From an uncultured Clostridium sp. (GTDB lineage: Bacteria; Bacillota; Clostridia; Lachnospirales; Lachnospiraceae): DNA of 64,000 nt. How positions within the stretch are numbered: the stretch's first letter is position 1; every line of letters begins with the position of its first letter. Under the pieces are notes generated by a model that saw only the letters and a list, made by a program, of their open reading frames with translations, did no database searches and had not been told where the DNA came from. The stretch lies in assembly GCA_945915475.1 (NCBI GenBank), contig CAMEFI010000005.1, forward strand, positions 62,001 to 126,000, given 5' to 3'. The position numbers and the translations under genes were made by a program. Of this stretch, positions 1-64,000 are shown piece after piece.

Positions 1-372
1 GAGACACATATGATCGCCGGTAATAATGATTATGATATCAATCTGCCGGCAACGGATTCTTTTATGATCGGGGATAAGAAGGTATTTATTACCCATGGAC
101 ATCGGTTTTATGTGGGTTCCGGGATGGACAGGCTTCGCCAGTATGGAATCGACAATGGCTATGATATTGTGATGTTTGGACATACCCATATGCCGTACCT
201 TGAGCAAGGGGAGGAGCTTACCATATTGAACCCGGGAAGCATTTCTTATCCGAGACAGGATGGCAGACAGCATACATTTATGATCATTGAGGTGGATGAT
301 AAGGGCGAATTTCATTATTCCAAGGGATTGTTAAAGTCTTCTCTGAGGGATTTTTATGGGAATTTTTATTAA
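1..372 (+). CDS. YfcE/MJ0936-type metallophosphoesterase, 5' end outside window
   Basis: The C-terminal part of a calcineurin-like phosphodiesterase, cut by the window start. The frame is already open at base 1. A metal-binding GNND (family form GN-x-D), THGH and GHTHMP are visible in the order expected of the YfcE/MJ0936 family, followed by the usual NPGS. The N-terminal DxH and GDxxY-type motifs must lie upstream. Members hydrolyse phosphodiesters in vitro with Mn2+; the cellular substrate is usually unknown. It precedes rlmD by about 70 bases on the same strand and is ordinary chromosomal flank. Confidence 0.85.
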   Translation, partial: ETHMIAGNNDYDINLPATDSFMIGDKKVFITHGHRFYVGSGMDRLRQYGIDNGYDIVMFGHTHMPYLEQGEELTILNPGSISYPRQDGRQHTFMIIEVDDKGEFHYSKGLLKSSLRDFYGNFY

Positions 373-445
373 AGAGAATTCCAGGTTTTTGAAAATGGGC
401 TTTTGACACCCTAATCATAATAGAAAAAGAAAGTGAGAAAATAGT

Positions 446-1957
446 GTGAAAAAAGGTCAGGTTTGTGAGGGAGTGGTAGAACGATATACCTTTCCCAATA
501 AGGGATATGTGAATATAGAAGAAAGAAGAGAAACCTCATCTGGTGAAGAGGTAGTGACAAGGGAGATTTGTATCAAGGGAGCATTAAAGGGACAGAAGGT
601 TCGGTTTTCTTTGAAAAGGCTTAGAAAAGGCGGCGGAGAAGGTCGCCTTTTAGAAGTTTTGGAGCCTTCCTCCATGGAAGACCGTACTCCTCCGTGTCCA
701 CATTATGGTCAGTGCGGGGGATGTGCGTATCAGACACTTAGCTACGAACATCAGCTTGCTTTAAAGGAAGAACAGGTTAAGGCATTGTTGGAATCTGTGA
801 TTTTAACTGCGGATAAAATGGACAGTGACACGGCATTTCAATGGGAGGGGATCAAAGGAAGTCCGGTGCAGGAAGGCTACCGGAATAAGATGGAGTATTC
901 GTTTGGAGATGAATACAAGGAAGGGCCCCTTGCCCTTGGCATGCATAAAAAAGGAAGTTTTCACGATATTGTAACTGTGGACCATTGTACGATTGTGGAT
1001 AGTGACTATGATCAGATTCTTCGACTGATTCTTGATTTCTATGCAGAGAAAGGGGTTCCGTTTTATAAGAAAATGCAGCATGTGGGAGTGCTGCGGCATC
1101 TGGTGGTGCGGCAGGCAGCATGCAGTAAGGATATCCTGGTGAATCTTGTGACAACAACGCAGGATTATGGGGCGTCTGTAATAAAGGCAGATGTGTCAGC
1201 CAGAGAAGGGCAGGCTGTACCGGTTCATCTTCCGAAAGAAGAATTGGAACAGCGGCTTTTCCTGCCGGAGTTAGTGGAACGGTTGTTGGCACTTTCTCTC
1301 CATGGCAGGATTGTCGGCATTTTGCATACACACAATGACAGCTTGTCGGATGCAGTGATTCCGGAAAAGATTGTGACACTGTACGGACAGGATCATATCT
1401 ATGAGAAGATTCTGGGCTTGACATTTAAGATATCACCATTTTCCTTTTTCCAGACGAATTCTAAGGGTGCAGAAGTACTTTATGAAACAGTGCGGTCCTA
1501 TGTAGGGGAAACCAAGGACAAGGTGATCTTTGACCTGTATAGTGGAACCGGAACCATTGCCCAGATGTTAGCTCCGGTGGCTCAAAAAGTCATCGGTGTG
1601 GAGATTGTGGAGGAGGCCGTGGAGGCTGCCTGGGAAAATGCGGCATTAAATGGTCTTACGAACTGTGAATTTATTGCCGGAGACGTGTTGAAGGTCATAG
1701 ATGACATTACCGAAAAGCCGGATATTATTGTGTTAGATCCGCCAAGAGATGGCTGCAATCCCAAAGCCCTGGACAAAATCATTGCATATGGTGTGGAGGA
1801 GATTGTCTACATTTCCTGCAAGCCCACCAGCTTGGCAAGGGATCTAGAGATCTTTCAGGCACGGGGATATCGCGTTGTAAAGGGATGCGCTGTTGATCAG
1901 TTCGTGAATACTTTGCATGTGGAGACGATTGTAGCACTACGTCGAACCAATATGTAG
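446..1957 (+). CDS. rlmD: 23S rRNA (uracil-C5)-methyltransferase, RlmD/RumA family; 3' end is the ICE insertion site
   Basis: SAM-dependent methyltransferase of the RumA/TrmA family, about 503 aa. A TRAM-like N-terminal domain (~1-75) is followed by the iron-sulfur cysteines in CPHYGQCGGC (~84-93). The SAM motif DLYSGTGTIAQML, the DPPRDGC motif and the catalytic-Cys motif YISCKPTSLARDL follow. GTG at 446 is the likely start. Family knowledge: methylates U1939 (and in some Gram-positives U747) of 23S rRNA. The C-terminus reads HVETIVALRR and then stops; the CATGTGGAGAC coding HVET lies in the attachment core, so the last ~10 codons come from the element. The catalytic core is intact and the protein is probably functional. 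Confidence 0.92.
   Translation: MKKGQVCEGVVERYTFPNKGYVNIEERRETSSGEEVVTREICIKGALKGQKVRFSLKRLRKGGGEGRLLEVLEPSSMEDRTPPCPHYGQCGGCAYQTLSYEHQLALKEEQVKALLESVILTADKMDSDTAFQWEGIKGSPVQEGYRNKMEYSFGDEYKEGPLALGMHKKGSFHDIVTVDHCTIVDSDYDQILRLILDFYAEKGVPFYKKMQHVGVLRHLVVRQAACSKDILVNLVTTTQDYGASVIKADVSAREGQAVPVHLPKEELEQRLFLPELVERLLALSLHGRIVGILHTHNDSLSDAVIPEKIVTLYGQDHIYEKILGLTFKISPFSFFQTNSKGAEVLYETVRSYVGETKDKVIFDLYSGTGTIAQMLAPVAQKVIGVEIVEEAVEAAWENAALNGLTNCEFIAGDVLKVIDDITEKPDIIVLDPPRDGCNPKALDKIIAYGVEEIVYISCKPTSLARDLEIFQARGYRVVKGCAVDQFVNTLHVETIVALRRTNM
1915..1926. other. left attachment core (attL) in the 3' end of rlmD
   Basis: GCATGTGGAGAC lies in the HVET codons of rlmD and is repeated exactly at 62880-62891. 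After both cores, similar sequence continues in register for about 175 bases (shared ACTACGTCG, then AAATCCTTGAATTTACGCAC). This fits site-specific insertion by a large serine recombinase into a conserved rlmD codon stretch. Confidence 0.75.
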
Positions 1958-2091
1958 AAATCCTTGAATTTACGCACTTTTGCAGATTTTTCTCATTCGA
2001 AAATATTGGTCCAAATCAGAAAGAAAAAGTGTTGTATGACAGAGTTACAGTTGTAGTAGCTTATAGAGTCGACACGAGGGATACGTTTTAG
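1915..2091 (+). pseudogene. detached C-terminal tail of the ICE1 serine recombinase, in the element's left end
   Basis: A frame offset from rlmD, read from GCA at 1915, stays open for 58 codons to TAG at 2089-2091. It ends VVVAYRVDTRDTF and contains ILEFTHFC. The end of the recombinase at 61149-63068 reads ILEFTHFC and VVVGYRVDTRDT in the same order. The left end therefore encodes an alternative recombinase tail that would join the recombinase body when the element circularises. As integrated it has no start codon. Confidence 0.75.
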
Positions 2092-2122
2092 TTGTATATA
2101 AAAGAATATTGTATAGCCGATA

Positions 2123-2166
2123 GGCAGGGATAATTAGTTTATGTTAGTTATCCCTGCCTTTTTATT
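2123..2166 (+). terminator. rho-independent terminator in the ICE1 left end
   Basis: GGCAGGGATAA pairs with TTATCCCTGCC across a short loop and is followed by TTTTTATTTT. The same hairpin occurs in the ICE2 left end (63091-63137). In the circle it would end the recombinase transcript; after integration it ends rlmD transcription before parAB-repA. Confidence 0.85.
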
Positions 2167-2185
2167 TTAGAAAAGGAGGTTAGAG

Positions 2186-2437
2186 ATGTTAAAGGTTAGG
2201 CTCATGGGACAAAAAAATGAGATCAGATGGTTTTTAAGAGTTCTGGGTAGAAATCCTAAAATTCAACTTGAAAACACATCAACATTCTACAACAACAAGG
2301 GAACAGAGCGTTTCAAGCGGTTATATACAGAAGTGCATCGTATTGAAAAAGGCTCAAAGAAAAGTAACAAGAAGAATGATGCCACAAATGATTCTGCAAA
2401 GGATAGTTATTGTGGTTCAGGGAAAACATTTTGTTAA
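2186..2437 (+). CDS. small conserved element protein, first gene of ICE1 (DUF3970/YvzF-like)
   Basis: An 83-aa basic protein starting MLKVRLMGQKNEIRWFLR, with AAAGGAGG before the ATG. The N-terminal ~50 residues look like one small alpha/beta domain; the tail is Lys/Ser/Asn rich. It resembles small DUF3970-type proteins, an assignment from memory. A paralogue starts ICE2 (63161-63406) at the same place behind the same terminator, so the gene is part of the conserved left end. Function unknown. Its place before parA suggests a role in maintenance or control. Confidence 0.6.
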   Translation: MLKVRLMGQKNEIRWFLRVLGRNPKIQLENTSTFYNNKGTERFKRLYTEVHRIEKGSKKSNKKNDATNDSAKDSYCGSGKTFC

Positions 2438-2454
2438 AGATGGAGGAATGAATT

Positions 2455-2910
2455 ATGAACAGTACAGCGGAAAGAGCAGAGATTGCATTTATTAGTAAAG
2501 AACATGAGAAATTTTATTATGAGAAATTAGGACAGGTCAGATACCAGGATGTATATCACAAAGCACTTTGCTATTGTCTGGGGATGAATGCGGATGCAAG
2601 AAATCATGTTGACAGAATTTATGATTTTGCAACAGGACTTGTGAAACCGGAGTGTATTTTTGAAGGCTGGCAGACCAGTGGAAGCTTGAAGGTGGTACGC
2701 ATGGCATTCAACCTGTATTGCAATGGTACACCGACCATGGATTTGTATAAGACAATGGACGAGCAGATTTATGAACAGAGCCATTACAATGTGGAAGATT
2801 TGTTCTGTTGCCAATATGCCCCATTCTTCTGGCAGGCAATCAAAATCCGTTATCCGGAGTATGTGTCTTATAATGACCAGCTTCACAAGATGCTTGGAAG
2901 CAGAGACTAA
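2455..2910 (+). CDS. DUF6075-type conserved element protein
   Basis: A 151-aa protein with no signal peptide or membrane segment. It has the look of the DUF6075 family found beside parA in Clostridia conjugative elements: FISKEHEKFYYEKL near the start, then a Cys/His-containing helical region. Function is not known. It lies 17 bases after the first gene and 20 before parA, so it is probably co-transcribed. ICE2 lacks it at the matching place (its small gene is followed directly by parA), which suggests it is dispensable. Confidence 0.6.
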   Translation: MNSTAERAEIAFISKEHEKFYYEKLGQVRYQDVYHKALCYCLGMNADARNHVDRIYDFATGLVKPECIFEGWQTSGSLKVVRMAFNLYCNGTPTMDLYKTMDEQIYEQSHYNVEDLFCCQYAPFFWQAIKIRYPEYVSYNDQLHKMLGSRD

Positions 2911-2930
2911 TATCGAAGGGAGAAATTATC

Positions 2931-3713
2931 ATGTGTAAAGTAATTGCAATCGCAAATCAAAAAGGCGGAGTCGGAAAGACAACCACAACAGTAAATCTTG
3001 GAATAGGATTAGTAAGAGCAGGTAAAAAAGTATTACTGATTGATGCAGACAGTCAGGGATCCCTGACCGCAAGTCTTGGTTTTGCAGAGCCGGATTCTTT
3101 GGAGATAACATTAGCAACCAATCTTGCAAAAATTATGAATGAGGAAGAATTTAATCCGACAGACGGTATTCTGTATCATGAGGAAGATGTAGATATTGTT
3201 CCATGCAACATAGAATTATCCGGCTTAGAGGTATCTATGGTTAATGCAATGCGTAGAGAGTACATATTGAAAGAATATGTGGATAGCTTAAAGGACCAGT
3301 ATGATTACATTTTGATAGATTGTATGCCGAGCCTTGGCATGGTGACAATGAATGCACTTACAGCTGCTGACAGTATATTAATTCCGGTGCAGGCTGCATA
3401 TCTGCCACTGAAAGGATTGGAACAGCTGATTAAAACGATTGGAAGGGCAAAGAAATATCTGAATCCTAAATTAGGATTTGAAGGTATTTTGATTACAATG
3501 GTTGATAAACGGAAGAACTTTGCAAAAGATATTTCGGAAATCATCCGCAATAATTATGGTCAGGTAATACATACCTTTGATTCCGTGATTCCATGTTCCG
3601 TCAGAGCAGAGGAGATATCTGCAGAGGGTGTCAGCATCTTTAAGCACGATCCGAAAGGCAGGGTTGCAAAAGCCTATGAGGATTTAGCAAGGGAGGTGCT
3701 GGGCAATGAGTAA
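2931..3713 (+). CDS. parA: ParA/Soj-family partition ATPase
   Basis: A 260-aa deviant Walker-A ATPase. NQKGGVGKTTTTVNLG lies at the N-terminus, DADSQGSL (Walker A') at ~40-47 and YILIDCMPSLG (Walker B) at ~125. Family role: forms ATP-dependent dimers on DNA and, with ParB, segregates plasmids or circular elements. The stop overlaps parB by 8 bases, so the two are translationally coupled. In an ICE this supports stability of the excised, replicating circle. ICE2 carries a closely similar gene at 63426. Confidence 0.93.
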   Translation: MCKVIAIANQKGGVGKTTTTVNLGIGLVRAGKKVLLIDADSQGSLTASLGFAEPDSLEITLATNLAKIMNEEEFNPTDGILYHEEDVDIVPCNIELSGLEVSMVNAMRREYILKEYVDSLKDQYDYILIDCMPSLGMVTMNALTAADSILIPVQAAYLPLKGLEQLIKTIGRAKKYLNPKLGFEGILITMVDKRKNFAKDISEIIRNNYGQVIHTFDSVIPCSVRAEEISAEGVSIFKHDPKGRVAKAYEDLAREVLGNE

Positions 3714-4599
3714 AGCAGGAAGTGCATCAAAGATAAAAGTAACCAGTTTTAATGATTTGTTTGGAAATACAGATACCATATCTGAAAGTCAGCTGTCAAA
3801 TGATGTAAGGGAGATTCCGCTTACAGAGTTATATGAGTTTAAGAATCATCCCTTCCATGCGGATGCGGATAAATTAGAGGAAATGGCAGGCAGTATAAAT
3901 AATTTTGGTGTGTTGGTTCCGGGGATTTGTCGAATGCGTCCGCAGGGTGGTTATGAAATTATTGCAGGACATACAAGGAAGCTTGCATGTGAAATGGCAG
4001 GTCTTAGAACAATGCCTATGGTAATAAAAAATCTATCGGATGATGAAGCGACCATTGTTATGATTGATAGCAATATTCAACGAGAGGATATCCTTATCAG
4101 TGAAAAGGCAAAGGCTTATAAAATGCGCTACGATGCCATGAAGCACCAGGGTGTGCAGGGTAACAGCCTAAGTACAATGAGTAAGGAAACAGGTGAGAAT
4201 GCAAAGAAAATACAAAGATATATATGGCTGGCAAGACTAAGTGATGACTTGTTGGAGCTTGTGGATGCAAAGAAGCTTCCGATGGCTCCAGCCATTGATA
4301 TATCGTTTTTGGAAATAAAAGAGCAACAGTGGGTGTTGGATGCCATAAATGACCTGCATGTGACACCTTCTATGGAACAGTCAGCGGAGATAAAGAATCT
4401 TAGCCAGAAACAAAGTTTAGAGGAAAGAGTGGTTAGACAGATTCTTTCTCCTAAAGCTGTGAAACCAAAGCCGAGACAGGTTACGTTTAAGGCAGAGAGA
4501 TTAAATGATTATTTCCCTGACAATTACAGTGAGGACGAAATAGAAGATATTATTATTACGCTATTAGAAGAATGGAAAAGAAAGGGTGAGGAAGAATGA
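3706..4599 (+). CDS. parB: ParB/RepB-like partition protein
   Basis: A 297-aa ParB-family protein. The ParB/sulfiredoxin-like domain is at ~30-125: REIPLTELYEFKNHPFHAD, then the GGYEIIAGHTRKLAC motif and NIQREDILISEKAKAYK. A central HTH region (~130-190) and a basic C-terminal region follow. It overlaps parA by 8 bases and repA by 4. It probably binds centromere sites on the element; the five 25-bp near-palindromes are the best candidates. KorB, a ParB relative of IncP plasmids, also represses promoters, so a combined partition/silencing role is possible. Confidence 0.9.
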   Translation: MSKAGSASKIKVTSFNDLFGNTDTISESQLSNDVREIPLTELYEFKNHPFHADADKLEEMAGSINNFGVLVPGICRMRPQGGYEIIAGHTRKLACEMAGLRTMPMVIKNLSDDEATIVMIDSNIQREDILISEKAKAYKMRYDAMKHQGVQGNSLSTMSKETGENAKKIQRYIWLARLSDDLLELVDAKKLPMAPAIDISFLEIKEQQWVLDAINDLHVTPSMEQSAEIKNLSQKQSLEERVVRQILSPKAVKPKPRQVTFKAERLNDYFPDNYSEDEIEDIIITLLEEWKRKGEEE

Positions 4600-5693
4600 A
4601 TGAAACATTAGTGTTTGATTACTATTACGGTAAAGAAGCAGAACAGTTTTCTTTTTATCGGATTCCAAGAATGCTAATTAAAGACAAACATTTTTCAAGC
4701 CTTAGTAATGATGCAAAAATTCTCTATGGATTGATGCTTGATCGAATGTCCCTGTCACTCAAAAATGAGTGGCAGGATGACCAGGACCGTACATATATCA
4801 TTTATACGATTGATAATATTATGGAGGATTTGAATTGTGGTAAAAACAAAGCAGTAAGAATCATGGCAGAGCTGGATTCTTCGGATGGAATTGGTCTGAT
4901 CGAGAGAGTGCGGCGTGGACTTGGCAAGCCGGACATTATTTATGTGAAGAATTTTGTGGGTGTACAGATTATTGAAAAACCAAATTATGAGGATGAAGAT
5001 GCTGCTAAAGAAGAGGAAAAAATCCCTTCAAACCCGCATAAATCCACAGAGGTTTCAAAAGCAAACTTCAAGAAGTTTCAAAAACAAACTTCTGCAAGTT
5101 TGGAAAGTAAACCTCAGGAAGTTTCAAATGCAAACCTCAGCAATTCCCAAAATGAAACTTCTGTAGGTTTGGAAAACAAACTTCAAGAGGTTTCAAATGA
5201 GGACTCTAATTATACTTATAACAGTTACACGGATAATAGTCATACTGACAATAATCAAACGAAACATAGTTATAACAACATGGAGTGTAAGCATTCTATC
5301 TATCCATCTATCCCAAAGCAGGATGCGATTGATAGGATGGAAGAAGTACGTCAGTATGTCAAATCCATCATTGAGTATAATTCGTTGATAGTACAGTTTC
5401 CAACAGAGGTTGATTCTCTTAATGAACTGGTAGAGCTTATGGCGGAAGTGATTATTACACCGGCAAAGACCATTCGTATCAATGGTGTAGAAATGCCAAC
5501 AGAAATCGTACGTTCCAGATTTGAAAAGTACGATATGTTTCTGATGGAATATGTATTAGATACATTACATTCCAATACCACCAAAGTAAGAAACATTAGA
5601 GCATATCTTTTGACTACCCTATATAATGCACCAAGTACCATATCAAATTATTATCAAAGCGAAGTAAACCATGATTTATATGGTACAGATTAG
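4596..5693 (+). CDS. repA: RepA_N-type replication initiator with C-terminal DUF6017-like domain
   Basis: A 365-aa protein. The RepA_N domain (~1-125) has FSFYRIPRMLI, LSNDAKILYGLMLDRMSLS and a winged-helix region with DNIMEDLNCGKNKAVRIM. A variable Asn/Thr/Ser-rich linker (~140-225) carries a 23-residue repeat beginning EVSKANF and EVSNANL. The C-terminal helical domain (~245-355) resembles DUF6017. RepA_N initiators drive theta replication of Gram-positive plasmids, and in that family the origin lies inside the rep gene; the linker DNA here holds the iterons described separately. The gene implies that the excised ICE replicates. Confidence 0.88.
   Translation: MNETLVFDYYYGKEAEQFSFYRIPRMLIKDKHFSSLSNDAKILYGLMLDRMSLSLKNEWQDDQDRTYIIYTIDNIMEDLNCGKNKAVRIMAELDSSDGIGLIERVRRGLGKPDIIYVKNFVGVQIIEKPNYEDEDAAKEEEKIPSNPHKSTEVSKANFKKFQKQTSASLESKPQEVSNANLSNSQNETSVGLENKLQEVSNEDSNYTYNSYTDNSHTDNNQTKHSYNNMECKHSIYPSIPKQDAIDRMEEVRQYVKSIIEYNSLIVQFPTEVDSLNELVELMAEVIITPAKTIRINGVEMPTEIVRSRFEKYDMFLMEYVLDTLHSNTTKVRNIRAYLLTTLYNAPSTISNYYQSEVNHDLYGTD
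5050..5200. repeat. 23-bp-spaced iterons inside repA, candidate replication origin
   Basis: A GTTTS-AAA box followed by CAAACYTC recurs at a fixed 23-base period: GTTT at 5052, 5075, 5098, 5121, 5167 and 5190, with a degenerate copy at 5144. Because 23 is not a multiple of 3, each copy is read in a different frame and the protein repeat is 69 bases (23 residues). DNA-level conservation across frames argues for a protein-binding role. RepA_N plasmids are known to have their origin within repA. Confidence 0.7.
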
Positions 5694-5700
5694 TACAAAA

Positions 5701-5725
5701 ACCTTTAGACAACTTGTCCAAAGGT
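5701..5725. repeat. 25-bp near-palindrome, copy 1 of 5
   Basis: Arms ACCTTTAGACAA and TTGTCCAAAGGT flank a central C, with one mismatched pair. It starts 8 bases after the repA stop. Four relatives lie at 12200, 23687, 56734 and 58233, all just behind stop codons. No T-run follows, so a plain terminator is unlikely. Candidate ParB or repressor site. Confidence 0.75.
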
Positions 5726-5748
5726 TTGACAATATATCGTATTACTAT

Positions 5749-5799
5749 TCTCCCCTCAAGGAGCAGGAACTAAATGCCTGCTCCAATTCCCAAGGGAGA
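5749..5799 (+). promoter_or_regulatory. nested hairpin leader upstream of a 19-codon ORF
   Basis: An outer stem TCTCCC/GGGAGA encloses an inner stem GAGCAGG/CCTGCTC. The structure ends about 10 bases before the GGAGG of the ORF at 5818. TCTCCCCT also opens the structured repeats at 36585 and 58268. Probably an RNA structure controlling the tra operon leader; function inferred only. Confidence 0.45.
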
Positions 5800-5817
5800 T
5801 GAAAGGAGGCAGGTTTT

Positions 5818-5877
5818 ATGAATAGTTTGAATCGCTTGTATTCTTATTTTATTGGACTTATGAAGATATATGAATAG
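5818..5877 (+). CDS. 19-aa leader peptide candidate
   Basis: ATG with a good ribosome site (AAAGGAGG, 8-base spacing) opens MNSLNRLYSYFIGLMKIYE, then TAG. It sits between a nested hairpin and a terminator-like hairpin (5903-5940), which is the layout of an attenuator peptide. It could equally be a small membrane-active peptide. The ribosome site is the main evidence. Confidence 0.4.
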   Translation: MNSLNRLYSYFIGLMKIYE

Positions 5878-5902
5878 AATACAGCAAAACACAGCGTAAA
5901 GA

Positions 5903-5940
5903 GCAGCTGATTTTCCTCATTTGGAGTCAGCTGCTTTTTA
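5903..5940 (+). terminator. terminator or attenuator before the tra operon
   Basis: GCAGCTGA pairs with TCAGCTGC and is followed by TTTTTATATA. The segment starting CAGCGTAAA and running into the stem is repeated with small changes at 21233-21280, again just before a small tra gene. It may attenuate the transcript entering 5971. Confidence 0.7.
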
Positions 5941-5970
5941 TATATAAAAAATTAAGGAAGGAGGAACATC

Positions 5971-6312
5971 ATGAGTTACGCAGACATTAAGAACAAGAGG
6001 CGAGGAAGCTCAATCATTGCTGATGGAATGGAAAAGCTAAGCAGGGAAGATGTATTGAATCAGACATTAACACTTTCCAATGTGGATGTGATCAATGCAA
6101 AGGATGGACGTTGTGCAGTGCTTATTTTTGCAGAGCATCCCAATTCGTTCTATTTTGGCGGCAAGGTGCTGACTGAAATGTGCGAGGACTTTTTAGAGGA
6201 TGAGGATGCCATGGAAGATTTACGTGCAGGCAGGGTGAAGCTTGTATTGTCTCTTGCGACATCCAACAGCGGAAGAGAATATGTCACATATGATTTTGTT
6301 GAGGAGGATTAG
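5971..6312 (+). CDS. conserved hypothetical protein, first gene of the tra operon
   Basis: A 113-aa soluble acidic protein with AAGGAGG ahead of the ATG. The middle is beta-rich (LTLSNVDVINAKDGRCAVLIF) and the end acidic. I do not recognise a named domain. It ends 2 bases before the DUF3801 gene and is surely co-transcribed with the coupling protein. Genes at this place in related ICEs are small cytoplasmic proteins of unknown role, possibly accessory to relaxosome docking. Confidence 0.6.
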   Translation: MSYADIKNKRRGSSIIADGMEKLSREDVLNQTLTLSNVDVINAKDGRCAVLIFAEHPNSFYFGGKVLTEMCEDFLEDEDAMEDLRAGRVKLVLSLATSNSGREYVTYDFVEED

Positions 6313-6314
6313 AC

Positions 6315-7094
6315 ATGGTAGATGAATTAACAAATGAATCATTTCAAACAGGAAAAGCGGTTGTTACAGTGACTGTAGATTTGATTCTTGCAATTTCGGA
6401 AGCCTGTAGAAAGTCCCAGGAACAAAATCCCGGTATGAACGCCGAACAAAAAGACTCTTTATTATCCAAAGTAGCAGAAAAGGCAACCAGTCATTACAAG
6501 GAAACGCATGGTTCCTTAAAGAATTTCAATAAGGATGGTGCGGACATTACGCATTTAGATGTCAATGATGAACGTACTGCCCAGATATTAAAGGAAACCT
6601 GTAAAAAAAGTCATATTCCGGTGGATATGAAGCCGATTTCAAGAGCGGATGGTTCCATGACATTTATGGCATTTTGTGAGGTTAAAAATGTGGACCAGCT
6701 ATCAGGACTGCTAAAACTGGCATCGGCACAGGTTTTGGAGGAACAGCAGGCGATGACGAAAACTTTAACATTGGCAAATGAAGAAGGAAAAGAAGTATTC
6801 TCACAGGATTTTGTGAAAGATACGGATATTGACTATGCCAAACTAGAAGAAGCCGGTGCGGATGCAGTGACTTTTCAAATCACGGATCACAAAAAGGATA
6901 TTGTAGAAAAGGGTGAAGTCTCAGAGGATGTGAAAAGTCAGATTAAGGAAAAAGCTAAGGCTTTAAGTCCCAAAAAAGAAAAAACGCTAAAGGAAAAAAT
7001 ACAGGATAAAAAAGAGAAATCCCAAAAGCAGCAAAAAGACAGGAATCGACAAAGAGAAAAAGCAAAGAAGAAAACCAGAGATGCAAGTTTGTAG
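6315..7094 (+). CDS. PcfB-like DUF3801 protein
   Basis: A 259-aa cytoplasmic protein. The N-terminal two thirds match the DUF3801/PcfB pattern (GKAVVTVTVDLILAISEA, then SHIPVDMKPISRADGSMTFMA). The C-terminal ~60 residues are almost all Lys/Glu/Gln/Arg and probably helical. PcfB of pCF10 is an accessory protein encoded next to the coupling ATPase PcfC. Here it ends 3 bases before the VirD4 homologue, the same order. Probable role: helping the coupling ATPase recruit the relaxosome. Confidence 0.75.
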   Translation: MVDELTNESFQTGKAVVTVTVDLILAISEACRKSQEQNPGMNAEQKDSLLSKVAEKATSHYKETHGSLKNFNKDGADITHLDVNDERTAQILKETCKKSHIPVDMKPISRADGSMTFMAFCEVKNVDQLSGLLKLASAQVLEEQQAMTKTLTLANEEGKEVFSQDFVKDTDIDYAKLEEAGADAVTFQITDHKKDIVEKGEVSEDVKSQIKEKAKALSPKKEKTLKEKIQDKKEKSQKQQKDRNRQREKAKKKTRDASL

Positions 7095-7097
7095 GTA

Positions 7098-9170
7098 ATG
7101 ATGGGTAATATTTTAGGAGCAATCCTTGAAGATATAAAGTCGATTCCAAGAAATATCTTAAAACCCTACTACAAAAACGGAAAGCTGAATGCAAATAAAG
7201 TAGCGATTGATGCGATTCCGTTTACTGTACTGTTTTATTTCACAAATAAGTATGTGCAGGCGGTAGGAGCTGCAGATGGCGGTGACATATTAGATAAGTG
7301 TGTAAATGCTTTTTCGTTGTTTTTTCAGGTGGAACCAATGATTGCACCATCATTTCAGATGATGCCGCTTTTATGTGGCATTGGTGCAGGCGTGGCTTTT
7401 AAGCTCTATATGGATTCTCGAAAGAAAAATGCAAAACAGTATCGGCATGGGGAAGAGTACGGCTCTGCAAAGTGGGGTACGGAAAAGGATTTTGAACCCT
7501 ATGCGGATGAAAACAAGTGGAATAACATTCCGCTGACAAGCAGTGAATGGCTACGTATGACAAGACCGGCACATCCCAAATATGACCGCAATAAGAACAT
7601 TTTAATTGTGGGCGGTTCCGGTGCCGGAAAGACCAGAGGATTTGTAAAACCCAATCTTATGCAGATGCATAGTAGTTATGTGGTCACGGATCCGAAGGGA
7701 ACTGTCCTTGAAGAAGTCGGTACCATGTTATCAAGAGGCTGTTTTGAGACAGACAAGCATGGAAATAAGATTCCGATGAAAGATAAGAATGGTAAGGTCC
7801 GGAAAAACAGGAGCGGACAACCGATTTATAAAAGGACACCTTATAAGATTAAGGTATTTAATACCATCAATTTTGCGAAGTCTCTGCATTATAATCCATT
7901 TGCCTATATTGAGACGGAGCAGGATGTGCTCAAATTTGTAAATACTCTGATTGCAAATACAAAGGGCGAGGGCAACCAGTCAGGGGAGGATTTCTGGGTG
8001 AAAGCCGAACGATTACTCTTTACTGCGTATGTTGCCTATATTGTGAAATACTGTAAGAAAAGTGAGAGGAATTTTGTCTCACTGCTTACCATGATTGATG
8101 CATCAGAAACAAGGGAAGATGATGAGGAATTTGAAAATGCCATTGATTTGATGTTTAAGGACATCGAGTTTGGAAATGAGGAAGAGGGCATTGAAGCGGA
8201 TCCGGATTCCTTTGCGGTAAGACAGTATCATAAGTATAAGCTTGCAGCCGGAAAGACTGCAAAATCAATCTTAGTATCGTGCGGAGCAAGACTTGCTCCC
8301 TTTGATATTAAAGAGGTCAGAGAAATAACTGCATATGATGAGCTTGATTTAGGGGACATTGGTCGGAATAAGACAGCACTTTTTGTCATTATTTCAGATA
8401 CAGATGATTCCCTTAATTTTTTGGTTTCCATTATGTACACGCAGCTGTTTAACCTATTATGTACCATCGCAGATGATGAGTACCATGGGAAGCTGCCGGT
8501 ACATGTACGCTGTATCTTAGATGAGTTTGCCAATATCGGTCAGATTCCGAAGTTTGACAAACTGATAGCCACCATACGAAGCAGGGAGATATCAGCAAGT
8601 ATCATCCTTCAGTCTAAGGCACAATTAAAGTCGATTTATAAGGATAACGCAGAGACGATAGAAGGTAACTGTGATACTTTTCTTTTTCTTGGTGGTAAAG
8701 AGAAATCAACGCTTAAGGACCTTGCTGAGGTTCTTGGAAAGGAAACCATTGACACGTATAACACCTCTGATACCAGAGGCACCTCACGTTCCTATGGGCA
8801 GAATTATCAAAAGTTAGGACGTGAGCTTATGAGTCAGGACAGACTTGCCCTTATGGATGGTGGCAAGTGTATTCTGCAGGTGCGAGGCGTAAGACCATTT
8901 TTTTCAGATAAGGTGGATATTACAAAGCACGAAATGTATAAGGAGCTTTCAGATTTTGATAAGAAAAATCAGTTTGACATCGAACAGTATGTTGCCACGT
9001 ATGGCATACCGAAGCGATCAAAGAAGGATGTATTTATCGAGTTAGATTTGACCGGGGTAAAATATCCGGATGACTTGGTAAGCTTTGCGATTGAAGAGGC
9101 TGGAATCATGATGAAAACAGATGATAATGCCACAAATGAAGCTTCTGACAAGGAACAAAAAAATGAGTAA
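7098..9170 (+). CDS. VirD4/TraG-type coupling ATPase
   Basis: A 690-aa type IV coupling protein. Hydrophobic segments lie at ~35-55 and ~80-100. Walker A is GGSGAGKT at ~171-178 with TRGFVKPN after it. Walker B is CILDEFANIGQIPKF near 471. The TraG/VirD4 features VVTDPKGTVLEE and ILQSKAQLKSIY are also present. It carries the relaxase-DNA complex to the transfer channel in the cytoplasmic membrane. Two ATGs at 7098 and 7101 are both usable. Confidence 0.93.
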   Translation: MMGNILGAILEDIKSIPRNILKPYYKNGKLNANKVAIDAIPFTVLFYFTNKYVQAVGAADGGDILDKCVNAFSLFFQVEPMIAPSFQMMPLLCGIGAGVAFKLYMDSRKKNAKQYRHGEEYGSAKWGTEKDFEPYADENKWNNIPLTSSEWLRMTRPAHPKYDRNKNILIVGGSGAGKTRGFVKPNLMQMHSSYVVTDPKGTVLEEVGTMLSRGCFETDKHGNKIPMKDKNGKVRKNRSGQPIYKRTPYKIKVFNTINFAKSLHYNPFAYIETEQDVLKFVNTLIANTKGEGNQSGEDFWVKAERLLFTAYVAYIVKYCKKSERNFVSLLTMIDASETREDDEEFENAIDLMFKDIEFGNEEEGIEADPDSFAVRQYHKYKLAAGKTAKSILVSCGARLAPFDIKEVREITAYDELDLGDIGRNKTALFVIISDTDDSLNFLVSIMYTQLFNLLCTIADDEYHGKLPVHVRCILDEFANIGQIPKFDKLIATIRSREISASIILQSKAQLKSIYKDNAETIEGNCDTFLFLGGKEKSTLKDLAEVLGKETIDTYNTSDTRGTSRSYGQNYQKLGRELMSQDRLALMDGGKCILQVRGVRPFFSDKVDITKHEMYKELSDFDKKNQFDIEQYVATYGIPKRSKKDVFIELDLTGVKYPDDLVSFAIEEAGIMMKTDDNATNEASDKEQKNE

Positions 9171-9193
9171 AGAACAAAGGAGAATAAAATAGC

Positions 9194-9541
9194 ATGTATT
9201 CATTATTATTAAAAAGTGCCCTCTCATGTGTGGGCGAATCAAACTTACTTTCAACAGCGGCTGCTTTCATTGCAAAGCATAAATTATTGGCAAACCTTTT
9301 CCTGTTACTTGACTACACATCATTTTTAACAAGTGGTGTATCTGCTCTTAAGGTAGTTATCATTGCAGTAGGCGGTGGTCTTGCAGTTCTTGGAGTTGTC
9401 AATCTTTTGGAAGGTTATGGTAATGATAACCCCGGTGCTAAATCACAGGGTATGAAGCAGTTCATGGCTGGTGCCGGTGTTATGCTGATTGGAGCACTCT
9501 TAGTACCTAAGCTTTCTGATCTGATTCCAACAACATTATAA
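9194..9541 (+). CDS. Maff2-family membrane protein, pilin-like
   Basis: A 115-aa protein with two hydrophobic segments: ALKVVIIAVGGGLAVLGVVNLL (just over one membrane span) and a second ending in IGALLVPKLSDLI. Between them is the conserved EGYGNDNPGAKSQGMKQFMAG, diagnostic of Maff2. Usual members are ~60-70 aa, so this copy has a ~45-residue N-terminal extension; AAAGGAG before ATG 9194 supports the long form. By position and topology it may be the VirB2-like channel component. That role is inferred. Confidence 0.75.
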   Translation: MYSLLLKSALSCVGESNLLSTAAAFIAKHKLLANLFLLLDYTSFLTSGVSALKVVIIAVGGGLAVLGVVNLLEGYGNDNPGAKSQGMKQFMAGAGVMLIGALLVPKLSDLIPTTL

Positions 9542-9562
9542 TGGATGGCACGTGTATATCCG

Positions 9563-9594
9563 GTCAGGTGGTATGTGTTAGCATACCGTCTGAC
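9563..9594 (+). terminator. stable hairpin between Maff2 and the repeat surface protein
   Basis: GTCAG and GGTATG on the left pair with CATACC and CTGAC on the right, with a 2-base internal loop and TGTTAG at the tip. Only TTTATGG follows, so it is a weak terminator or an mRNA-processing/stabilising hairpin. It could favour high expression of the upstream Maff2 gene. Confidence 0.5.
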
Positions 9595-9620
9595 TTTATG
9601 GAATCAGGAAGGAGGCAGAT

Positions 9621-12200
9621 ATGAGACGATGTAGTGCGTTTTTGTTAGCGATTGTAATGGTATTTGCTACGCTATTTAGTGACATAGGAACGACAACAGT
9701 GTATGCAGCCTTTTATGATACCGTTACCGTTAACTTTTTATATGAATTTAGAGATTCTAGAGGTGCAAAGACTGCAGAGAGATATGCAACAGAAACAGCA
9801 TCGATTACTGTCAATTCATCTTTGAGCGAATCAGTCAGAATCAATGCTCCTTCTGTACCGACAGGATACAGTTTTCAAAATGTAACGATTGAGAAACAGA
9901 CCTGTAATCCGAAGTATGATGACAATGACAAATTCGTGCATACGGAATTTGTAAATGAAAAGAAAAAGATTGTATTGGTGTTTCAGGGAACCGGAACGGC
10001 AGAAAGTTCCTCGCAGCGAACGGTAACCCTTCGTATTATCTGTACTGCCAATCCGTATGAGATTACATACGATTACAATGGTGGCACTGGTGAAATGGCA
10101 GGAAAGCAGGTTTTTTATGGAGAAAATTATGGAACCCTTGCAACCGGAAAAAGAGCTGGTTACAGTTTGGTTGGATGGAGCACTGACATTGCAGGCACAA
10201 AATATGTCTATGCAGATACAAAGGTAACAAAAGCAGAAAAGCATGTTCTTTATGCACAGTGGAGTGCCAATCCCTATACAGTCACTTATAATGCGTGTGG
10301 TGGTGCCTGTAAAATGGCATCGGCACAAGTTTCCTATGGTGGAAGCTATCCACTGCCAAGTGCCACAAAGGCAGGTTATATTTTTGCCGGATGGTTTACG
10401 GAAAGTGAAGGTGGGGCACAGATTACGGGTGAAACGGTTATGAGCCGCAATCAGGATCATACGTTATATGCCCACTGGACTAACGACAGTTATACCGTAA
10501 GCTTTGATGGAAACGGAGGTATAGCAAGCAGCGTCAACAAGAAAGTCACTTATATGGGCGTATATGGAACGCTGCCGACTGCAGAACGAGTTGGATATAC
10601 CTTTGACGGATGGTGGACAGAGAAAAAAGAAGGTAGTCAGATTACGGCATCTTCTACCATGAGCGTGGCAGGAAAGCAGACATTGTATGCACACTGGAAA
10701 CCCAATGTTTATGAAATTACATTGGATGCCAATGGAGGAAAAGATCTTGAAATCAAGAAGATAAATGTAATCTACGATGCAGCTTATGGAACGTTTCCAA
10801 TACCGGAGAGGGAAGGTTACACCTTTACCGGATGGTATCTGGGAAAAGAGCGGATTGAAGAAGACAGCCTTGTAGAGATTACAAAGAATGAAGTGCTTAA
10901 GGCATCATGGCATCCCAACTCTTACGAGATTGTATTTGAGGCAGAACCGGGTGTGTGTGATACGAAATCAAAGATTGTCACATACGGAGAAATATATGGA
11001 AGCCTGCCGGATGCCAACAGAGTAGGATATACTTTTTCAGGCTGGCATCTTGGAAAGCAAAAGATAGTGGCAGAGACAACCGTTTCCATAACCGATGATG
11101 ATGTTTTAATTGCCAAGTGGACACCAAATGTATATGCGGTCACATTTCATGCAAATGGCGGAACCTGTACGGCTAAACAGTGGTATTACACCTATGATGA
11201 TATTTACGGAGAAATGCCAATGCCAGAGAGGGAAGGTTACCGGTTTCTTGGCTGGTGGACCGCAAAGGAAGGTGGAGAGCAGATTACAAAAGAAATGGAA
11301 GTCACTGTAACTGCAGATTTTGATTTGTATGCAAGATGGGAGAAAATCCCGGAGGAAAAGATAGATGAAGATTATTTCTATCCGGCAAGTGATGATACCG
11401 GTGCTTATGAAGAGGACAAAGGAAAAACACTGCAAGAGGTTGCGAAGGAATCCGGTTATGCAAAGAATCAGCTTAGAAATATCATGAATCTATATCAGGT
11501 AAAGGCAGAGGTTGCTGCAGATATTATGACAAGAGCAACAAAGCTTGGGGCAAGTTATAAGGTTATTGTGACGGAGCCTGAAAGCATTGAGAGAAAGAAG
11601 TCCGGTTCGGACGTATCGGGATCCAAATTCAGTCCAATGAAAGCAAAGGTTAGTAAGACAACCGACTCTGCCATTACCGTTAAGTGGAGTAAGGTGAAAG
11701 GTGCAGCCGGTTATGTGATATATGGAAGTGCCTGTGGCAACAATTACTTTAAGCTTGGCACGACAACCAGTACAAGTGGCTTTACGCATAAAAAGCTTAA
11801 GAAGCAGACTTATTACCGTTATATTGTGCTTGCGTATGCAAATATTGAGGGTAAGCAGGTGCCGATTGCAATTTCAAAAAATGTGCATGGTGTGACAAAG
11901 GGGGATGCTAACTTGGAAAAGGATAAAACCTATGGCAATGCATCTAAAATCACGGTAAGAAATGAAAAGACATTAAAGAAAGCAATCAAGGCAGGTAAGA
12001 AGATACAAATAAAAACAAAGGTTACTTATTCTGCAGGAAAGCACAAGACACATAGAAAAATAGCATATGAATCCAGTAATGAGGCAGTTGCCACAGTTTC
12101 GTCAAAGGGAGTGATTAAGGCGAAGAAAAAGGGCAACTGCTATATTTATGTTTATACGCAAAATGGTCTTTCAAAGAAGATTAAGATTAAAGTGAAATAA
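9621..12200 (+). CDS. secreted surface protein with six InlB-type repeats, Fn3-like and Big_2-like domains
   Basis: An 859-aa protein. A signal peptide (~1-30, cleavage near VYAA) precedes a ~110-residue beta domain. Six ~70-residue Listeria-Bacteroides (InlB B/Flg_new) repeats follow, each with a Y..T/V..NGG start, a GY-F-GW core and a LYAxW-type end (~145-575). A linker, a fibronectin III-like domain (~675-765) and a Big_2-like domain (~780-859) complete it. No LPxTG or membrane anchor is visible. Lying inside the channel operon, it may act as a surface adhesin aiding mating contact; that is inferred. Confidence 0.85.
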   Translation: MRRCSAFLLAIVMVFATLFSDIGTTTVYAAFYDTVTVNFLYEFRDSRGAKTAERYATETASITVNSSLSESVRINAPSVPTGYSFQNVTIEKQTCNPKYDDNDKFVHTEFVNEKKKIVLVFQGTGTAESSSQRTVTLRIICTANPYEITYDYNGGTGEMAGKQVFYGENYGTLATGKRAGYSLVGWSTDIAGTKYVYADTKVTKAEKHVLYAQWSANPYTVTYNACGGACKMASAQVSYGGSYPLPSATKAGYIFAGWFTESEGGAQITGETVMSRNQDHTLYAHWTNDSYTVSFDGNGGIASSVNKKVTYMGVYGTLPTAERVGYTFDGWWTEKKEGSQITASSTMSVAGKQTLYAHWKPNVYEITLDANGGKDLEIKKINVIYDAAYGTFPIPEREGYTFTGWYLGKERIEEDSLVEITKNEVLKASWHPNSYEIVFEAEPGVCDTKSKIVTYGEIYGSLPDANRVGYTFSGWHLGKQKIVAETTVSITDDDVLIAKWTPNVYAVTFHANGGTCTAKQWYYTYDDIYGEMPMPEREGYRFLGWWTAKEGGEQITKEMEVTVTADFDLYARWEKIPEEKIDEDYFYPASDDTGAYEEDKGKTLQEVAKESGYAKNQLRNIMNLYQVKAEVAADIMTRATKLGASYKVIVTEPESIERKKSGSDVSGSKFSPMKAKVSKTTDSAITVKWSKVKGAAGYVIYGSACGNNYFKLGTTTSTSGFTHKKLKKQTYYRYIVLAYANIEGKQVPIAISKNVHGVTKGDANLEKDKTYGNASKITVRNEKTLKKAIKAGKKIQIKTKVTYSAGKHKTHRKIAYESSNEAVATVSSKGVIKAKKKGNCYIYVYTQNGLSKKIKIKVK

Positions 12201-12224
12201 CTTTTGGACAAGTTGTCCAAAGGT
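12200..12224. repeat. 25-bp near-palindrome, copy 2 of 5
   Basis: Arms ACTTTTGGACAA and TTGTCCAAAGGT around a central G. Its first base is the last base of the InlB-repeat gene's stop codon, and it ends 7 bases before the AAGGAG of the VirB6/TrbL gene. A bound protein here would sit within the tra operon. Confidence 0.75.
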
Positions 12225-12242
12225 GTATGGAAGGAGAAAAGA

Positions 12243-13220
12243 ATGTTTCAATTTCTACCAGTGTTTTTAGGATTGTTTGACAGCACAATTCAGAAACTGA
12301 TGAATGGATATCGAGACATTTTCTATGAGTTAGCATATAGCAATTTGAGCGATATGCTTTCGGATATGAATGAAAAAGTTGGTACAATCTCCGCAGAATT
12401 ATCAACAGCGCCGGATGCGTGGCAGGGCGGTACCATATGGACACTGATAGAGCAGATTGCCGAACAGGTAGCATTACCGGTTGCGGGCACTGTATTTACC
12501 TTTGTGGTTTTATGGGAGCTTATTAGTATGCTTGTGCAGCCTAACAATCTGGCCGATGTTGATTTTGTTTCTGTCCTGATGAAGTGGTTACTTAAGACGG
12601 TGGTTGCAGCATGGTTTATTGCCAATTCACTGACGATATGTAACTGCTTTTTCGGGGTGGGAGCCTCCATGGTACAAAAGACCACGGATGTGCTTGGAAC
12701 CATAGAAACAGAGAATACGCAAGGCTCTGTTTTGTTGCAATATCTGACAGACAACTATGGAGATCAGGATGCAGATGCGGAAAGTGGGGATGTATCAGGA
12801 CTTATCAGTTTGACGATTTCCACGTGGCTTATTGACCTTATCATAAAGATTATGGGAATCCTGATTACGATTATTTTGTATTCGAGAATGATATCCATAT
12901 ATTTGCATTGTGCAGTGGCACCGTTGCCTCTTGCGACAGTCACAAATCATCACCTGTCTAATATCGGAACAGGATACATGAAGAATGTATTTGCCCTTGC
13001 CATGCAGGCGGTACTAATGATGATTTGTGTGGCGATATATGGAGTGCTTGTAGCAAATGTGTTTGATCCTACAACGATTACGCTTGATCCGGATAACGGA
13101 GTAACAGCGATTAAGTTATTAACGAAAGCATGCTGGAGTACCGTAGGTATTTCCATTTTGCTAGTTTATTCACTATTCAAATGCGAAGGCATTACAAAAC
13201 AGGTCTTTGCAATTCAGTAA
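12243..13220 (+). CDS. VirB6/TrbL-like channel membrane protein (CD1112 family)
   Basis: About 325 aa from ATG 12243, chosen because AAGGAG lies 6 bases upstream; an upstream in-frame TTG falls inside the palindrome and has no ribosome site. Hydrophobic segments are at ~75-95, ~110-130, ~190-225, ~250-275 and ~295-315 of the mature frame. The region RMISIYLHCAVAPLPLATVTN is typical of TrbL-like proteins of Clostridia elements. It is expected to form part of the inner-membrane channel. Confidence 0.82.
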   Translation: MFQFLPVFLGLFDSTIQKLMNGYRDIFYELAYSNLSDMLSDMNEKVGTISAELSTAPDAWQGGTIWTLIEQIAEQVALPVAGTVFTFVVLWELISMLVQPNNLADVDFVSVLMKWLLKTVVAAWFIANSLTICNCFFGVGASMVQKTTDVLGTIETENTQGSVLLQYLTDNYGDQDADAESGDVSGLISLTISTWLIDLIIKIMGILITIILYSRMISIYLHCAVAPLPLATVTNHHLSNIGTGYMKNVFALAMQAVLMMICVAIYGVLVANVFDPTTITLDPDNGVTAIKLLTKACWSTVGISILLVYSLFKCEGITKQVFAIQ

Positions 13221-13238
13221 GAGATATAGGAGGTCTTT

Positions 13239-13643
13239 ATGGCTTATGTAGATGTGCCAAAGGATCTGACCAATATTAAGACAAAGTTCATTGGTAACTT
13301 TACGAAACGACAGTGTGTCTGTTTTGGTATCGGAGTTTTGGTTGGATTCCCAGGCTATTTTTTAGCAAGGGGTGCCCTTGGAACCACAGGAGCTTTTTAT
13401 GTGTTAATCGCATTAATGGCTCCTTTTTTCTTGTTTGGAATTGTGGAAAAGGATGGGCTGCCGCTTGAAGTATATTTGCTTAATTATATCCGTCATGTAT
13501 TTGTTTATCCGCAGATAAGGCTAATGGAAACGGAAAACATCTATGCATATTATGACGAGAAGCGAAAGGAAGAAAAGAAGATGAAAATACAGACTGCAAA
13601 AGGTAAGAAGGGGGTGAAAGTGCAGCATGGCAACAGAAAGTAA
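13239..13643 (+). CDS. PrgI-family small membrane protein
   Basis: A 134-aa protein with the PrgI layout: a short N-terminal beta part (YVDVPKDLTNIKTKF), two adjacent membrane segments (~30-75), then a basic cytoplasmic tail (KRKEEKKMKIQ). PrgI-type proteins fill the VirB3 role, linking the VirB4 ATPase to the membrane. The frame overlaps the VirB4 gene by 17 bases, so translation is coupled. Confidence 0.82.
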   Translation: MAYVDVPKDLTNIKTKFIGNFTKRQCVCFGIGVLVGFPGYFLARGALGTTGAFYVLIALMAPFFLFGIVEKDGLPLEVYLLNYIRHVFVYPQIRLMETENIYAYYDEKRKEEKKMKIQTAKGKKGVKVQHGNRK

Positions 13644-16098
13644 AAGCGTTGCAAAGACACCGACTTACCAGACTGCCTATCACGGAGAGCAAAGCAGCAA
13701 TCTGCTGACAAGATTATTTCAAAAGATTGTGGAGCGGGCAGACAAAAGGAAAGCACCAAGAAATACTTTGGATACGCTGCCCTTTGAACAGATTTACCCC
13801 GACGGACTTTGTAAGGTGAGTGGCAATTATTATACCAGAATGGTGCAGTTTTATGACATCAATTATCAGCTGGCACAAAATGATGAGAAGCAGCATATTT
13901 TTGGAGAGTATTGTCAGTTCTTAAATTACTTTGATGAAAGCATACATTTCCAGTTTTGCTTTATCAATCAAAGGGTAGATATGGAAGAGTACAAGGAAAT
14001 CATTTCGATTCCCGATCAGGATGATGCGTTTAATGTGGTACGAAAAGAGTATGCTGACTATCTACGCTCACAGCTTGAAAAGGGTAATAACGGAATTATC
14101 AAAAGTAAGTATCTGATATTTGGAATTGAGGCAAGAGATAAGAAAAATGCGATTTCAAGGCTTTCCAAAATTGAGTCGGATATCCTGAATAAGTTTAAGA
14201 TTTTAGGATGCCGGTGTAATACCATTAACGGCTTAGAGAGACTACGCATTTTGCATGATTACTTAAATCAGGACAGTCTTGAAAAGTTTGCTATGCATTC
14301 CTTTAAGGATGTGGCAAAGTCAGGACTTACACCAAAGAATTTTATTTCGCCTACCTCGTTTGATTTCAGGGCAAAGGATTATTACAAGATTGGAGATATG
14401 TTTGCAACGACCAATTATCTGATTATATCCGCACCGGAGATTTCGGATGAGATGCTTGCCGGAATCTTAAATATGGAAGATGCCTTAAATGTCACGATGC
14501 ACATTGATACGATGAATCAGACAGAGGCGATGAAGTATATCAAGGGTAAGTTATCGGATATTAACAAGATGAAGATTGAGGAGCAAAAGAAAGCAATCAG
14601 AGCCGGTTATGACATGGATATTATTCCGCCGGATATCGAGACGTATTCGGAAGAGGCACATGGACTGCTTAAGGAAATGCAGTCAAGAAATGAGCGGCTT
14701 TTCAAGGTGACATTTCTTATCACATCCTTTAATGAAAACCTGCAGAAGATGAAGGATTTTCGGTTTACGCTTTCTAATAATATCCAGTCGGCTAACTGTG
14801 TTCTTAGAAAGCTTGACCATCAGCAGGAGCAGGGTTTTGCTTCAAGCTTACCACTTGGTAAGAATTTCATAAAACAGAATCGTTTTCTTACGACATCATC
14901 CACTGCAGTATTTGTGCCATTTACGACGCAGGAGCTTTTTATGGAGTCAAAGGAAAGTCTTTATATGGGACTTAATTCACTCAGTAATGGCATGATAATG
15001 GCAGACAGAAAAATGCTTAAGAATCCAAATGGACTGATTCTTGGAACACCGGGTTCCGGTAAATCCTTTGCAACGAAAAGAGAAATCCTAAATACGTTTT
15101 TGGTAACTACGGACGATATTTTAATTTGTGATCCGGAGGCAGAGTATTATCCACTGGTAAATTATCTTGGTGGTCAGATTATAAAAATTGGACAAAGTTC
15201 AAAGCAATATATCAATCCGCTTGACATTAACTTAAATTATTCGGATGACGATGATCCGGTGTCACTTAAGGCGGATTTTATTTTGTCCTTTATGGAGCTT
15301 GTAGTCGGTGGCAAGTCAGGACTTAAGGCAGAGGAAAAATCGGCAATCGACTTTGCGGTATCAAGGATTTATCAGAGATATTTTGAAAATCCGGTACCTG
15401 ACAATATGCCAATCTTACAGGATTTATATGAGGAATTAAAGAGCCAGGATGATGTGGTCAGCAGACATATCGCACAGTGTATGTATCTGTATGTGGAAGG
15501 AAGCAATAACCTGTTTAATCACAGAACAAACGTTGACCTTAACAATCGTATTGTCTGTTTTGACATTAAGTCACTTGGTAAGACATTAAAGAAGCTTGGC
15601 ATGTTGGTTGTGCAGGATGCGGTTTGGAATCGTGTCACAGTAAACAGAGAGCAGCATAAATATACGAGATTTTATATTGACGAGTTTCATTTGCTCTTAA
15701 AGGACGAGCTAACGGCAGCATATTCCATGGAAATCTGGAAGCGTTTTAGAAAGTGGGGCGGAATCCCTACCGGTATTACGCAGAACGTAAAAGATTTCTT
15801 GGCAAGTAAGGAAATCGAGAATATCTTTGATAACTCAGACTTTGTTTATATGTTAAATCAAGGTGCAGATGACAGAGACATTCTGGCACAAAAGCTTGAT
15901 ATCTCACAGCACCAAATTAAGTATGTCACGAATGTAGGACAGGGCGAAGGACTGATTTTCTTTGGAGATATCGTACAGCCATTTGTAGACCGGTTTCCGA
16001 AAGATACCGTCATGTACGCGCTTCTTACAACGAAGCCGGGAGAAACTAAAACAGAAACAGAAGCCCGAGCAGAGTCTATGGATGATGGCACTTCCTGA
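13627..16098 (+). CDS. VirB4/TrbE-type conjugation ATPase (CD1110 family)
   Basis: An 823-aa protein. The N-terminal half is the VirB4 family region; Walker A is LGTPGSGKSFATKRE near 473 and Walker B FYIDEFHLLL near 681. RKWGGIPTGITQNVKDFL follows as in other VirB4 ATPases. It energises assembly of the channel and substrate movement at the cytoplasmic face. The start overlaps prgI; the stop is 18 bases before the hydrolase gene. Confidence 0.93.
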   Translation: MATESKSVAKTPTYQTAYHGEQSSNLLTRLFQKIVERADKRKAPRNTLDTLPFEQIYPDGLCKVSGNYYTRMVQFYDINYQLAQNDEKQHIFGEYCQFLNYFDESIHFQFCFINQRVDMEEYKEIISIPDQDDAFNVVRKEYADYLRSQLEKGNNGIIKSKYLIFGIEARDKKNAISRLSKIESDILNKFKILGCRCNTINGLERLRILHDYLNQDSLEKFAMHSFKDVAKSGLTPKNFISPTSFDFRAKDYYKIGDMFATTNYLIISAPEISDEMLAGILNMEDALNVTMHIDTMNQTEAMKYIKGKLSDINKMKIEEQKKAIRAGYDMDIIPPDIETYSEEAHGLLKEMQSRNERLFKVTFLITSFNENLQKMKDFRFTLSNNIQSANCVLRKLDHQQEQGFASSLPLGKNFIKQNRFLTTSSTAVFVPFTTQELFMESKESLYMGLNSLSNGMIMADRKMLKNPNGLILGTPGSGKSFATKREILNTFLVTTDDILICDPEAEYYPLVNYLGGQIIKIGQSSKQYINPLDINLNYSDDDDPVSLKADFILSFMELVVGGKSGLKAEEKSAIDFAVSRIYQRYFENPVPDNMPILQDLYEELKSQDDVVSRHIAQCMYLYVEGSNNLFNHRTNVDLNNRIVCFDIKSLGKTLKKLGMLVVQDAVWNRVTVNREQHKYTRFYIDEFHLLLKDELTAAYSMEIWKRFRKWGGIPTGITQNVKDFLASKEIENIFDNSDFVYMLNQGADDRDILAQKLDISQHQIKYVTNVGQGEGLIFFGDIVQPFVDRFPKDTVMYALLTTKPGETKTETEARAESMDDGTS

Positions 16099-16116
16099 TG
16101 ATTGGAGGGTTGCCAT

Positions 16117-18180
16117 ATGAATTTAAGAGACAAAGCAATGGATGTGGCGGGAGAGACATTAAAAAGTGCTACCGGAAGTGATAAGTTGTCACCAAATACC
16201 GATACTGCAGGAAAACTGTCACAAACCGTAAAAGGAGAGGCAGAAAGTCTTATCACAAAAAGTGTGGACCATACGCTTTCAAGAAAACGTTCAAGACAGC
16301 TACTTAGCAATCATGATATGGCAAGTGATGCCCTTTTACATAGAACAAAGCCGGAGGAACGTCTTGGCGTTGTGAACTTATCAGAATCGGATCCCAATAC
16401 GAAAAAACTGCATGATAATGGAAAGAAACTGCAGAAGAAATTGCAGCAGCAATATCGCATTAAAACATCTGTGGAAGGTGGACTAAAAACAGACCTTCGC
16501 ATCGAGCAGAGTGTAGAGAGTAAGTTATCGGATGCGGGTAAATATAGTGGCATGGAAGCTGCAGCAAGCTTTGGACAAAGGGTATTGCATTTTGCGGATG
16601 ACCTTGCAGACGATAAGGACGGCTTGGGTATTCAGAATGCTTGGACAGACAGTGCAAGCAAAGTGACAGATACAGGAATCAGAGTGTACCGTCTGTCTAA
16701 GCAGGCAAAGTATTACAGGGCATCGAAAAAGGAAAAAGAGATTGCAAAGCTGATTCGTCAGGAAGATAAGATTGCCATAAATAACATTAAGTTTCAGTAT
16801 GGCAGTCAGCTTCAGATTGCAAAAGAGAGTGAACTATGGAAGCATAGCAATCTGTATGAAAGGCACCTGCAGAAAAAAGCCATCAAAAAGAAGTATATGA
16901 AAAATGCCATCAAAGAGTATCAGCAGGCAAAGAAAACCGGAGCGTCAGCAAAGGTGACTTATACGACAGGACTTAATTTCTACGACAAGGTAAAACAGAG
17001 TGTTGTTTCTTTGGTGGAGACGGTAAAGGCACTGCTTGCATCCAAGATTGGGAAAATTGCCATCGTGGTGATGCTTGCGATAGCCGCCTTAACCGGTCTG
17101 ATTAGTATAGGTGGAACTGTTATTCTTATGAGCTTTGGCGGAAGTCAAACTCAAACCCAGATAGGAACCGGATTTCCGCCGGAGGTATTGCAGTGGAAGG
17201 ATTTTGTGGTGGAACGGTGCGAGGCAAACAATGACAGTGCAAGCGGGGTAGACCTTACGCTATTTGTCAATGCCATATTAACAACGATTCAGCAGGAATC
17301 AGGCGGCGTATCGGAATCCTGCGGTGGTGACCTGATGCAGTGTGCAGCCTGTGGACTGTGGGATGATTCTGCCATGCCGTCTGACTGGACAACGGAGCAA
17401 AAATCCATCGATGTCGGAATCCGGTATTTTTACAGCGGATTAAAAACATGGAATGTTACGGATCCGGAAGATTATGACGGACTGCAGATGGTAGCACAGG
17501 GATATAACTATGGATTTGCATTTTTGACCTGGGCAAGAGATACAAAACATGTCACAACGTGGTCATTAGAATTATCCAGTGAATATTCGGATATGAGAGC
17601 TGCAGCTGCAGGGTGGTCAAGCTACGGACATAAGCCGTATGGACAGGAGTGGATTGATAAATATAAATCCGGTTCGTCTGTTGGTAGCGGCGAAGTAGTG
17701 GAACAGGCAGGACCTAGTGGCGTGATGGCAACGGCACAGAATCAGATTGGAATTTGTGAGGATCCACCGGGCTCTAATGATGTGGTATTTAATACTGATT
17801 TCTATGGGCGGGAAGTAAGCGGTGATGATTACCCATGGTGCTGTGCATTTGTATGGTGGTGTTTTAACAAGAGTGGAAACGGAGCTGCCTTTTATAACGG
17901 TGGAAAGACTGCAGGATGTTCTGCGGTTTACACATGGGCACAACAGGACGGACTCTTTATCACGAAAAATCAGGCACAGTTTGGGGATATCGTACTATTT
18001 GGCACAGATCACATAGAGCTTGTTGTTAGTGTCAATCCGGATGGTTCCGTTACAACGATTGGCGGTAATACATCCAGCGATGAAGCAGGCAGTCAGTCAA
18101 ATGGCGGATGCGTAGCATTAAAGACAAGGTACACATCAGGAAGCTTTCCAATCACATCCTTCATTCACCCGGAGTATTAA
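16117..18180 (+). CDS. membrane-anchored two-domain cell-wall hydrolase (CD1108 family; lysozyme-like plus CHAP)
   Basis: About 687 aa from ATG 16117, 7 bases after GGAGGG. A Lys/Gln-rich cytoplasmic region (~1-300) precedes one membrane segment (IGKIAIVVMLAIAALTGLI, ~310-335). A lysozyme/transglycosylase-like domain (~355-500) has TTIQQESGG, the likely catalytic Glu region. The C-terminal CHAP domain (~540-687) has WCCAFVWWC with catalytic Cys and GDIVLFGTDHIELV with His. Such VirB1/TcpG-type enzymes open peptidoglycan for the mating channel. All catalytic residues appear intact. Confidence 0.88.
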   Translation: MNLRDKAMDVAGETLKSATGSDKLSPNTDTAGKLSQTVKGEAESLITKSVDHTLSRKRSRQLLSNHDMASDALLHRTKPEERLGVVNLSESDPNTKKLHDNGKKLQKKLQQQYRIKTSVEGGLKTDLRIEQSVESKLSDAGKYSGMEAAASFGQRVLHFADDLADDKDGLGIQNAWTDSASKVTDTGIRVYRLSKQAKYYRASKKEKEIAKLIRQEDKIAINNIKFQYGSQLQIAKESELWKHSNLYERHLQKKAIKKKYMKNAIKEYQQAKKTGASAKVTYTTGLNFYDKVKQSVVSLVETVKALLASKIGKIAIVVMLAIAALTGLISIGGTVILMSFGGSQTQTQIGTGFPPEVLQWKDFVVERCEANNDSASGVDLTLFVNAILTTIQQESGGVSESCGGDLMQCAACGLWDDSAMPSDWTTEQKSIDVGIRYFYSGLKTWNVTDPEDYDGLQMVAQGYNYGFAFLTWARDTKHVTTWSLELSSEYSDMRAAAAGWSSYGHKPYGQEWIDKYKSGSSVGSGEVVEQAGPSGVMATAQNQIGICEDPPGSNDVVFNTDFYGREVSGDDYPWCCAFVWWCFNKSGNGAAFYNGGKTAGCSAVYTWAQQDGLFITKNQAQFGDIVLFGTDHIELVVSVNPDGSVTTIGGNTSSDEAGSQSNGGCVALKTRYTSGSFPITSFIHPEY

Positions 18181-18190
18181 GGAGGATTTT

Positions 18191-18499
18191 ATGGACATTA
18201 AGGAAATCAAGGAGAAACTGGATAGAGCAAGAGCAGACCGGGATAAGCAGCAGGAGAAAGTGGATAAATTAAACGAGGCGATGAATCAGCTAAGGGAGAA
18301 AATCACGAAGGAAAATGCAAAGCTTGGTCAGCTAAATGATAAGGTTGATAAGCAGGAATTTTATATCTTAAAACAACGGTTGTTACAATACGGTATTACC
18401 GGGGAGGATGGGATAGAGGATTTGCTGCTTATCTATGAACAGTATGGTAATTCCAAAGAGGATGAGCCGATAGATGCAAATATGCATACAAACGAATAA
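18191..18499 (+). CDS. DUF4315 coiled-coil protein
   Basis: A 102-aa protein. The first ~65 residues form a charged coiled coil (KEIKEKLDRARADRDKQQEK), followed by a short conserved helix LQYGITGEDGIEDLLLIYEQ. It fits DUF4315, a small cytoplasmic protein encoded between the hydrolase and the DUF4366 protein in this ICE group. AAGGAGG lies before the ATG, 10 bases after the previous stop. Function unknown; a channel assembly factor is plausible. Confidence 0.75.
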   Translation: MDIKEIKEKLDRARADRDKQQEKVDKLNEAMNQLREKITKENAKLGQLNDKVDKQEFYILKQRLLQYGITGEDGIEDLLLIYEQYGNSKEDEPIDANMHTNE

Positions 18500-18517
18500 A
18501 AGGAGTGAAGTAAAATA

Positions 18518-19840
18518 ATGAGTATTTTATTAAAAAAAGCATTTTTGTCACTTACCATTGCAAGTACGCTGGTAAGTGGTTCAAGTGGCTTATTATCAAA
18601 TGTAAGTGAAGCGACAAAGGTAGCAACAACGGTATCACAAAATGCGACAGAGCAGGCAACAGAGGTTGTAGAAAGTGAAAAGGCGGATTACAAGCTTAAG
18701 ATTACTGCCCAGCTTGAAAAGGAAGGTTGGTACTCTGACAAAGCGAATGTAAAGGTCAAGGTAGAAAAGATTTATGGAAGCAGCAAATTCAAGATTGAAA
18801 AGGTGGAAGCAAAGATTGGTTCCACCGGTGCATGGATTGACATTACGGATGACATGAGTTTTGAGATTCAGGAAAACTGTACCACATACATTAAGGTAAC
18901 GGATGTGTACGGTGCTGAATTTGAAAAGGCACGTTCCTTTAAGTGCTTTGATACCGTGGCACCTACCCTAAATGCTGCAGTGAATGAGGGGTTATTAAAC
19001 ATTATGACCTATGACACGGAAAGTGGCGTAAAAGAAGTATATGTAAATGAGTATAGTTTTGTACCTGATCAGAACGGAGTTATCACAGTCAGACTTCAAA
19101 AGTTTGATGCATCCTATCAGAAGTTTTATATTTATGCAGTGGATAATGCAGGAAATATGAGTCCGGTAAATACCATTGCCAATCCATATTATAAGGATCC
19201 AAATGCAAGTGAGGAAGATGAGGATTCGGATTCTGCCAATCCTGCAGATTCATTACCAAGTAATGCAGATGCGAATGTCACCAATCCATCTACAGGAACT
19301 GTTACCAGTGTAACGGATGAGGACGGAAATGATATATCAACAGAAGTAAAGAGAAAGCAGTTTTATACTATTGTGACGGCAGACGGTCAGCAGTATTATC
19401 TTGTCATTGATATGAGTGCTGCTTATACGGATGATGATGGCGTCAATGTGACGCCGGATGACGGAACGGTTTATTTCTTAACATCGGTATCTAACCAGAA
19501 CCTGCTTAACTTTGTAGATGGTAATGAACAGACTTTACCACAAAATTCCATTGCAGCAAATAACAGTATTGATGATGAAACGGTGACACCGGAGATGGAT
19601 GAAAGCACAGAGGCAACTACGGAAGAAGAACCGGAGCCTGTGGAAAAAAAGAAAAGCAGCGGCAGTAATCTTATCCTCTATGTAATCGTAGGACTTGTTG
19701 CTTTTGTTGTAATCGGCGTTAAGGTGTTAGGCGGGAAAAAAGGAAAAGCAGACCAGAACGATGATGAGTTGTACGGCGAGGGCGAGGAAGAAGAGGACGA
19801 GCCGGAACCATTAGAGAATCTTGATGAGGAAGAAGAGTAA
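18518..19840 (+). CDS. DUF4366 surface/membrane protein (CD1107 family)
   Basis: A 440-aa protein. A signal peptide (~1-30) leads into Ig-like beta domains (~50-220). An acidic linker, a conserved domain (FYTIVTADGQQYYLVIDMS, ~285-330) and a Thr/Glu-rich spacer follow. One membrane segment (LILYVIVGLVAFVVIGVKVL) precedes a strongly acidic cytoplasmic tail. DUF4366 proteins are constant in Tn1549-type conjugation operons and lie on the outer face of the membrane. It is the last gene before a terminator and the inserted HSDR_N gene. Confidence 0.82.
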   Translation: MSILLKKAFLSLTIASTLVSGSSGLLSNVSEATKVATTVSQNATEQATEVVESEKADYKLKITAQLEKEGWYSDKANVKVKVEKIYGSSKFKIEKVEAKIGSTGAWIDITDDMSFEIQENCTTYIKVTDVYGAEFEKARSFKCFDTVAPTLNAAVNEGLLNIMTYDTESGVKEVYVNEYSFVPDQNGVITVRLQKFDASYQKFYIYAVDNAGNMSPVNTIANPYYKDPNASEEDEDSDSANPADSLPSNADANVTNPSTGTVTSVTDEDGNDISTEVKRKQFYTIVTADGQQYYLVIDMSAAYTDDDGVNVTPDDGTVYFLTSVSNQNLLNFVDGNEQTLPQNSIAANNSIDDETVTPEMDESTEATTEEEPEPVEKKKSSGSNLILYVIVGLVAFVVIGVKVLGGKKGKADQNDDELYGEGEEEEDEPEPLENLDEEEE

Positions 19841-19854
19841 TTATTTTGGTGTGG

Positions 19855-19885
19855 GGCAGTCGATTATGAGAATTGGCTGCCTTTG
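19855..19885 (+). terminator. terminator after the DUF4366 gene
   Basis: GGCAG...CTGCC stem (GGGGCAGTCG on the left, TTGGCTGCC on the right) followed by TTTGCAC. The T-run is short. It separates the tra transcript from the cargo gene at 20009, which has its own promoter. Confidence 0.55.
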
Positions 19886-19921
19886 CACTGTTTAGAAAAA
19901 GAATTAGGCAGAGAAAGTTGG

Positions 19922-19949
19922 TTGAAAAAGATGGTTAATAAAGTATAAT
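19922..19949 (+). promoter_or_regulatory. predicted promoter of the HSDR_N cargo gene
   Basis: TTGAAA at 19922-19927 and TATAAT at 19944-19949 with 16 bases between. The gene starts 59 bases downstream. Its own promoter behind a terminator marks this gene as a separate cargo unit. Confidence 0.6.
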
Positions 19950-20008
19950 ATATGGTAGTTCTTTGAGGGGAAATGTCAATACGGCGTAAGAGAAGGGGTG
20001 TTTATTAG

Positions 20009-21202
20009 TTGAAGATTGATGAATTATTTGAAGCAATACCAGAGCCTATGAAGTACAAAAGAGAAAATAAAGATTGCTATTATGATCCATATAGGAAAAA
20101 GCTTATCGAGGTAACTCCTGAGGAGATAGTAAGACAAAAGATAGCAATGTTATTTGAGACTAGGTATGGTGTGCCTAATGATATGATTTCGTTGGAAGCA
20201 CCGATGTCTCATTATGTTGAGGGTGCAGTTGGTAGAGCAGATATTATTATACATACATTGGATGAGGAACAGATATGTATGTACCCATTGGCAATAATTG
20301 AATGTAAGAAGCAGGATGTTTTTCTTACTGATAAGGTAGTTGACCAGGCAATTAGATATTGTGATATTTTAGCCGCAAAATATTTTGTCATAACAAATGG
20401 AATAGATTTGGAAATGGCTGTTTTTGATGAATCCTTAAATAAGTATAGATTTTTGGATGAGATTCTATCGTATGATAAAATGGTAGATAGTAATTATGTT
20501 ATTCCCGAAATCGAGGATACAAAATTTATAAGATTTAGTATCGAGGAGCTAAAGAATCAAGAAACGATTCAGGAATATAACGAGCAGGGTTCATGGATTT
20601 TCGGCATGGGAACCAATAATGTTCTTCGTTCTTTTGCAGTTAATTTTTTTCAAAGCTTGCTGGATGTTGAGCATAGGTTGCCTAAAGTTAAAAGAAAGAC
20701 CTTTGAATTGATTGAGGATATCGGACAAAGATATATGGATTACGGGAATGCAGGTGGTGGACATTATATAGGAGATTACCGTTCGTTTTTAGTGAATGAT
20801 AAAAATGGAGAACCGCAGATTGTTTCAATTTCAATGTTTGGAACAGATGCAGATTTTAGAGATGAACATAGAAATAGTTATACTTCACTAATTGTATCTG
20901 TTGATCGATTCAAAACAAGTCATAATTCTTTGCAATATAATGTTGACCGATATGCAATAGTCAAACCTAATGGAAAAATTAAGTTTATTCATAATGGTCA
21001 AATTGGCAATCGTAAAAACATAGATGTTATAAACATGGTTGAATGTCTAGGCGATGGAGTGAAAGTAATAGATAATAAAATTGATTTAGGTGAAATAAAT
21101 GCAAGTAAGCTAATATATTTAGATGATATAGAGGTAGCTGAGTTTATATACAATTTGATTGAATATGCGTTAATACGAGAAGAAGTAAGAAAGAAAAAAT
21201 GA
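20009..21202 (+). CDS. lone HsdR N-terminal-type nuclease protein (HSDR_N)
   Basis: A 397-aa protein without a helicase or methylase partner. The HSDR_N fold is at ~35-150: EEIVRQKIAMLF, GRADIIIH (catalytic Asp) and LAIIECKKQD (ExK), then VDQAIRYCDILAAKYFVITNG. These are the PD-(D/E)xK residues of type I restriction R subunits. The C-terminal ~230 residues are not recognised. The start is TTG 20009, with GGGGTG upstream and no better ATG nearby. It interrupts the tra operon between DUF4366 and topoisomerase genes and is AT-richer than they are. A defence role is likely but unproven. Confidence 0.75.
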   Translation: MKIDELFEAIPEPMKYKRENKDCYYDPYRKKLIEVTPEEIVRQKIAMLFETRYGVPNDMISLEAPMSHYVEGAVGRADIIIHTLDEEQICMYPLAIIECKKQDVFLTDKVVDQAIRYCDILAAKYFVITNGIDLEMAVFDESLNKYRFLDEILSYDKMVDSNYVIPEIEDTKFIRFSIEELKNQETIQEYNEQGSWIFGMGTNNVLRSFAVNFFQSLLDVEHRLPKVKRKTFELIEDIGQRYMDYGNAGGGHYIGDYRSFLVNDKNGEPQIVSISMFGTDADFRDEHRNSYTSLIVSVDRFKTSHNSLQYNVDRYAIVKPNGKIKFIHNGQIGNRKNIDVINMVECLGDGVKVIDNKIDLGEINASKLIYLDDIEVAEFIYNLIEYALIREEVRKKK

Positions 21203-21242
21203 TATGGTAACAGTCTTATTAATTGAATATAACAGCGTAAAA

Positions 21243-21280
21243 GCAGTTGATTTTTTGAGAGAAAAATCAGCTGCTTTTTG
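21243..21280 (+). terminator. terminator or attenuator after the HSDR_N gene
   Basis: GCAGTTGATTTTTT pairs with GAAAAATCAGCTGC, then TTTTTGTTG. Bases from CAGCGTAAAAGCAG match the attenuator at 5891-5940. Like that copy it lies directly before a small tra gene. Confidence 0.7.
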
Positions 21281-21317
21281 TTGTTTATATAAAAATAAAA
21301 AAGGAAGGTAAGAGAAA

Positions 21318-21551
21318 ATGAAACAAGTAAACAAAAACAATTTATTGGTGGGAGCATCCATTTTCGGAATGATAGTTGTTCTTGCCATGGTAAAGAAATT
21401 AAAAAAGAAAACGTATGATTTAGAACATGATGATTTCTGGGATGAAGAGGATTTTGATGAAGCATTTTTTGATGGTTTGGATTCTGACCATGAATTACCT
21501 CATGGGAGTATAGATATTCACTTGCATATGAAGGGGGAAGAGAATGAGTAA
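21318..21551 (+). CDS. small single-span membrane protein of the tra operon
   Basis: A 77-aa protein. One membrane segment (LLVGASIFGMIVVLAMV, ~9-25) is followed by a Lys cluster and an acidic Asp/Glu/Phe-rich tail with SIDIHLHMKGEENE. No family is recognised. GGAAGG precedes the ATG and the frame overlaps topB by 8 bases, so the two are coupled. It is probably an accessory channel component. Confidence 0.6.
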   Translation: MKQVNKNNLLVGASIFGMIVVLAMVKKLKKKTYDLEHDDFWDEEDFDEAFFDGLDSDHELPHGSIDIHLHMKGEENE

Positions 21552-23646
21552 GCTAGTAATCGCAGAAAAACCAAGTGTGGCAAAGAACATTGCGAAGGTG
21601 CTTGGTGCAGATAAAAATGAGGATGGTTACCTAGAAGGAAACGGATATGTGGTTTCGTGGTGTGTTGGGCATTTGATTGAGCTTGCCCAGCCGGAAAGCT
21701 ACGATGCCGCTTATCATAAATGGAACTATGAAACGCTTCCCATTATTCCGGATGCGTTTCAGTATCAGGTAAAAGGCGATACAAAAAAGCAGTATGGCAT
21801 CTTAAAGAAACTTATGGAGCGAAGTGATGTAACAAGTGTTGTCTGTGCAACAGATGCAGGACGTGAGGGCGAGCTTATCTTTCGCCTAGTTATTAACCAG
21901 GCGAAATGTAGCAAGCCAATCGAGCGGCTTTGGATTTCCTCTATGGAAGAAAGTGCTATACTTGAAGGTTTTCAGAATTTAAGACCGGGAAAAGAGTATG
22001 ACAATCTTTATGAATCAGCCCTGGCAAGACAAAAAGCAGACTGGCTTGTAGGCATCAATGGTACCAGATTATTTACGGTTTTATATAATGGCAAGATGCT
22101 CAGGGTTGGGCGGGTCCAGACACCGACACTTGCCATGCTGGTTGACCGTGAAATGGATATTATGAATTTTAAGAAGGAACCGTTTTTTACGGTGTGTATT
22201 GATGCGGATGGCGTAAGTGCAGTCAGTGAAAAGATCAAAGATAAAAGTGAAGCAGAGCAGATTATGAAAAAGGTTTTTCATAAAAGCTGTGAGGTGATGG
22301 AAGTTACAAAAGAAGAAAAGAAAGTAAATCCTCCAAAGCTTTATGACCTTACCACGCTGCAAAGAGATGCCAACCGTATTTTTGGATTTACAGCAAAGCA
22401 GACATTAGATGCAGCGCAAAGCCTTTATGAGAAAAAGTATATTACCTATCCTAGAACGGACAGTTGCTATTTGTCAGATGATATGATGCATACGGCTATG
22501 GCAGTCATTGATGCAACAAAATGGAAAGAATTTGGAAAAACAATCCAAATTGTGGCATCTGTAAATATTAAGCAGGTGCTAAACAGTAAAAAGGTAACCG
22601 ACCATCATGCCATTATCCCAACGGTGCAAATCAAAAAAGGTGTGACAGGCGTTGGGGATAGAGAAAAAAAGATCCTTGATTTGATTGTAACAAGACTTCT
22701 TTGTGCGACTTCAGGTCCTTACGTATATAATGCGGAAGCTGCTACGCTTTGTGCAGAGGGGGAAACCTTTAAGCTCACAAAGAAGAACATCAAAGAAAAG
22801 GGATGGAAGGAATACGAAGAACATCTCCGAGTGTTTTATAAGGGAAGCATCGAAGATGAGGCAGAGGATGAAATCATAGAATTAGGTATTGCTCTTAAAA
22901 AGGGCGATATGCTAATGATACAAAATGCACAGATTAAGGATGGCTTTACATCGCCGCCAAAGCACTATACAGAGGACAGCCTTTTAAAGGCGATGGAAAA
23001 AGCCGGTGCAAAGGATATGGATGATGAGGTAGAGAGAAAAGGTCTTGGCACACCGGCTACGAGGGCAGATATCATTGAGAAACTGGTAAAGGACGGACTG
23101 GTTAAGCGAGAGAAAAAGCAGATGATTCCAACGGATGACGGAATGAGGCTGATTACGATTCTTCCCGATGTGATTAAGTCACCTAAGCTTACTGCAGACT
23201 GGGAAAATGAACTCGTTAAGGTATCAAAGGGAGAAATTCCGGCAAGTAAGTTTTTAAGCGGCATCGAAACCATGGTCAGAGACTTGGTTGCCACCTATAA
23301 CAGTGTCAGTGAAGAGAAAAAGGATATGTTTTCTTCTGGTAAGGAACCACTTGGGATTTGTCCAAAATGTGGAAAGCAGGTAGTAAAAGGGAAGTTTGGA
23401 GCCTACTGCGTAGGAAAATGCGGTATGACACTTGCAAAGGCATTTGGCGTAAGCCTTAGCGACAGTCAGGTAAAGAACCTGCTTAACCATAAGAAAATAC
23501 TGGTAAAGGGAATCAATGGAAAAAATGGGAAATACGATGCATACCTTTATCCAATCGGAATCAAGGCGTATTCCTATACCGGAAAAGATAAAAAAGAATA
23601 TAGCGGATATCAGTACGAGTTTGATGTGACATATCCAAGGAAATAA
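21544..23646 (+). CDS. topB: DNA topoisomerase III (type IA) of the conjugative element
   Basis: A 700-aa type IA topoisomerase. A Toprim domain is at the N-terminus (LVIAEKPSVAKNIAKVLG; acidic motif ATDAGREGELIFRL near 102-115). The catalytic tyrosine is Y302 in ITYPRTDS. LARQKADWLVGINGTR and RVGRVQTPTLAM are typical. A C-terminal zinc-ribbon-like segment CPKCGK...CVGKCGM (~606-628) follows. TopB/TraE-type enzymes on Gram-positive plasmids help process transferred or replicating DNA. Full length. Confidence 0.93.
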   Translation: MSKLVIAEKPSVAKNIAKVLGADKNEDGYLEGNGYVVSWCVGHLIELAQPESYDAAYHKWNYETLPIIPDAFQYQVKGDTKKQYGILKKLMERSDVTSVVCATDAGREGELIFRLVINQAKCSKPIERLWISSMEESAILEGFQNLRPGKEYDNLYESALARQKADWLVGINGTRLFTVLYNGKMLRVGRVQTPTLAMLVDREMDIMNFKKEPFFTVCIDADGVSAVSEKIKDKSEAEQIMKKVFHKSCEVMEVTKEEKKVNPPKLYDLTTLQRDANRIFGFTAKQTLDAAQSLYEKKYITYPRTDSCYLSDDMMHTAMAVIDATKWKEFGKTIQIVASVNIKQVLNSKKVTDHHAIIPTVQIKKGVTGVGDREKKILDLIVTRLLCATSGPYVYNAEAATLCAEGETFKLTKKNIKEKGWKEYEEHLRVFYKGSIEDEAEDEIIELGIALKKGDMLMIQNAQIKDGFTSPPKHYTEDSLLKAMEKAGAKDMDDEVERKGLGTPATRADIIEKLVKDGLVKREKKQMIPTDDGMRLITILPDVIKSPKLTADWENELVKVSKGEIPASKFLSGIETMVRDLVATYNSVSEEKKDMFSSGKEPLGICPKCGKQVVKGKFGAYCVGKCGMTLAKAFGVSLSDSQVKNLLNHKKILVKGINGKNGKYDAYLYPIGIKAYSYTGKDKKEYSGYQYEFDVTYPRK

Positions 23647-23681
23647 CAGTTGTAAGGTAAGTCTTATGGCTGTTTTTTTAT
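23646..23681 (+). terminator. terminator after topB
   Basis: ACAGTTGTAAG pairs with CTTATGGCTGT (several G-T pairs) and seven T follow. It ends right before copy 3 of the 25-bp palindrome. Confidence 0.6.
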
Positions 23682-23686
23682 AGAAA

Positions 23687-23711
23687 ACTTTTGGACAACT
23701 TGTCCAAAGGT
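23687..23711. repeat. 25-bp near-palindrome, copy 3 of 5
   Basis: Arms ACTTTTGGACAA and TTGTCCAAAGGT around a central C. This copy is the exact reverse complement of copies 4 and 5 (56734 and 58233). It lies between the topB terminator and the ribosome site of a 39-codon gene. Confidence 0.75.
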
Positions 23712-23733
23712 GAAAAGGAAGGAGGAAGTTTTC

Positions 23734-23853
23734 ATGAAGCAGGATAAGAATGCATTTCGTCAGGAAAAGAACGAAAAGAGAACAACTGAGAGACTGCTTG
23801 CCTATGCGACAGCGATGAAACAGAAGCAGGAAGCAAAAAATGCGAGTAAGTAG
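23734..23853 (+). CDS. 39-aa basic protein
   Basis: ATG at 23734 follows AAGGAGG by 7 bases and opens MKQDKNAFRQEKNEKRTTER; it ends at TAG 23851. It is Lys/Arg/Glu/Gln-rich and likely a single helix. No family is recognised. A strong ribosome site and a terminator-like hairpin directly after support a real gene. It may bind nucleic acid. Confidence 0.5.
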   Translation: MKQDKNAFRQEKNEKRTTERLLAYATAMKQKQEAKNASK

Positions 23854-23860
23854 AACACGC

Positions 23861-23981
23861 GAAAATCTACACTCTGTCAAGGGAAAGGTGGAGATTTTCG
23901 GTTAGAAAATACCACCTGACCTTGGACAGCCGAAAACAAAACACACTTAAATTGTGGCAAAAGCACACTACGCCTTTTGCC
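23861..23981 (+). promoter_or_regulatory. two hairpins between the 39-aa gene and the DUF5688 gene
   Basis: CGAAAATCTAC pairs with GTGGAGATTTTCG (23861-23902), a terminator-like stem without a T-run. A second perfect 8-bp stem, GGCAAAAG (23956) with CTTTTGCC (23974), ends about 18 bases before AGGAGG. They probably punctuate or control expression of the next gene. Confidence 0.4.
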
Positions 23982-24013
23982 CTTAGCGACCAAAGATTAG
24001 GAGGAAGTTAAAA

Positions 24014-26008
24014 ATGATGGATTATCAAGAGTTTAAGGATGAGATAAAAGACAATATTAAGACGTTTTTGCCGGAGGAATTTGCCGACAGCAAAGTAGAA
24101 ATCAACGAAGTTATCAAGAACAATGACACAAAGCTTGATGCAGTTACTATCTTAAGTCCGGACAGTAACATCAGTCCTACCATTTACTTAAATGATTTTT
24201 ATACGCAGTATGAAAATGGCAGAGATATGGAAGATATTATGACACAGATTGCAGAAATTAGGGTAAGCAACGAAGTGAATCAGTCAATGGATGTCAGCCA
24301 TGTTATGGATTTTGATATGGTAAAGGATAACATTATACCAAGACTTGTGAATGCAGAGATGAATGAGGAACTTCTTAAGAACCGTCCGCATACAGAGGTA
24401 AGCGATCTGGCAGTTATTTATGCAGTTGTGGTGGAAAGTGATGAAAGGGGACTGGCAAGTATTCCGATTACCAATCAGATGATGGAATCTTATGGCGTTA
24501 CCACGGAAGAACTTCATGAGACTGCGGTGGCAAACATGGAAGAGAAATCTCCATCAAGGTTTGCTTCTCTTATGGATATCATTAAGGAAAAAGCTGTCAG
24601 CGGAATCATGCAGGATATGGAAGTAGACAAAGAGGCTGCAGAGGAAATGTTTGAATCCATGATGCCGGCAGAGGAAACGCCCATGTATGTGATTTCCAAT
24701 GAACAGGGCATTAATGGTGCAAGCAGTATCTTGGATGAAAAATTAATGGACCAGGTGGCAGAGCAGGTTGGAGATGACTTCTTTGTATTACCTTCGTCTA
24801 TTCATGAGTGCATCGTGATTCCGAATGACGGCAGAATGGAGCTTGAAGCGTTAGAGCAGATGGTTCAGGAAGTCAATGAAACGCAGGTGCTCCCGCAGGA
24901 GAGACTTTCCGATCATGTTTATACGTATAATGCACAGTCGCATGAGCTGACAAGAGCAGACCGGAGTGAGGAGATAAGCCAAAATATTGACGGAAAGGTG
25001 CAGGAAGAAATTGCTTATGATGCTGCCGCAAAGGATGATTCGCCATTTGTAGACGGTGCAGATGTGCATGAAGTATCTAGTGAGCCAAAAGAGTATGAAA
25101 AAATTGAAGAGGTCACCATGAAGTTTGGAAAAGGCTTAGTTGGAGAAGCATTTCAGGGTAAGGATGGAAATGAATACTGTGAGATTAAAATTCCAAACCG
25201 GGATGAAGCAGATAAATCCCCATGGGCATCCTTTGTGGTAAAAAGTAATCAGGTGCATGAGGATAAGTTTGGTAAGGGCATGTGGACTAAGCTTCCGGCA
25301 GAAGGCAGTACAACGGTAAAGAAGCCTGAAATCATCGGACAGGATGAAAATGGCAAGAACCAGTATCAAGATACCATGACCAAGGTGCCGAATAAGGAAC
25401 TGAAAGCTATGGTAGAAGCTTATAAGGAACGTCCAAGAGAGAATCAGATGGAAACGGTAACCATTAAGTGTGCCAAGGGCGTTGTGGGCGAACCGTTTCA
25501 GGGGAAAGACGGAAACGAATATCGTCAGGTAAAGATTCCAAATAAGGATGAAGCGGATAAATCCCCATGGGCAACCTTTGTGGTAAAAAGTAACCAGATT
25601 CATGAGGATAAGTTTGGTAAGGGAATGTTTATGAAGCTTCCTGCAGAGGGAAGTACCACAGTGCGTAAGGATGAGCCAACCATGGAAAAGGATGGCAAGA
25701 TGCAGTATGAGACAAAGACAACCAAGGTGCCAAATAAAGAGCTTAAGGAAATGGTTGAGTTTTACAAGGATCATGACCAGTCCAAAGAGCAGCCACAGCA
25801 GTCTCCAAAGAGGGAGGAAAAGAAAGCACCAGCAAAGGAAGAAAAGGCAGCTCCTGCAAAGGCAGAAAAGAAAACTCCAAGAAAAACAAAGGAAAAGGAG
25901 CAGTCATCCTTAAGTGAGAGAATTTCTAAAAAGAAAGAACAGTCACAGGAAAAACAACAGGAAAAACCGAAGAAGGAACAGACCAAAAATAAAGGTCAGG
26001 AGATATAA
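24014..26008 (+). CDS. DUF5688 protein with duplicated C-terminal module
   Basis: A 664-aa soluble protein. The N-terminal ~300 residues fit DUF5688 (MDYQEFKDEIKDNIKTFL, then PRLVNAEMNEELL and VYAVVVESDERGLASIP-type strings). Two ~110-residue repeats follow (~360-475 and ~480-595), sharing QGKDGNEY, IPN-DEADKSPWA-FVVKSNQ and HEDKFGKGM. The last ~70 residues are Lys/Glu/Pro/Ala-rich. DUF5688 proteins are frequent in Clostridia ICEs and their role is unknown. The repeats read like a small beta domain that binds another protein or DNA. AGGAGG supports the start. Confidence 0.72.
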   Translation: MMDYQEFKDEIKDNIKTFLPEEFADSKVEINEVIKNNDTKLDAVTILSPDSNISPTIYLNDFYTQYENGRDMEDIMTQIAEIRVSNEVNQSMDVSHVMDFDMVKDNIIPRLVNAEMNEELLKNRPHTEVSDLAVIYAVVVESDERGLASIPITNQMMESYGVTTEELHETAVANMEEKSPSRFASLMDIIKEKAVSGIMQDMEVDKEAAEEMFESMMPAEETPMYVISNEQGINGASSILDEKLMDQVAEQVGDDFFVLPSSIHECIVIPNDGRMELEALEQMVQEVNETQVLPQERLSDHVYTYNAQSHELTRADRSEEISQNIDGKVQEEIAYDAAAKDDSPFVDGADVHEVSSEPKEYEKIEEVTMKFGKGLVGEAFQGKDGNEYCEIKIPNRDEADKSPWASFVVKSNQVHEDKFGKGMWTKLPAEGSTTVKKPEIIGQDENGKNQYQDTMTKVPNKELKAMVEAYKERPRENQMETVTIKCAKGVVGEPFQGKDGNEYRQVKIPNKDEADKSPWATFVVKSNQIHEDKFGKGMFMKLPAEGSTTVRKDEPTMEKDGKMQYETKTTKVPNKELKEMVEFYKDHDQSKEQPQQSPKREEKKAPAKEEKAAPAKAEKKTPRKTKEKEQSSLSERISKKKEQSQEKQQEKPKKEQTKNKGQEI

Positions 26009-26015
26009 AAGTACG

Positions 26016-26044
26016 TTGAAATTTAGGGATAGAAATGGTATTCT
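26016..26044 (+). promoter_or_regulatory. predicted promoter of the holin-like toxin mRNA
   Basis: TTGAAA (26016-26021) and TATTCT (26039-26044) are separated by 17 bases. Transcription from here would give a ~95-base leader containing the palindrome GTGCCTAGGCAC. A long structured leader is usual for type I toxins. Confidence 0.55.
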
Positions 26045-26143
26045 TTAATTGTGCCTAGGCACAGGAAAGTACCTACAACAGGGTGGTAACCTCCCGAGCT
26101 TATACCAGGCAACTGGAGTACATAGGAAGGGAGGTGCGTAGTT

Positions 26144-26260
26144 ATGACAGCTGCAGATATCATATTGATATTTATAGGGATTATCGGCTTGCTGATATCC
26201 TTTGGTAGTTTAGTGATTGCGTTTCTTGCCTTTCTCGACAAGAGGAACAAGAAGAAATAA
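26144..26260 (+). CDS. holin-like type I toxin peptide
   Basis: A 38-aa peptide starting MTAADIILIFIGIIGLL and ending FLDKRNKKK. One membrane helix with a basic C-terminal end fits the Hol_Tox/TxpA-like group of type I toxins that insert in the membrane. GGGAGG lies 10 bases before the ATG. A minus-strand promoter and terminator bracket its 3' end (26255-26393), the arrangement of an antisense RNA antitoxin. As part of the ICE it may stabilise the element by killing cells that lose it. Confidence 0.7.
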   Translation: MTAADIILIFIGIIGLLISFGSLVIAFLAFLDKRNKKK

Positions 26261-26358
26261 AAATGCCTACCCTGTCCGACACACAGAGTAGGCAACGTCC
26301 GTAAGGACAAACCATACTTTTTTCGGGAGCATCCACTGCTGTGTGGGTGCTTTCCTTT
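26255..26358 (-). ncRNA. predicted antisense RNA antitoxin to the holin-like toxin
   Basis: On the minus strand, a promoter at 26365-26393 would start RNA near 26358. It would run leftward and stop at a hairpin (TGCCTAC paired with GTAGGCA, 26264-26294) followed on that strand by TTTTTATTTCTTC. The ~100-base RNA overlaps the 3' end of the toxin mRNA, as RatA overlaps TxpA. Ends are approximate. Confidence 0.6.
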
Positions 26359-26364
26359 ATTCAT

Positions 26365-26393
26365 AATATACCATTTTGTATCCAATAATTCAA
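26365..26393 (-). promoter_or_regulatory. predicted promoter of the antisense RNA
   Basis: On the minus strand TTGAAT (26393-26388), 17 bases, then TATATT (26370-26365). The spacing is ideal and no leftward gene lies behind it except the antisense RNA. Confidence 0.55.
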
Positions 26394-26418
26394 TACAATT
26401 TTATTTTTTACATGAAAT

Positions 26419-26458
26419 GAGCGATTTGTTTTCCCAAAGAAGATAAATCGCTCTTTTG
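26419..26458 (+). terminator. terminator behind the toxin locus
   Basis: GAGCGATTT (26419-26427) pairs with AAATCGCTC (26445-26453) and TTTTGTC follows. It isolates the toxin region from the gene at 26479. Confidence 0.7.
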
Positions 26459-26478
26459 TCTTGGAAGGAGATTTTTTG

Positions 26479-26667
26479 ATGGAAAAACAAGTGGTAGAAA
26501 TGACGCCCCGGGAATTTGCAAAAATGATTAACGAAAGAGATACAAAGGAAGAGTTTATGATTGCTGTTGATTTGTCGGGTTTTGCCGAAAAGAAATATCC
26601 TTTGTCAGATGGAAAAGTCGAAGAAAACATGCCGTCTGTATTTGAAGGTGGTGAGATAGATGGATGA
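26479..26667 (+). CDS. small hypothetical protein before the RadC/ArdC polyvalent gene
   Basis: 62 aa from ATG 26479, 8 bases after GGAAGGAG; an earlier in-frame TTG has no ribosome site. It is acidic, starts MEKQVVEMTPREFAKMIN and has no membrane segment. It overlaps the next gene by 8 bases. No family recognised; coupling suggests it works with or regulates the polyvalent protein. Confidence 0.55.
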   Translation: MEKQVVEMTPREFAKMINERDTKEEFMIAVDLSGFAEKKYPLSDGKVEENMPSVFEGGEIDG

Positions 26668-29600
26668 GATAGAACAAGCATTTCACGTTGACCAGGTAAG
26701 CATACGCCTTGTAAAGGATGCACCGCTTTTAGGGGATGAGCCGCTTAACAGTCCGGAAAAGGTGGTGGAAAAGCTTGCCGGGATGATGTCGGAGTTTGAC
26801 CGGGAAGTGGTAGGCGTTATAAATTTTCGCTCTGATATGACACCCATTAACATTCACTTTGCTTCGATGGGTTCCATCAATGAAGCAGTTGCCCATCCAA
26901 GAGAGATTATGAAAGCAGCGATTCTATCTAATGCTTCCAATATGATGCTTTTGCATAATCATCCGTCCGGGAACTTAGAGCCAAGTAAGGAAGATACGAT
27001 GCTTACTGACCGGATGAACCGGGTATGTGAACTAATGGGTATTCCGCTTACAGACCATATTATTGTGGGCGGTGATAATACCCGTTTTTTTTCTTTTAAG
27101 CAAAAGGAAATGATGCCCATGCCTTCACTGCGTCTTAAGAGCGATTATAAAAGCGTAAACATTGGAAGCGTAGCGGAAAAGAGCGACTATCAGGAAAAGG
27201 GAGAGAAGCTGCCTACACAGGTAGCACAGATTACGGAAAAATTGGAGCAGGGAATTAAGGATTTGTTTCAGTCCGATACGTATAAAAATTACTTAAATAC
27301 CATGTCAAAATTCCATAGCTATAGCTTTAATAATACATTGCTGATTGCTTTGCAAAAACCGGATGCTACAAAGGTTGCCGGTTATACGTCCTGGGTAAAG
27401 GATTTTCACCGGCATGTAAAAAAGGGCGAAAAGGGAATCAAGATATTTGCTCCTGCACCGTATAAGAAAAAAGAGCTTCGTGATGTCATTGATCCAAATA
27501 CTAATCAGCCTGCAAAGGACAAGAATGGAAATAAGATTCAAGAAGAGGTTGAAGTAAAGGTTCCGGCATTTAAGGTGGTAACGGTATTTGATGCCAGTCA
27601 GACCGAAGGGGAAGCGTTACCGAAACTTTTGGTGGATGAACTTGATGGCAGTGTGGAAGATTATAAGGACTTTATGAAGGCTATAGAAACCGTTTCCTCG
27701 GTACCGATTTCGTATAAGGAAATAGAAAGTGGAGCAAAGGGATATTTTTCTCCGGTGAATCAGGAAATTGTGCTTAAGGAAGGGATGCCGGAGGCACAAA
27801 CCGTAAAGACTGCAGTCCATGAACTGGCACATAGTCTTCTTCACGATCAGGAACATAAACATATGGATGGTATCGAGGAGAAACAAAAGAATCGCGAGAC
27901 GAAGGAAGTGGAAGCAGAATCCGTTGCATATACCGTTTGTCAGCATTTTGGCATCGATACTTCAGATTACAGCTTTGGTTACCTTGCCGGATGGAGCAGC
28001 GGAAAAGAACTGCCGGAGCTTAAGGAGTCCATGGAAACGATAAGGACAACCGCCAGTAAGGTCATTACGGATTTAGAGGATGCCCTTACTGAAATCAGAT
28101 TGGAAAGGAAGCAGGAAATGGAACAGATGAACCATATCGGAGAAAAAGAGAACACGTATGAGATTTATCAGCTTATTGATGGTATTGGACCGGAATATGC
28201 TTTCCGAAGTCTGGACGATATCAATAATGCCGGGCTTAACGTAGATAGGGAACATTACAGAATGGTATATTCCGGACCGATTGAAGATGTAATAAGTTTG
28301 GATGCGTTATATGAACGGTTTAATATTGACCGCTCAGAGGATTTTACAGGACACTCAATGTCAGTCAGTGATATTGTGGTGCTAAATCGTGATGGGAAAG
28401 TATCTGCCAAGTATGTGGATGCATTTGGCTTTACAGATGTGCCTGAGTTCTTAGAACAAAAGGAAATGCCAGAGAAAAAGGTATCCCTGTATGCGGCAGA
28501 GTGTAGCGAGTTTCATGGTCTTGGAGAATATCAAGAAGGAATTGATGATGTAACAAAAGCAATTGGGATATTTAATGAAATTCCTGCAGCAAGAATGAAT
28601 GGTATAAAAGCGATTGGAATTGTCCTAGAAGATGAGAAGAACCCGGTGAATAACAGAGAGTTTGATATCGTAGTTGGAAATCATATAGACCTTGATATGC
28701 TATCATATGTGCCGGAAGTGAAAGATAGTGAAGTCTGTCAAAATATGATTGCACAAATCATTGTAGCATTGCCAAATTTTGAAGTAAGAGGCGAGGTGCC
28801 TGAAGCGATTGCCGAAAAGGTTGCCAAGTATAAGGAAGCAAATTTAAGTAAGGAAGAAAAGCTTGCAATAAAGATTGATGAATTTGCCAAAGGATATAAT
28901 CCATATGGATATGCGGATGATGTGAAAGATTCGGATGCAAACATATACATGATGGTAACAGATTTGAAAAGTGGAGAGGTTCAGTACCTTGCAGACTATC
29001 TTGCGGATATTATAAATGATGAGGATGGAATCGTTTCTGAACAGATGGAAGCACAAGGTCTTTTGCAACAGCTTAAGGAGCAGGTGCCGGACTTGGAAGT
29101 AAGTGATGAATTGTTAAAACCTTTTGGGATAACTGTACAGGAAGAAACCGTTTATGCGACAGAAGATGCGATTGAAAGCTACCGGGCAAAATCAATGGAA
29201 GTATTCCATGAGCTTGACGGCGAAAACGCAGAAAGTATTGAGAAAATGGTAAAAAGTAAGGCACAGGATATTATGGACACTATGGGAATTGATGCACAGG
29301 TTTTGGATGCGGTACTGATCGGTAGCAGAAGCCGAGGCATCGAGTATGAAGAAAGTGATGTGGAATTAGTTGTCAATATTAGGGGGGATGTTCCGGAAGA
29401 AGAAATTACAGGACTGCTTAATGGAGAAAACATTGAGATTGCAGGGCAGAGTGTTGTCATGGAAACCATAGTCAATGATAAGCCGATGCCACTAGGAGAT
29501 TTTCTTCAAAATGAGGAAAGAAAACTGATGGTAGAGCAGTCACAGCAAATGGAAGAAGCAACTAAAAAAGCAGAGCGAGAAGAAACTGAGAGGGCTACAA

Positions 29601-29896
29601 AAGAAACCGGAAAATTTGCAAATTTTAAGATGGTTAAAAGTGACCAGGATAAAAGATATTATCTCTTTGCAGATGTAAAATACCCAAGTGGCGAGATATC
29701 AAAGGAAAAGCCGATTGCGGAGTTCCCAAGTAAGAAAGCCTGTGAGAAGTTTTGTAAGAAAAATAATATCAAAGCAGACGATTTGACCGGGAGCCTTAAG
29801 AAAAAGATAGAACATAAGCAGCAAATAAGCGGTGATAAAGAATTAAGTAAAAAGGAACAAAGTAAAGGTCGAGGTGGCAGTATCGAGGATGGTTGA
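26660..29896 (+). CDS. polyvalent protein: RadC/JAB, ArdC-like ssDNA-binding, zincin, YodL-like and nucleotidyltransferase-like domains
   Basis: 1078 aa. RadC/JAB-type domain at ~1-150 with metal motif HNHPSG at 99-104. ArdC N-terminal-like domain at ~175-290 (MSKFHSYSFNNTLLIALQKP, GYTSWVKDF). Zincin-type motif HELAHSLLH at 387-395. YodL/DUF4316-like part at ~490-620 (GLNVDREHYRMVYSGPIE, NIDRSEDFTGHSMSVSDIVV). Two LPD-type modules at ~620-860. Nucleotidyltransferase-like GSRSRGIEYEESDVELVV near 888-905. A Lys-rich end follows. Polyvalent proteins of this kind enter recipients with the DNA and blunt host restriction; that function is inferred here. All listed motifs look intact. Confidence 0.8.
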   Translation: MDEIEQAFHVDQVSIRLVKDAPLLGDEPLNSPEKVVEKLAGMMSEFDREVVGVINFRSDMTPINIHFASMGSINEAVAHPREIMKAAILSNASNMMLLHNHPSGNLEPSKEDTMLTDRMNRVCELMGIPLTDHIIVGGDNTRFFSFKQKEMMPMPSLRLKSDYKSVNIGSVAEKSDYQEKGEKLPTQVAQITEKLEQGIKDLFQSDTYKNYLNTMSKFHSYSFNNTLLIALQKPDATKVAGYTSWVKDFHRHVKKGEKGIKIFAPAPYKKKELRDVIDPNTNQPAKDKNGNKIQEEVEVKVPAFKVVTVFDASQTEGEALPKLLVDELDGSVEDYKDFMKAIETVSSVPISYKEIESGAKGYFSPVNQEIVLKEGMPEAQTVKTAVHELAHSLLHDQEHKHMDGIEEKQKNRETKEVEAESVAYTVCQHFGIDTSDYSFGYLAGWSSGKELPELKESMETIRTTASKVITDLEDALTEIRLERKQEMEQMNHIGEKENTYEIYQLIDGIGPEYAFRSLDDINNAGLNVDREHYRMVYSGPIEDVISLDALYERFNIDRSEDFTGHSMSVSDIVVLNRDGKVSAKYVDAFGFTDVPEFLEQKEMPEKKVSLYAAECSEFHGLGEYQEGIDDVTKAIGIFNEIPAARMNGIKAIGIVLEDEKNPVNNREFDIVVGNHIDLDMLSYVPEVKDSEVCQNMIAQIIVALPNFEVRGEVPEAIAEKVAKYKEANLSKEEKLAIKIDEFAKGYNPYGYADDVKDSDANIYMMVTDLKSGEVQYLADYLADIINDEDGIVSEQMEAQGLLQQLKEQVPDLEVSDELLKPFGITVQEETVYATEDAIESYRAKSMEVFHELDGENAESIEKMVKSKAQDIMDTMGIDAQVLDAVLIGSRSRGIEYEESDVELVVNIRGDVPEEEITGLLNGENIEIAGQSVVMETIVNDKPMPLGDFLQNEERKLMVEQSQQMEEATKKAEREETERATKETGKFANFKMVKSDQDKRYYLFADVKYPSGEISKEKPIAEFPSKKACEKFCKKNNIKADDLTGSLKKKIEHKQQISGDKELSKKEQSKGRGGSIEDG

Positions 29897-29942
29897 TACT
29901 GCTATCTTCATGTTTATTATATTTGAAAGGTTGGAAAAAAAC

Positions 29943-30809
29943 ATGAAAATAACAATGGATAAGAAATCAGAAGATTACAGACAGGTAAAAAGAGCAAATC
30001 AGTGTTTTTTATGGTGCATCCTGTTTGAGGTGGTAGGCATTATGACAATGCTCTTTTGGGGAAGTATTGGAGCACAGCTTGCTATATATTTTATGACGTT
30101 TGTGTTTGCATTTGGTATGGCAAGAAAGACGAATCTTACAGTGCCAATATATCTGCTTAAGCGAAGAACAAAGGCTGATAGGCAGAATAATATTTTGAAT
30201 CTGTTTCTTGCCATTGCAACTGCAATGTGTGGGATTCCGATTGCGATGATACTAAATGCATTTGCAAATGTATTATCATGCAACGGAAATCAGGCTACTG
30301 AGGATGTCAATGCATATCCGGTCTGGCTGGCACTACTTATTTTTGCAGTGGTACCTTCTGTAGTGGAAGAGTATGTATTTCGTGGTGTGATTTTGGAAGA
30401 ATTAAAAGTGATTGGAACGATGGAAGCAGTATTTATTAGTAGCTTATTCTTTGCTCTTTTACATTTTTCGCCGGGATCTGTATTATATGGATTTTTCTTT
30501 GGATGTGTATTTGCTCTTGTCAGACTATCAACGAATAATCTTTTGATGACGATAGTCATGCATATGACATTTAATGGAATGAATGTGTTGTTGTCCTATG
30601 CTAACCTTCAACGTATTCCAAACTGGATTATTACCATGTCTTTTCTTATGGGAGTAGTTGGATTCCTAATTATGTTTGTATGGCTTTTATCAAGAAATCC
30701 GGTGCTTGTTGAAAAGGGAAGATATAAGAAAAGGAATCTAATCACAAAAGAAGGTGTCATATCGATTCTGATATGCCTATGTGTTATGAGTATGTTATTT
30801 ATGATGTAA
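29943..30809 (+). CDS. CPBP-family intramembrane metalloprotease
   Basis: About 288 aa from ATG 29943, with GAAAGG upstream; earlier in-frame starts overlap the preceding gene. Seven or so membrane segments. The CPBP/Abi motifs are present: EEYVFRG (142-148), HFSPGSVLYGF and MHMTFNG. Members cleave membrane substrates or give self-immunity to bacteriocins. It closes the tra region and is followed by a strong terminator. The target is unknown. Confidence 0.82.
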   Translation: MKITMDKKSEDYRQVKRANQCFLWCILFEVVGIMTMLFWGSIGAQLAIYFMTFVFAFGMARKTNLTVPIYLLKRRTKADRQNNILNLFLAIATAMCGIPIAMILNAFANVLSCNGNQATEDVNAYPVWLALLIFAVVPSVVEEYVFRGVILEELKVIGTMEAVFISSLFFALLHFSPGSVLYGFFFGCVFALVRLSTNNLLMTIVMHMTFNGMNVLLSYANLQRIPNWIITMSFLMGVVGFLIMFVWLLSRNPVLVEKGRYKKRNLITKEGVISILICLCVMSMLFMM

Positions 30810-30815
30810 GTAGAA

Positions 30816-30854
30816 AGTGTCAGGTGGCCATATGTGCTGTCTGGCACTTTTTTG
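30816..30854 (+). terminator. terminator closing the CPBP protease transcript
   Basis: AGTGTCAG (30816-30823) pairs with CTGGCACT (30841-30848) with one G-T pair, then six T. It marks the border between backbone and the first cargo block. Confidence 0.8.
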
Positions 30855-30888
30855 TTCTTTTAAAATATATTGGTAAATATAAAAAATA

Positions 30889-30940
30889 TTGACAATATAT
30901 GCAATATATTGTTATAATATATGCAATATAATAACAATAT
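30889..30940 (+). promoter_or_regulatory. promoter with overlapping operator for the GHKL-ATPase operon
   Basis: TTGACA at 30889-30894, an 18-base spacer and TATAAT at 30913-30918. ATATATGCAATATA occurs twice, and ATATTGTTAT (30906-30915) is the inverted partner of ATAACAATAT (30931-30940), overlapping the -10. GGAGG of the first gene follows at once. A dimeric repressor bound here would block transcription. Confidence 0.65.
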
Positions 30941-30951
30941 GGAGGTTTTGT

Positions 30952-31176
30952 ATGGCATCAGAAAAGGAAAAAGCAGAGAGATTTAAGAGAGTTGCAGAAG
31001 GAAGAACCAATAAGATTATTGATCAAATTAGATTATTGGGGAATTGTGCAAATAGGTCGAATTATGAGTATTCAGATGAAGATATAAAGAAAATTTTTTC
31101 AGCAATAGAGAATGAATTGAAGGTAACAAAGGCGAAGTACCAATCAAAGGCACAGAACAAAAAGTTTGAATTATAA
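30952..31176 (+). CDS. small first gene of the GHKL-ATPase operon
   Basis: 74 aa from ATG 30952, with GGAGG 7 bases upstream. A basic helical protein: KEKAERFKRVAEGRTNKII, then RSNYEYSDEDIKKIFSAIEN. It is compact enough to be a DNA-binding autoregulator of the inverted-repeat operator just upstream, but no HTH or RHH is clear. It is 22 bases before the ATPase gene. Function not recognised. Confidence 0.6.
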   Translation: MASEKEKAERFKRVAEGRTNKIIDQIRLLGNCANRSNYEYSDEDIKKIFSAIENELKVTKAKYQSKAQNKKFEL

Positions 31177-31198
31177 TTAGGAAAAGGGGTTTTTACTT

Positions 31199-33103
31199 AT
31201 GGATAAATGGTTTTTCCCTACTAGGGGACATGCAGAAACAGAAGGCTTTTCAAATGCTGGTTTGGCAGAATTTAAGGGTAATCCTTTGCAGGCATTAGCT
31301 AGAGAGGTTTGTCAGAATTCTTTGGATGCAGCAGATGGTTCAGGAAGACCAGTACGTGTAGAATTTCATAAAGAGTTTGTTGAAATAAATAGTTTCCCGG
31401 GAATGGAAGATATGAGATCAGTTATTGAAAAATGTAATAAATTTTGGGGAACGGATGGAGATGCGAACACTAAAAGTTTTTTAACAAAAGCTCGAAGAGC
31501 ACTTGAAGGAAATAAATTTTTTGTGTTAAGAGTGAGTGATTACAATACCAAAGGAGTGCAAGGTGCTTTTTCAGATAAAAATATAACTCCATGGGGAGGT
31601 TTGGTAAAAGGAAATTCATTTTCTGTAAAGACAGATGAAAAGAATGCACAAGGTAGCTTTGGTATAGGAAAGGCAGCTCCATTTGTTTCATCTGCTATAC
31701 AAACCATTTTCTATAGAACCTACGACATGGAAAATGTAAGAGCTACATTGGGTGTGGCAAGATTGATGGCTCATGAGATACCTATTAGTGAGTGTATGTC
31801 AGGAGAAGATCCTGTTAGGCGTTCAGTGGGGTATTATGGTGAGAATGAGGAAAAAAAACCCTCTGTTTCGATTGAAGCATTAGATAATATTTATGAACGT
31901 ACAGAATATGGGACTGATTTATTTATTCCTGCTTTTGCATATTCAACAGCTGATGATGAATGGATTAGAAAGATAATGATTGAGATTGTGGATAGTTTTC
32001 TGTATTCAATCTATTCAGGTAAATTAGAGGTTGTTGTGGAAGATAGAAAACTAACAAAGGCGACGCTTCCTTCTATGCTTCAGTTTTTAGGTGCTAAGGC
32101 AAAGAATGCGATGATGTTTTATGATGTGATTAGAGAAGACAATAGTGAGGTTATAGAAGAAACAAGACAGTATTATGAATTAGGTCAATTAAGGTTAAGA
32201 TTATTATACAAACCTGATATGAATAAAAAAGTTTTAGTTGTTCGTAATTCGGGTATGAAGATTGCAACTATTCCTAATTTACCAAAGGGTATGTCTTATG
32301 TGGGATTTTTTGAATTGCAAGGGGACAAGTTGAATGAAATATTTAGAGGGATGGAGAATCCCAAACATAATGCATGGGAACCCAAAAGACACGATAATCC
32401 TTCATTTGCAAAAAAGCATAAAGAGGAAGTAGAGGATTGGGTAAGAGACATTATTATAAAAAAACTAATTGAAAAGAGTGGTGAAGAAGCATTGTTGGAT
32501 GTGGGTGATTGTTTCAATTATAAAGAACAAGACAATCGACCAGATAAAGATGATGCGACCAAGGAAACAATTGTAGATACTGTGCAAGATATTATTATTG
32601 ATCAGATGAGAAAAACTCCATCAAAAACATTTAAATTAAGAGACCAAGGTGGAGATAGAGGGACAGGGACTGGAGAAATGTTACCAGGTACAGTTGAACC
32701 AGATGGAAATAAAAGAGGTCATCGCCATAGAACAGGTTCAAGGAAGGGTTTAAAACCAACCGGACGAGCAGGAAAGGAAAATCCGATAGGTGTAGATAAA
32801 GTATATCCAGGAACACATGAGGTAGATGTATCTGCGCGTATTATATCAAGAGGAGAAGGTGTGAGCAGATTGATATTTAACACCTTTGAAGATATATCAC
32901 TTGGTGAAATGGAAATTGTTACCAAAGGTGAAAATGGAAAAGCCCTACAATTGTTTGTTCAAGAAGTTAATGGTAGGGATGTTTCTGTGAAAAATGGTCA
33001 TATAGTAATCAGTAATGTTAAGGCAAACGAAAAGCATACGGTAGAATTTAAGATTGCAGGTAATAAAAAATACGCTATGGGGGTAAGAGCATATGGAAAT
33101 TAG
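31199..33103 (+). CDS. GHKL (Hsp90/MutL-like) ATPase of a predicted defence operon
   Basis: 634 aa. The ATP-binding N-box AREVCQNSLDAAD is at ~34-46, a DxG-like motif LRVSDYNTKGVQG at ~110-122, and the glycine-rich lid QGSFGIGKAAPF at ~151-162, in MutL/Hsp90 order. A middle domain, a basic Gly/Arg/Lys-rich linker (~490-530) and an Ig-like beta domain (~540-634) follow. GHKL ATPases act as ATP-driven dimer clamps. The frame overlaps the next gene by 11 bases. The operon lies in a cargo block full of defence genes, which is the only functional hint. AT-rich relative to the backbone. Confidence 0.75.
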   Translation: MDKWFFPTRGHAETEGFSNAGLAEFKGNPLQALAREVCQNSLDAADGSGRPVRVEFHKEFVEINSFPGMEDMRSVIEKCNKFWGTDGDANTKSFLTKARRALEGNKFFVLRVSDYNTKGVQGAFSDKNITPWGGLVKGNSFSVKTDEKNAQGSFGIGKAAPFVSSAIQTIFYRTYDMENVRATLGVARLMAHEIPISECMSGEDPVRRSVGYYGENEEKKPSVSIEALDNIYERTEYGTDLFIPAFAYSTADDEWIRKIMIEIVDSFLYSIYSGKLEVVVEDRKLTKATLPSMLQFLGAKAKNAMMFYDVIREDNSEVIEETRQYYELGQLRLRLLYKPDMNKKVLVVRNSGMKIATIPNLPKGMSYVGFFELQGDKLNEIFRGMENPKHNAWEPKRHDNPSFAKKHKEEVEDWVRDIIIKKLIEKSGEEALLDVGDCFNYKEQDNRPDKDDATKETIVDTVQDIIIDQMRKTPSKTFKLRDQGGDRGTGTGEMLPGTVEPDGNKRGHRHRTGSRKGLKPTGRAGKENPIGVDKVYPGTHEVDVSARIISRGEGVSRLIFNTFEDISLGEMEIVTKGENGKALQLFVQEVNGRDVSVKNGHIVISNVKANEKHTVEFKIAGNKKYAMGVRAYGN

Positions 33104-33953
33104 AAATCGTTTATTTCCTTATCCTGTATTGTGCGATGAGACAGATGATTATATTGAGGGATTTTTTGATGTTGAAATGATTTCGATGGAATCAATGAAT
33201 AATCTTGAATTGACATTTGAATTTAAATTGGAAAATGATGATTTAGAAAATCTAATTCGAAAGGGGCAAGCGAAATACGTCATACATTTAGAGTGTAGAT
33301 ACACGTCATACCGAAAAGTAATCAAAACCGATTTGAAAGAGATACAATGTAGCATTCCTAAATCAAGAGTAAATAAAGAAATAAATATTGTAGCAATGAT
33401 TGTCGCTACTACAGAAATAGAAGGATATTACAGCTCTCTTCTTAATGAGGACTATTTGGGAGAGGAGATAAATTTCGAACATGCAGCGATTTTAGCATAT
33501 GAGAATATGCCCAAGATTCTTATTTCTAAGAACTATGAAGAATTGGCGGGTAATGAGTCGTTGTTTAGTATAATTCGAGTTGAATATCCAGATCCAGATG
33601 AAGAGCATCCGTTAGATATTGTTTTAAATGATGATAGGATTAAGATTCGAGTTGATGCCAATACGTATGATTCGTATATTAAATTTCAACAATCCTCGGC
33701 GATTGCGATGTCTATGTTTGTTTTACCAGCATTGCTTTTTATGATTGACGCAGTCAGAGAAGATGAAAGTTGTAGTGCATATGAAAGTAAAAACTGGTAT
33801 ATGAAAATGAAACAATATTATAAATCACAAGGAAGAGACTTGGAGAACGAATTAATTGGAGAAGCGAGAAAAAATGCACTTGAATTGGCTCAAGAAATGC
33901 TGAAGAATCCAATAGGAAAAGCTTATAAAGAACTTATGGAAATGGAGGGTTAA
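33093..33953 (+). CDS. unrecognised second component of the GHKL-ATPase operon
   Basis: 286 aa. The N-terminal ~200 residues look beta-rich (LELTFEFKLEN, YVIHLECRYTSYRK, KINIVAMIVATTEI-type strands). The C-terminal ~80 are helical, with a hydrophobic helix SSAIAMSMFVLPALLFMI and a Glu/Lys helix at the end. No signal peptide; the hydrophobic helix could be buried. Start overlaps the ATPase gene and the stop is 2 bases before the next ATG, so the three are made together. No family recognised. Confidence 0.65.
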   Translation: MEIRNRLFPYPVLCDETDDYIEGFFDVEMISMESMNNLELTFEFKLENDDLENLIRKGQAKYVIHLECRYTSYRKVIKTDLKEIQCSIPKSRVNKEINIVAMIVATTEIEGYYSSLLNEDYLGEEINFEHAAILAYENMPKILISKNYEELAGNESLFSIIRVEYPDPDEEHPLDIVLNDDRIKIRVDANTYDSYIKFQQSSAIAMSMFVLPALLFMIDAVREDESCSAYESKNWYMKMKQYYKSQGRDLENELIGEARKNALELAQEMLKNPIGKAYKELMEMEG

Positions 33954-33955
33954 CA

Positions 33956-35086
33956 ATGAAGTTATATTTTATGAAACAGAAAGTTATTGATGATTTGAAA
34001 GAAAATATGCTTACCCTTCATACCAATTATTATAAGTTTAATACTAATGATTGGATAATGGAAAGATATGAATACGATCCTTTTGAGTTTTTTATGGAAG
34101 TGCCAGATTTCGAACTTTCTATGTTAGATAGTAGAAATATAGGTGAAATAGAACTTGAAAATTGTAAAATATTGTATGAACATTTAAAGAGAATTAGCGA
34201 GTCTCAGGCATCTGACGAACGATTGTGGGCAGGATTGTGTAATGGAGTATTCTATCAATATGTAAGAGAACGTTGGAAATATCCAACAATGAGGCAAAAG
34301 AAACCTGAGTTGGATGCGTCAACGGTAGTTTCGAGATTTTTCTTTTCAGGTGGTGGTCGTGCTGGTATATTCAGAAATACTCTAGCAAAATGTTGGTGGG
34401 CAGGACAGTCAACATATGATAGTATGAACCCAAAACATTGGGAAATGTTAGATTCGATTGGTCCAGAAGATTTTGCTACAAAGGTAAGTGATATTTTGTA
34501 TAGTAATACATTTGCTGCAAATACAGATATTATGAAAGGGATATGTAAAGGATTAAGTTTTTATAGAAAGCAAGGTATTAGTTTGTCTGTGAAAGATCAT
34601 ATAAGACCTACAATGCAATATTTGAATGCATTAGGTGGGTCTATATTACTTGATATGTACACTGAAGATGAAATAGCAAAGGAGGTTATAAATTCTATTG
34701 AACGTGCTCGTACAGGAAAAGAGTCGGCTTTTGTTGTAGAGGAAATGCAGGAAGAACTAGAAGATAATATAATAGATGATGAATCAGATGCTACACAGAT
34801 GGATGAAATAAATATTGACTACCAAGAATATGAAGAATCTCAATATGTTGATGTTGAACCCCTTGATGCACAATCTATTTTGGGTTCTCCTGACAAGGTT
34901 ATTTATGGTTGCAAAGTTATTGTTAAGGAGCTTGTATCAGGGAGATATATGGAACCAGTTATTCCGAAGGAAGAAGGGGTTGGAACATTGTATCCATTAC
35001 CTGAAAAGTTGCTGGGGCATTCTATAGGGGATGTTGTGGCTCATATGGGAAAAAAGTATGAAGTAAAAAAAATAGAATGGGAATAG
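33956..35086 (+). CDS. DUF6339-like protein with GreA/B-like C-terminal domain
   Basis: 376 aa. The first ~250 residues resemble DUF6339: LWAGLCNGVFYQYVRERW (~85-102), then FFSGGGRAGIFRNTLAKCWW. An acidic linker (~260-305) leads to a ~70-residue end that resembles the FKBP-like C-terminal domain of GreA/GreB: VIYGCKVIVKEL, then LYPLPEKLLGHSIGDVVA and KYEVKKIEW. That domain in Gre factors binds RNA polymerase near the secondary channel. I infer that this protein may touch RNA polymerase or mimic that fold. The family calls are from memory. Confidence 0.65.
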   Translation: MKLYFMKQKVIDDLKENMLTLHTNYYKFNTNDWIMERYEYDPFEFFMEVPDFELSMLDSRNIGEIELENCKILYEHLKRISESQASDERLWAGLCNGVFYQYVRERWKYPTMRQKKPELDASTVVSRFFFSGGGRAGIFRNTLAKCWWAGQSTYDSMNPKHWEMLDSIGPEDFATKVSDILYSNTFAANTDIMKGICKGLSFYRKQGISLSVKDHIRPTMQYLNALGGSILLDMYTEDEIAKEVINSIERARTGKESAFVVEEMQEELEDNIIDDESDATQMDEINIDYQEYEESQYVDVEPLDAQSILGSPDKVIYGCKVIVKELVSGRYMEPVIPKEEGVGTLYPLPEKLLGHSIGDVVAHMGKKYEVKKIEWE

Positions 35087-35148
35087 AAATGCCTTGAAAA
35101 GAGCACAAACAGCAAGTAAAAGCAGTATTTTGAAGGAGAGAAGTAGAT

Positions 35149-35406
35149 ATGAGCGATTATGATTTTAATTGTCCGGAATGTGGTGGAAGTGATGGATATC
35201 ATTTTGATGATTGTGTATATGATGGGACTGATGGTGCATATGGAACTGGAGGTTATCATCGCAGCTTGAAGAATCAATCGACCAGTTCCAGTGGAAAGCT
35301 TTGGCTGTTTTATATCTTTGCACTGATTATTGGGTATGGAATTAATGAGTTGCTTGGTACGATTTTGTTGATTGGGTGGATTATCTATATTGCTGTGAAC
35401 AAATAA
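35149..35406 (+). CDS. small zinc-ribbon membrane protein
   Basis: 85 aa. CPECGGSDGYHFDDC near the start resembles one half of a zinc knuckle. A membrane region (LWLFYIFALIIGYGINELLGTI, ~51-80) spans once or twice. GGAGAG precedes the ATG. It sits between the GHKL operon and the ADP-ribosylglycohydrolase gene, transcribed with either. Function unknown. Confidence 0.55.
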   Translation: MSDYDFNCPECGGSDGYHFDDCVYDGTDGAYGTGGYHRSLKNQSTSSSGKLWLFYIFALIIGYGINELLGTILLIGWIIYIAVNK

Positions 35407-35456
35407 GGAAAAAATGTAATGATTTCCTGCGAATTAAAAGATTAGGGGTGAAATTT

Positions 35457-36404
35457 ATGGGGAATATTTGGCAGAACGGAATGTATGGACTAATCGTTGG
35501 GGATGCGCTTGGAGTACCCGTAGAATTTACTTCAAGACAGGAGAGGAAAGTTGATCCTGTGACAGGCATGCGAGAATATGGAACGCATGAACAACCAAAG
35601 GGAACCTGGTCAGATGACAGTAGTATGGCAATTGCTACAATGGATAGCATAAAGACACTTGGGGAAATCGATTACAAAGATATCATGGAGCGATTTTCTG
35701 AATGGTGCTTGTATGGAGATTATACACCGTTTGGCGAGGTTTTTGATATGGGGATTTCTACCTCAAGGGCTATTATGAATTATGGAAAAGGTGTGAAACC
35801 AACGGAATGCGGGGGGCTTACGGAATGGGACAATGGAAATGGTTCTCTGATGAGAATATTGCCGGTTTGTCTGTATTTATATGAGAGGCAGAAACGGATT
35901 AGTACCTCAGAGAATGAAAGCATATATGCAATTCATTGTGCATCGGCATTGACACATGCACATTTGCGAAGTCAACTGGCCTGTGGAATGTACTATTTTA
36001 TGGTGAAGGCAATTTTGGAAAGTGATGATGTACTTATCCGCCGTCTGCAACTTGGAATGGACAATGCTTGGAATTATTATCGTCAGGATAGGCAGAATTA
36101 TGCGGAAATGGAAAAATATGTCAGATTGACCGACGTGCAGGAGTTTCGGAATACGCCGGAGACAGAGATCAAAAGTAGTGGCTATGTTGTGGATACGTTA
36201 GAGGCGGCTGTTTGGTCCCTCATCAATTCGCAGTCTTACAGTGAGGCAGTGCTGAAGGCGGTAAATCTTGGTTCTGATACCGATACCATTGCTGCAGTGA
36301 CGGGAGGACTTGCCGGCTTGTATTATGGAATGGAGGCAATTCCTGAAGAGTGGGTTGCATCAATTCAGCGAAAGAAATGGATTGATGGTATAATTGTGAA
36401 GTAG
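35457..36404 (+). CDS. ADP-ribosylglycohydrolase (DraG-like)
   Basis: About 315 aa from ATG 35457, preceded by AGGGGTG. Metal and substrate motifs of the family are all present: GLIVGDALGVPVEF near the start, TWSDDSSMAIAT, DNGNGSLMRILP and NLGSDTDTIAAVTGGLAGLYYG near the end. Members remove ADP-ribose from proteins or small molecules with Mg2+. In a defence island it could reverse ADP-ribosylation by a phage or toxin; no ADP-ribosyltransferase gene is visible nearby. Confidence 0.88.
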   Translation: MGNIWQNGMYGLIVGDALGVPVEFTSRQERKVDPVTGMREYGTHEQPKGTWSDDSSMAIATMDSIKTLGEIDYKDIMERFSEWCLYGDYTPFGEVFDMGISTSRAIMNYGKGVKPTECGGLTEWDNGNGSLMRILPVCLYLYERQKRISTSENESIYAIHCASALTHAHLRSQLACGMYYFMVKAILESDDVLIRRLQLGMDNAWNYYRQDRQNYAEMEKYVRLTDVQEFRNTPETEIKSSGYVVDTLEAAVWSLINSQSYSEAVLKAVNLGSDTDTIAAVTGGLAGLYYGMEAIPEEWVASIQRKKWIDGIIVK

Positions 36405-36499
36405 CATATTGTGAAACAGCTAATATGGATTGTTTTTGAAAAATGGTTCATTTCTTGTTCAGTTATAGCATTATACCACCGTAGAACTTCAGAACAACG

Positions 36500-36515
36500 T
36501 TTATGATATCATAAA
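36500..36515. promoter_or_regulatory. perfect 16-bp palindrome
   Basis: TTTATGATATCATAAA in the gap between the glycohydrolase and the relaxase gene. No clear promoter adjoins it. It may be an operator for leftover regulatory DNA. The rest of 36405-36584 shows no gene. Confidence 0.35.
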
Positions 36516-36584
36516 TGATAGAAATGTCTAGTCCAAGTGAGAATAGTGCATATAAAAGTTAGGAATGATATATATGTGTATAAT

Positions 36585-36650
36585 CTCTCCCCTGGGAGTT
36601 CGGGCACGGGGAGCCCTTAGAAAATGTTGGCTTGCGAGCAATCGCAAGCC
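36585..36650. repeat. structured repeat plus perfect hairpin at the 3' side of the relaxase gene
   Basis: CTCCCC (36587-36592) pairs with GGGGAG (36608-36613), then CCCTTAGAAAATGT. A perfect 9-bp stem GGCTTGCGA/TCGCAAGCC with GCAA loop (36629-36650) and a T-rich run follow. The first part matches 58268-58310 closely. The 9-bp hairpin may terminate rightward transcription; the position next to the relaxase also allows an oriT-related role. Confidence 0.5.
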
Positions 36651-36685
36651 TTACTTTTTCTTGGCAGGGGGTTCGGAATGGTACC

Positions 36686-38134
36686 CTAAATCTCATCATT
36701 TTTACGCCCAAGATATAAGTCGATTTCCTTCTGATACTCGGAAAGCTCTTTCAAATCCCGCTCATTTTGGCGTCTTAAATCATCCTGTTTTTGGATTCCT
36801 TCCTCAACTTCTTTCAGCCTGTTTTGCATAGTTTTAATTGCCTCTGATGTGATGGAATCAAGGTCAATATTTCGGCGCTCCAAAGCAAAAACGGCATCGT
36901 GAAAGGCATCCAGCTCGGTGTCGTGTTCTTCATAATATTTTTCTTTATCCATAGCTTTGCTTTCATGGATGGAATATATTTTGTAACGCTTATAAGTAAC
37001 GCAGTTTTCAATAAATTCCCGAAGTTCTTCTGCCTCTTTTTTCGATTTTAAAATTTCGCCTGACAAACGATTGTTGTCTGCACGAAGCGAAGAAATTTGT
37101 CCTTTGATATCGGTATAGGAAATACCGTACTTTGTCTTAACTTCATCAGAAATCTGCTGCAGACGCATGGCATTTTGTTTGTTCGTCCAGCGAAGTTTTC
37201 CGATGGAATCCTTTGTAATATTTTGATAATCCTGGTTACGAATCGACTTAATTTTCACCTTTGATTTATCTGATTTTCTCTCTGTGGGCGACATAGATTC
37301 TCGTATAATCCTTGCCTGCTCTTTTCGTTTTTCTTTCTTTTCTTCCTGCGATTTTAGAAAGGCGATATGCCTGCCAATTCGTTTCTTAATGGATTCATCT
37401 CCATAAAACGTGCCAAGGGAATAGCCTCTGTGAAAATTCTTTTCATCATGGAATTTGTACTTGGTTACGGTACCGTATTTTTGGGAAGTACCGGAGCTTA
37501 CTTCAATTCCCTGATTAGAAAGTTTTTTTAGGAAATTATCAAAATCCGTGGCTTCGATAATGGTCTTGTCTATGAGTTTGCGAAGTTTTGTCTTGTTAGA
37601 TCCGGTTGGATTTTTTTTATCAGCCAGCCACTCCTTGTAGGATTTTGATTTTCCTTTTTTCTTATCAATGACAGAAAGACCGTGTTCTTTGCAAATGGCA
37701 TCATTTGTATTTCTGATTTTATGAAGCAGGGATAAGTTATCATCTAGCTTTTTTCCGGACATATCGCGAGCGGCAGCACACATCACAAAATGATTGTGAA
37801 TATGACCTTTGTCAACGTGCGTAGAGCAGACAAAAGCGTATTTGTCATCAAATGTCCTCTTCATAAAATCCATACCAATCTGGTGTGCCTCTTCCGGAGT
37901 AACTTCATCGTTTGGAGCAAAAGATTGAATGAAATGATAGGCTTTTACGACCTGCTCATCCAATACTTTTTGACCATTTCCCATGAGAGCCAAATTGAAA
38001 ACGCCAGGGGCATTTTGTTCGGTGCATCCAACACAGGAAACCAAAAGTTTGTCATTTGTTTTATTCGGATTTGTCACATATTTAATGCAGGCTTTTGGAT
38101 TTGCTTTTACTTTTATGATCTTTGTAATCGCCAT
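36686..38134 (-). CDS. mobA: relaxase/mobilization nuclease (MobA type)
   Basis: 482 aa. The relaxase domain (~1-260) has a candidate Tyr region near the start (ACIKYVTNPNKT) and the metal triad THVDKGHIHNHFVM near 107-120. The C-terminal half is a Lys/Glu-rich coiled coil. MobP-type relaxases nick oriT, stay bound to the 5' end and lead it into the recipient. Transcribed leftward, 16 bases after mobC and opposite to the surrounding cargo. Complete. Confidence 0.88.
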   Translation of the reverse strand: MAITKIIKVKANPKACIKYVTNPNKTNDKLLVSCVGCTEQNAPGVFNLALMGNGQKVLDEQVVKAYHFIQSFAPNDEVTPEEAHQIGMDFMKRTFDDKYAFVCSTHVDKGHIHNHFVMCAAARDMSGKKLDDNLSLLHKIRNTNDAICKEHGLSVIDKKKGKSKSYKEWLADKKNPTGSNKTKLRKLIDKTIIEATDFDNFLKKLSNQGIEVSSGTSQKYGTVTKYKFHDEKNFHRGYSLGTFYGDESIKKRIGRHIAFLKSQEEKKEKRKEQARIIRESMSPTERKSDKSKVKIKSIRNQDYQNITKDSIGKLRWTNKQNAMRLQQISDEVKTKYGISYTDIKGQISSLRADNNRLSGEILKSKKEAEELREFIENCVTYKRYKIYSIHESKAMDKEKYYEEHDTELDAFHDAVFALERRNIDLDSITSEAIKTMQNRLKEVEEGIQKQDDLRRQNERDLKELSEYQKEIDLYLGRKNDEI

Positions 38135-38150
38135 GTAATCACCTTCTTAT

Positions 38151-38528
38151 CTATCCATCTATCCATTCATCCGTCGAAAAGAAGGAGCCAAGCTTTTTTG
38201 TTACTTCTGCCTTTTGACTGATGTTATCACTTAGTATTTTTTCGATTTTCGAAAGCTGCTTTTTCACGTCTTCAAGCTGCAGGGGAGTAATCTCACTTGT
38301 GGCATTTGCAATAGCAGCAATCTGGTTAATGTTGTTACCGACTCTCGCAATTTGCGATGCAACCTCGGATAATCCTTTGTAATCAATCCGGTAGCAAATG
38401 CCGGTGTGAATGTACATACGAATGAGACTTGCGTAAGAAGGACAGTCTAAAAATTTTTGTTGTTCTAGTAGTTTCTGGTATTCCGTTTCGCTTAACCGCA
38501 AATGAATTTCATGTGTTTTATTCGCCAT
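38151..38528 (-). CDS. mobC: MobC-type relaxosome accessory protein
   Basis: About 125 aa from the ATG at 38528 (AAGGAAG upstream on that strand). The N-terminus is ribbon-helix-helix-like (KTHEIHLRLSETEYQKLLEQ) and the MobC signature VGNNINQIAAIAN is at ~70-82. It binds near oriT and helps the relaxase open the strand. It is the first gene of the leftward mob operon, beside the candidate oriT. Confidence 0.85.
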   Translation of the reverse strand: MANKTHEIHLRLSETEYQKLLEQQKFLDCPSYASLIRMYIHTGICYRIDYKGLSEVASQIARVGNNINQIAAIANATSEITPLQLEDVKKQLSKIEKILSDNISQKAEVTKKLGSFFSTDEWIDG

Positions 38529-38559
38529 AATGAATCTTCCTTTCAAAAAATACAGTTAA

Positions 38560-38790
38560 AAAATAGCAGGGGTTTGGGGATGTGCCCCATGCTTCTTGTG
38601 CCATTTGGAAAAAATTGAAAGCAAGCCAAGTGGAAAATCTTTGATTTTTCACGCAGGCGAAGATTTCATTTTTTGAAAAATAGGCGGTTTTGGGACACAA
38701 AACCAATGCTTGCTGTTTTCTAAAATGCACCGGGGTGCATTTTGGTTTTCGCGGGATAGTAAAATAGACCTTACAGAAACAGAGAAAAAG
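38560..38790. other. candidate origin of transfer (oriT) upstream of mobC
   Basis: The gap before mobC is rich in inverted repeats: GGGG-ATGTG-CCCC (38576-38588), GGTTTTG/CAAAACC with 5-base loop (38686-38704) and AAAATGCACC/GGTGCATTTT with GG centre (38722-38743). Short genes in this stretch are not convincing. oriT normally adjoins mobC/mobA, so this is the best place. The nick position is not identified. Confidence 0.5.
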
Positions 38791-39133
38791 AAAAAAAGTC
38801 TATTGTTTCTTCGGGCACACTTTCCCATGGATAACAACAGACTTATATGTATAGGGATATTATAGCGGAATTAATGTGTGAATACAACTGTAAAGTACAC
38901 ATATGTAATAGTAAATGAACTCAATTTATTGTATTTGATAAACATTAAGCTAAATGGCTCAATCTTCCTTTTGTTTGCGACTTATGATAAAATAATCATT
39001 ATGGAATAAAGTGTATATTGTAACGTCAAATTTAAAAATTATATTGGAAGAGAGAAAAGAGAAGGTGCTACTAATATAAATGGCAAAAGCAGATAAAGGT
39101 GTATAGAGTGAGTAATACGAAGGAGGGGAATAC
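38791..39133. other. gene-free stretch before the Qat operon
   Basis: About 340 bases with no supported gene. It is AT-rich and must hold the leftward mob promoter and the rightward Qat promoter. TGATAAAATAAT near 38985 is a possible -10 area without a clear -35. AAGGAGGGG directly precedes the qatA ATG. Confidence 0.4.
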
Positions 39134-41026
39134 ATGTGGAATGATGTAGAAACAACAATAGATTATTTACATTTTTCGGTAATATCGAAAACAATATCTG
39201 AATTAATAATTGAATCGGGTGAAGATCCCATTTCTATAGGGGTGTCAGGAAGTTGGGGATCTGGGAAATCATCTATGGTAAAGATGATTGGAAAAAATCT
39301 AATGGATAGTAATGAAGATAATGATAAGTATGTTTTCATAGAATTCAATGCATGGTTATATCAAGGATATGAGGATGCAAAATCAGCACTTTTGCAAGTT
39401 GTGTCAAAAACGCTTTCTGATGAAATAAAAAAGAGAAAACGTCCAGATACAGATGATATACGTAAAAAGATTAATAAATTTATAAAAAGAATAAATTGGT
39501 TTCAAGTTGCGAAAATGTCAGTGCCCTTGATGGCAGGATTAATTCCTGGGGCTGCACCAGTTGGTGCAATTGCGTCACTTGCAGGTGCGATAAAAGGTAG
39601 TATAGATGATAAGAAACATGTAGAGAAAAATAGTAAAGCAATTGAAGATGCATTAACCGTTTTGACACCGGAACTGGAAGAAATAATGGGCGATGAGATT
39701 TCTGAAACTACAACGAAACAAATAGAAGAGATAAGAAATGAGTTTGAAGATATTCTTAAAGATCTTGATATTGAATTAGTTGTATTGGTGGATGATTTAG
39801 ACCGGTGTCTTCCAGAAACAGCAATTTCTACATTGGAAGCAATGAGATTATTATTGTTTGTGAAAAACACAGCTTTTATTATTGCAGCAGATGAAGAAAT
39901 GATACGGAACGGGGTTAGAGCTCATTTTGGTGATGTAGAACTTTCAGATGGATTGGTTACGAGCTATTTTGATAAGCTTATTCAAGTACCTATTACAGTT
40001 CCGAGATTGGGAGTTCCCGAGATAAAAATATACATGGTGCTGTTATTTTTAGAGTTACAAGTGAGAAAGGGAAACATATCTCAAGACGTATTAGATGAAA
40101 GTCAAAGAAGATTTGAACAAGTGCTCACAAATGCATGGCGTGAAGGAGTAACAAAGGAAAAGATACTTGAACAGTTTAGTGAGAATGATTTAGATATTAT
40201 GAAAGAATACGTATCTATTGCTGATCAATTAGCTGGGATACTTGTTTCTGCAGATTCAATAAAGGGTAATCCACGCTTAATAAAAAGATTTTTGAATGCA
40301 TTGGAAATTCGAAAGAAAATAGCCTCATTAAATGGAATAACAATTGATTCAGGTGTATTAATAAAGATGTTGTTGTTTGAACGATGTGCACCAGTAGGTG
40401 CGTTTGATTATTTGTCAAAGGAAGTAGCAAAGTCTGAGAATGGAAAACCAGAGTTTATAAGAATATTGGAGGATGCATTAGTTGCAGGAGAGGATTATAA
40501 GGAACCTGACATAACCTGGAATAATGAGTTTATTAAAAACTGGATTCTATTAGAGCCACGACTTAGCGAATATGATTTGAGGCCAATATTGTATTTGAGC
40601 AAAGACAAATCGTTATCTTACGCAGCTTATGATGAAATATCAGAGGAAGGGAAAAAAGCACTTGAATCACTAAAACGTATTAAAAATGGTACTATAATAA
40701 AAGATGTGATAAAAAATATAGAATTGCTTGGATCTAGACAGGCTGAATTAATACTGAATCACATGATTAGTCTTGGACGAGGAAATCAGTGGAATGTTGA
40801 TACGCTAGCTGCAGCTATGCATGTTATACACGCATTCCCGGAACTGGGGAATAATCTAGCTGCTGCGTTAGATGAGATTCCGGCAAGTGCAAGAAAGGCT
40901 CCAATGATTCCAATTATAGCAGAAATGGAGTGGGCACAAATATTGCTGCAAAAATGGTCAGAAGATGAAAAAAGCCCTCAATCGGTAAAAAAATCTATCA
41001 CTCAGCATATGAAAAAGGAGAAATAA
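39134..41026 (+). CDS. qatA: QatA: KAP-family P-loop ATPase
   Basis: 630 aa. Walker A GSWGSGKSS at 39-47 and Walker B ELVVLVDDLDRC at ~214-225. A hydrophobic insertion at ~127-155 is typical of KAP NTPases, which often contact the membrane. AFIIAADEEMI and RFLNALEIRKKI are also KAP-like. It is the first gene of a four-gene set identical in order to the QatABCD antiphage system: ATPase, QatB, QueC-like QatC, TatD-like QatD. The mechanism is not settled. Confidence 0.88.
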   Translation: MWNDVETTIDYLHFSVISKTISELIIESGEDPISIGVSGSWGSGKSSMVKMIGKNLMDSNEDNDKYVFIEFNAWLYQGYEDAKSALLQVVSKTLSDEIKKRKRPDTDDIRKKINKFIKRINWFQVAKMSVPLMAGLIPGAAPVGAIASLAGAIKGSIDDKKHVEKNSKAIEDALTVLTPELEEIMGDEISETTTKQIEEIRNEFEDILKDLDIELVVLVDDLDRCLPETAISTLEAMRLLLFVKNTAFIIAADEEMIRNGVRAHFGDVELSDGLVTSYFDKLIQVPITVPRLGVPEIKIYMVLLFLELQVRKGNISQDVLDESQRRFEQVLTNAWREGVTKEKILEQFSENDLDIMKEYVSIADQLAGILVSADSIKGNPRLIKRFLNALEIRKKIASLNGITIDSGVLIKMLLFERCAPVGAFDYLSKEVAKSENGKPEFIRILEDALVAGEDYKEPDITWNNEFIKNWILLEPRLSEYDLRPILYLSKDKSLSYAAYDEISEEGKKALESLKRIKNGTIIKDVIKNIELLGSRQAELILNHMISLGRGNQWNVDTLAAAMHVIHAFPELGNNLAAALDEIPASARKAPMIPIIAEMEWAQILLQKWSEDEKSPQSVKKSITQHMKKEK

Positions 41027-41029
41027 AAT

Positions 41030-41830
41030 ATGGGAACATCTGCATCTAGTAAAGGTCCGGGTGCTGGCGTATCATTAGATCCAGCTTGGCTTGATGATAT
41101 TGATATTCCAAATCAAAATCCATCTCAAGAAGATACACCAGTAGAAAATAGCCCGATAATAGCACCACCGGCGAGGTTTAGCAATGCCAGACGTGGTATG
41201 GGAGAATATGTAAGAACAGGTAGTAAGGAAGCATTAAGAAAATCATTGGGACACTATTCAAAAGTTGGAATGGGAGGTTCGCAAAATCTTGCACGGAGAA
41301 TGAGGACATCTTCTAAAGTTGCTACAGGTTTTGTTAGTGCATTTCGTTCTTTGAGAGAAGAGAGTGATTTTGAATTAGGAAGAGTCATTTCGGATCTAAG
41401 GGAAAGCGGAGCTAATGCGAATCAAATAATTGATACAGTTATTGATTATGTGTGTCCTCAAGGTGGCAGTATAGATGAGATTTCTGTTAGAGATTCGGGA
41501 AGAGCTGCCTTAAGTGAATTTATGGATGTTAATCCTGACGCAGATATTGCAAAGTTGACAGATGATCAGATTTGGAGTTTGACAGGATTGTTCTTAGGAA
41601 ATGAAGTATTTACCAGAGTTCAACTTGATATCGGACAGGCTTTTGAAAAGCAGAATGTTTCATATGTTGAGCGAATTAATCGATTATATGAAATGAGAGA
41701 TTATATACAATCGGAAATATCTACACAATTAAACGCTCTGCGAAATAAAGAAAACCAAGCAATAAATATGGAAAAATTATTTGAGAAAACGATACAAAAC
41801 ACATTTGAAGTTTATGAGGTGGAAGTATGA
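41030..41830 (+). CDS. qatB: QatB: second Qat component
   Basis: 266 aa, soluble. The N-terminus is typical of QatB (MGTSASSKGPGAGVSLDPAW), with a Pro/Asn/Glu linker, then a helical core (FSNARRGMGEYVRTGS, LRKSLGHYSKVG). It starts 3 bases after qatA and overlaps qatC by 4 bases. Biochemical role unknown to me; recent work treats it as the QatC partner or substrate, which I cannot confirm here. Confidence 0.82.
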   Translation: MGTSASSKGPGAGVSLDPAWLDDIDIPNQNPSQEDTPVENSPIIAPPARFSNARRGMGEYVRTGSKEALRKSLGHYSKVGMGGSQNLARRMRTSSKVATGFVSAFRSLREESDFELGRVISDLRESGANANQIIDTVIDYVCPQGGSIDEISVRDSGRAALSEFMDVNPDADIAKLTDDQIWSLTGLFLGNEVFTRVQLDIGQAFEKQNVSYVERINRLYEMRDYIQSEISTQLNALRNKENQAINMEKLFEKTIQNTFEVYEVEV

Positions 41831-43098
41831 GTAAGGTGATTTGCTATACGAGAAGTTGTGTGCCAAAAGAATATGATGAAAAGAATTGGTATTTTGAGAT
41901 GTTTTCAAGACCGGAAACGGACCAGAAAAATGTAGGTTGTGTTGGCCTACAGTTGTTTAGCAATCTTCGTCGTGCTCGGGTAAAACCAACAGAGGAAGCA
42001 TTAGATTTTGCAATGATTGCAATGTCTGTCGTATCAGCAGATAAAGCTATTCTTAGGAAAGATAGTTCAGATGGATGGACAAGAGAAATTGAACTGTCGG
42101 TTTGTCTACATAACCCAACGAAGTGGAATCAGGTGAAAGAAAAACTTGAATTCATGCTTCGGTTTGTGAGTGGTGATTTTTGGAAAATTGATTTTAAATC
42201 AGTACAAGAGTCAGTACTGCCTCAAGAGGCTTATGAGCAAAGAGATAATGATTGTCTTTGTTTATTATCAGGAGGTATGGATAGCCTTGTAGGTGCAATT
42301 GATTTACATGAGTCAGGACGTAATCCACTATTTGTAGCACAAACAGTCAGAGGGGATGCGGAGCATCAACGTGAATATGCAGCCTTATTTGGGGAAAATA
42401 ATCTTTGTCAATGGAGTAATAGTATTAATAAAAGAGGTGGTTCGGAAAATTCTACCCGTGCACGTTCCATTATATTTTTTGCGTATGCATTACTTGCATC
42501 GTGTAGTATCGCAGCTAATGAAAAGGGAAGAAAGGAATTATTTGTTCCTGAAAATGGTTTTATAAGCCTGAATATTGCATTAGATTCATTAAGACTTGGA
42601 ACATTAAGTACAAAAACAACACATCCAGTTTATATGAAAGCATTGCAAGAAATATGGGATTCTATGGGAATGAATGTAGACTTAATACTTCCATATAGAT
42701 TTAAAACAAAAGGAGAGGTACTTTTGGAGTGTAAGAATCAAGAGTTGATGAGACAATTTATATTTGGAACAACAAGTTGTGGGAAATATCAAAGGCATGG
42801 TTTACGGCATTGTGGCACCTGTGTTCCGTGTTTGGTTCGGAGAGCTTCGTTTAAAAGAATAGGAATCGCAGATGAAACAGAAAACGGATATTGCGTTGAT
42901 GAATTAAAGAATAGTGATTCATTAGATGTAGCAGCTGCCGCACTGGCTTCAGTTCAAATTAGAAAAGTTGGAGTTGATAAATTTGTAAAATCGGCTCTTT
43001 CTTTTGCCCCAAGTGATGAAAGAAAGTTATATGAAGGTGTCGTCGAAAGAGGAATTTTTGAAATAGAAGAAATTTTAAAGGAGAATGAGGTATTATGA
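41827..43098 (+). CDS. qatC: QatC: QueC-like PP-loop enzyme
   Basis: 423 aa. The ATP-pyrophosphatase loop LSGGMDSLVGA is at ~147-157. A Cys cluster in SCGKYQRHGLRHCGTCVPC fits the QueC zinc site. QueC makes 7-cyano-7-deazaguanine; no other preQ0 genes lie nearby, so the enzyme probably does related chemistry for defence. About 140 residues precede the PP-loop, longer than in QueC. Overlaps both neighbours by 4 bases. Confidence 0.87.
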   Translation: MSKVICYTRSCVPKEYDEKNWYFEMFSRPETDQKNVGCVGLQLFSNLRRARVKPTEEALDFAMIAMSVVSADKAILRKDSSDGWTREIELSVCLHNPTKWNQVKEKLEFMLRFVSGDFWKIDFKSVQESVLPQEAYEQRDNDCLCLLSGGMDSLVGAIDLHESGRNPLFVAQTVRGDAEHQREYAALFGENNLCQWSNSINKRGGSENSTRARSIIFFAYALLASCSIAANEKGRKELFVPENGFISLNIALDSLRLGTLSTKTTHPVYMKALQEIWDSMGMNVDLILPYRFKTKGEVLLECKNQELMRQFIFGTTSCGKYQRHGLRHCGTCVPCLVRRASFKRIGIADETENGYCVDELKNSDSLDVAAAALASVQIRKVGVDKFVKSALSFAPSDERKLYEGVVERGIFEIEEILKENEVL

Positions 43099-43817
43099 TA
43101 GATTATCATTGCCATTTGGATTTGTATAAGAATCCAATCTCTGTTTTTAACGAGGTAAAAAAACGTAAAACGGATGTGTTTGCAGTTACAACAAGTCCCA
43201 AGGCGTACTTGAAAACATCTCAATATTTTGGTGGTGCAGAAAATGTAAGGGTAGCGTTGGGATTTCATCCGGAGTTGGTTGTACAAAGATATACGGAACG
43301 GCAGCTTTTTTTTGAGCATCTTTCAAAATGTAAGTATATTGGTGAAATAGGGATAGATGGGAAGAATAGAAATGAGATTTCTATTCAAAAGGGATTGTTT
43401 ATAGACATTCTAAAGGAAGCAGAAAAGTACAACGGAAGAATAATGAGCATTCATTCTCGGGGTGCAATAAAAGATGTTTTAACATCTATAGAAAGCGAAG
43501 TTCAGAAAAGTATTCCTGTACTTCATTGGTTTACCGGAACAAAAAAGGAACTGGAATGGGCTTTATCCATTGGGTGCTGGTTTAGTATTAATCCTCGAAT
43601 GTGTCAAACTAAATCGGGACGTGAAATAATCAGCTTAATACCTCTTTCAAAAATAGTACCGGAAACAGATGCCCCATTCACCATGAAAAATAGTATTCCT
43701 TATATGCCATGGGATACTACAGTAGTCGACTATTTGTCAGAACTGAATGGCATTACCCAATTTGAAATAGAACGAATTATGGGGCAAAATATAAAAAGCA
43801 TAGAACAGGATGGTTAA
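43095..43817 (+). CDS. qatD: QatD: TatD-family metal-dependent hydrolase
   Basis: 240 aa. Metal-binding motifs of TatD DNases are seen: DYHCHLD at the start, GEIGIDG (~77-83), SIHSRGA (~115), VLHWFTG (~140) and PETDAPF (~194). Family members are Mg2+-dependent DNases. It closes the Qat operon, ahead of a terminator at 43862. Slightly shorter than housekeeping TatD (~255 aa) but with all motifs. Confidence 0.88.
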   Translation: MIDYHCHLDLYKNPISVFNEVKKRKTDVFAVTTSPKAYLKTSQYFGGAENVRVALGFHPELVVQRYTERQLFFEHLSKCKYIGEIGIDGKNRNEISIQKGLFIDILKEAEKYNGRIMSIHSRGAIKDVLTSIESEVQKSIPVLHWFTGTKKELEWALSIGCWFSINPRMCQTKSGREIISLIPLSKIVPETDAPFTMKNSIPYMPWDTTVVDYLSELNGITQFEIERIMGQNIKSIEQDG

Positions 43818-43861
43818 TAATTGCTTTGAATTTGCATAATTGAATAGTGTTGTTGTGTAGG

Positions 43862-43901
43862 GAGTGCTATCTGGAATAATGGGAGCACTTCTTTTTATTT
43901 G
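43862..43901 (+). terminator. terminator after the Qat operon
   Basis: AGTGCT (43863-43868) and AGCACT (43884-43889) form the stem; CTTTTTATTTG follows. It separates the Qat operon from the WYL regulator region. Confidence 0.65.
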
Positions 43902-44038
43902 TAGTAAACTGTGTCAACTGCAATCATTAAAAATGCTGGTATTTTTATGATACACACATTTTGATATTATTTTATCAAGGAAAAATCAATTGAAAAAGTA
44001 AATATTCAATCAGATTATATTAGGAAGTAGGTGTGTAC

Positions 44039-44188
44039 GTGAATAGGTTATTATTTTGGTTGAAGAAAAAAGAAAGGGTACAGAAGAGATGCTGCAATAA
44101 GTGTTGTCTATTCTGTGAGTTTTACAAGGACTGCAGAAATGATGGAGATGACATTGGCAGGAGAAGAGAGGGAGGAGAAGAGATTTAA
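44039..44188 (+). CDS. 49-aa Cys-rich small protein
   Basis: GTG at 44039 opens MNRLLFWLKKKERVQKRCC and continues with NKCCLFCEFYKDC; TAA is at 44186. Six cysteines in 18 residues suggest zinc or cluster binding. AGGAAGTAGG precedes the start. It lies between the Qat terminator and the WYL gene. No family named; the Cys pattern is the main support. Confidence 0.45.
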   Translation: MNRLLFWLKKKERVQKRCCNKCCLFCEFYKDCRNDGDDIGRRREGGEEI

Positions 44189-44214
44189 TAAGTTTCGATT
44201 GTTGAAACTGTCAC

Positions 44215-44243
44215 TTTATTGTAACAGAGAATTGTGGTATAAT
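44215..44243 (+). promoter_or_regulatory. predicted promoter of the WYL regulator
   Basis: TATAAT at 44238-44243 with TTTATT 17 bases upstream. The -35 is weak, fitting a regulated promoter. AGGAGGG and the GTG start follow 35-50 bases later. Confidence 0.45.
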
Positions 44244-44291
44244 TTTAGTGGTTTTTTATACTTTTTCGACAAAGCTACAGGAGGGATAGTT

Positions 44292-45272
44292 GTGGCAAGA
44301 GGAAACAATCAGAAACTAAAACTATTGTATCTGGCTCGTATTATGCAGGCAGAGACAGATGATACGCATGGACTGACCATGCCACAGATTATAGATAAGC
44401 TGGCAGCATATGATATTGATGCACATAGAAAAACAATCTATGAAGATTTTAAGGCTCTTGATGATTTCGGAATTGAAATCATAAAGACAACGGAAGGAAA
44501 TAAAACATATTATCATGCTGGAAATAGAGATTTTGAAATTGCGGAGCTTAAGTTCTTAATTGATGTGGTACAAAACTCAAAATTTATCACAGAGAAAAAA
44601 AGCAAAAAACTGATTGAGAAACTTACTGCACTGGTCAGTAATTATGATGCAAAACTTCTGAAGCGTCAGGTGTATGTAGCGGACAGGGTAAAGAGTATGA
44701 ATGAAAGTATTCTTTATACTGTGGATCAGATTCATGAAGCAATGAATCAAAATTACCAGATTACATTCCACTATTTTGAATGGGATATGGATGGTAAAGC
44801 AAAATTGAAACATGATGGAAAACTGTATGAGGTAAGTCCATGGGCTTTAATATATGATGATAGTAATTATTATCTGGAGGCCTATGATGAAAAATTTGAG
44901 GATTTGAAAACTTATCGAGTCGATAAAATGCAGGATGTGTCGATTGCAGATGGAAAACGTCGAAAAGGAAGAGACATATTTAAGAAAAAAGACAAATCCG
45001 TATATACAAAGAATCGATTCGGAATGTATGCCGGAAAAGAGGAATTGGTAACACTTCTTTGCGAGAACAATATGGCAAATGTAATCATTGACCGATTCGG
45101 CAGAGACATCCGTATGCAAAGGGTTGATGATGAGCATTTCCAAGTTCGAGTGGATGTCGCAGTAAGCGGAAACTTCCTTGGCTGGATTATCGGGATTGGT
45201 GGAGTGAAGATTGTCGGACCTGAAAGCGTTGTGGAGCAGATGGACAGATTGATAGACTGTTATCGAAAATGA
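44292..45272 (+). CDS. WYL-domain transcriptional regulator
   Basis: About 326 aa from GTG 44292, chosen because AGGAGGG ends 6 bases upstream; the longer frame has no ribosome site. A winged-helix region is at ~1-75 (KLLYLARIMQAETD, HRKTIYEDFKALDDFGIEI), a WYL domain at ~130-220 (SPWALIYDDSNYYLEAYD, TYRVDKM) and a WCX-type end. WYL proteins (BrxR/CapW-like) repress defence operons and sense ligands or DNA damage. It probably controls the restriction-like operon that starts 54 bases downstream. Confidence 0.82.
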   Translation: MARGNNQKLKLLYLARIMQAETDDTHGLTMPQIIDKLAAYDIDAHRKTIYEDFKALDDFGIEIIKTTEGNKTYYHAGNRDFEIAELKFLIDVVQNSKFITEKKSKKLIEKLTALVSNYDAKLLKRQVYVADRVKSMNESILYTVDQIHEAMNQNYQITFHYFEWDMDGKAKLKHDGKLYEVSPWALIYDDSNYYLEAYDEKFEDLKTYRVDKMQDVSIADGKRRKGRDIFKKKDKSVYTKNRFGMYAGKEELVTLLCENNMANVIIDRFGRDIRMQRVDDEHFQVRVDVAVSGNFLGWIIGIGGVKIVGPESVVEQMDRLIDCYRK

Positions 45273-45325
45273 AAAAATGGATGCATTCGTTTATATTTTA
45301 TTAGTTAGCAAGGATATTTGGAATT

Positions 45326-46012
45326 ATGGTAGAAAAAAAACAGGTTAAATCAAAAGAAAGAGTTGCAGAACGTGGAGAGGTATTTACTGCAGAACGTGAA
45401 GTTAATGCTATGCTTGACTTGGTAAAACAAGAAACGGAAAGAATAGATTCACGATTTTTAGAACCGGCATGTGGTGATGGGAATTTTTTGGCTGAAATAT
45501 TAAGAAGAAAATTAGAAGAAGTAAAAAGAAAATATAAGAGAAGTGCATTGGATTATGAGAAAAATTCTATATTGGCGGCAGGAAGCATATATGGTGTTGA
45601 CATTATGTTAGATAATGTTATTGCCTGTCGCGAAAGAATGTTCAAGATATGGGATAAAGAATATAAATCTGTGTGTAAAAAAGAATGTAATGATGAAGCA
45701 AGAGATTCGGTAAGATTTATATTTGAAAGAAACATCGTGTGTGGTAATGCATTATCATTGATGTGTGTGGATGAGGAAGGTAATGATACAAATGTTCCGA
45801 TTGTTTTTTCAGAGTGGTCCTTTATTACCGGATTTCAGATGCAAAGGAAAGATTATACATTTGCTGAAATGTTGAATAGAGAAGAAGCACCGATAGATAT
45901 GAATGTTGAAGGATATCAAAGAACTCTTTTTGATGCAAATCCAGAAGATGATGAAGGTATCTTATTAAAGCAATATATATCGCATTATAGGAGGTTGAGA
46001 GAAAATGGCTGA
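45326..46012 (+). CDS. small DNA-methylase subunit with SAM motif
   Basis: 228 aa. FLEPACGDGNFLAEILRRKL (~45-64) is the SAM-binding motif I of N6-adenine methylases and YGVDIMLDNV (~90) a motif II-like acidic strand. No NPPY-type motif IV is present. GEVFTAEREVNAMLDLV near the start is the VFTP-like lead found in type I/IIG methylases. The next protein has a clean NPPY but an unusual motif I, so the two may form one enzyme. Overlaps the next gene by 8 bases. Confidence 0.75.
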   Translation: MVEKKQVKSKERVAERGEVFTAEREVNAMLDLVKQETERIDSRFLEPACGDGNFLAEILRRKLEEVKRKYKRSALDYEKNSILAAGSIYGVDIMLDNVIACRERMFKIWDKEYKSVCKKECNDEARDSVRFIFERNIVCGNALSLMCVDEEGNDTNVPIVFSEWSFITGFQMQRKDYTFAEMLNREEAPIDMNVEGYQRTLFDANPEDDEGILLKQYISHYRRLRENG

Positions 46013-47546
46013 GGATTTGTTTAGTAGTGTGTATAATCCAGATGTGCTATCATGTTTGGCAAATCTTTCTAATGATGAAGTATTTACACCACCTGAAATA
46101 GTAAATGAAATGCTTGATATGTTGCCAGAGGATTTGTTTAAAAACCCAGATAGTAAGTTTTTAGATCCTGTATGTAAGACTGGGGTGTTTTTGAGAGAGA
46201 TTGCTAAGCGTTTGATTAATGGTTTGTCAGATCAAATTCCAGATTTACAAGAAAGATTAGATCACATTTTTCATGAACAATTATACGGAATTGCAATAAC
46301 AGAACTTACAAGTTTGCTGTCAAGAAGAAGTGTATATTGTTCAAAATATGCAAATAGTGAATATGCGGTATCTAAATTTGATGATGCTGATGGGAATATT
46401 AGATATAAAAGATTGAAGCATCATTGGACAAATGGAAAGTGTGCGTATTGTGGGGCGACACGATCGGAATATGATAGAGGTGATGCTTTGGAAACATATG
46501 CATATGAATTGATTCATCATTTAAGACCAGAGGAGATTTTTGGAATGAAATTTGATGTTATTATAGGAAATCCGCCATATCAGTTAAGTGATGGTGGAAA
46601 CGGAAAAAGTGCAAAACCGATTTACCAAATGTTTGTGAAACAAGCAATAAAACTTAATCCTAGATTTATGTCTATGATAATCCCTTCAAGATGGTTTTCG
46701 GGTGGCAAAGGCTTGGAAGACTTTCGCTCGTATATGTTAACTAATGGACATATTACTAAATTGGTTGATTATGAGAATTTTAAGGACGTTTTTCCCGGGG
46801 TAGATTTGGCAGGTGGTGCTTGCTATTTTCTTTGGGAGAGAGATAAGGAGGATAAATGTGAAGTTGTAAATTATAAAGAAAACGGTTCTTCATCTATGAC
46901 AAGACGTCTTGATGAGTATGATATATTCATTCGACAAAATTTAGCCGTAGAAATTGTGAGAAAAGTTCAAGAAGTAAATAATGGAAAGGAAACATTAAGT
47001 AATAGAGTTTCTTCGAGAAAACCTTTTGGATTGCCTACGAACTATTTGCCAAAAGATAGTGGGGTTCCATGCTATTTTATTCAAAAAATTGGAAAGAAGT
47101 TTGCTGATACAAAAGATGTGGATGATTCAAGAGGTTTATTAGATAAGTGGAAACTGTTGGCACCCAAAGCACCAATTGCTGGACAAACAGATTTTTCCAA
47201 ACCTGTTGGATTCTATTATGATGGAAATACAAGGATTGCTGCACCAGGGGAATGTTGTACCGAATCGTTTATTGTTCTTGGAGCGTTTGATACAGAAGAA
47301 GAGGTTTTGTCATATAAATCATATATTTTTACAAAAATTGTAAGATTTTTGCTCTTACAAACTGTGGTTTCACAAGATGTTACGAAAAAGAATTTTTGTT
47401 TTATCCCAGATTTAGGAAAGTATTCGGGGAACTATACAGATGAACAGCTTTGTGAAGAGTGGGGAATTAATGAAACTGAATGGGAATATATAGATTCTCG
47501 TATAGGAACAATAGTAGGACAGGGTAATCACACAAAGGGGGAATAG
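46005..47546 (+). CDS. Eco57I-type DNA methylase subunit
   Basis: 513 aa. DEVFTPPEIVNEMLDML near the start, motif I-like LDPVCKTGVFLREI (Lys where Gly is usual) and motif IV IIGNPPYQL (~185). A CxxC knuckle CAYCGATRSEYDR lies between. The C-terminal half resembles a target-recognition region of Eco57I/type ISP-like enzymes. Likely N6-adenine methylation that protects the host, alone or with the small subunit at 45326. No nuclease motif of its own is visible. Confidence 0.8.
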   Translation: MAEDLFSSVYNPDVLSCLANLSNDEVFTPPEIVNEMLDMLPEDLFKNPDSKFLDPVCKTGVFLREIAKRLINGLSDQIPDLQERLDHIFHEQLYGIAITELTSLLSRRSVYCSKYANSEYAVSKFDDADGNIRYKRLKHHWTNGKCAYCGATRSEYDRGDALETYAYELIHHLRPEEIFGMKFDVIIGNPPYQLSDGGNGKSAKPIYQMFVKQAIKLNPRFMSMIIPSRWFSGGKGLEDFRSYMLTNGHITKLVDYENFKDVFPGVDLAGGACYFLWERDKEDKCEVVNYKENGSSSMTRRLDEYDIFIRQNLAVEIVRKVQEVNNGKETLSNRVSSRKPFGLPTNYLPKDSGVPCYFIQKIGKKFADTKDVDDSRGLLDKWKLLAPKAPIAGQTDFSKPVGFYYDGNTRIAAPGECCTESFIVLGAFDTEEEVLSYKSYIFTKIVRFLLLQTVVSQDVTKKNFCFIPDLGKYSGNYTDEQLCEEWGINETEWEYIDSRIGTIVGQGNHTKGE

Positions 47547-47549
47547 AAA

Positions 47550-47966
47550 ATGAAGGATTATTGGATATTTCCATCTAATGTAAAATACTTTGATATAATA
47601 AATTATTTGAACGAGAATAGAACTATTGTTTGGAGAAGGACTGCGTCTATTCATAAAGGAGACATTGTATATTTCTATTTGGCAGCACCTTATGCTGAGA
47701 TTAAATATCGCGGGATAGTTGTTGATGATGATGTAGCAGAGGAAGTTGTTGAAAAAAATTCATATGCGATACCTAAGAATGGAAATAAAAAGACAAAATA
47801 TGTCCAAATTGAAATCGAATTTGAATATCCGAGTGGTGTGTTGACGAGAGAAGAATTGGTTAAGCATGGATTGGGTCAAGTTCAGGTACAGGCGAGAATA
47901 GATAGAAGATTAAAACCATTTATTAATGCTGTAAATATGAAATTAGGGATACAGGAGGAAGAATAA
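47550..47966 (+). CDS. EVE/PUA-like domain protein
   Basis: 138 aa, a single EVE-like domain: DYWIFPSNVKYFDIINYL, IHKGDIVYFYLAAPYAEIKYRG. EVE domains bind modified bases in DNA or RNA and often occur in restriction systems that read methylation. It lies 3 bases after the methylase and its stop shares one base with the helicase start (TAATG). It may read the modification for the nuclease. Confidence 0.72.
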   Translation: MKDYWIFPSNVKYFDIINYLNENRTIVWRRTASIHKGDIVYFYLAAPYAEIKYRGIVVDDDVAEEVVEKNSYAIPKNGNKKTKYVQIEIEFEYPSGVLTREELVKHGLGQVQVQARIDRRLKPFINAVNMKLGIQEEE

Positions 47967-50884
47967 TGTCAGATATGGAATTTTTTGTTCAACGACCTGA
48001 TGTTGTGCCAACCATATATGCCTATGAACTTCCTGATGTTTCTACGCATAAGGGATATATAAAAGTTGGTTATACAGAAAGAGATGTTGATACTCGTATT
48101 AAAGAACAGTTGCATACAAGTGCGGTTAGATACAGAATATTGCTAAAAGAATCGGCTATGTGTGTGGATGGTTCATGTTTTACAGATCATGATGTTCATG
48201 CAATATTAAAACGTAAAGGATTTAGACAGTTTAATGCTGGTGAAGATAAGAATGAATGGTTTAATTGTTCTGTAAAGGATGTTCAGGTTGCAATTGAAGA
48301 ACTTAGATCTGGTGAAATATATGAAGGTAGTAGAAATGAAACATTCAAGATGAGACCAGAACAGCAAAGGTTTGTTCAACGAACAATGGCTTATTATGAG
48401 TTGGCTAAAAAGGAAGAACCAGAAAAAGCACCTAAGTATTTGTGGAATGCAAAAATGAGGTTTGGAAAGACTTTTGCGGCATATCAGCTAGCAAAGAGGA
48501 TGAACTTTAAACGTGTGCTTGTATTAACCTTTAAGCCAGCTGTTGAATCAGCTTGGCGTGATGATGTGTTAAGTCATGTGGATTTTGAAGGGTGGCAGTT
48601 CGTTTCAAATAAAGATGCACACAATCAAAATGTTAACATTGACAAGCAATATGAAAATGCTGATAAATCAAAACCGATTGTGGTATTTGGTTCGTTTCAG
48701 GATCTTTTAGGAACAAATGATGCTGGTGGAATTAAAGCAAAAAATGAATTTATCCATACCGAAAACTGGGATATTGTAATCTTTGATGAATATCATTTTG
48801 GTGCTTGGCGTGAAAATGCAAAGAAGTTGTTTGAAAGTCCTGATGAAGAAGAAGAGTCAGATTTTGATGCTGAAAAGTATAAGAAAACAGAAGCTGACAA
48901 TGCTTACAATGAAACATGGCTTCCTATAACAACAGATTATTATTTGTTCTTATCAGGAACGCCTTTTAGAGCGCTTAATTCCGGCGAATTTATTGAGGAT
49001 CAGATTAGCAATTGGACTTATTCAGCTGAACAGCGTGCAAAAGAAGAATGGCGTGGTAGTAATAATCCGTATGAAGCACTACCAAGAATGGTAATGATGA
49101 CATATAAAATACCTGATAGCATTAGACAGATTGCTATGGGTGGTGAGTTCAATGAGTTTGATTTGAATGTATTCTTTTCAGCCGAGGGTAAAGGGGCTGA
49201 TGCAAAGTTCAAGTATGAAAATGAAGTACAAAAATGGCTTGATTTAATTAGAGGTTCATATCTTCCTTCAAGTATTGATGATCTGAAATTAGGACAAGAT
49301 AAAAGACCACCTATGCCATACCATGATGTAAGATTGTTAAATGTACTGTCCCATACATTATGGTTTTTGCCAAATGTTGCATCATGCTATGCTATGTATA
49401 ATTTGCTACAGCAAAGACAGAATGAGTTCTATCATGATTATAAGATAAATGTATGTGCTGGAACAAAGGCTGGAATTGGATTAGATGCATTAGAACCAGT
49501 TCAGCAGTCAATGGGTAATCCACTTGAAACAAAAACTATCACTTTGTCATGTGGTAAATTGACAACTGGTGTAACAGTAAAACCATGGACTGGTATATTT
49601 ATGCTTCGTAATTTGAAGAGCCCTGAAACATATTTTCAGGCGGCATTCCGCGTGCAATCTCCATGGGTTATTAAAGATGATAAGGGTAATAATCAAATAA
49701 TGAAGCAGGAGTGCTATTTATTTGACTTTGCTTTGGATCGCGCACTGAAACAGATATCAGATTATTCATGTAGATTAAATGTGGATGAAGATAATCCAGA
49801 AAAGAAAGTGGCTGAGTTTATTCATTTCTTGCCTGTGCTTGCTTATGATGGTAGCACTATGAAACAGATAAATGCACAGGATGTTCTTGATATAGCATTA
49901 GCTGGAACATCAGCTACACTTCTTGCTAGAAGATGGGAAAGTGCACTTCTTGTAAATGTTGACAATGATACATTACAAAGATTAATGGATAACAAGGATG
50001 CATTGGATGCATTGATGCGTATTGAAGGTTTTCGTAGCTTAAATAAAGATATTGAAACTATAATTAATAAATCTGAAAAAATTAAACAGGCTAAGAAGGA
50101 AAAAACTGAACTTACACCTAAGGAAAAGAAAGAAATGTCTGATGAAGAAAAAGAATACAAGTCAATGCGTAAGCAGATTCAGGAGAAATTGATTAAGTTT
50201 GCTACGCGTGTCCCTGTATTTATGTACTTGACAGATTTTCGTGAAAGAAGTCTTAAAGATGTTATTACCCAACTTGAACCTGGGTTATTTAAAAAGGTTA
50301 CGGGATTAGATGTAAAAGATTTTGAGTTGTTATGTTCTATTGGTGTATTCAACGCAGCTTTGATGAATGATGCAATCTTTAAGTTTAAGAGATATGAAGA
50401 TGCAAGTTTGTCATATACCGGGATTGATATGCATGAAGGTGATGATATTGGTGGCTGGGATACTGTGATTAAGCGTGAAGAGTATGAAAGACTGTTTTAC
50501 AATCAGCAGGCAACTATGAAAGCAGACCAAGATACACAAAAACCAATATTGATTGAAATAGAGAAACCAAAGAAAACAGTTCCAATTGTAATAAAGAAGG
50601 ATGAAACATCAAATAAGCAAAAACTTGTCGTAAATCCTGTTGCAAAAGAATCAAAACAACCAAGAGTAGATATGATAATGGCTCCGAAAAGGGTTGAAAG
50701 TGTATTGGATATGGATTTATCAGGTGCAGTAGCAGGGGCAAAGGTTAAGCATAAGAAGTTTGGCGAAGGAACAATTGAAAAGATTGATAAAGGACAAAAG
50801 CATATTAATGTTAGTTTTAATATTGGACAGAAAACGTTTATATTCCCTGATGCCTTTATGAATGGATTTTTGGAATTGTTATAA
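47966..50884 (+). CDS. GIY-YIG nuclease/SF2 helicase restriction subunit with PcrA-like C-terminal domain
   Basis: 972 aa. GIY-YIG/T5orf172-like nuclease at ~15-110 (IYAYELPDVSTHKGYIKVGY, then R and HDVHAIL). SF2 helicase: motif I WNAKMRFGKTFAAYQ (~160), motif II VIFDEYHFG (~270), motif III SGTPFRAL (~331). A charged region at ~695-730 precedes the end. The last ~50 residues (GAKVKHKKFGEGTIEKIDKG) look like the Tudor-like end of PcrA/UvrD. It should cut DNA in an ATP-dependent way as R subunit for the two methylase subunits upstream. Confidence 0.8.
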   Translation: MSDMEFFVQRPDVVPTIYAYELPDVSTHKGYIKVGYTERDVDTRIKEQLHTSAVRYRILLKESAMCVDGSCFTDHDVHAILKRKGFRQFNAGEDKNEWFNCSVKDVQVAIEELRSGEIYEGSRNETFKMRPEQQRFVQRTMAYYELAKKEEPEKAPKYLWNAKMRFGKTFAAYQLAKRMNFKRVLVLTFKPAVESAWRDDVLSHVDFEGWQFVSNKDAHNQNVNIDKQYENADKSKPIVVFGSFQDLLGTNDAGGIKAKNEFIHTENWDIVIFDEYHFGAWRENAKKLFESPDEEEESDFDAEKYKKTEADNAYNETWLPITTDYYLFLSGTPFRALNSGEFIEDQISNWTYSAEQRAKEEWRGSNNPYEALPRMVMMTYKIPDSIRQIAMGGEFNEFDLNVFFSAEGKGADAKFKYENEVQKWLDLIRGSYLPSSIDDLKLGQDKRPPMPYHDVRLLNVLSHTLWFLPNVASCYAMYNLLQQRQNEFYHDYKINVCAGTKAGIGLDALEPVQQSMGNPLETKTITLSCGKLTTGVTVKPWTGIFMLRNLKSPETYFQAAFRVQSPWVIKDDKGNNQIMKQECYLFDFALDRALKQISDYSCRLNVDEDNPEKKVAEFIHFLPVLAYDGSTMKQINAQDVLDIALAGTSATLLARRWESALLVNVDNDTLQRLMDNKDALDALMRIEGFRSLNKDIETIINKSEKIKQAKKEKTELTPKEKKEMSDEEKEYKSMRKQIQEKLIKFATRVPVFMYLTDFRERSLKDVITQLEPGLFKKVTGLDVKDFELLCSIGVFNAALMNDAIFKFKRYEDASLSYTGIDMHEGDDIGGWDTVIKREEYERLFYNQQATMKADQDTQKPILIEIEKPKKTVPIVIKKDETSNKQKLVVNPVAKESKQPRVDMIMAPKRVESVLDMDLSGAVAGAKVKHKKFGEGTIEKIDKGQKHINVSFNIGQKTFIFPDAFMNGFLELL

Positions 50885-51001
50885 TTAATACATGTTTGAG
50901 ATGTTATTTACTATTATAGATATGTATCAGACGAGAATGTTAGCATACGAAAATGTGAATGTAAAATAAGGTGATTCTTAATAAGTTTGAGAGGTGTAGG
51001 T

Positions 51002-53074
51002 ATGAACGGACAGGCAAAGCCATTGGTAAAATTTTTGGATGGTTCAGATACAAGATTCATCATTCCGGTATATCAGAGAAATTATGATTGGAAAATTGAA
51101 AATTGTAGACAGCTTTATGACGATTTGAAAAAAGTTATTGAAAATGAAAGAGAGTCTCATTTCTTTGGAAGTGTGGTTTCAGTGGCAAATACCAAAGGAG
51201 CGTCCAGTGAAATGCTCATTATTGATGGTCAGCAACGAATTACAACGATTTCTTTGCTCTTTTTGGCGGTGGTAAATCTCCTCAAAGAAGGAAAAATCAC
51301 ATCGGAAAAGCCGAATTTATGTGAGAAGATTGAAAATACATATTTGTTAGATCCGTATCAGCCAGAAGAAAAGAAAGTGAAATTGAAACCTATTAAGGAT
51401 GACCAGGATGCATTTTTGAAACTTTTTGATACCGATGAAGAATACAATCATGCATCGAATGTAACGCAAAATTACCTTTATTTTTATAACCGTATTTTAG
51501 ATGGAGAATTGACAGCAGATGAATTATTTACGGCAGTCTGCTCGCTTGTAATAATTGACATTTCTCTGGATCCACAAAAGGATGATGCCCAGTTAATCTT
51601 TGAAAGCCTTAATTCTACAGGTCTTGATTTGAGTGAGGGAGATAAAATCAGAAATTTTGTCCTGATGGGAAAAGAGCCGGATAAACAGGAGCAGTTTTAT
51701 AACAAATATTGGAATAAAATTGAGAAGGATACAGGCTATGAGGTAAGTGACTTCGTACGTTATTATTTGACAGTGGTTTTGTCAAAAACACCAACAATAA
51801 AAGAAATCTATTCTGTGTTTAAGGAATATGTTGAAAAAAATAAAATTGAAACAGAAGTATTGTTACAGGATATGTTGAAATATGCTCGTTATTATAAACA
51901 AATTAGAAATGCTGTGACTGGAAATGCAAAAGTAGATTTAATTATGAAACGTTTGAATGTACTTGACATGAGTGTATCGATTCCATATTTGATGGCTGTA
52001 ATGGATTATAAAGAAAAATACTCGATGAGCGAGGATGAATTTGCAAAGATTTTAATCACTTTGGAGACTTACATATTTAGACGTTTGATATGTGGAGTAC
52101 CGACTAATGCTTTAAATAAAATATTTTCAATGTTACATAGAGATTGCTTGAAATATAAGAAAGATGATGTCGCATATGTAGATGTTTTGATTTACTTGTT
52201 AGTTAGCAAAGCTGGTTCCGGACGTTTGCCAAAAGATAGTGAATTTCTGATTGGTTTGGAAGAGAAAAATATATATTCTATGCAATCAAAAAATAAAATG
52301 TACTTGTTTGATCGCTTTGAAAATGGGGATTCTGTTGAACACACTAATGTAGTTGAATTGATGGAAGACGGTACATATACCATTGAACATGTAATGCCAC
52401 AAACACTTTCGGTTTCATGGAAAGAAGCACTGGGTGCAAATTATCAGGAAGTATATGATAAATGGATAAACCGATTAGCCAATCTAACATTAACAGGTTA
52501 CAATTCGCAGTATAGTAATAGAGCATTTATTGATAAGAAAAATGCTGAAAAGGGATTTAAAGACAGTCACCTTCATATTAATTCTATGATTGCTGAATGC
52601 AATGAATGGACAGAAAAAGAATTGATAAAAAGAAACAATCTGTTAAAGGAAAAAGCATTGAAGTTATGGGCGTATCCTGAAACGAATTTTGAACCTGCTG
52701 TCGCAATAAATGAAAAGCATTATTTAGATGACGATTTTGATTTTACCGGTCGTAAAATTGCGTCATATACTTTTCTGGATACACCATACTCTGCTGACAG
52801 TTGGTCTGAAATGTACCAGCAGGTAGTTCGATTTTTGTTTGAACTAGACTCAACGATTATTTATAAGCTTGTTAAAGAAGAGACGGGCTTGGGGTATCAT
52901 TTTTCTGAAAAGGAATCAAGTGGTTTTGTAGAAATCGCACCAAAAGTATATCTCTATGTAGCAAGTTCAACACGCTCGAAGATAGGCAATTTGAGAAGAT
53001 TATTTGAATTGTATCAACTTGACGGTTCTGAATTGGGACTTGAGATACAAAATAATACTGAAAACGATGATTGA
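51002..53074 (+). CDS. GmrSD-type restriction protein (DUF262 plus DUF1524 HNH)
   Basis: 690 aa from ATG 51002 with GAGAGGTG upstream; an in-frame TTG at 50987 is less likely. The DUF262/GmrS part has IPVYQRNYDW (~22) and IIDGQQRITTISLLFL (~77). The DUF1524/GmrD HNH nuclease has TIEHVMPQTLS, then NRLANLTLTGYNS and NRAFIDKK (~465-520). A C-terminal ~130-residue DUF5655-like domain follows. GmrSD enzymes cleave glucosylated-hydroxymethyl or otherwise modified phage DNA. All key motifs are intact; separate from the upstream operon by 117 bases. Confidence 0.88.
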   Translation: MNGQAKPLVKFLDGSDTRFIIPVYQRNYDWKIENCRQLYDDLKKVIENERESHFFGSVVSVANTKGASSEMLIIDGQQRITTISLLFLAVVNLLKEGKITSEKPNLCEKIENTYLLDPYQPEEKKVKLKPIKDDQDAFLKLFDTDEEYNHASNVTQNYLYFYNRILDGELTADELFTAVCSLVIIDISLDPQKDDAQLIFESLNSTGLDLSEGDKIRNFVLMGKEPDKQEQFYNKYWNKIEKDTGYEVSDFVRYYLTVVLSKTPTIKEIYSVFKEYVEKNKIETEVLLQDMLKYARYYKQIRNAVTGNAKVDLIMKRLNVLDMSVSIPYLMAVMDYKEKYSMSEDEFAKILITLETYIFRRLICGVPTNALNKIFSMLHRDCLKYKKDDVAYVDVLIYLLVSKAGSGRLPKDSEFLIGLEEKNIYSMQSKNKMYLFDRFENGDSVEHTNVVELMEDGTYTIEHVMPQTLSVSWKEALGANYQEVYDKWINRLANLTLTGYNSQYSNRAFIDKKNAEKGFKDSHLHINSMIAECNEWTEKELIKRNNLLKEKALKLWAYPETNFEPAVAINEKHYLDDDFDFTGRKIASYTFLDTPYSADSWSEMYQQVVRFLFELDSTIIYKLVKEETGLGYHFSEKESSGFVEIAPKVYLYVASSTRSKIGNLRRLFELYQLDGSELGLEIQNNTENDD

Positions 53075-53207
53075 TAAAGTTAAGGGGATGTGTTGATGCA
53101 CGAAGCAGAAGTAAAATTAAGAATTGCTAATTGCGAGGCATTTTTATAGGACAGAAAGTGTTATATTATTAAATAACAAATAATATGATATGAATTGGGG
53201 TGAATTT

Positions 53208-55076
53208 ATGAAGTCGCAAAAGAGAATGAATAGTTATACGTATTTCTTGTTGGCTATGATGTTGTCTTTTAGTGTTTGTGTACTCTTTTATAATGTGGAG
53301 GCACATGCGAAGGAAAAGACAAACACTGTTGCAGGAATGGAATACGAATTTAACAAGAAGAATGATTTTGAAATATCATCAGCTAATAAGTCTAATAAAA
53401 TCAATTCGGGAACCCAATATGGTACATTCTCTATTTGTGGAAATGTAAAAGCTATTTCAAGTGTAAATGGTTATCCCTCATATCAAATATCACAAGATAA
53501 TGTTGATTTTTCATACAATTTATGCGAGGAAATAAAGAAGGCAAAAGCGACAGAATGGCATATTGATGAGTGTAAGTCGAAGAAAGTTGATAAGTTGAAA
53601 CTTGAGGATGATATTAAGTCGGGGGCAGTTATTATTCAGACCTCGTTGGATGGAGAGAAATGGATTACGGATGAAATTTACACAGATATTAATTCCAAAG
53701 GGTTTAAAAGTGATTTTTATGAGACTAACAACATTCAGCAAGTAAATGGTTGTTATTATCGAATAACAGTTGTGTATCAGTTGGAGAAACAGGAAAAGGA
53801 TACAAAGATAGCATTTGTAAAAAAACATAATTATTCTTATAAGAGATGTGCAGAGGTGTATCAGTTTTATTTGATTAACGAGAATGTTTCACAATTTGTT
53901 TCTGATTTATCAAATAAGTACAATATAGGTACAACAATAAAAGTTAAAAAGGATTCCGGATATTCTGAAAAGTCAAAAGAAGAAATTGATATTAAGGATG
54001 TGCATTATGGCTGGGATTTGGGTTCATTTTATTTGAGTGGATATACTGAGAAACAGGGAAAGGATGATAATCCAGTTTTTCTCAAAAAGTATGGTGATAT
54101 TGTTACACTATGGTTTAATCTGAAACAGGATATTAACAAGTTGAATGGTAACAATAAATTGTCAATTTGCGAAGATAAAGATGGATATGATCAGTATTTT
54201 GGTACAAAGAAAACGAACTTTAAGCATGGAACACTGATTATTAAATATACAAACTGTGAGAACGAGAAAAAGGATCCAATTATATATACAGATTATTTAG
54301 CTGCCTGTGCGACAACAGGAGCAGATACCAAAGTTGAGTTGTTTGAAGAAGGTGATTATGAGGTTGCCCTTGATTATAAAATTAAGAATGATGGTTTAAC
54401 TAATTCTTATTCGGATTATAGGATATCATTCAAGTTTTCTATTCGTAACGGAAACTGTATGTTTTTTCCATTCGATATGGGTACAGGTTCAGAATTGAAA
54501 GACGGAGCTTTGACAGAATCGGGATTTAGATTGGATTTGGCTAAGTCAAGATTTCTGAATATGAATGTAAAGCAATTTGAGATAGTAGATAACAATGGCG
54601 TTTATTGTGAGGATGTTAGAAGTAATGCTGTTGCGTCTGATGGAGATACGTTTGTTAAAGAAGGAAAATATATAATAACCGCATCTAGTGAATATTCATC
54701 CATTCCAACTGAAAAAACAATATATGTCGGAGAGAGTGCAATTATTAAAGCAATGGCATCGTCAGGTTATACGTTAGAGAAAATAAACGAATTATTGGCT
54801 AATGGATATGTTTTGAATGATGATGGCTCATTAGAAAAAGATGAAATTGAAGTGGAAGTTACTACAGAGGAAACCAAGGAAGAAGTAAAAGAAGAAATTA
54901 CTACTGAAACAACAGAGAACGAAATTGTCCCTGTAAGTACGGAACCAGTTTGCATAGAAGATGATAAAAATAATGAGTCTGGTAATGTAATTCCTATTAT
55001 ATTATTGGTAGTTTTTCTTGTCGTAGTAGGTGTTGTAGCATTTGTTGTTTATTCTAAAAAGAAGAAGGGTGAGTGA
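53208..55076 (+). CDS. large cell-surface protein, membrane-anchored
   Basis: About 622 aa from ATG 53208, with GGGGTG upstream. A signal peptide (SYTYFLLAMMLSFSVCVLFY) is followed by an extracellular beta-rich body with no recognised domain. A Thr/Glu-rich stalk (~545-590), one membrane helix (IPIILLVVFLVVVGVVAFVV) and KKKKGE complete the topology. The stop precedes the LHH lipoprotein by 5 bases. It may present or export the neighbouring nuclease toxin; no sequence evidence beyond linkage. The gap 53075-53207 holds only a doubtful 17-codon frame at 53096. Confidence 0.65.
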   Translation: MKSQKRMNSYTYFLLAMMLSFSVCVLFYNVEAHAKEKTNTVAGMEYEFNKKNDFEISSANKSNKINSGTQYGTFSICGNVKAISSVNGYPSYQISQDNVDFSYNLCEEIKKAKATEWHIDECKSKKVDKLKLEDDIKSGAVIIQTSLDGEKWITDEIYTDINSKGFKSDFYETNNIQQVNGCYYRITVVYQLEKQEKDTKIAFVKKHNYSYKRCAEVYQFYLINENVSQFVSDLSNKYNIGTTIKVKKDSGYSEKSKEEIDIKDVHYGWDLGSFYLSGYTEKQGKDDNPVFLKKYGDIVTLWFNLKQDINKLNGNNKLSICEDKDGYDQYFGTKKTNFKHGTLIIKYTNCENEKKDPIIYTDYLAACATTGADTKVELFEEGDYEVALDYKIKNDGLTNSYSDYRISFKFSIRNGNCMFFPFDMGTGSELKDGALTESGFRLDLAKSRFLNMNVKQFEIVDNNGVYCEDVRSNAVASDGDTFVKEGKYIITASSEYSSIPTEKTIYVGESAIIKAMASSGYTLEKINELLANGYVLNDDGSLEKDEIEVEVTTEETKEEVKEEITTETTENEIVPVSTEPVCIEDDKNNESGNVIPIILLVVFLVVVGVVAFVVYSKKKKGE

Positions 55077-55081
55077 TTTTG

Positions 55082-56326
55082 ATGAAAAAATTTATTTCAT
55101 TAATTTTGGCACTTTCATTGGTTTTAGTAGGTTGTGGAAAGCAAATTCCAGAACAGACTGAAAAAGAGGCAACAACTGTTGAGAATACCGAAGAGATAGT
55201 TACAACCGAAATGGTTACACAACAAGAAGAATTGGATGAGGAAACAGATGATTCGCCATATGAATATGAAGTGAAATTTGACAAACTAGATGATCCTGAA
55301 TTGATGGGATACATGGAGGATTCATTATATTATGAATTGGTTCAGTCACTAAATAGCGAAGAATATTATGTTCAAGATGTAAGTACTACATATATCTCAC
55401 AAGAGTATATTGATGAGCTTGCATATAATTCACGATCCAATATATTTTTTGGGCATACTTTAGAAGAATTAGATTCACAATTTGAAGGTAAAAGGTATGT
55501 ATTTACTTTAGGCGATGATAACCGGACAACAGTGGAAGAGTTTGAAGAATATGATGATACCTATGAAAAGGCAATAAAAAAAGTCGCTATTGGAACTGGT
55601 GTTATTTTGGTGTGCGTAACTGTATCGTGCGTGTCTGGCGGAGCAGGAGCACCTGCTGTTAGTATGATTTTTGCAACTGCAGCAAAATCTGGCACAGTAA
55701 TGGCATTGTCGTCTGGGGGACTGGGTGGCGTGGCATCCGGTATTGTTACTGGTGTTCAAACAGGTGATATGGACCAAGCAATTAAGGCGGCAGCAAGTGC
55801 TGGTGCAGATGGGTTTATGTGGGGAGCAATTGGTGGTTCTGTTGCCGGTGGTGTAACAGAAACTTTAGCACTAAAAGGTGCGACTTTGAATGGCTTAACA
55901 ATGAATGAAGCAGCTGCTATTCAAAAAGAATCAAAATACCCGTTGGATGTTATTTCGGAGTTCCATAATACGCAAGAATACCAGGCGTTCAAAGATGCTG
56001 GCTTGACAAATAAAATGGTAAATGGTAAATCTGCTTTGATTCGTTCTGATATTGATTTGAAACAAACTGATGAATTTGGAATTACCAATTTAGAAAGAAT
56101 GAAAAATGGTTATGCTCCATTAGATAGTAATGGTATGACATTTGAACTTCATCATGTAGGACAGAATCCGGATGGTACGTTGGCAATACTTACACAAGCA
56201 GAACACGATAATACTGCGTTACATGGTTATAAGTTGACATCGGAAATAAATAGAAATGCTTTCAAGAAGCAACGAAAACAATTTTGGGAAACAATGGCAA
56301 AGATATTAGAAGCAGGAGAGTTGTGA
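55082..56326 (+). CDS. lipoprotein polymorphic toxin with LHH nuclease domain
   Basis: About 414 aa from ATG 55082. The lipobox LVGC follows MKKFISLILALSLVLVG. A Glu/Thr linker and a ~120-residue domain precede a Gly/Ala-rich membrane-active region (~165-260), as in pretoxin parts of polymorphic toxins. The end matches LHH nucleases: YAPLDSNGMTFELHHVGQN, then LTQAEHDNTALHG. These are HNH/EndoVII-like DNases delivered to rival cells. The next gene is a SUKH immunity protein, 1 base away, which supports the toxin reading. Confidence 0.82.
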   Translation: MKKFISLILALSLVLVGCGKQIPEQTEKEATTVENTEEIVTTEMVTQQEELDEETDDSPYEYEVKFDKLDDPELMGYMEDSLYYELVQSLNSEEYYVQDVSTTYISQEYIDELAYNSRSNIFFGHTLEELDSQFEGKRYVFTLGDDNRTTVEEFEEYDDTYEKAIKKVAIGTGVILVCVTVSCVSGGAGAPAVSMIFATAAKSGTVMALSSGGLGGVASGIVTGVQTGDMDQAIKAAASAGADGFMWGAIGGSVAGGVTETLALKGATLNGLTMNEAAAIQKESKYPLDVISEFHNTQEYQAFKDAGLTNKMVNGKSALIRSDIDLKQTDEFGITNLERMKNGYAPLDSNGMTFELHHVGQNPDGTLAILTQAEHDNTALHGYKLTSEINRNAFKKQRKQFWETMAKILEAGEL

Positions 56327-56327
56327 T

Positions 56328-56723
56328 ATGGGTAATATAATGAAATTGTTTAAAAGCCAGGAAGATTTTGTTTCTTTGAAGGGAGCAAGTAAAGATGCAA
56401 TTAGAAATGCGGAAATAGAATTAGGAATTCCTTTTGCATCAGATTACAAAGAGTACTTATCTGAATATGGTGTTGCATCTGCCAATGGTCATGAATTTAC
56501 TGGAATTGTTGACTCGCCAAGATTGAATGTTGTTCAAGCAACTTTATATGAGAGAAAACGTAATCATAATGTATTATCAGGTGTGTATGTATTAGAGAGA
56601 CTGGGCATTGATGGGATAGTAATTTGGCAGGATTCGCATGGAATAATATACGAAACCGTAGGTTTGAATCCATTAAAAAAGATAAATGGTTCTTTTGAAG
56701 AATATCTAAAGAGTTTGGAATAA
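56328..56723 (+). CDS. SMI1/KNR4 (SUKH) family immunity protein
   Basis: 131 aa. SUKH features: DAIRNAEIELGIPFASDYKEYLSEYGVA near 22-50, then GIDGIVIWQDSHGIIYE and SFEEYLKSLE at the end. SUKH proteins neutralise nuclease toxins in contact-dependent and polymorphic systems. It directly follows the LHH toxin with AGGAGAG ahead of the ATG. An alternative start at 56340 would remove 4 residues. Confidence 0.87.
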   Translation: MGNIMKLFKSQEDFVSLKGASKDAIRNAEIELGIPFASDYKEYLSEYGVASANGHEFTGIVDSPRLNVVQATLYERKRNHNVLSGVYVLERLGIDGIVIWQDSHGIIYETVGLNPLKKINGSFEEYLKSLE

Positions 56724-56733
56724 AAAGTCGATA

Positions 56734-56758
56734 ACCTTTGGACAAGTTGTCCAAAAGT
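56734..56758. repeat. 25-bp near-palindrome, copy 4 of 5
   Basis: Arms ACCTTTGGACAA and TTGTCCAAAAGT around a central G; reverse complement of copy 3. It lies 10 bases after the SUKH stop. With copy 5 it flanks the AlbA/ATPase gene. Confidence 0.75.
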
Positions 56759-56823
56759 TTATGGCATGAGTGTTGTATGAAAACAAGAATTAAGCAAAGA
56801 CTATCAATACAATAAGAAAGTGA

Positions 56824-58218
56824 ATGGTTGTTATGAATATAAAAGACATAATTGGTGAGGCAACAGAATATGATAAAAAACTTGCATTAGAAGAAAAGAA
56901 ACCAAAGAGCTGGTGCAAAAGTGTTAGTGCATTTGCAAATTCATTTGGTGGTGCTTTGATTTTTGGAATATCAAATGATGGAGAGATTGTTGGGTTGGTA
57001 GATCCGGAAGGAGATGCTGAAAAGATAAGTGAGACGATAAAAACAAGATTGGATCCAATTCCGGAATTTAATCTAAAATTTCATAAAACGGATGACGGAA
57101 AAGTTCTGGTTGTTCTTGATATTTATAAAGGTGATGAAACACCGTATTATTATTCGGGGGATGGAGTGTTAGAAGCCTTTGTTCGTGTCGGAAATGAAAG
57201 TGTGAAAGCGACTGCAACAGAGTTAAAACGGCTTGTGTTAAGAGGAAAAAATACGTCGTATGATTCACAAAATTCTACTTATAAAGCAGATGATTATGCT
57301 TTTTCAAAACTGAAAGAAAGATATAATAAGTGGACAGGAAGCAGTTTTGATGAGAAAAATTTGATTTCTTTTGGACTTGTAAATACAAAAGGAGAACTGA
57401 CAAATGCTGGAGCTTTGATTGCGGATGAAAGTCCAATTCGCTGTTCAAGACTATTCTGCACTAGATGGAATGGTTTGGATAAAAGTGGTGGTGCTATTGA
57501 TGCTCTAGATGATGCAGAGTATTCCGGCAGTGTGATTTCTTTGATTGAAAATGGAGAGGCGTTTATTAAGAGAAACTGTAAAATGCAATGGCGAAAGACC
57601 GCTAATTCGAGAGAAGAAATGCCTGAATATGTTGAACGAAGTTATCACGAAGCCCTTGTAAATGCATTAGCTCACCGGGATTATCTTGTAAATGGAAGTG
57701 AGGTCCATATTGATATATATGATGACCGGATGGAAATTTATTCTCCGGGAGGAATGCCGGATGGTTCTCTGATTCAGGATAGAGATCCGCTTACAGTACC
57801 TTCAACGAGAAGAAATCCCGTTTTGGCGGATGTGTTTAATCATTTGGGATATATGGAGCGTAAAGGTAGTGGATTTGGGAAAATCATAAGCGGATATCAA
57901 ATTCAGATTAATTACAATGAAGATAAAAAACCTACTTTTCGCTCTGATAGATATCAATTTACGGTGATTATGCCAAACTTGAATTATGGTGTCACTCAAG
58001 ATGTCACCCAAGATGTCACCCAAGATGTCACCCAAGACAGTTTGAACAATCAAATAATTGAACTGATACGTAAGGATGATTCAATAAGTACTGACAGTAT
58101 GGCAACAATATTGGGAGTTAGTACAAGAACAATTAAACGCCATATAAAGGAAATGGATAATGTAAATTATGTCGGTAGTGGGTTTAGTGGACATTGGGAA
58201 ATCACGGATAATAAGTAA
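56824..58218 (+). CDS. AlbA_2/HATPase_c_4-type putative regulator
   Basis: 464 aa. An AlbA_2 domain (~1-120) contains SVSAFANSFGGALIFGISNDG; a HATPase_c_4-type C-terminal region has HEALVNALAHRDYLVNGSEV and IYSPGGMPDGS. A linker of four VTQD units (~390-405) leads to a winged-helix end (STDSMATILGVSTRTIKRHI). Such proteins are putative nucleic-acid-binding regulators of unknown target. ATG 56824 is used; 56833 is possible. Present between two copies of the 25-bp palindrome. Confidence 0.78.
   Translation: MVVMNIKDIIGEATEYDKKLALEEKKPKSWCKSVSAFANSFGGALIFGISNDGEIVGLVDPEGDAEKISETIKTRLDPIPEFNLKFHKTDDGKVLVVLDIYKGDETPYYYSGDGVLEAFVRVGNESVKATATELKRLVLRGKNTSYDSQNSTYKADDYAFSKLKERYNKWTGSSFDEKNLISFGLVNTKGELTNAGALIADESPIRCSRLFCTRWNGLDKSGGAIDALDDAEYSGSVISLIENGEAFIKRNCKMQWRKTANSREEMPEYVERSYHEALVNALAHRDYLVNGSEVHIDIYDDRMEIYSPGGMPDGSLIQDRDPLTVPSTRRNPVLADVFNHLGYMERKGSGFGKIISGYQIQINYNEDKKPTFRSDRYQFTVIMPNLNYGVTQDVTQDVTQDVTQDSLNNQIIELIRKDDSISTDSMATILGVSTRTIKRHIKEMDNVNYVGSGFSGHWEITDNK
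57991..58038 (+). repeat. four 12-bp tandem repeats in the AlbA/ATPase gene
   Basis: GTCACYCAAGAY occurs four times in frame and codes VTQDVTQDVTQDVTQD. Near-identity of three units points to recent slippage. Length changes would alter the linker between ATPase and HTH without shifting frame. Confidence 0.85.
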
Positions 58219-58232
58219 TGTTGTGATATGAA

Positions 58233-58257
58233 ACCTTTGGACAAGTTGTCCAAAAGT
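58233..58257. repeat. 25-bp near-palindrome, copy 5 of 5
   Basis: Identical to copy 4 (ACCTTTGGACAA, G, TTGTCCAAAAGT). It lies 14 bases behind the AlbA/ATPase stop and 11 bases before the structured repeat at 58268. Confidence 0.75.
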
Positions 58258-58267
58258 GGAAGCAACT

Positions 58268-58310
58268 ATCTCCCCTGAGAGACGGTATGGGGAACCTTTA
58301 GAAAAATGTA
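58268..58310. repeat. second copy of the structured TCTCCCCT repeat
   Basis: TCCCC (58271-58275) pairs with GGGGA (58289-58293), then ACCTTTAGAAAAATGT. Matches 36585-36626 over about 42 bases with few changes. Possibly a trace of duplication at cargo borders. Confidence 0.6.
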
Positions 58311-58339
58311 TAAGTAAAAATTGATATATATCCTTTTAA

Positions 58340-58372
58340 TGCCAGAGTGGTTGTGCTCTGGCATGGTTTTTG
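58340..58372 (+). terminator. terminator at the end of the second cargo block
   Basis: TGCCAGAG (58340-58347) pairs with CTCTGGCA (58356-58363), then TGGTTTTTG. It stops rightward transcription before the leftward gene at 58407. Confidence 0.75.
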
Positions 58373-58406
58373 TATGGATAACCGATAGCCAAGCATCCAA
58401 AAGCTA

Positions 58407-59819
58407 TCAGGAGTTAGATTCTTTTGATTTGATAAAAGCAAAAAAGTACTTCCTTTGCTCCTTTAACCATTGAGTGTAATCATCTAGTGAATAATTTGAA
58501 TCATCTGTGATTTTATTTTTGTATTCCTGACATTCTACTACAAGTCTATCGTATAACTCGGTTACATCGCTATCGTATTTTACGGAGCTACGTTCTCTTT
58601 TTCTGTAAATGCTATTATAGAAGGCTTGCCGTTCTTTTTCCCCGGGTACATGTATTTTTTTTATTGCATCATAACTTTTTTTAAGTTCTGTTGCTTTTCT
58701 GCGTCGGCAAACAAATACATCTTCGTATTGATTTGTTGAAGTATTAAATACTTTTTCAACTCGTTTGCATGCGAATGGATAAGTATTTTTATTAGTAATG
58801 ACTGCAGACTTGCAGTTGTCACATAATCTTATGTATAGGTTTTCTTCTCTTAGTTTTCGCTCATAGGCAATAAGACCATATACAGGATAGCTTTGAACGA
58901 TATAGAAATCTCGACCAAGGTAATCTTTTTCTTCATAAATTCCAGATAACTCTGAAATGTCAGAAGTGTAGTTAAAATTATATGGACACAATTGTTGGTA
59001 GATATTTAAAAGGTGTGAATCAACTAAATCAAATTTTGTATCAGCAAGATGATAAGCATTCGCCATAAAGAACCAACAATCAAGTGTTGTGAGGTGGTTG
59101 GTCGGCATTGCTTCTGATATTTGTTTTCTAAGGTGATTACCGTTTGAGTTGGTGAGATATTCCTTAATACGTAAAACGATTTCTTTTGGAATTGGGAGCT
59201 TGTTTTTTTCTAAATTTCGTTTGATTATATTCACGAGTTCAAAATATAATTCTTTTGTTTTTAAAAAATAAAATCGAAAATATGGATTCTGGGTACCGCA
59301 ATACAAATCAAAATAATCAATATATGTATCCTTGTTCAATTCTATATATTTTTTATCAAAAGAAGTTTCTTGATATGGCATGAATGTTCCGTTTTCTAGA
59401 GAACTATAAAAGTGAAATTTGAAATTGCCATATTCTATACCCATATCATCCCTAACAGTACGTGCGAGTGGTGAGTCAGACCAATCGTCAAAGTCGGGTT
59501 GAGTCTCTTCTAAAAAATAACGCCTGTTATATGGGCGAATACCAACTAAATCTTTATAGAAATGATCCGTTTCTTCATCATAATCTAATATTGGTAAAAT
59601 TGGTTTATTGTTTTCGACATCCTCAATGTATTTTAACGAAGGAATTCCACTGTTAGCATTTCTAAGCAGATCTCCAATTTCTCTTTCGGCATAGTAAATT
59701 TGTTCCACTGGTAATTTACCGGTTTGTAAAAATTTTTTAATGTTACTATGTTTTTCAATAAGAATTATTTCTTTATTTCTCTTTGTATCAATATGAATCG
59801 CCATTTCTATCTGTTCCAT
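58407..59819 (-). CDS. unrecognised 470-aa protein with Cys cluster (possibly DUF6076)
   Basis: About 470 aa from the ATG at 59819, with AAGGAGA upstream on that strand. It has no signal peptide. The C-terminal third has LCDNCKSAVITNKN, FACKRVE and FVCRRRKA, which could bind zinc, then a basic helical tail. The middle is helical and Tyr/Phe-rich (DTYIDYFDLYCGTQNP). It resembles DUF6076-type proteins of Clostridia by memory only. It is the sole leftward gene in the right end. Function unknown. Confidence 0.6.
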   Translation of the reverse strand: MEQIEMAIHIDTKRNKEIILIEKHSNIKKFLQTGKLPVEQIYYAEREIGDLLRNANSGIPSLKYIEDVENNKPILPILDYDEETDHFYKDLVGIRPYNRRYFLEETQPDFDDWSDSPLARTVRDDMGIEYGNFKFHFYSSLENGTFMPYQETSFDKKYIELNKDTYIDYFDLYCGTQNPYFRFYFLKTKELYFELVNIIKRNLEKNKLPIPKEIVLRIKEYLTNSNGNHLRKQISEAMPTNHLTTLDCWFFMANAYHLADTKFDLVDSHLLNIYQQLCPYNFNYTSDISELSGIYEEKDYLGRDFYIVQSYPVYGLIAYERKLREENLYIRLCDNCKSAVITNKNTYPFACKRVEKVFNTSTNQYEDVFVCRRRKATELKKSYDAIKKIHVPGEKERQAFYNSIYRKRERSSVKYDSDVTELYDRLVVECQEYKNKITDDSNYSLDDYTQWLKEQRKYFFAFIKSKESNS

Positions 59820-60002
59820 AATAAAATCTCCTTCAAAAGTGTAAGTGTATATTTTTAAAATGACAGTATATACCATAAAAACTTGAAATTATGTTACCAA
59901 TATATTAGCGTAAGTGTAGCATAAATACAGTGTTGTGAAAATAGAAATATTCGTATTTAGATGTTTTTGTGAATATTTTACTATTTTTGCGTGAGTATTT
60001 TT

Positions 60003-60047
60003 ATCCCATTAGTAAGCTAGATTTTACTGATGGGATGTATTTTATTT
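60003..60047 (+). terminator. hairpin before the HTH gene
   Basis: ATCCCATTAGTAA pairs with TTTACTGATGGGAT and GTATTTTATTT follows. It lies 25 bases before AAAGGAGAG of the HTH gene, so it may also attenuate it. The rest of 59820-60073 holds no gene. Confidence 0.65.
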
Positions 60048-60073
60048 AACAAAAAGGAAAGGAGAGAAGTACA

Positions 60074-60460
60074 GTGAAGCGTATAACAGATCAGCTTACA
60101 AGACGCAATTTAATATATACGTACATATTGCGTAATGGATGTGTGAGCTTAAATGATCTGCAACGGCTTACGGGTGCTTCTCGTCCAACTCTTGTTGGTG
60201 ATTTAGATTATATTGATTCTGTAATGGGGGTTCCGCTTGTCAGAACACCGGGGAATGGCGGTGGAATAAAGATTGCGGAGACATGGAGCAGAGTTATCGT
60301 TCATTTTAATCAGTGGGAGGAAGACGTAATTAAAAAATGTTGCAATGAGCTGAGGGGGGAGAATCAAAAAGATTTGCTTAACATATTACTCCGTCATTGT
60401 AATCCCGAAAATGCAGAAAGCATTGTATCTGATTTCATCGATGTATTGGAAGAAACATAA
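60074..60460 (+). CDS. HTH-domain protein of the right end
   Basis: 128 aa, GTG start after AAAGGAGAG. An HTH_11/DeoR-like region (~10-60: LIYTYILRNGCVSLNDLQRL, GASRPTLVGDLDYID) with a short wing (RTPGNGGGIK). The rest is helical. Its place near the recombinase in related elements suggests a regulator of excision or of late right-end genes. No ligand domain seen. Confidence 0.72.
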   Translation: MKRITDQLTRRNLIYTYILRNGCVSLNDLQRLTGASRPTLVGDLDYIDSVMGVPLVRTPGNGGGIKIAETWSRVIVHFNQWEEDVIKKCCNELRGENQKDLLNILLRHCNPENAESIVSDFIDVLEET

Positions 60461-60917
60461 TATCGTTCTAAATAAGTACATAAATGATAACAACAGACAT
60501 AAAAATTTGTGTGCTTATCAGACCGATATGGTCGAAGTACCTTGAAAACTAAATAACAACTAATACCGGACGTACGGGAAAATACGCATTTGACCGTCTG
60601 CAAGTACGCGATAACCTTTTTTAACATGCGGATTCTGAAAAGATTCTGACAAAAAGCTGCGAGATCTACTTGCAAAAGAGAAGCTATGGTGGCTTCGTGG
60701 TTGCGACTTCCTGCTAATAATGATACTTCCTGAAAGGGGCTAAAAAGCTGGTGAAAATCCAATGTGGACTGCTTAACCGACAGTTACCGGTATTGTTTCA
60801 TGAATAATAAAGCCAAAGCAGCGATAAAGGTTTAGGTATTTTTTCTATGCCTTTATCGGTGCGTTGGCACTTCGTTTTGGAAAAGACGATAAAATACAAT
60901 GGAAGGAATGAAGGAAG
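60461..60917 (+). promoter_or_regulatory. structured gene-free leader ahead of the SHOCT/recombinase pair
   Basis: About 457 bases without a supported gene. The strongest element is a 19-base imperfect stem, GCCAAAGCAG plus CGATAAAGG (60812-60830) against CCTTTATCG and GTGCGTTGGC (60850-60868). ACTTCCTG occurs twice near 60706-60735 and GACC-GATAT-GGTC at 60522. Such a long structured leader suggests control of recombinase expression by RNA folding or antitermination. Confidence 0.45.
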
Positions 60918-61073
60918 ATGGCTACAGAAAAGAATAAGTTGATACGTTATAATCTGCAGCTTCGTTACCTTGCAATCTTAAAAGACAAGGGAAAAATTAG
61001 TGATGAGGAATATAAAAAAATTCTAAGTAAACTGCAGAAGGATTACGGCATTGTATCAAGCTTTACTACTTGA
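60918..61073 (+). CDS. SHOCT-like 51-aa protein
   Basis: 51 aa: MATEKNKLIRYNLQLRYLAI, then LKDKGKISDEEYKKILSKLQ, the LKxxGxIs-eEE-xxkKxxLL pattern of SHOCT domains. AAGGAAG lies before the ATG. The TGA at 61071 overlaps the recombinase promoter. SHOCT-like proteins often precede serine recombinases in these elements; an accessory or excision role is possible. Confidence 0.65.
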   Translation: MATEKNKLIRYNLQLRYLAILKDKGKISDEEYKKILSKLQKDYGIVSSFTT

Positions 61074-61098
61074 CTCCGAAAATGTGTTCGTATATAAT
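61070..61098 (+). promoter_or_regulatory. predicted promoter of the serine recombinase
   Basis: TTGACT (61070-61075), 17 bases, TATAAT (61093-61098). ATATAATAATTATAT overlaps the -10 as a palindrome and could be an operator. The recombinase starts about 45 bases downstream of the expected start point. Confidence 0.65.
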
Positions 61099-61148
61099 AA
61101 TTATATGTACACGACGGTAGCAATACGGTTATGAGAAAGGAATAGCAG

Positions 61149-63068
61149 ATGGAAGTTGAGATTATAAAAGCGGATAATGCATTCGATACAGAATCATTGG
61201 TAAAGCGGAATAAGCAATTAAGGGTTGCTGCCTATTGTCGAGTTAGTACGGACGATGAGGACCAGATTAAGAGTTATAATTCGATGGTAAGGCACTATAC
61301 GGATTTAATCAACAATACAAAGGAATGGGTAATGGTTGATATCTATGCAGATAAGGCTATTACAGGAACCAAGGACAAACGGGAAGAGTTCCAAAGGCTT
61401 ATCAGTGATTGTATGGATGGAAAGATTGACCTTGTGATTGCAAAAAGTCTTCCGAGATTTGCAAGAAACACGCTTGATACGCTGAAATATGTAAGGATGC
61501 TTAAGGAGAAAAATGTTGCAGTATATTTTGAGGTAGAAAAAATAAATACCTTAAAAGATGGCGAGTTTCTTATGACGATATTAAGTTCGGTTGCACAGCA
61601 GGAGGTTGAGAATACTTCGGCATATGTGAAAAAAGGACTTAAAATGAAAATGGCACGTGGCGAACTTGTTGGATTTCAAGGGTGCCTCGGATATGATTAT
61701 GATGTGGTGACAAAGACTATTTCTGTAAATAAAGAACAGGCAGAGGATGTGAAGTACATATTTGAACGATATGTAGCCGGAGCTGGTGCGACTGTGATTG
61801 CACGTGAGCTGAATGAAATGGGCAAGACAACGATTCGTGGGAATAAGTGGACGGTGTCAGGTGTTATTGGTATAATAAAGAATGAAAAATATACTGGTGA
61901 CTTAATGTTAGGTAAGACTTATACAGTGGATCCAATATCGAAACGAAGACTTGATAATCGTGGTGAGGAAGATAAGTATTTTATTAGAGATCACCACGAA
62001 CCGATTATTTCAAGAGAAGTGTATGCAAAAGCCCAGGAGATTCGTAACCGGCGGAATGGAAATAGAAAGACCGGAAGAGAAGGACCTGTTGGACAAAGAG
62101 AAAAGTTTTCTCGCCAATATGCATTTAGTTGTATGATAGAATGCGGATTTTGTGGTAAGAATGTAAGTCGTAGAACATGGCATAGCAGCACAACCCATTC
62201 CAAGACGATTTGGCAGTGTTCAAATAGTACGAAGAATGGTAAACGGGTTTGTCCGGATAGTAAAGGTATTACAGAGGATGTGATTGAATCGGCTTTCCTA
62301 GAGTCTTATCGAATGCTAAAGGATGAAAACCAAGATGTGCTAGAGGAATTTCTTGGGAGAGTGAATAAAGCGCTTTCGGAAGAGGATGCAGAGAAAGAAA
62401 TCCGAAGTACACATAATAAAATCCGGAGGTTGCGGCAAAAAAGAAAACTCCTGCTGGATAAATACTTAGAAGGTAATATTGCAGAAGATATCTATAAAGA
62501 AAAAGATGCCGATTACATGATGCAGTTATCTAGTGAAGAATCAAAGCTGGAAGTTTTATCGCATCAGGATAAGGAAATTGAAAACCGAAAAAAACGCATG
62601 CAGGAATTTAAGCATGTGCTAGAAACAAATTCGGAATTAACAGAGTTCAACAGAGAGGTATTTGAAAGCCTAGTTGAAAAGGTAATCCTCGGTGGATATG
62701 ACGAGGATGGTAACAAAGATCCCTACAAGATTACTTTTATATACAAAACGGGATATAAGGATGATTTGTATCATTCGAAAGAGAAATATGGTAAAAAATC
62801 AGTGGCAAAGGATGTCATAAAAGCGTGTTCCAATGCTATTGATGAGGTGGGCAAGGCGTGTTCCAATGCTATTGTCGCCGCATGTGGAGACTATAATAGG
62901 ACTACGTCGTACAGATTCGTGAAAATCCTTGAATTTACGCACTTTTGCAGCTTTTTCAATTTCGGCAGAACCGATGTGAAAAGGCATAAAAAGCAGATAG
63001 TGGACAGAATTCATGTCGTTGTCGGCTATAGAGTCGACACGAGGGATACAATATTCTTTGATGAATAA
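61149..63068 (+). CDS. large serine recombinase (ICE integrase) with reading frame crossing the attachment site
   Basis: 639 aa. The catalytic resolvase domain (~24-170) has AAYCRVSTDDE with Ser33, and AKSLPRFARNTLDTL. A recombinase domain, a zinc-ribbon (CGFCGKNVSRRTWH...WQCSN...RVC, ~335-375) and a coiled coil (~400-500) follow. It promotes integration into rlmD and excision. The last ~60 residues lie beyond the attachment core at 62880 and therefore belong to the ICE2 left end. In the circular ICE1 the tail would be the one encoded at 1915-2091. AAAGGA precedes the ATG. Confidence 0.9.
   Translation: MEVEIIKADNAFDTESLVKRNKQLRVAAYCRVSTDDEDQIKSYNSMVRHYTDLINNTKEWVMVDIYADKAITGTKDKREEFQRLISDCMDGKIDLVIAKSLPRFARNTLDTLKYVRMLKEKNVAVYFEVEKINTLKDGEFLMTILSSVAQQEVENTSAYVKKGLKMKMARGELVGFQGCLGYDYDVVTKTISVNKEQAEDVKYIFERYVAGAGATVIARELNEMGKTTIRGNKWTVSGVIGIIKNEKYTGDLMLGKTYTVDPISKRRLDNRGEEDKYFIRDHHEPIISREVYAKAQEIRNRRNGNRKTGREGPVGQREKFSRQYAFSCMIECGFCGKNVSRRTWHSSTTHSKTIWQCSNSTKNGKRVCPDSKGITEDVIESAFLESYRMLKDENQDVLEEFLGRVNKALSEEDAEKEIRSTHNKIRRLRQKRKLLLDKYLEGNIAEDIYKEKDADYMMQLSSEESKLEVLSHQDKEIENRKKRMQEFKHVLETNSELTEFNREVFESLVEKVILGGYDEDGNKDPYKITFIYKTGYKDDLYHSKEKYGKKSVAKDVIKACSNAIDEVGKACSNAIVAACGDYNRTTSYRFVKILEFTHFCSFFNFGRTDVKRHKKQIVDRIHVVVGYRVDTRDTIFFDE
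62823..62874 (+). repeat. duplicated 19-bp segment just before the attachment core
   Basis: GCGTGTTCCAATGCTATTG occurs at 62823-62841 and 62856-62874, 33 bases apart and in frame (KACSNAI twice). The second copy ends 5 bases before the core. It is either a protein duplication or paired recombinase-binding DNA. Confidence 0.7.
62880..62891. other. attachment core at the ICE1/ICE2 junction
   Basis: GCATGTGGAGAC, identical to the core at 1915-1926. It is at once the right end of ICE1 and the left end of ICE2, inside the recombinase reading frame. Its presence without intervening chromosome shows the two elements abut. Confidence 0.75.
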
Positions 63069-63090
63069 AAGTGAATAAAATAGCCAATTT

Positions 63091-63137
63091 GGCAGGGATA
63101 TTTAATTACAAAATATTGAATATCCCTGCCTTTTATT
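63091..63137 (+). terminator. terminator in the ICE2 left end
   Basis: GGCAGGGATA (63091-63100) pairs with TATCCCTGCC (63121-63130), then TTTTATTTTT. Counterpart of 2123-2166. In this array it ends the ICE1 recombinase transcript. Confidence 0.85.
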
Positions 63138-63160
63138 TTTCTATTCAAGGAGGTGTCAAT

Positions 63161-63406
63161 ATGTTAAAGATAAGGCTTCAAGGGACAAAAAATGACATAC
63201 GTTGGTTTGTACGTTTACTTCAGAGAGATAAACGATTTGAAGTGAATAATGTTTCGACTTTTTTCGATAATGTTGGAACAGATAAATATAAACGTGTGTA
63301 TGCAGAAGTATCAAGAAAGAAAAAGTATTCTGGTAAGAAACCAAGTAACGTTATGCAGGTAGAAGAAAAATGTCACTATGTAGGAAGTGGCATGGTGATT
63401 CGATAG
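63161..63406 (+). CDS. small conserved element protein, first gene of ICE2
   Basis: 81 aa from ATG 63161 with AAGGAGG upstream; longer in-frame starts run back through the terminator and are rejected. MLKIRLQGTKNDIRWFVRLL aligns with the ICE1 protein at 2186 (MLKVRLMGQKNEIRWFLRVL). STFFDN/STFYNN and the C-terminal CHYVGSGMV/SYCGSG also align. Function unknown. Confidence 0.65.
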   Translation: MLKIRLQGTKNDIRWFVRLLQRDKRFEVNNVSTFFDNVGTDKYKRVYAEVSRKKKYSGKKPSNVMQVEEKCHYVGSGMVIR

Positions 63407-63425
63407 GGAATGGAGGTACAACGGT

Positions 63426-64000
63426 ATGTGTAAAGTAATAGCAATCGTGAATCAAAAAGGTGGCGTAGCAAAGACTACGACAACAGTGAACTTAGGTATA
63501 GGTTTGGTAAGAGAAGGCAAGAAGGTACTACTTATAGATGCGGATAGTCAGGGATCCCTTTCATCAAGCCTTGGCGTGGCAGAGCCTGATGAGCTTGATG
63601 TTACTCTCTCGACGATCATGTGTAAAATGATCAATGATGAAGATTATGGAAAGCGGGAAGGGATTATTGTACATGAGGAGGGAGTATCTTTTCTTCCATG
63701 CAATATCGAACTTTCCGGACTGGAAGTCACATTGGTAAATACCATGCGGAGAGAGTACATATTGAAAGAGTACATAACAAGTGTAAGAAATCTTTATGAT
63801 TATATATTGATTGACTGCAATTCCAGTCTTGGCATGGTGACAATGAATGCCCTTACTGCAGCTGATTCAGTCATCATACCGATAGAAGCAGCGTACCTTT
63901 CCATAAAGGGTTTACAGCAGCTTATTACCACTCTTGGCAGGACTAAGAAATATTTGAACCCTAACCTTGGAATAGAGGGAATCGTTTTTACAAAGATGGT
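63426..64000 (+). CDS. parA: ParA-family ATPase of ICE2, 3' end outside window
   Basis: About 191 residues are visible from ATG 63426. MCKVIAIVNQKGGVAKTTTT carries Ala where ICE1 ParA has Gly in the Walker A loop (KGGVAKT versus KGGVGKT). DADSQGSLSSSLG and ILIDCNSSLGMVTMNAL follow as in ICE1. The order of motifs is intact, so it should still be an ATPase. No DUF6075 gene lies before it. Confidence 0.88.
   Translation, partial: MCKVIAIVNQKGGVAKTTTTVNLGIGLVREGKKVLLIDADSQGSLSSSLGVAEPDELDVTLSTIMCKMINDEDYGKREGIIVHEEGVSFLPCNIELSGLEVTLVNTMRREYILKEYITSVRNLYDYILIDCNSSLGMVTMNALTAADSVIIPIEAAYLSIKGLQQLITTLGRTKKYLNPNLGIEGIVFTKM

Follow-up and report, generated by a model that had tools for sequence, protein, structure and literature searches.

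Eukaryotic MORC-like ATPases act in DNA silencing or condensation. For C. elegans MORC-1, entrapment and condensation of DNA have been described (PMC8277788), and it has been argued that topoisomerases and MutL use their GHKL modules to rearrange complexes and loop DNA, a view that was extended to the paraMORCs (PMC2292703). In this 2008 work, Iyer, Abhiman, and Aravind placed paraMORCs in restriction-modification (R-M) systems and operons, and gave as the paraMORC2 signature an ExxxH motif that follows the ATPase domain and lies in the C-terminal portion of S5; the term "small protein" has 0 occurrences in the text of that article, figures excluded. MORC proteins proper have a GhXhhpXXRhl motif in S5. 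Other described GHKL loci are Shedu (paraMORC3; VcSduA), where the ATPase lies within a tested anti-phage protein, and the HEF_HK/Response_reg_2 loci, where a GHKL gene is linked to C5 methylases and Vsr (PMC8011034). The PDCs, in turn, are candidates from a "guilt-by-embedding" approach, and experimental validation is lacking for most of them (PMC12988326).

Here, we analyzed an operon of four genes (S, A, B, and C) within a 64,000-nucleotide stretch of an uncultured Clostridium sp. genome (contig CAMEFI010000005.1, positions 62,001 to 126,000; the window). Like paraMORC2 ATPases, protein A combines GHKL motifs with ExxxH after the ATPase domain, the S5 identity of this stretch being assumed, and relatives of the operon have C5 methylase and Vsr neighbors; unlike the paraMORC2 loci as described (PMC2292703), the window's genome has no detected C5 methylase. 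Shedu differs by its fused PD-(D/E)xK DUF4263 nuclease, for which A has no Pfam match, and neither domain of the HEF_HK/Response_reg_2 loci was matched by Pfam in the operon's proteins. The preliminary description took the set for a possibly undescribed system that it could not match to a named one. This view, and with it the notion of an unnamed system, was rejected, because PADLOC-DB 2.0.0 models identify A as PDC-M33A (E 3.7e-160), B as PDC-M33B (8.8e-80), and C as PDC-M33C (1.3e-102), nearly over full protein length. All three PDC-M33 components are thus matched, in the gene order of the relatives; the window operon differs in adding S, which matched none of the PDC-M33 models. A search for literature on "PDC-M33" or "DUF6339" retrieved none, with supplements, bioRxiv, and most subscription journals outside its scope; other PDC-M names occur in at least 10 papers. 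As far as could be found, PDC-M33 is a candidate label rather than a tested system, and tests may exist elsewhere. The operon exemplifies well a candidate that is already catalogued and whose ATPase is of a known kind, and the under-described part of the set is the small protein S. What lifts the locus above the ordinary is the S family, with its links to many operons of the GHKL type and its occurrence in phages.

Layout and gene products of the operon

Reading of the open reading frames between 30952 and 35086 gave four intact genes in the same orientation, with the following features in and ahead of the operon:

30812..30852, + strand: terminator-like hairpin, 3' of a CAAX-protease-like gene and immediately 5' of the operon
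30889..30918, + strand: sigma-70 type promoter, TTGACA - 18 bp - TATAAT (12/12 hexamer matches)
30894..30930, + strand: possible operator that overlaps the promoter; a directly repeated 15-mer, aatatatgcaatata (copies at 30894 and 30916)
30952..31176, + strand: S, 74 aa, probably helical in our reading, with an FxL-type tail at the C-terminus; S family
31199..33103, + strand: A, GHKL-type ATPase, PDC-M33A, paraMORC2-type (ExxxH = E386/H390)
33093..33953, + strand: B, PDC-M33B
33956..35086, + strand: C, PDC-M33C/DUF6339, with a C-terminal extension

The genes are separated by 22 bp (S-A), -11 bp (A-B), and +2 bp (B-C), and the expectation of four tightly packed genes behind one promoter was borne out, the hexamers and their spacing being perfect. 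S had been assigned a start at 30889; the TTG at this position opens the -35 box, and the gene most likely starts at ATG 30952, judging by the GGAGG ahead of it. When the upstream 150 bp were shuffled by mononucleotide, a repeat as long as aatatatgcaatata arose in 0/50 trials, and the 14-base core of aatatatgcaatata is unique within the window. The operon has a G+C content of 0.345 against 0.378 for the window, and was rightly described as AT-rich like other cargo (Qat block, 0.358; type IIG R-M block, 0.346).

MutL/Hsp90-type GHKL boxes had been reported in A. The motifs themselves stood: among 48 aligned M33A sequences, E36, Q39, D43, D114, T117, G119, G152, G155, and G157 are present in all and N40 in 47, and R349, E386, and H390 occur in 47/48, with a gap in the remaining sequence (a truncated one in the case of E386/H390). 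Pfam yielded no HATPase match in A up to E = 1. Because Pfam recognizes no GHKL domain in A, the assignment rests on the motifs and the ExxxH signature, with which A fits a GHKL ATPase of the paraMORC2 type. When the PDB was searched by profile, nothing convincing was returned for A or S, and no relative for B. For C, none was convincing either, the best matches being designed proteins (E 0.002) and a repeat toxin (0.015).

The DUF6339 likeness of C was confirmed by Pfam (E 2.7e-49), whereas the Gre-like end attributed to it was rejected, as no Pfam Gre match was obtained up to E = 1. This part corresponds to the C-terminal extension, which aligns in 2/15 homologues (those of the window and L013) and has a shorter version in L016. 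B, which the preliminary description could match to no family, is the PDC-M33B protein. Neither B nor C matched a toxin family in Pfam, PADLOC, or NCBIfam, and a recognizable nuclease was found in none of the four proteins; a hidden one in B, C, or the C-terminal part of A is possible.

Near the operon, a PADLOC scan of 10 window proteins identified QatABCD and also an R-M system of split type IIG, the latter about 11 kb away and the only R-M system seen there. In the cargo block proposed in the preliminary description, the Qat and restriction genes were thus found, and GmrSD was not confirmed: 53190-55076 and 55073-56326 have no PADLOC match at 1e-5, and 50987-53074 lay outside the scan. A defence-type neighborhood, also proposed there, is present in the window and in most relatives. 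Immediately 3' of the operon lies an ADP-ribosylglycohydrolase gene (35451-36404). Farther downstream, the 464-aa product of 56824-58218 has PADLOC matches of the pAgo type (best E 2e-15) but is far shorter than the profile.

Linkage of A-B-C and partners of the S family

M33B was found in 8/398 genomes of the window's phylum, its own included. A, B, and C are adjacent and in the same order in all seven non-self loci of this sample, two of which have S upstream. Plasmid records with B numbered 21, and the seven that were opened all carry A-B-C, five of them with S (L026, L027, and L030-L032). Overall, the three genes are adjacent in 14/14 non-self loci chosen by B, which bears out the conserved linkage expected of them. 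S was not detected by blastp in seven of these (L010-L013, L015, L028, and L029); it seems that S is not strictly required for A-B-C or is too diverged there for detection. Selection by S added 33 A loci, in which HMM searches found B in 22 and C in 23. Elsewhere in this sample, the B position is taken by another gene of roughly B size (L051 and L080) or A is followed by another pair, c4/c5 (six loci), two loci end at a contig edge, and one is truncated. The c4/c5 pair follows M33A in L052, L060, L075, L077, L078, and L084; c5 is related to M33C (hhalign 95.7) and c4 is not clearly related to M33B. Together with the window, the 14 B-chosen and 33 S-chosen loci make up the M33 set (n = 48); L039, a repeat of L016, was excluded from M33 counts and from the methylase search, and L085, L086, L100, and L117 are near-duplicate rows.

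For S itself, Pfam, PADLOC, and NCBIfam returned nothing convincing, and its best PHROG was a weak one (phrog_35258, E 8e-5). We scanned genomes with five S seeds (three from T2, one from T5, and one from M33 loci) and kept the best 80 of 172 relatives, a sample in which the family shares are biased by the seeds. A GHKL-type gene follows S in 75 of these 80 loci: M33A in 34, T2 (about 620 aa) in 26, T4 (about 810 aa) in 6, T3 (about 770 aa) in 5, T5 in 2, and single types in L111 and L115. It is directly adjacent in 72/75, with one gene between in L050, L098, and L115; L069 has a truncated ATPase. Four of the five remaining loci (L055, L061, L067, and L096) are from Acholeplasmatales or near kin and have S among other genes, and the fifth (L072) lies at a contig end, with a C5 methylase and Vsr upstream. 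Similarly, 13 plasmid records contain S, and a GHKL-type gene follows it in 8 of the 10 opened (L020, L021, L022, L025-L027, L030, and L031; not in L023 and L024).

Genomes drawn by taxon gave a comparable picture. With centers included, HMM searches detected S in 6/398 genomes of the window's phylum, 21/385 of the class of a Jannaschia locus, and 7/369 of the class of a Pseudomonas locus. When only strong hits were counted (E no higher than 1e-10, centers excluded), a GHKL-type gene directly follows S in 14/18, 4/6, and 3/3 assessable cases (one more being cut at a contig edge), i.e., 21/27, several hits coming from a single genome (G702). By eye, in one of the six others (L134) a single gene separates S from a GHKL gene, and L145 shares L134's neighbor; L133, L135, L153, and L155 show no GHKL gene, and L155 has a C5-methyltransferase-like gene upstream.

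The ATPases that follow S fall into several groups. Profile comparison with hhalign linked M33A to T3 (96.7) and T4 to L111 (97.9), and T5 to L115 weakly (36); the other pairs tried had no support. T2, T4, and L115 were called GHKL by motif plus a Pfam HATPase_c_3 match below the cut-off, which L111 reaches. T3, T5, and the T4 member L114 have no Pfam HATPase match; the T3 call derives from its profile link to M33A and the T5 call from the motif alone. That one S family precedes several barely related GHKL-type ATPases is new here.

T2 is a two-gene unit of S and a GHKL-type ATPase (615-621 aa; full range, 608-630) that accounts for 26/80 S loci, e.g., L020:8986-11092, L021:9001-11109, and L068:9929-12090. 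Its plasmid copies in L020, L021, and L025 had no PADLOC match, and we regard the unit as an uncatalogued candidate. In L021 it is followed by genes annotated as an ATP-binding protein and a UvrD helicase, which in L020 come one gene later. The gene between S and A in L050 (10223-12514) and L098 encodes 737-763 aa; its L050 copy matches RNA_pol_A_CTD (two stretches) and Sigma70_r4.

C5 methyltransferases beside PDC-M33 loci

Profiles for the methylase and Vsr were built from annotated neighbors at five and four M33 loci, respectively. A C5 methyltransferase was detected in the fetched flanks of 34/48 M33 loci, the flanks being of unequal length and several contigs ending early, so that some of the 14/48 methylase-less loci are short stretches. 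It lies at most 1 kb from the module in 22/48, and 29/43 loci retain it when the five profile sources are left out. Vsr occurs in 23/48, each time alongside the methyltransferase. The other groups differ widely (T2, 0/29; T3, 5/5; T4, 3/6; T5, 0/3; remainder, 1/7, namely L072); the difference between M33 and T2 has a Fisher p of 6e-11, which is not a clean probability, as the loci are related. Within M33, the methylase accompanies 27/33 S-chosen and 7/15 B-chosen loci, window included. Among the latter, it is present in 6/8 loci with S versus 1/7 without S (two-sided Fisher p 0.04).

PF00145, a profile matched in 10/14 control genomes, had no match in the genome of the window (completeness, 97.9%). 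Because no C5 methyltransferase was found there, 5mC is probably not obligatory for the operon; an obligatory 5mC partner was rejected on this ground, albeit not beyond doubt, and the window operon apparently acts without a C5 methyltransferase in its own genome. PADLOC was also run on 10 chosen neighbors from nine M33 loci without the methyltransferase, and six proteins of five loci matched: Helicase_II and PDC-M26A (L010), an SNF2-type helicase (L048), PDC-S41 (L053), BovA (L066), and a type IV mREase (L109). The neighbors scanned at L013, L014, L015, and L058 had no PADLOC match. An association with helicases (6/48 M33 versus 0/29 T2 loci) was set aside as circular, five of the six matches being the probes' own loci.

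Predicted mechanism, alternatives, and phage copies of S

On the basis of sequence, the operon is a candidate anti-phage system, the antiviral role of its members being predicted. By analogy with the described GHKL and MORC ATPases, we give an even chance to a PDC-M33 operon that works as an ATP-gated DNA clamp. In such a device, A would dimerize on ATP via its N-terminal GHKL domain and clamp invading DNA by closing around or along it. S would serve as an adaptor through which the ATPase meets DNA or some other shared target, perhaps via the FxL tail, a role suggested by its being shared among several ATPase families. B and C would be sensing or effector subunits, a step reached by exclusion and the weakest of the scheme. 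As no nuclease was found in the four proteins, the operon is less likely to cut DNA itself than to entrap or silence it, or to assist a neighboring R-M enzyme.

Alternatively, S-A-B-C could be the restriction arm of a C5-methyltransferase R-M system, attacking DNA that lacks 5mC while the adjacent methyltransferase protects self. The flanking counts, the preference for loci with S among those chosen by B, and the 2008 assignment of paraMORCs to R-M systems (PMC2292703) favor this arrangement, but self would hardly be protected that way in the window's genome, and the operon has no recognizable nuclease; we consider it unlikely, at perhaps half the weight of the clamp. The lean of M33 loci toward C5 methyltransferases is left unexplained by a plug-in or guard module, i.e., an abortive-infection device beside R-M that fires when a phage blocks the latter, its toxic component being B or C. 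Such a module would suit the "guilt-by-embedding" origin of the PDC candidates (PMC12988326) and the PADLOC-matching neighbors at 5/9 scanned loci without the methyltransferase; neither B nor C matches a toxin family, however, and we hold this explanation to be distinctly improbable.

The last alternative concerns S only, which might not be a subunit of the machine at all and might instead regulate its own transcription or resemble an antitoxin. It is the first gene, and the 15-mer repeat overlaps the window's promoter. Yet a direct repeat that at most 4% of simple shuffles equal was found in only 19/80 upstream regions, window included, and the repeats are of unrelated sequence; an autoregulator with a conserved operator was rejected on this weak support. 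S is also found in gene clusters of phages that include no GHKL gene, and of the alternatives this one appears to us the least probable.

An FxL-type tail ends 84/86 S proteins of ATPase operons. It is also present in 3/4 Acholeplasmatales-type and 1/2 other copies that have no ATPase, so that its link with ATPases is not an exclusive one. Viral contigs yielded 17 S relatives, including five that belong to ATPase or methylase cargo (L156-L160; M33A cargo among them), one without an S reading frame (L164), and 11 with no GHKL match in the neighborhood examined; a search of viral contigs with the single protein A returned no relative. In 4 of these 11 contigs (L161, L162, L166, and L169) PHROGs assigned neighbors to terminase, portal, head, or recombination functions, and in L170 one neighbor matches only PHROG families of unknown function. 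Three viral-contig S copies that were scanned fell in no PHROGs family. Ten phage records contain S, nine of them from Synechococcus phages, and B was found in none of 50,697 phage records (tblastn). The three cyanophage records opened have S among small unnamed genes, and these homologues lack the FxL tail:

L173:2992-3270: S homologue of S-CRES1
L174:2992-3261: S homologue of S-H34
L175:2995-3246: S homologue of S-CRES3

Altogether, 2/14 phage copies have the tail (2/11 on contigs and 0/3 in cyanophages). Because these 14 copies fall, by eye, in about seven lineages, the apparent contrast with the operon copies is only suggestive. We tentatively propose, with clearly less confidence than for the clamp, that S, a small and well conserved family, acts as adaptor throughout a whole class of immune systems with GHKL ATPases, their shared target lying in the partner of S (be it DNA, a protein of the host, or a product of the phage) and not in the ATPases, and that tail-less phage S proteins, cyanophage ones included, would be counter-defence decoys acting on the shared site. 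If so, a small shared partner would offer one handle on several systems and predict a shared target, and phage S genes may block the whole class. The window, with a paraMORC2-type operon in a genome without a detected C5 methyltransferase, makes 5mC dependence directly testable. S-like stretches also occur inside longer frames of 215-233 aa in 1.4-Mb genomes (L139-L142).
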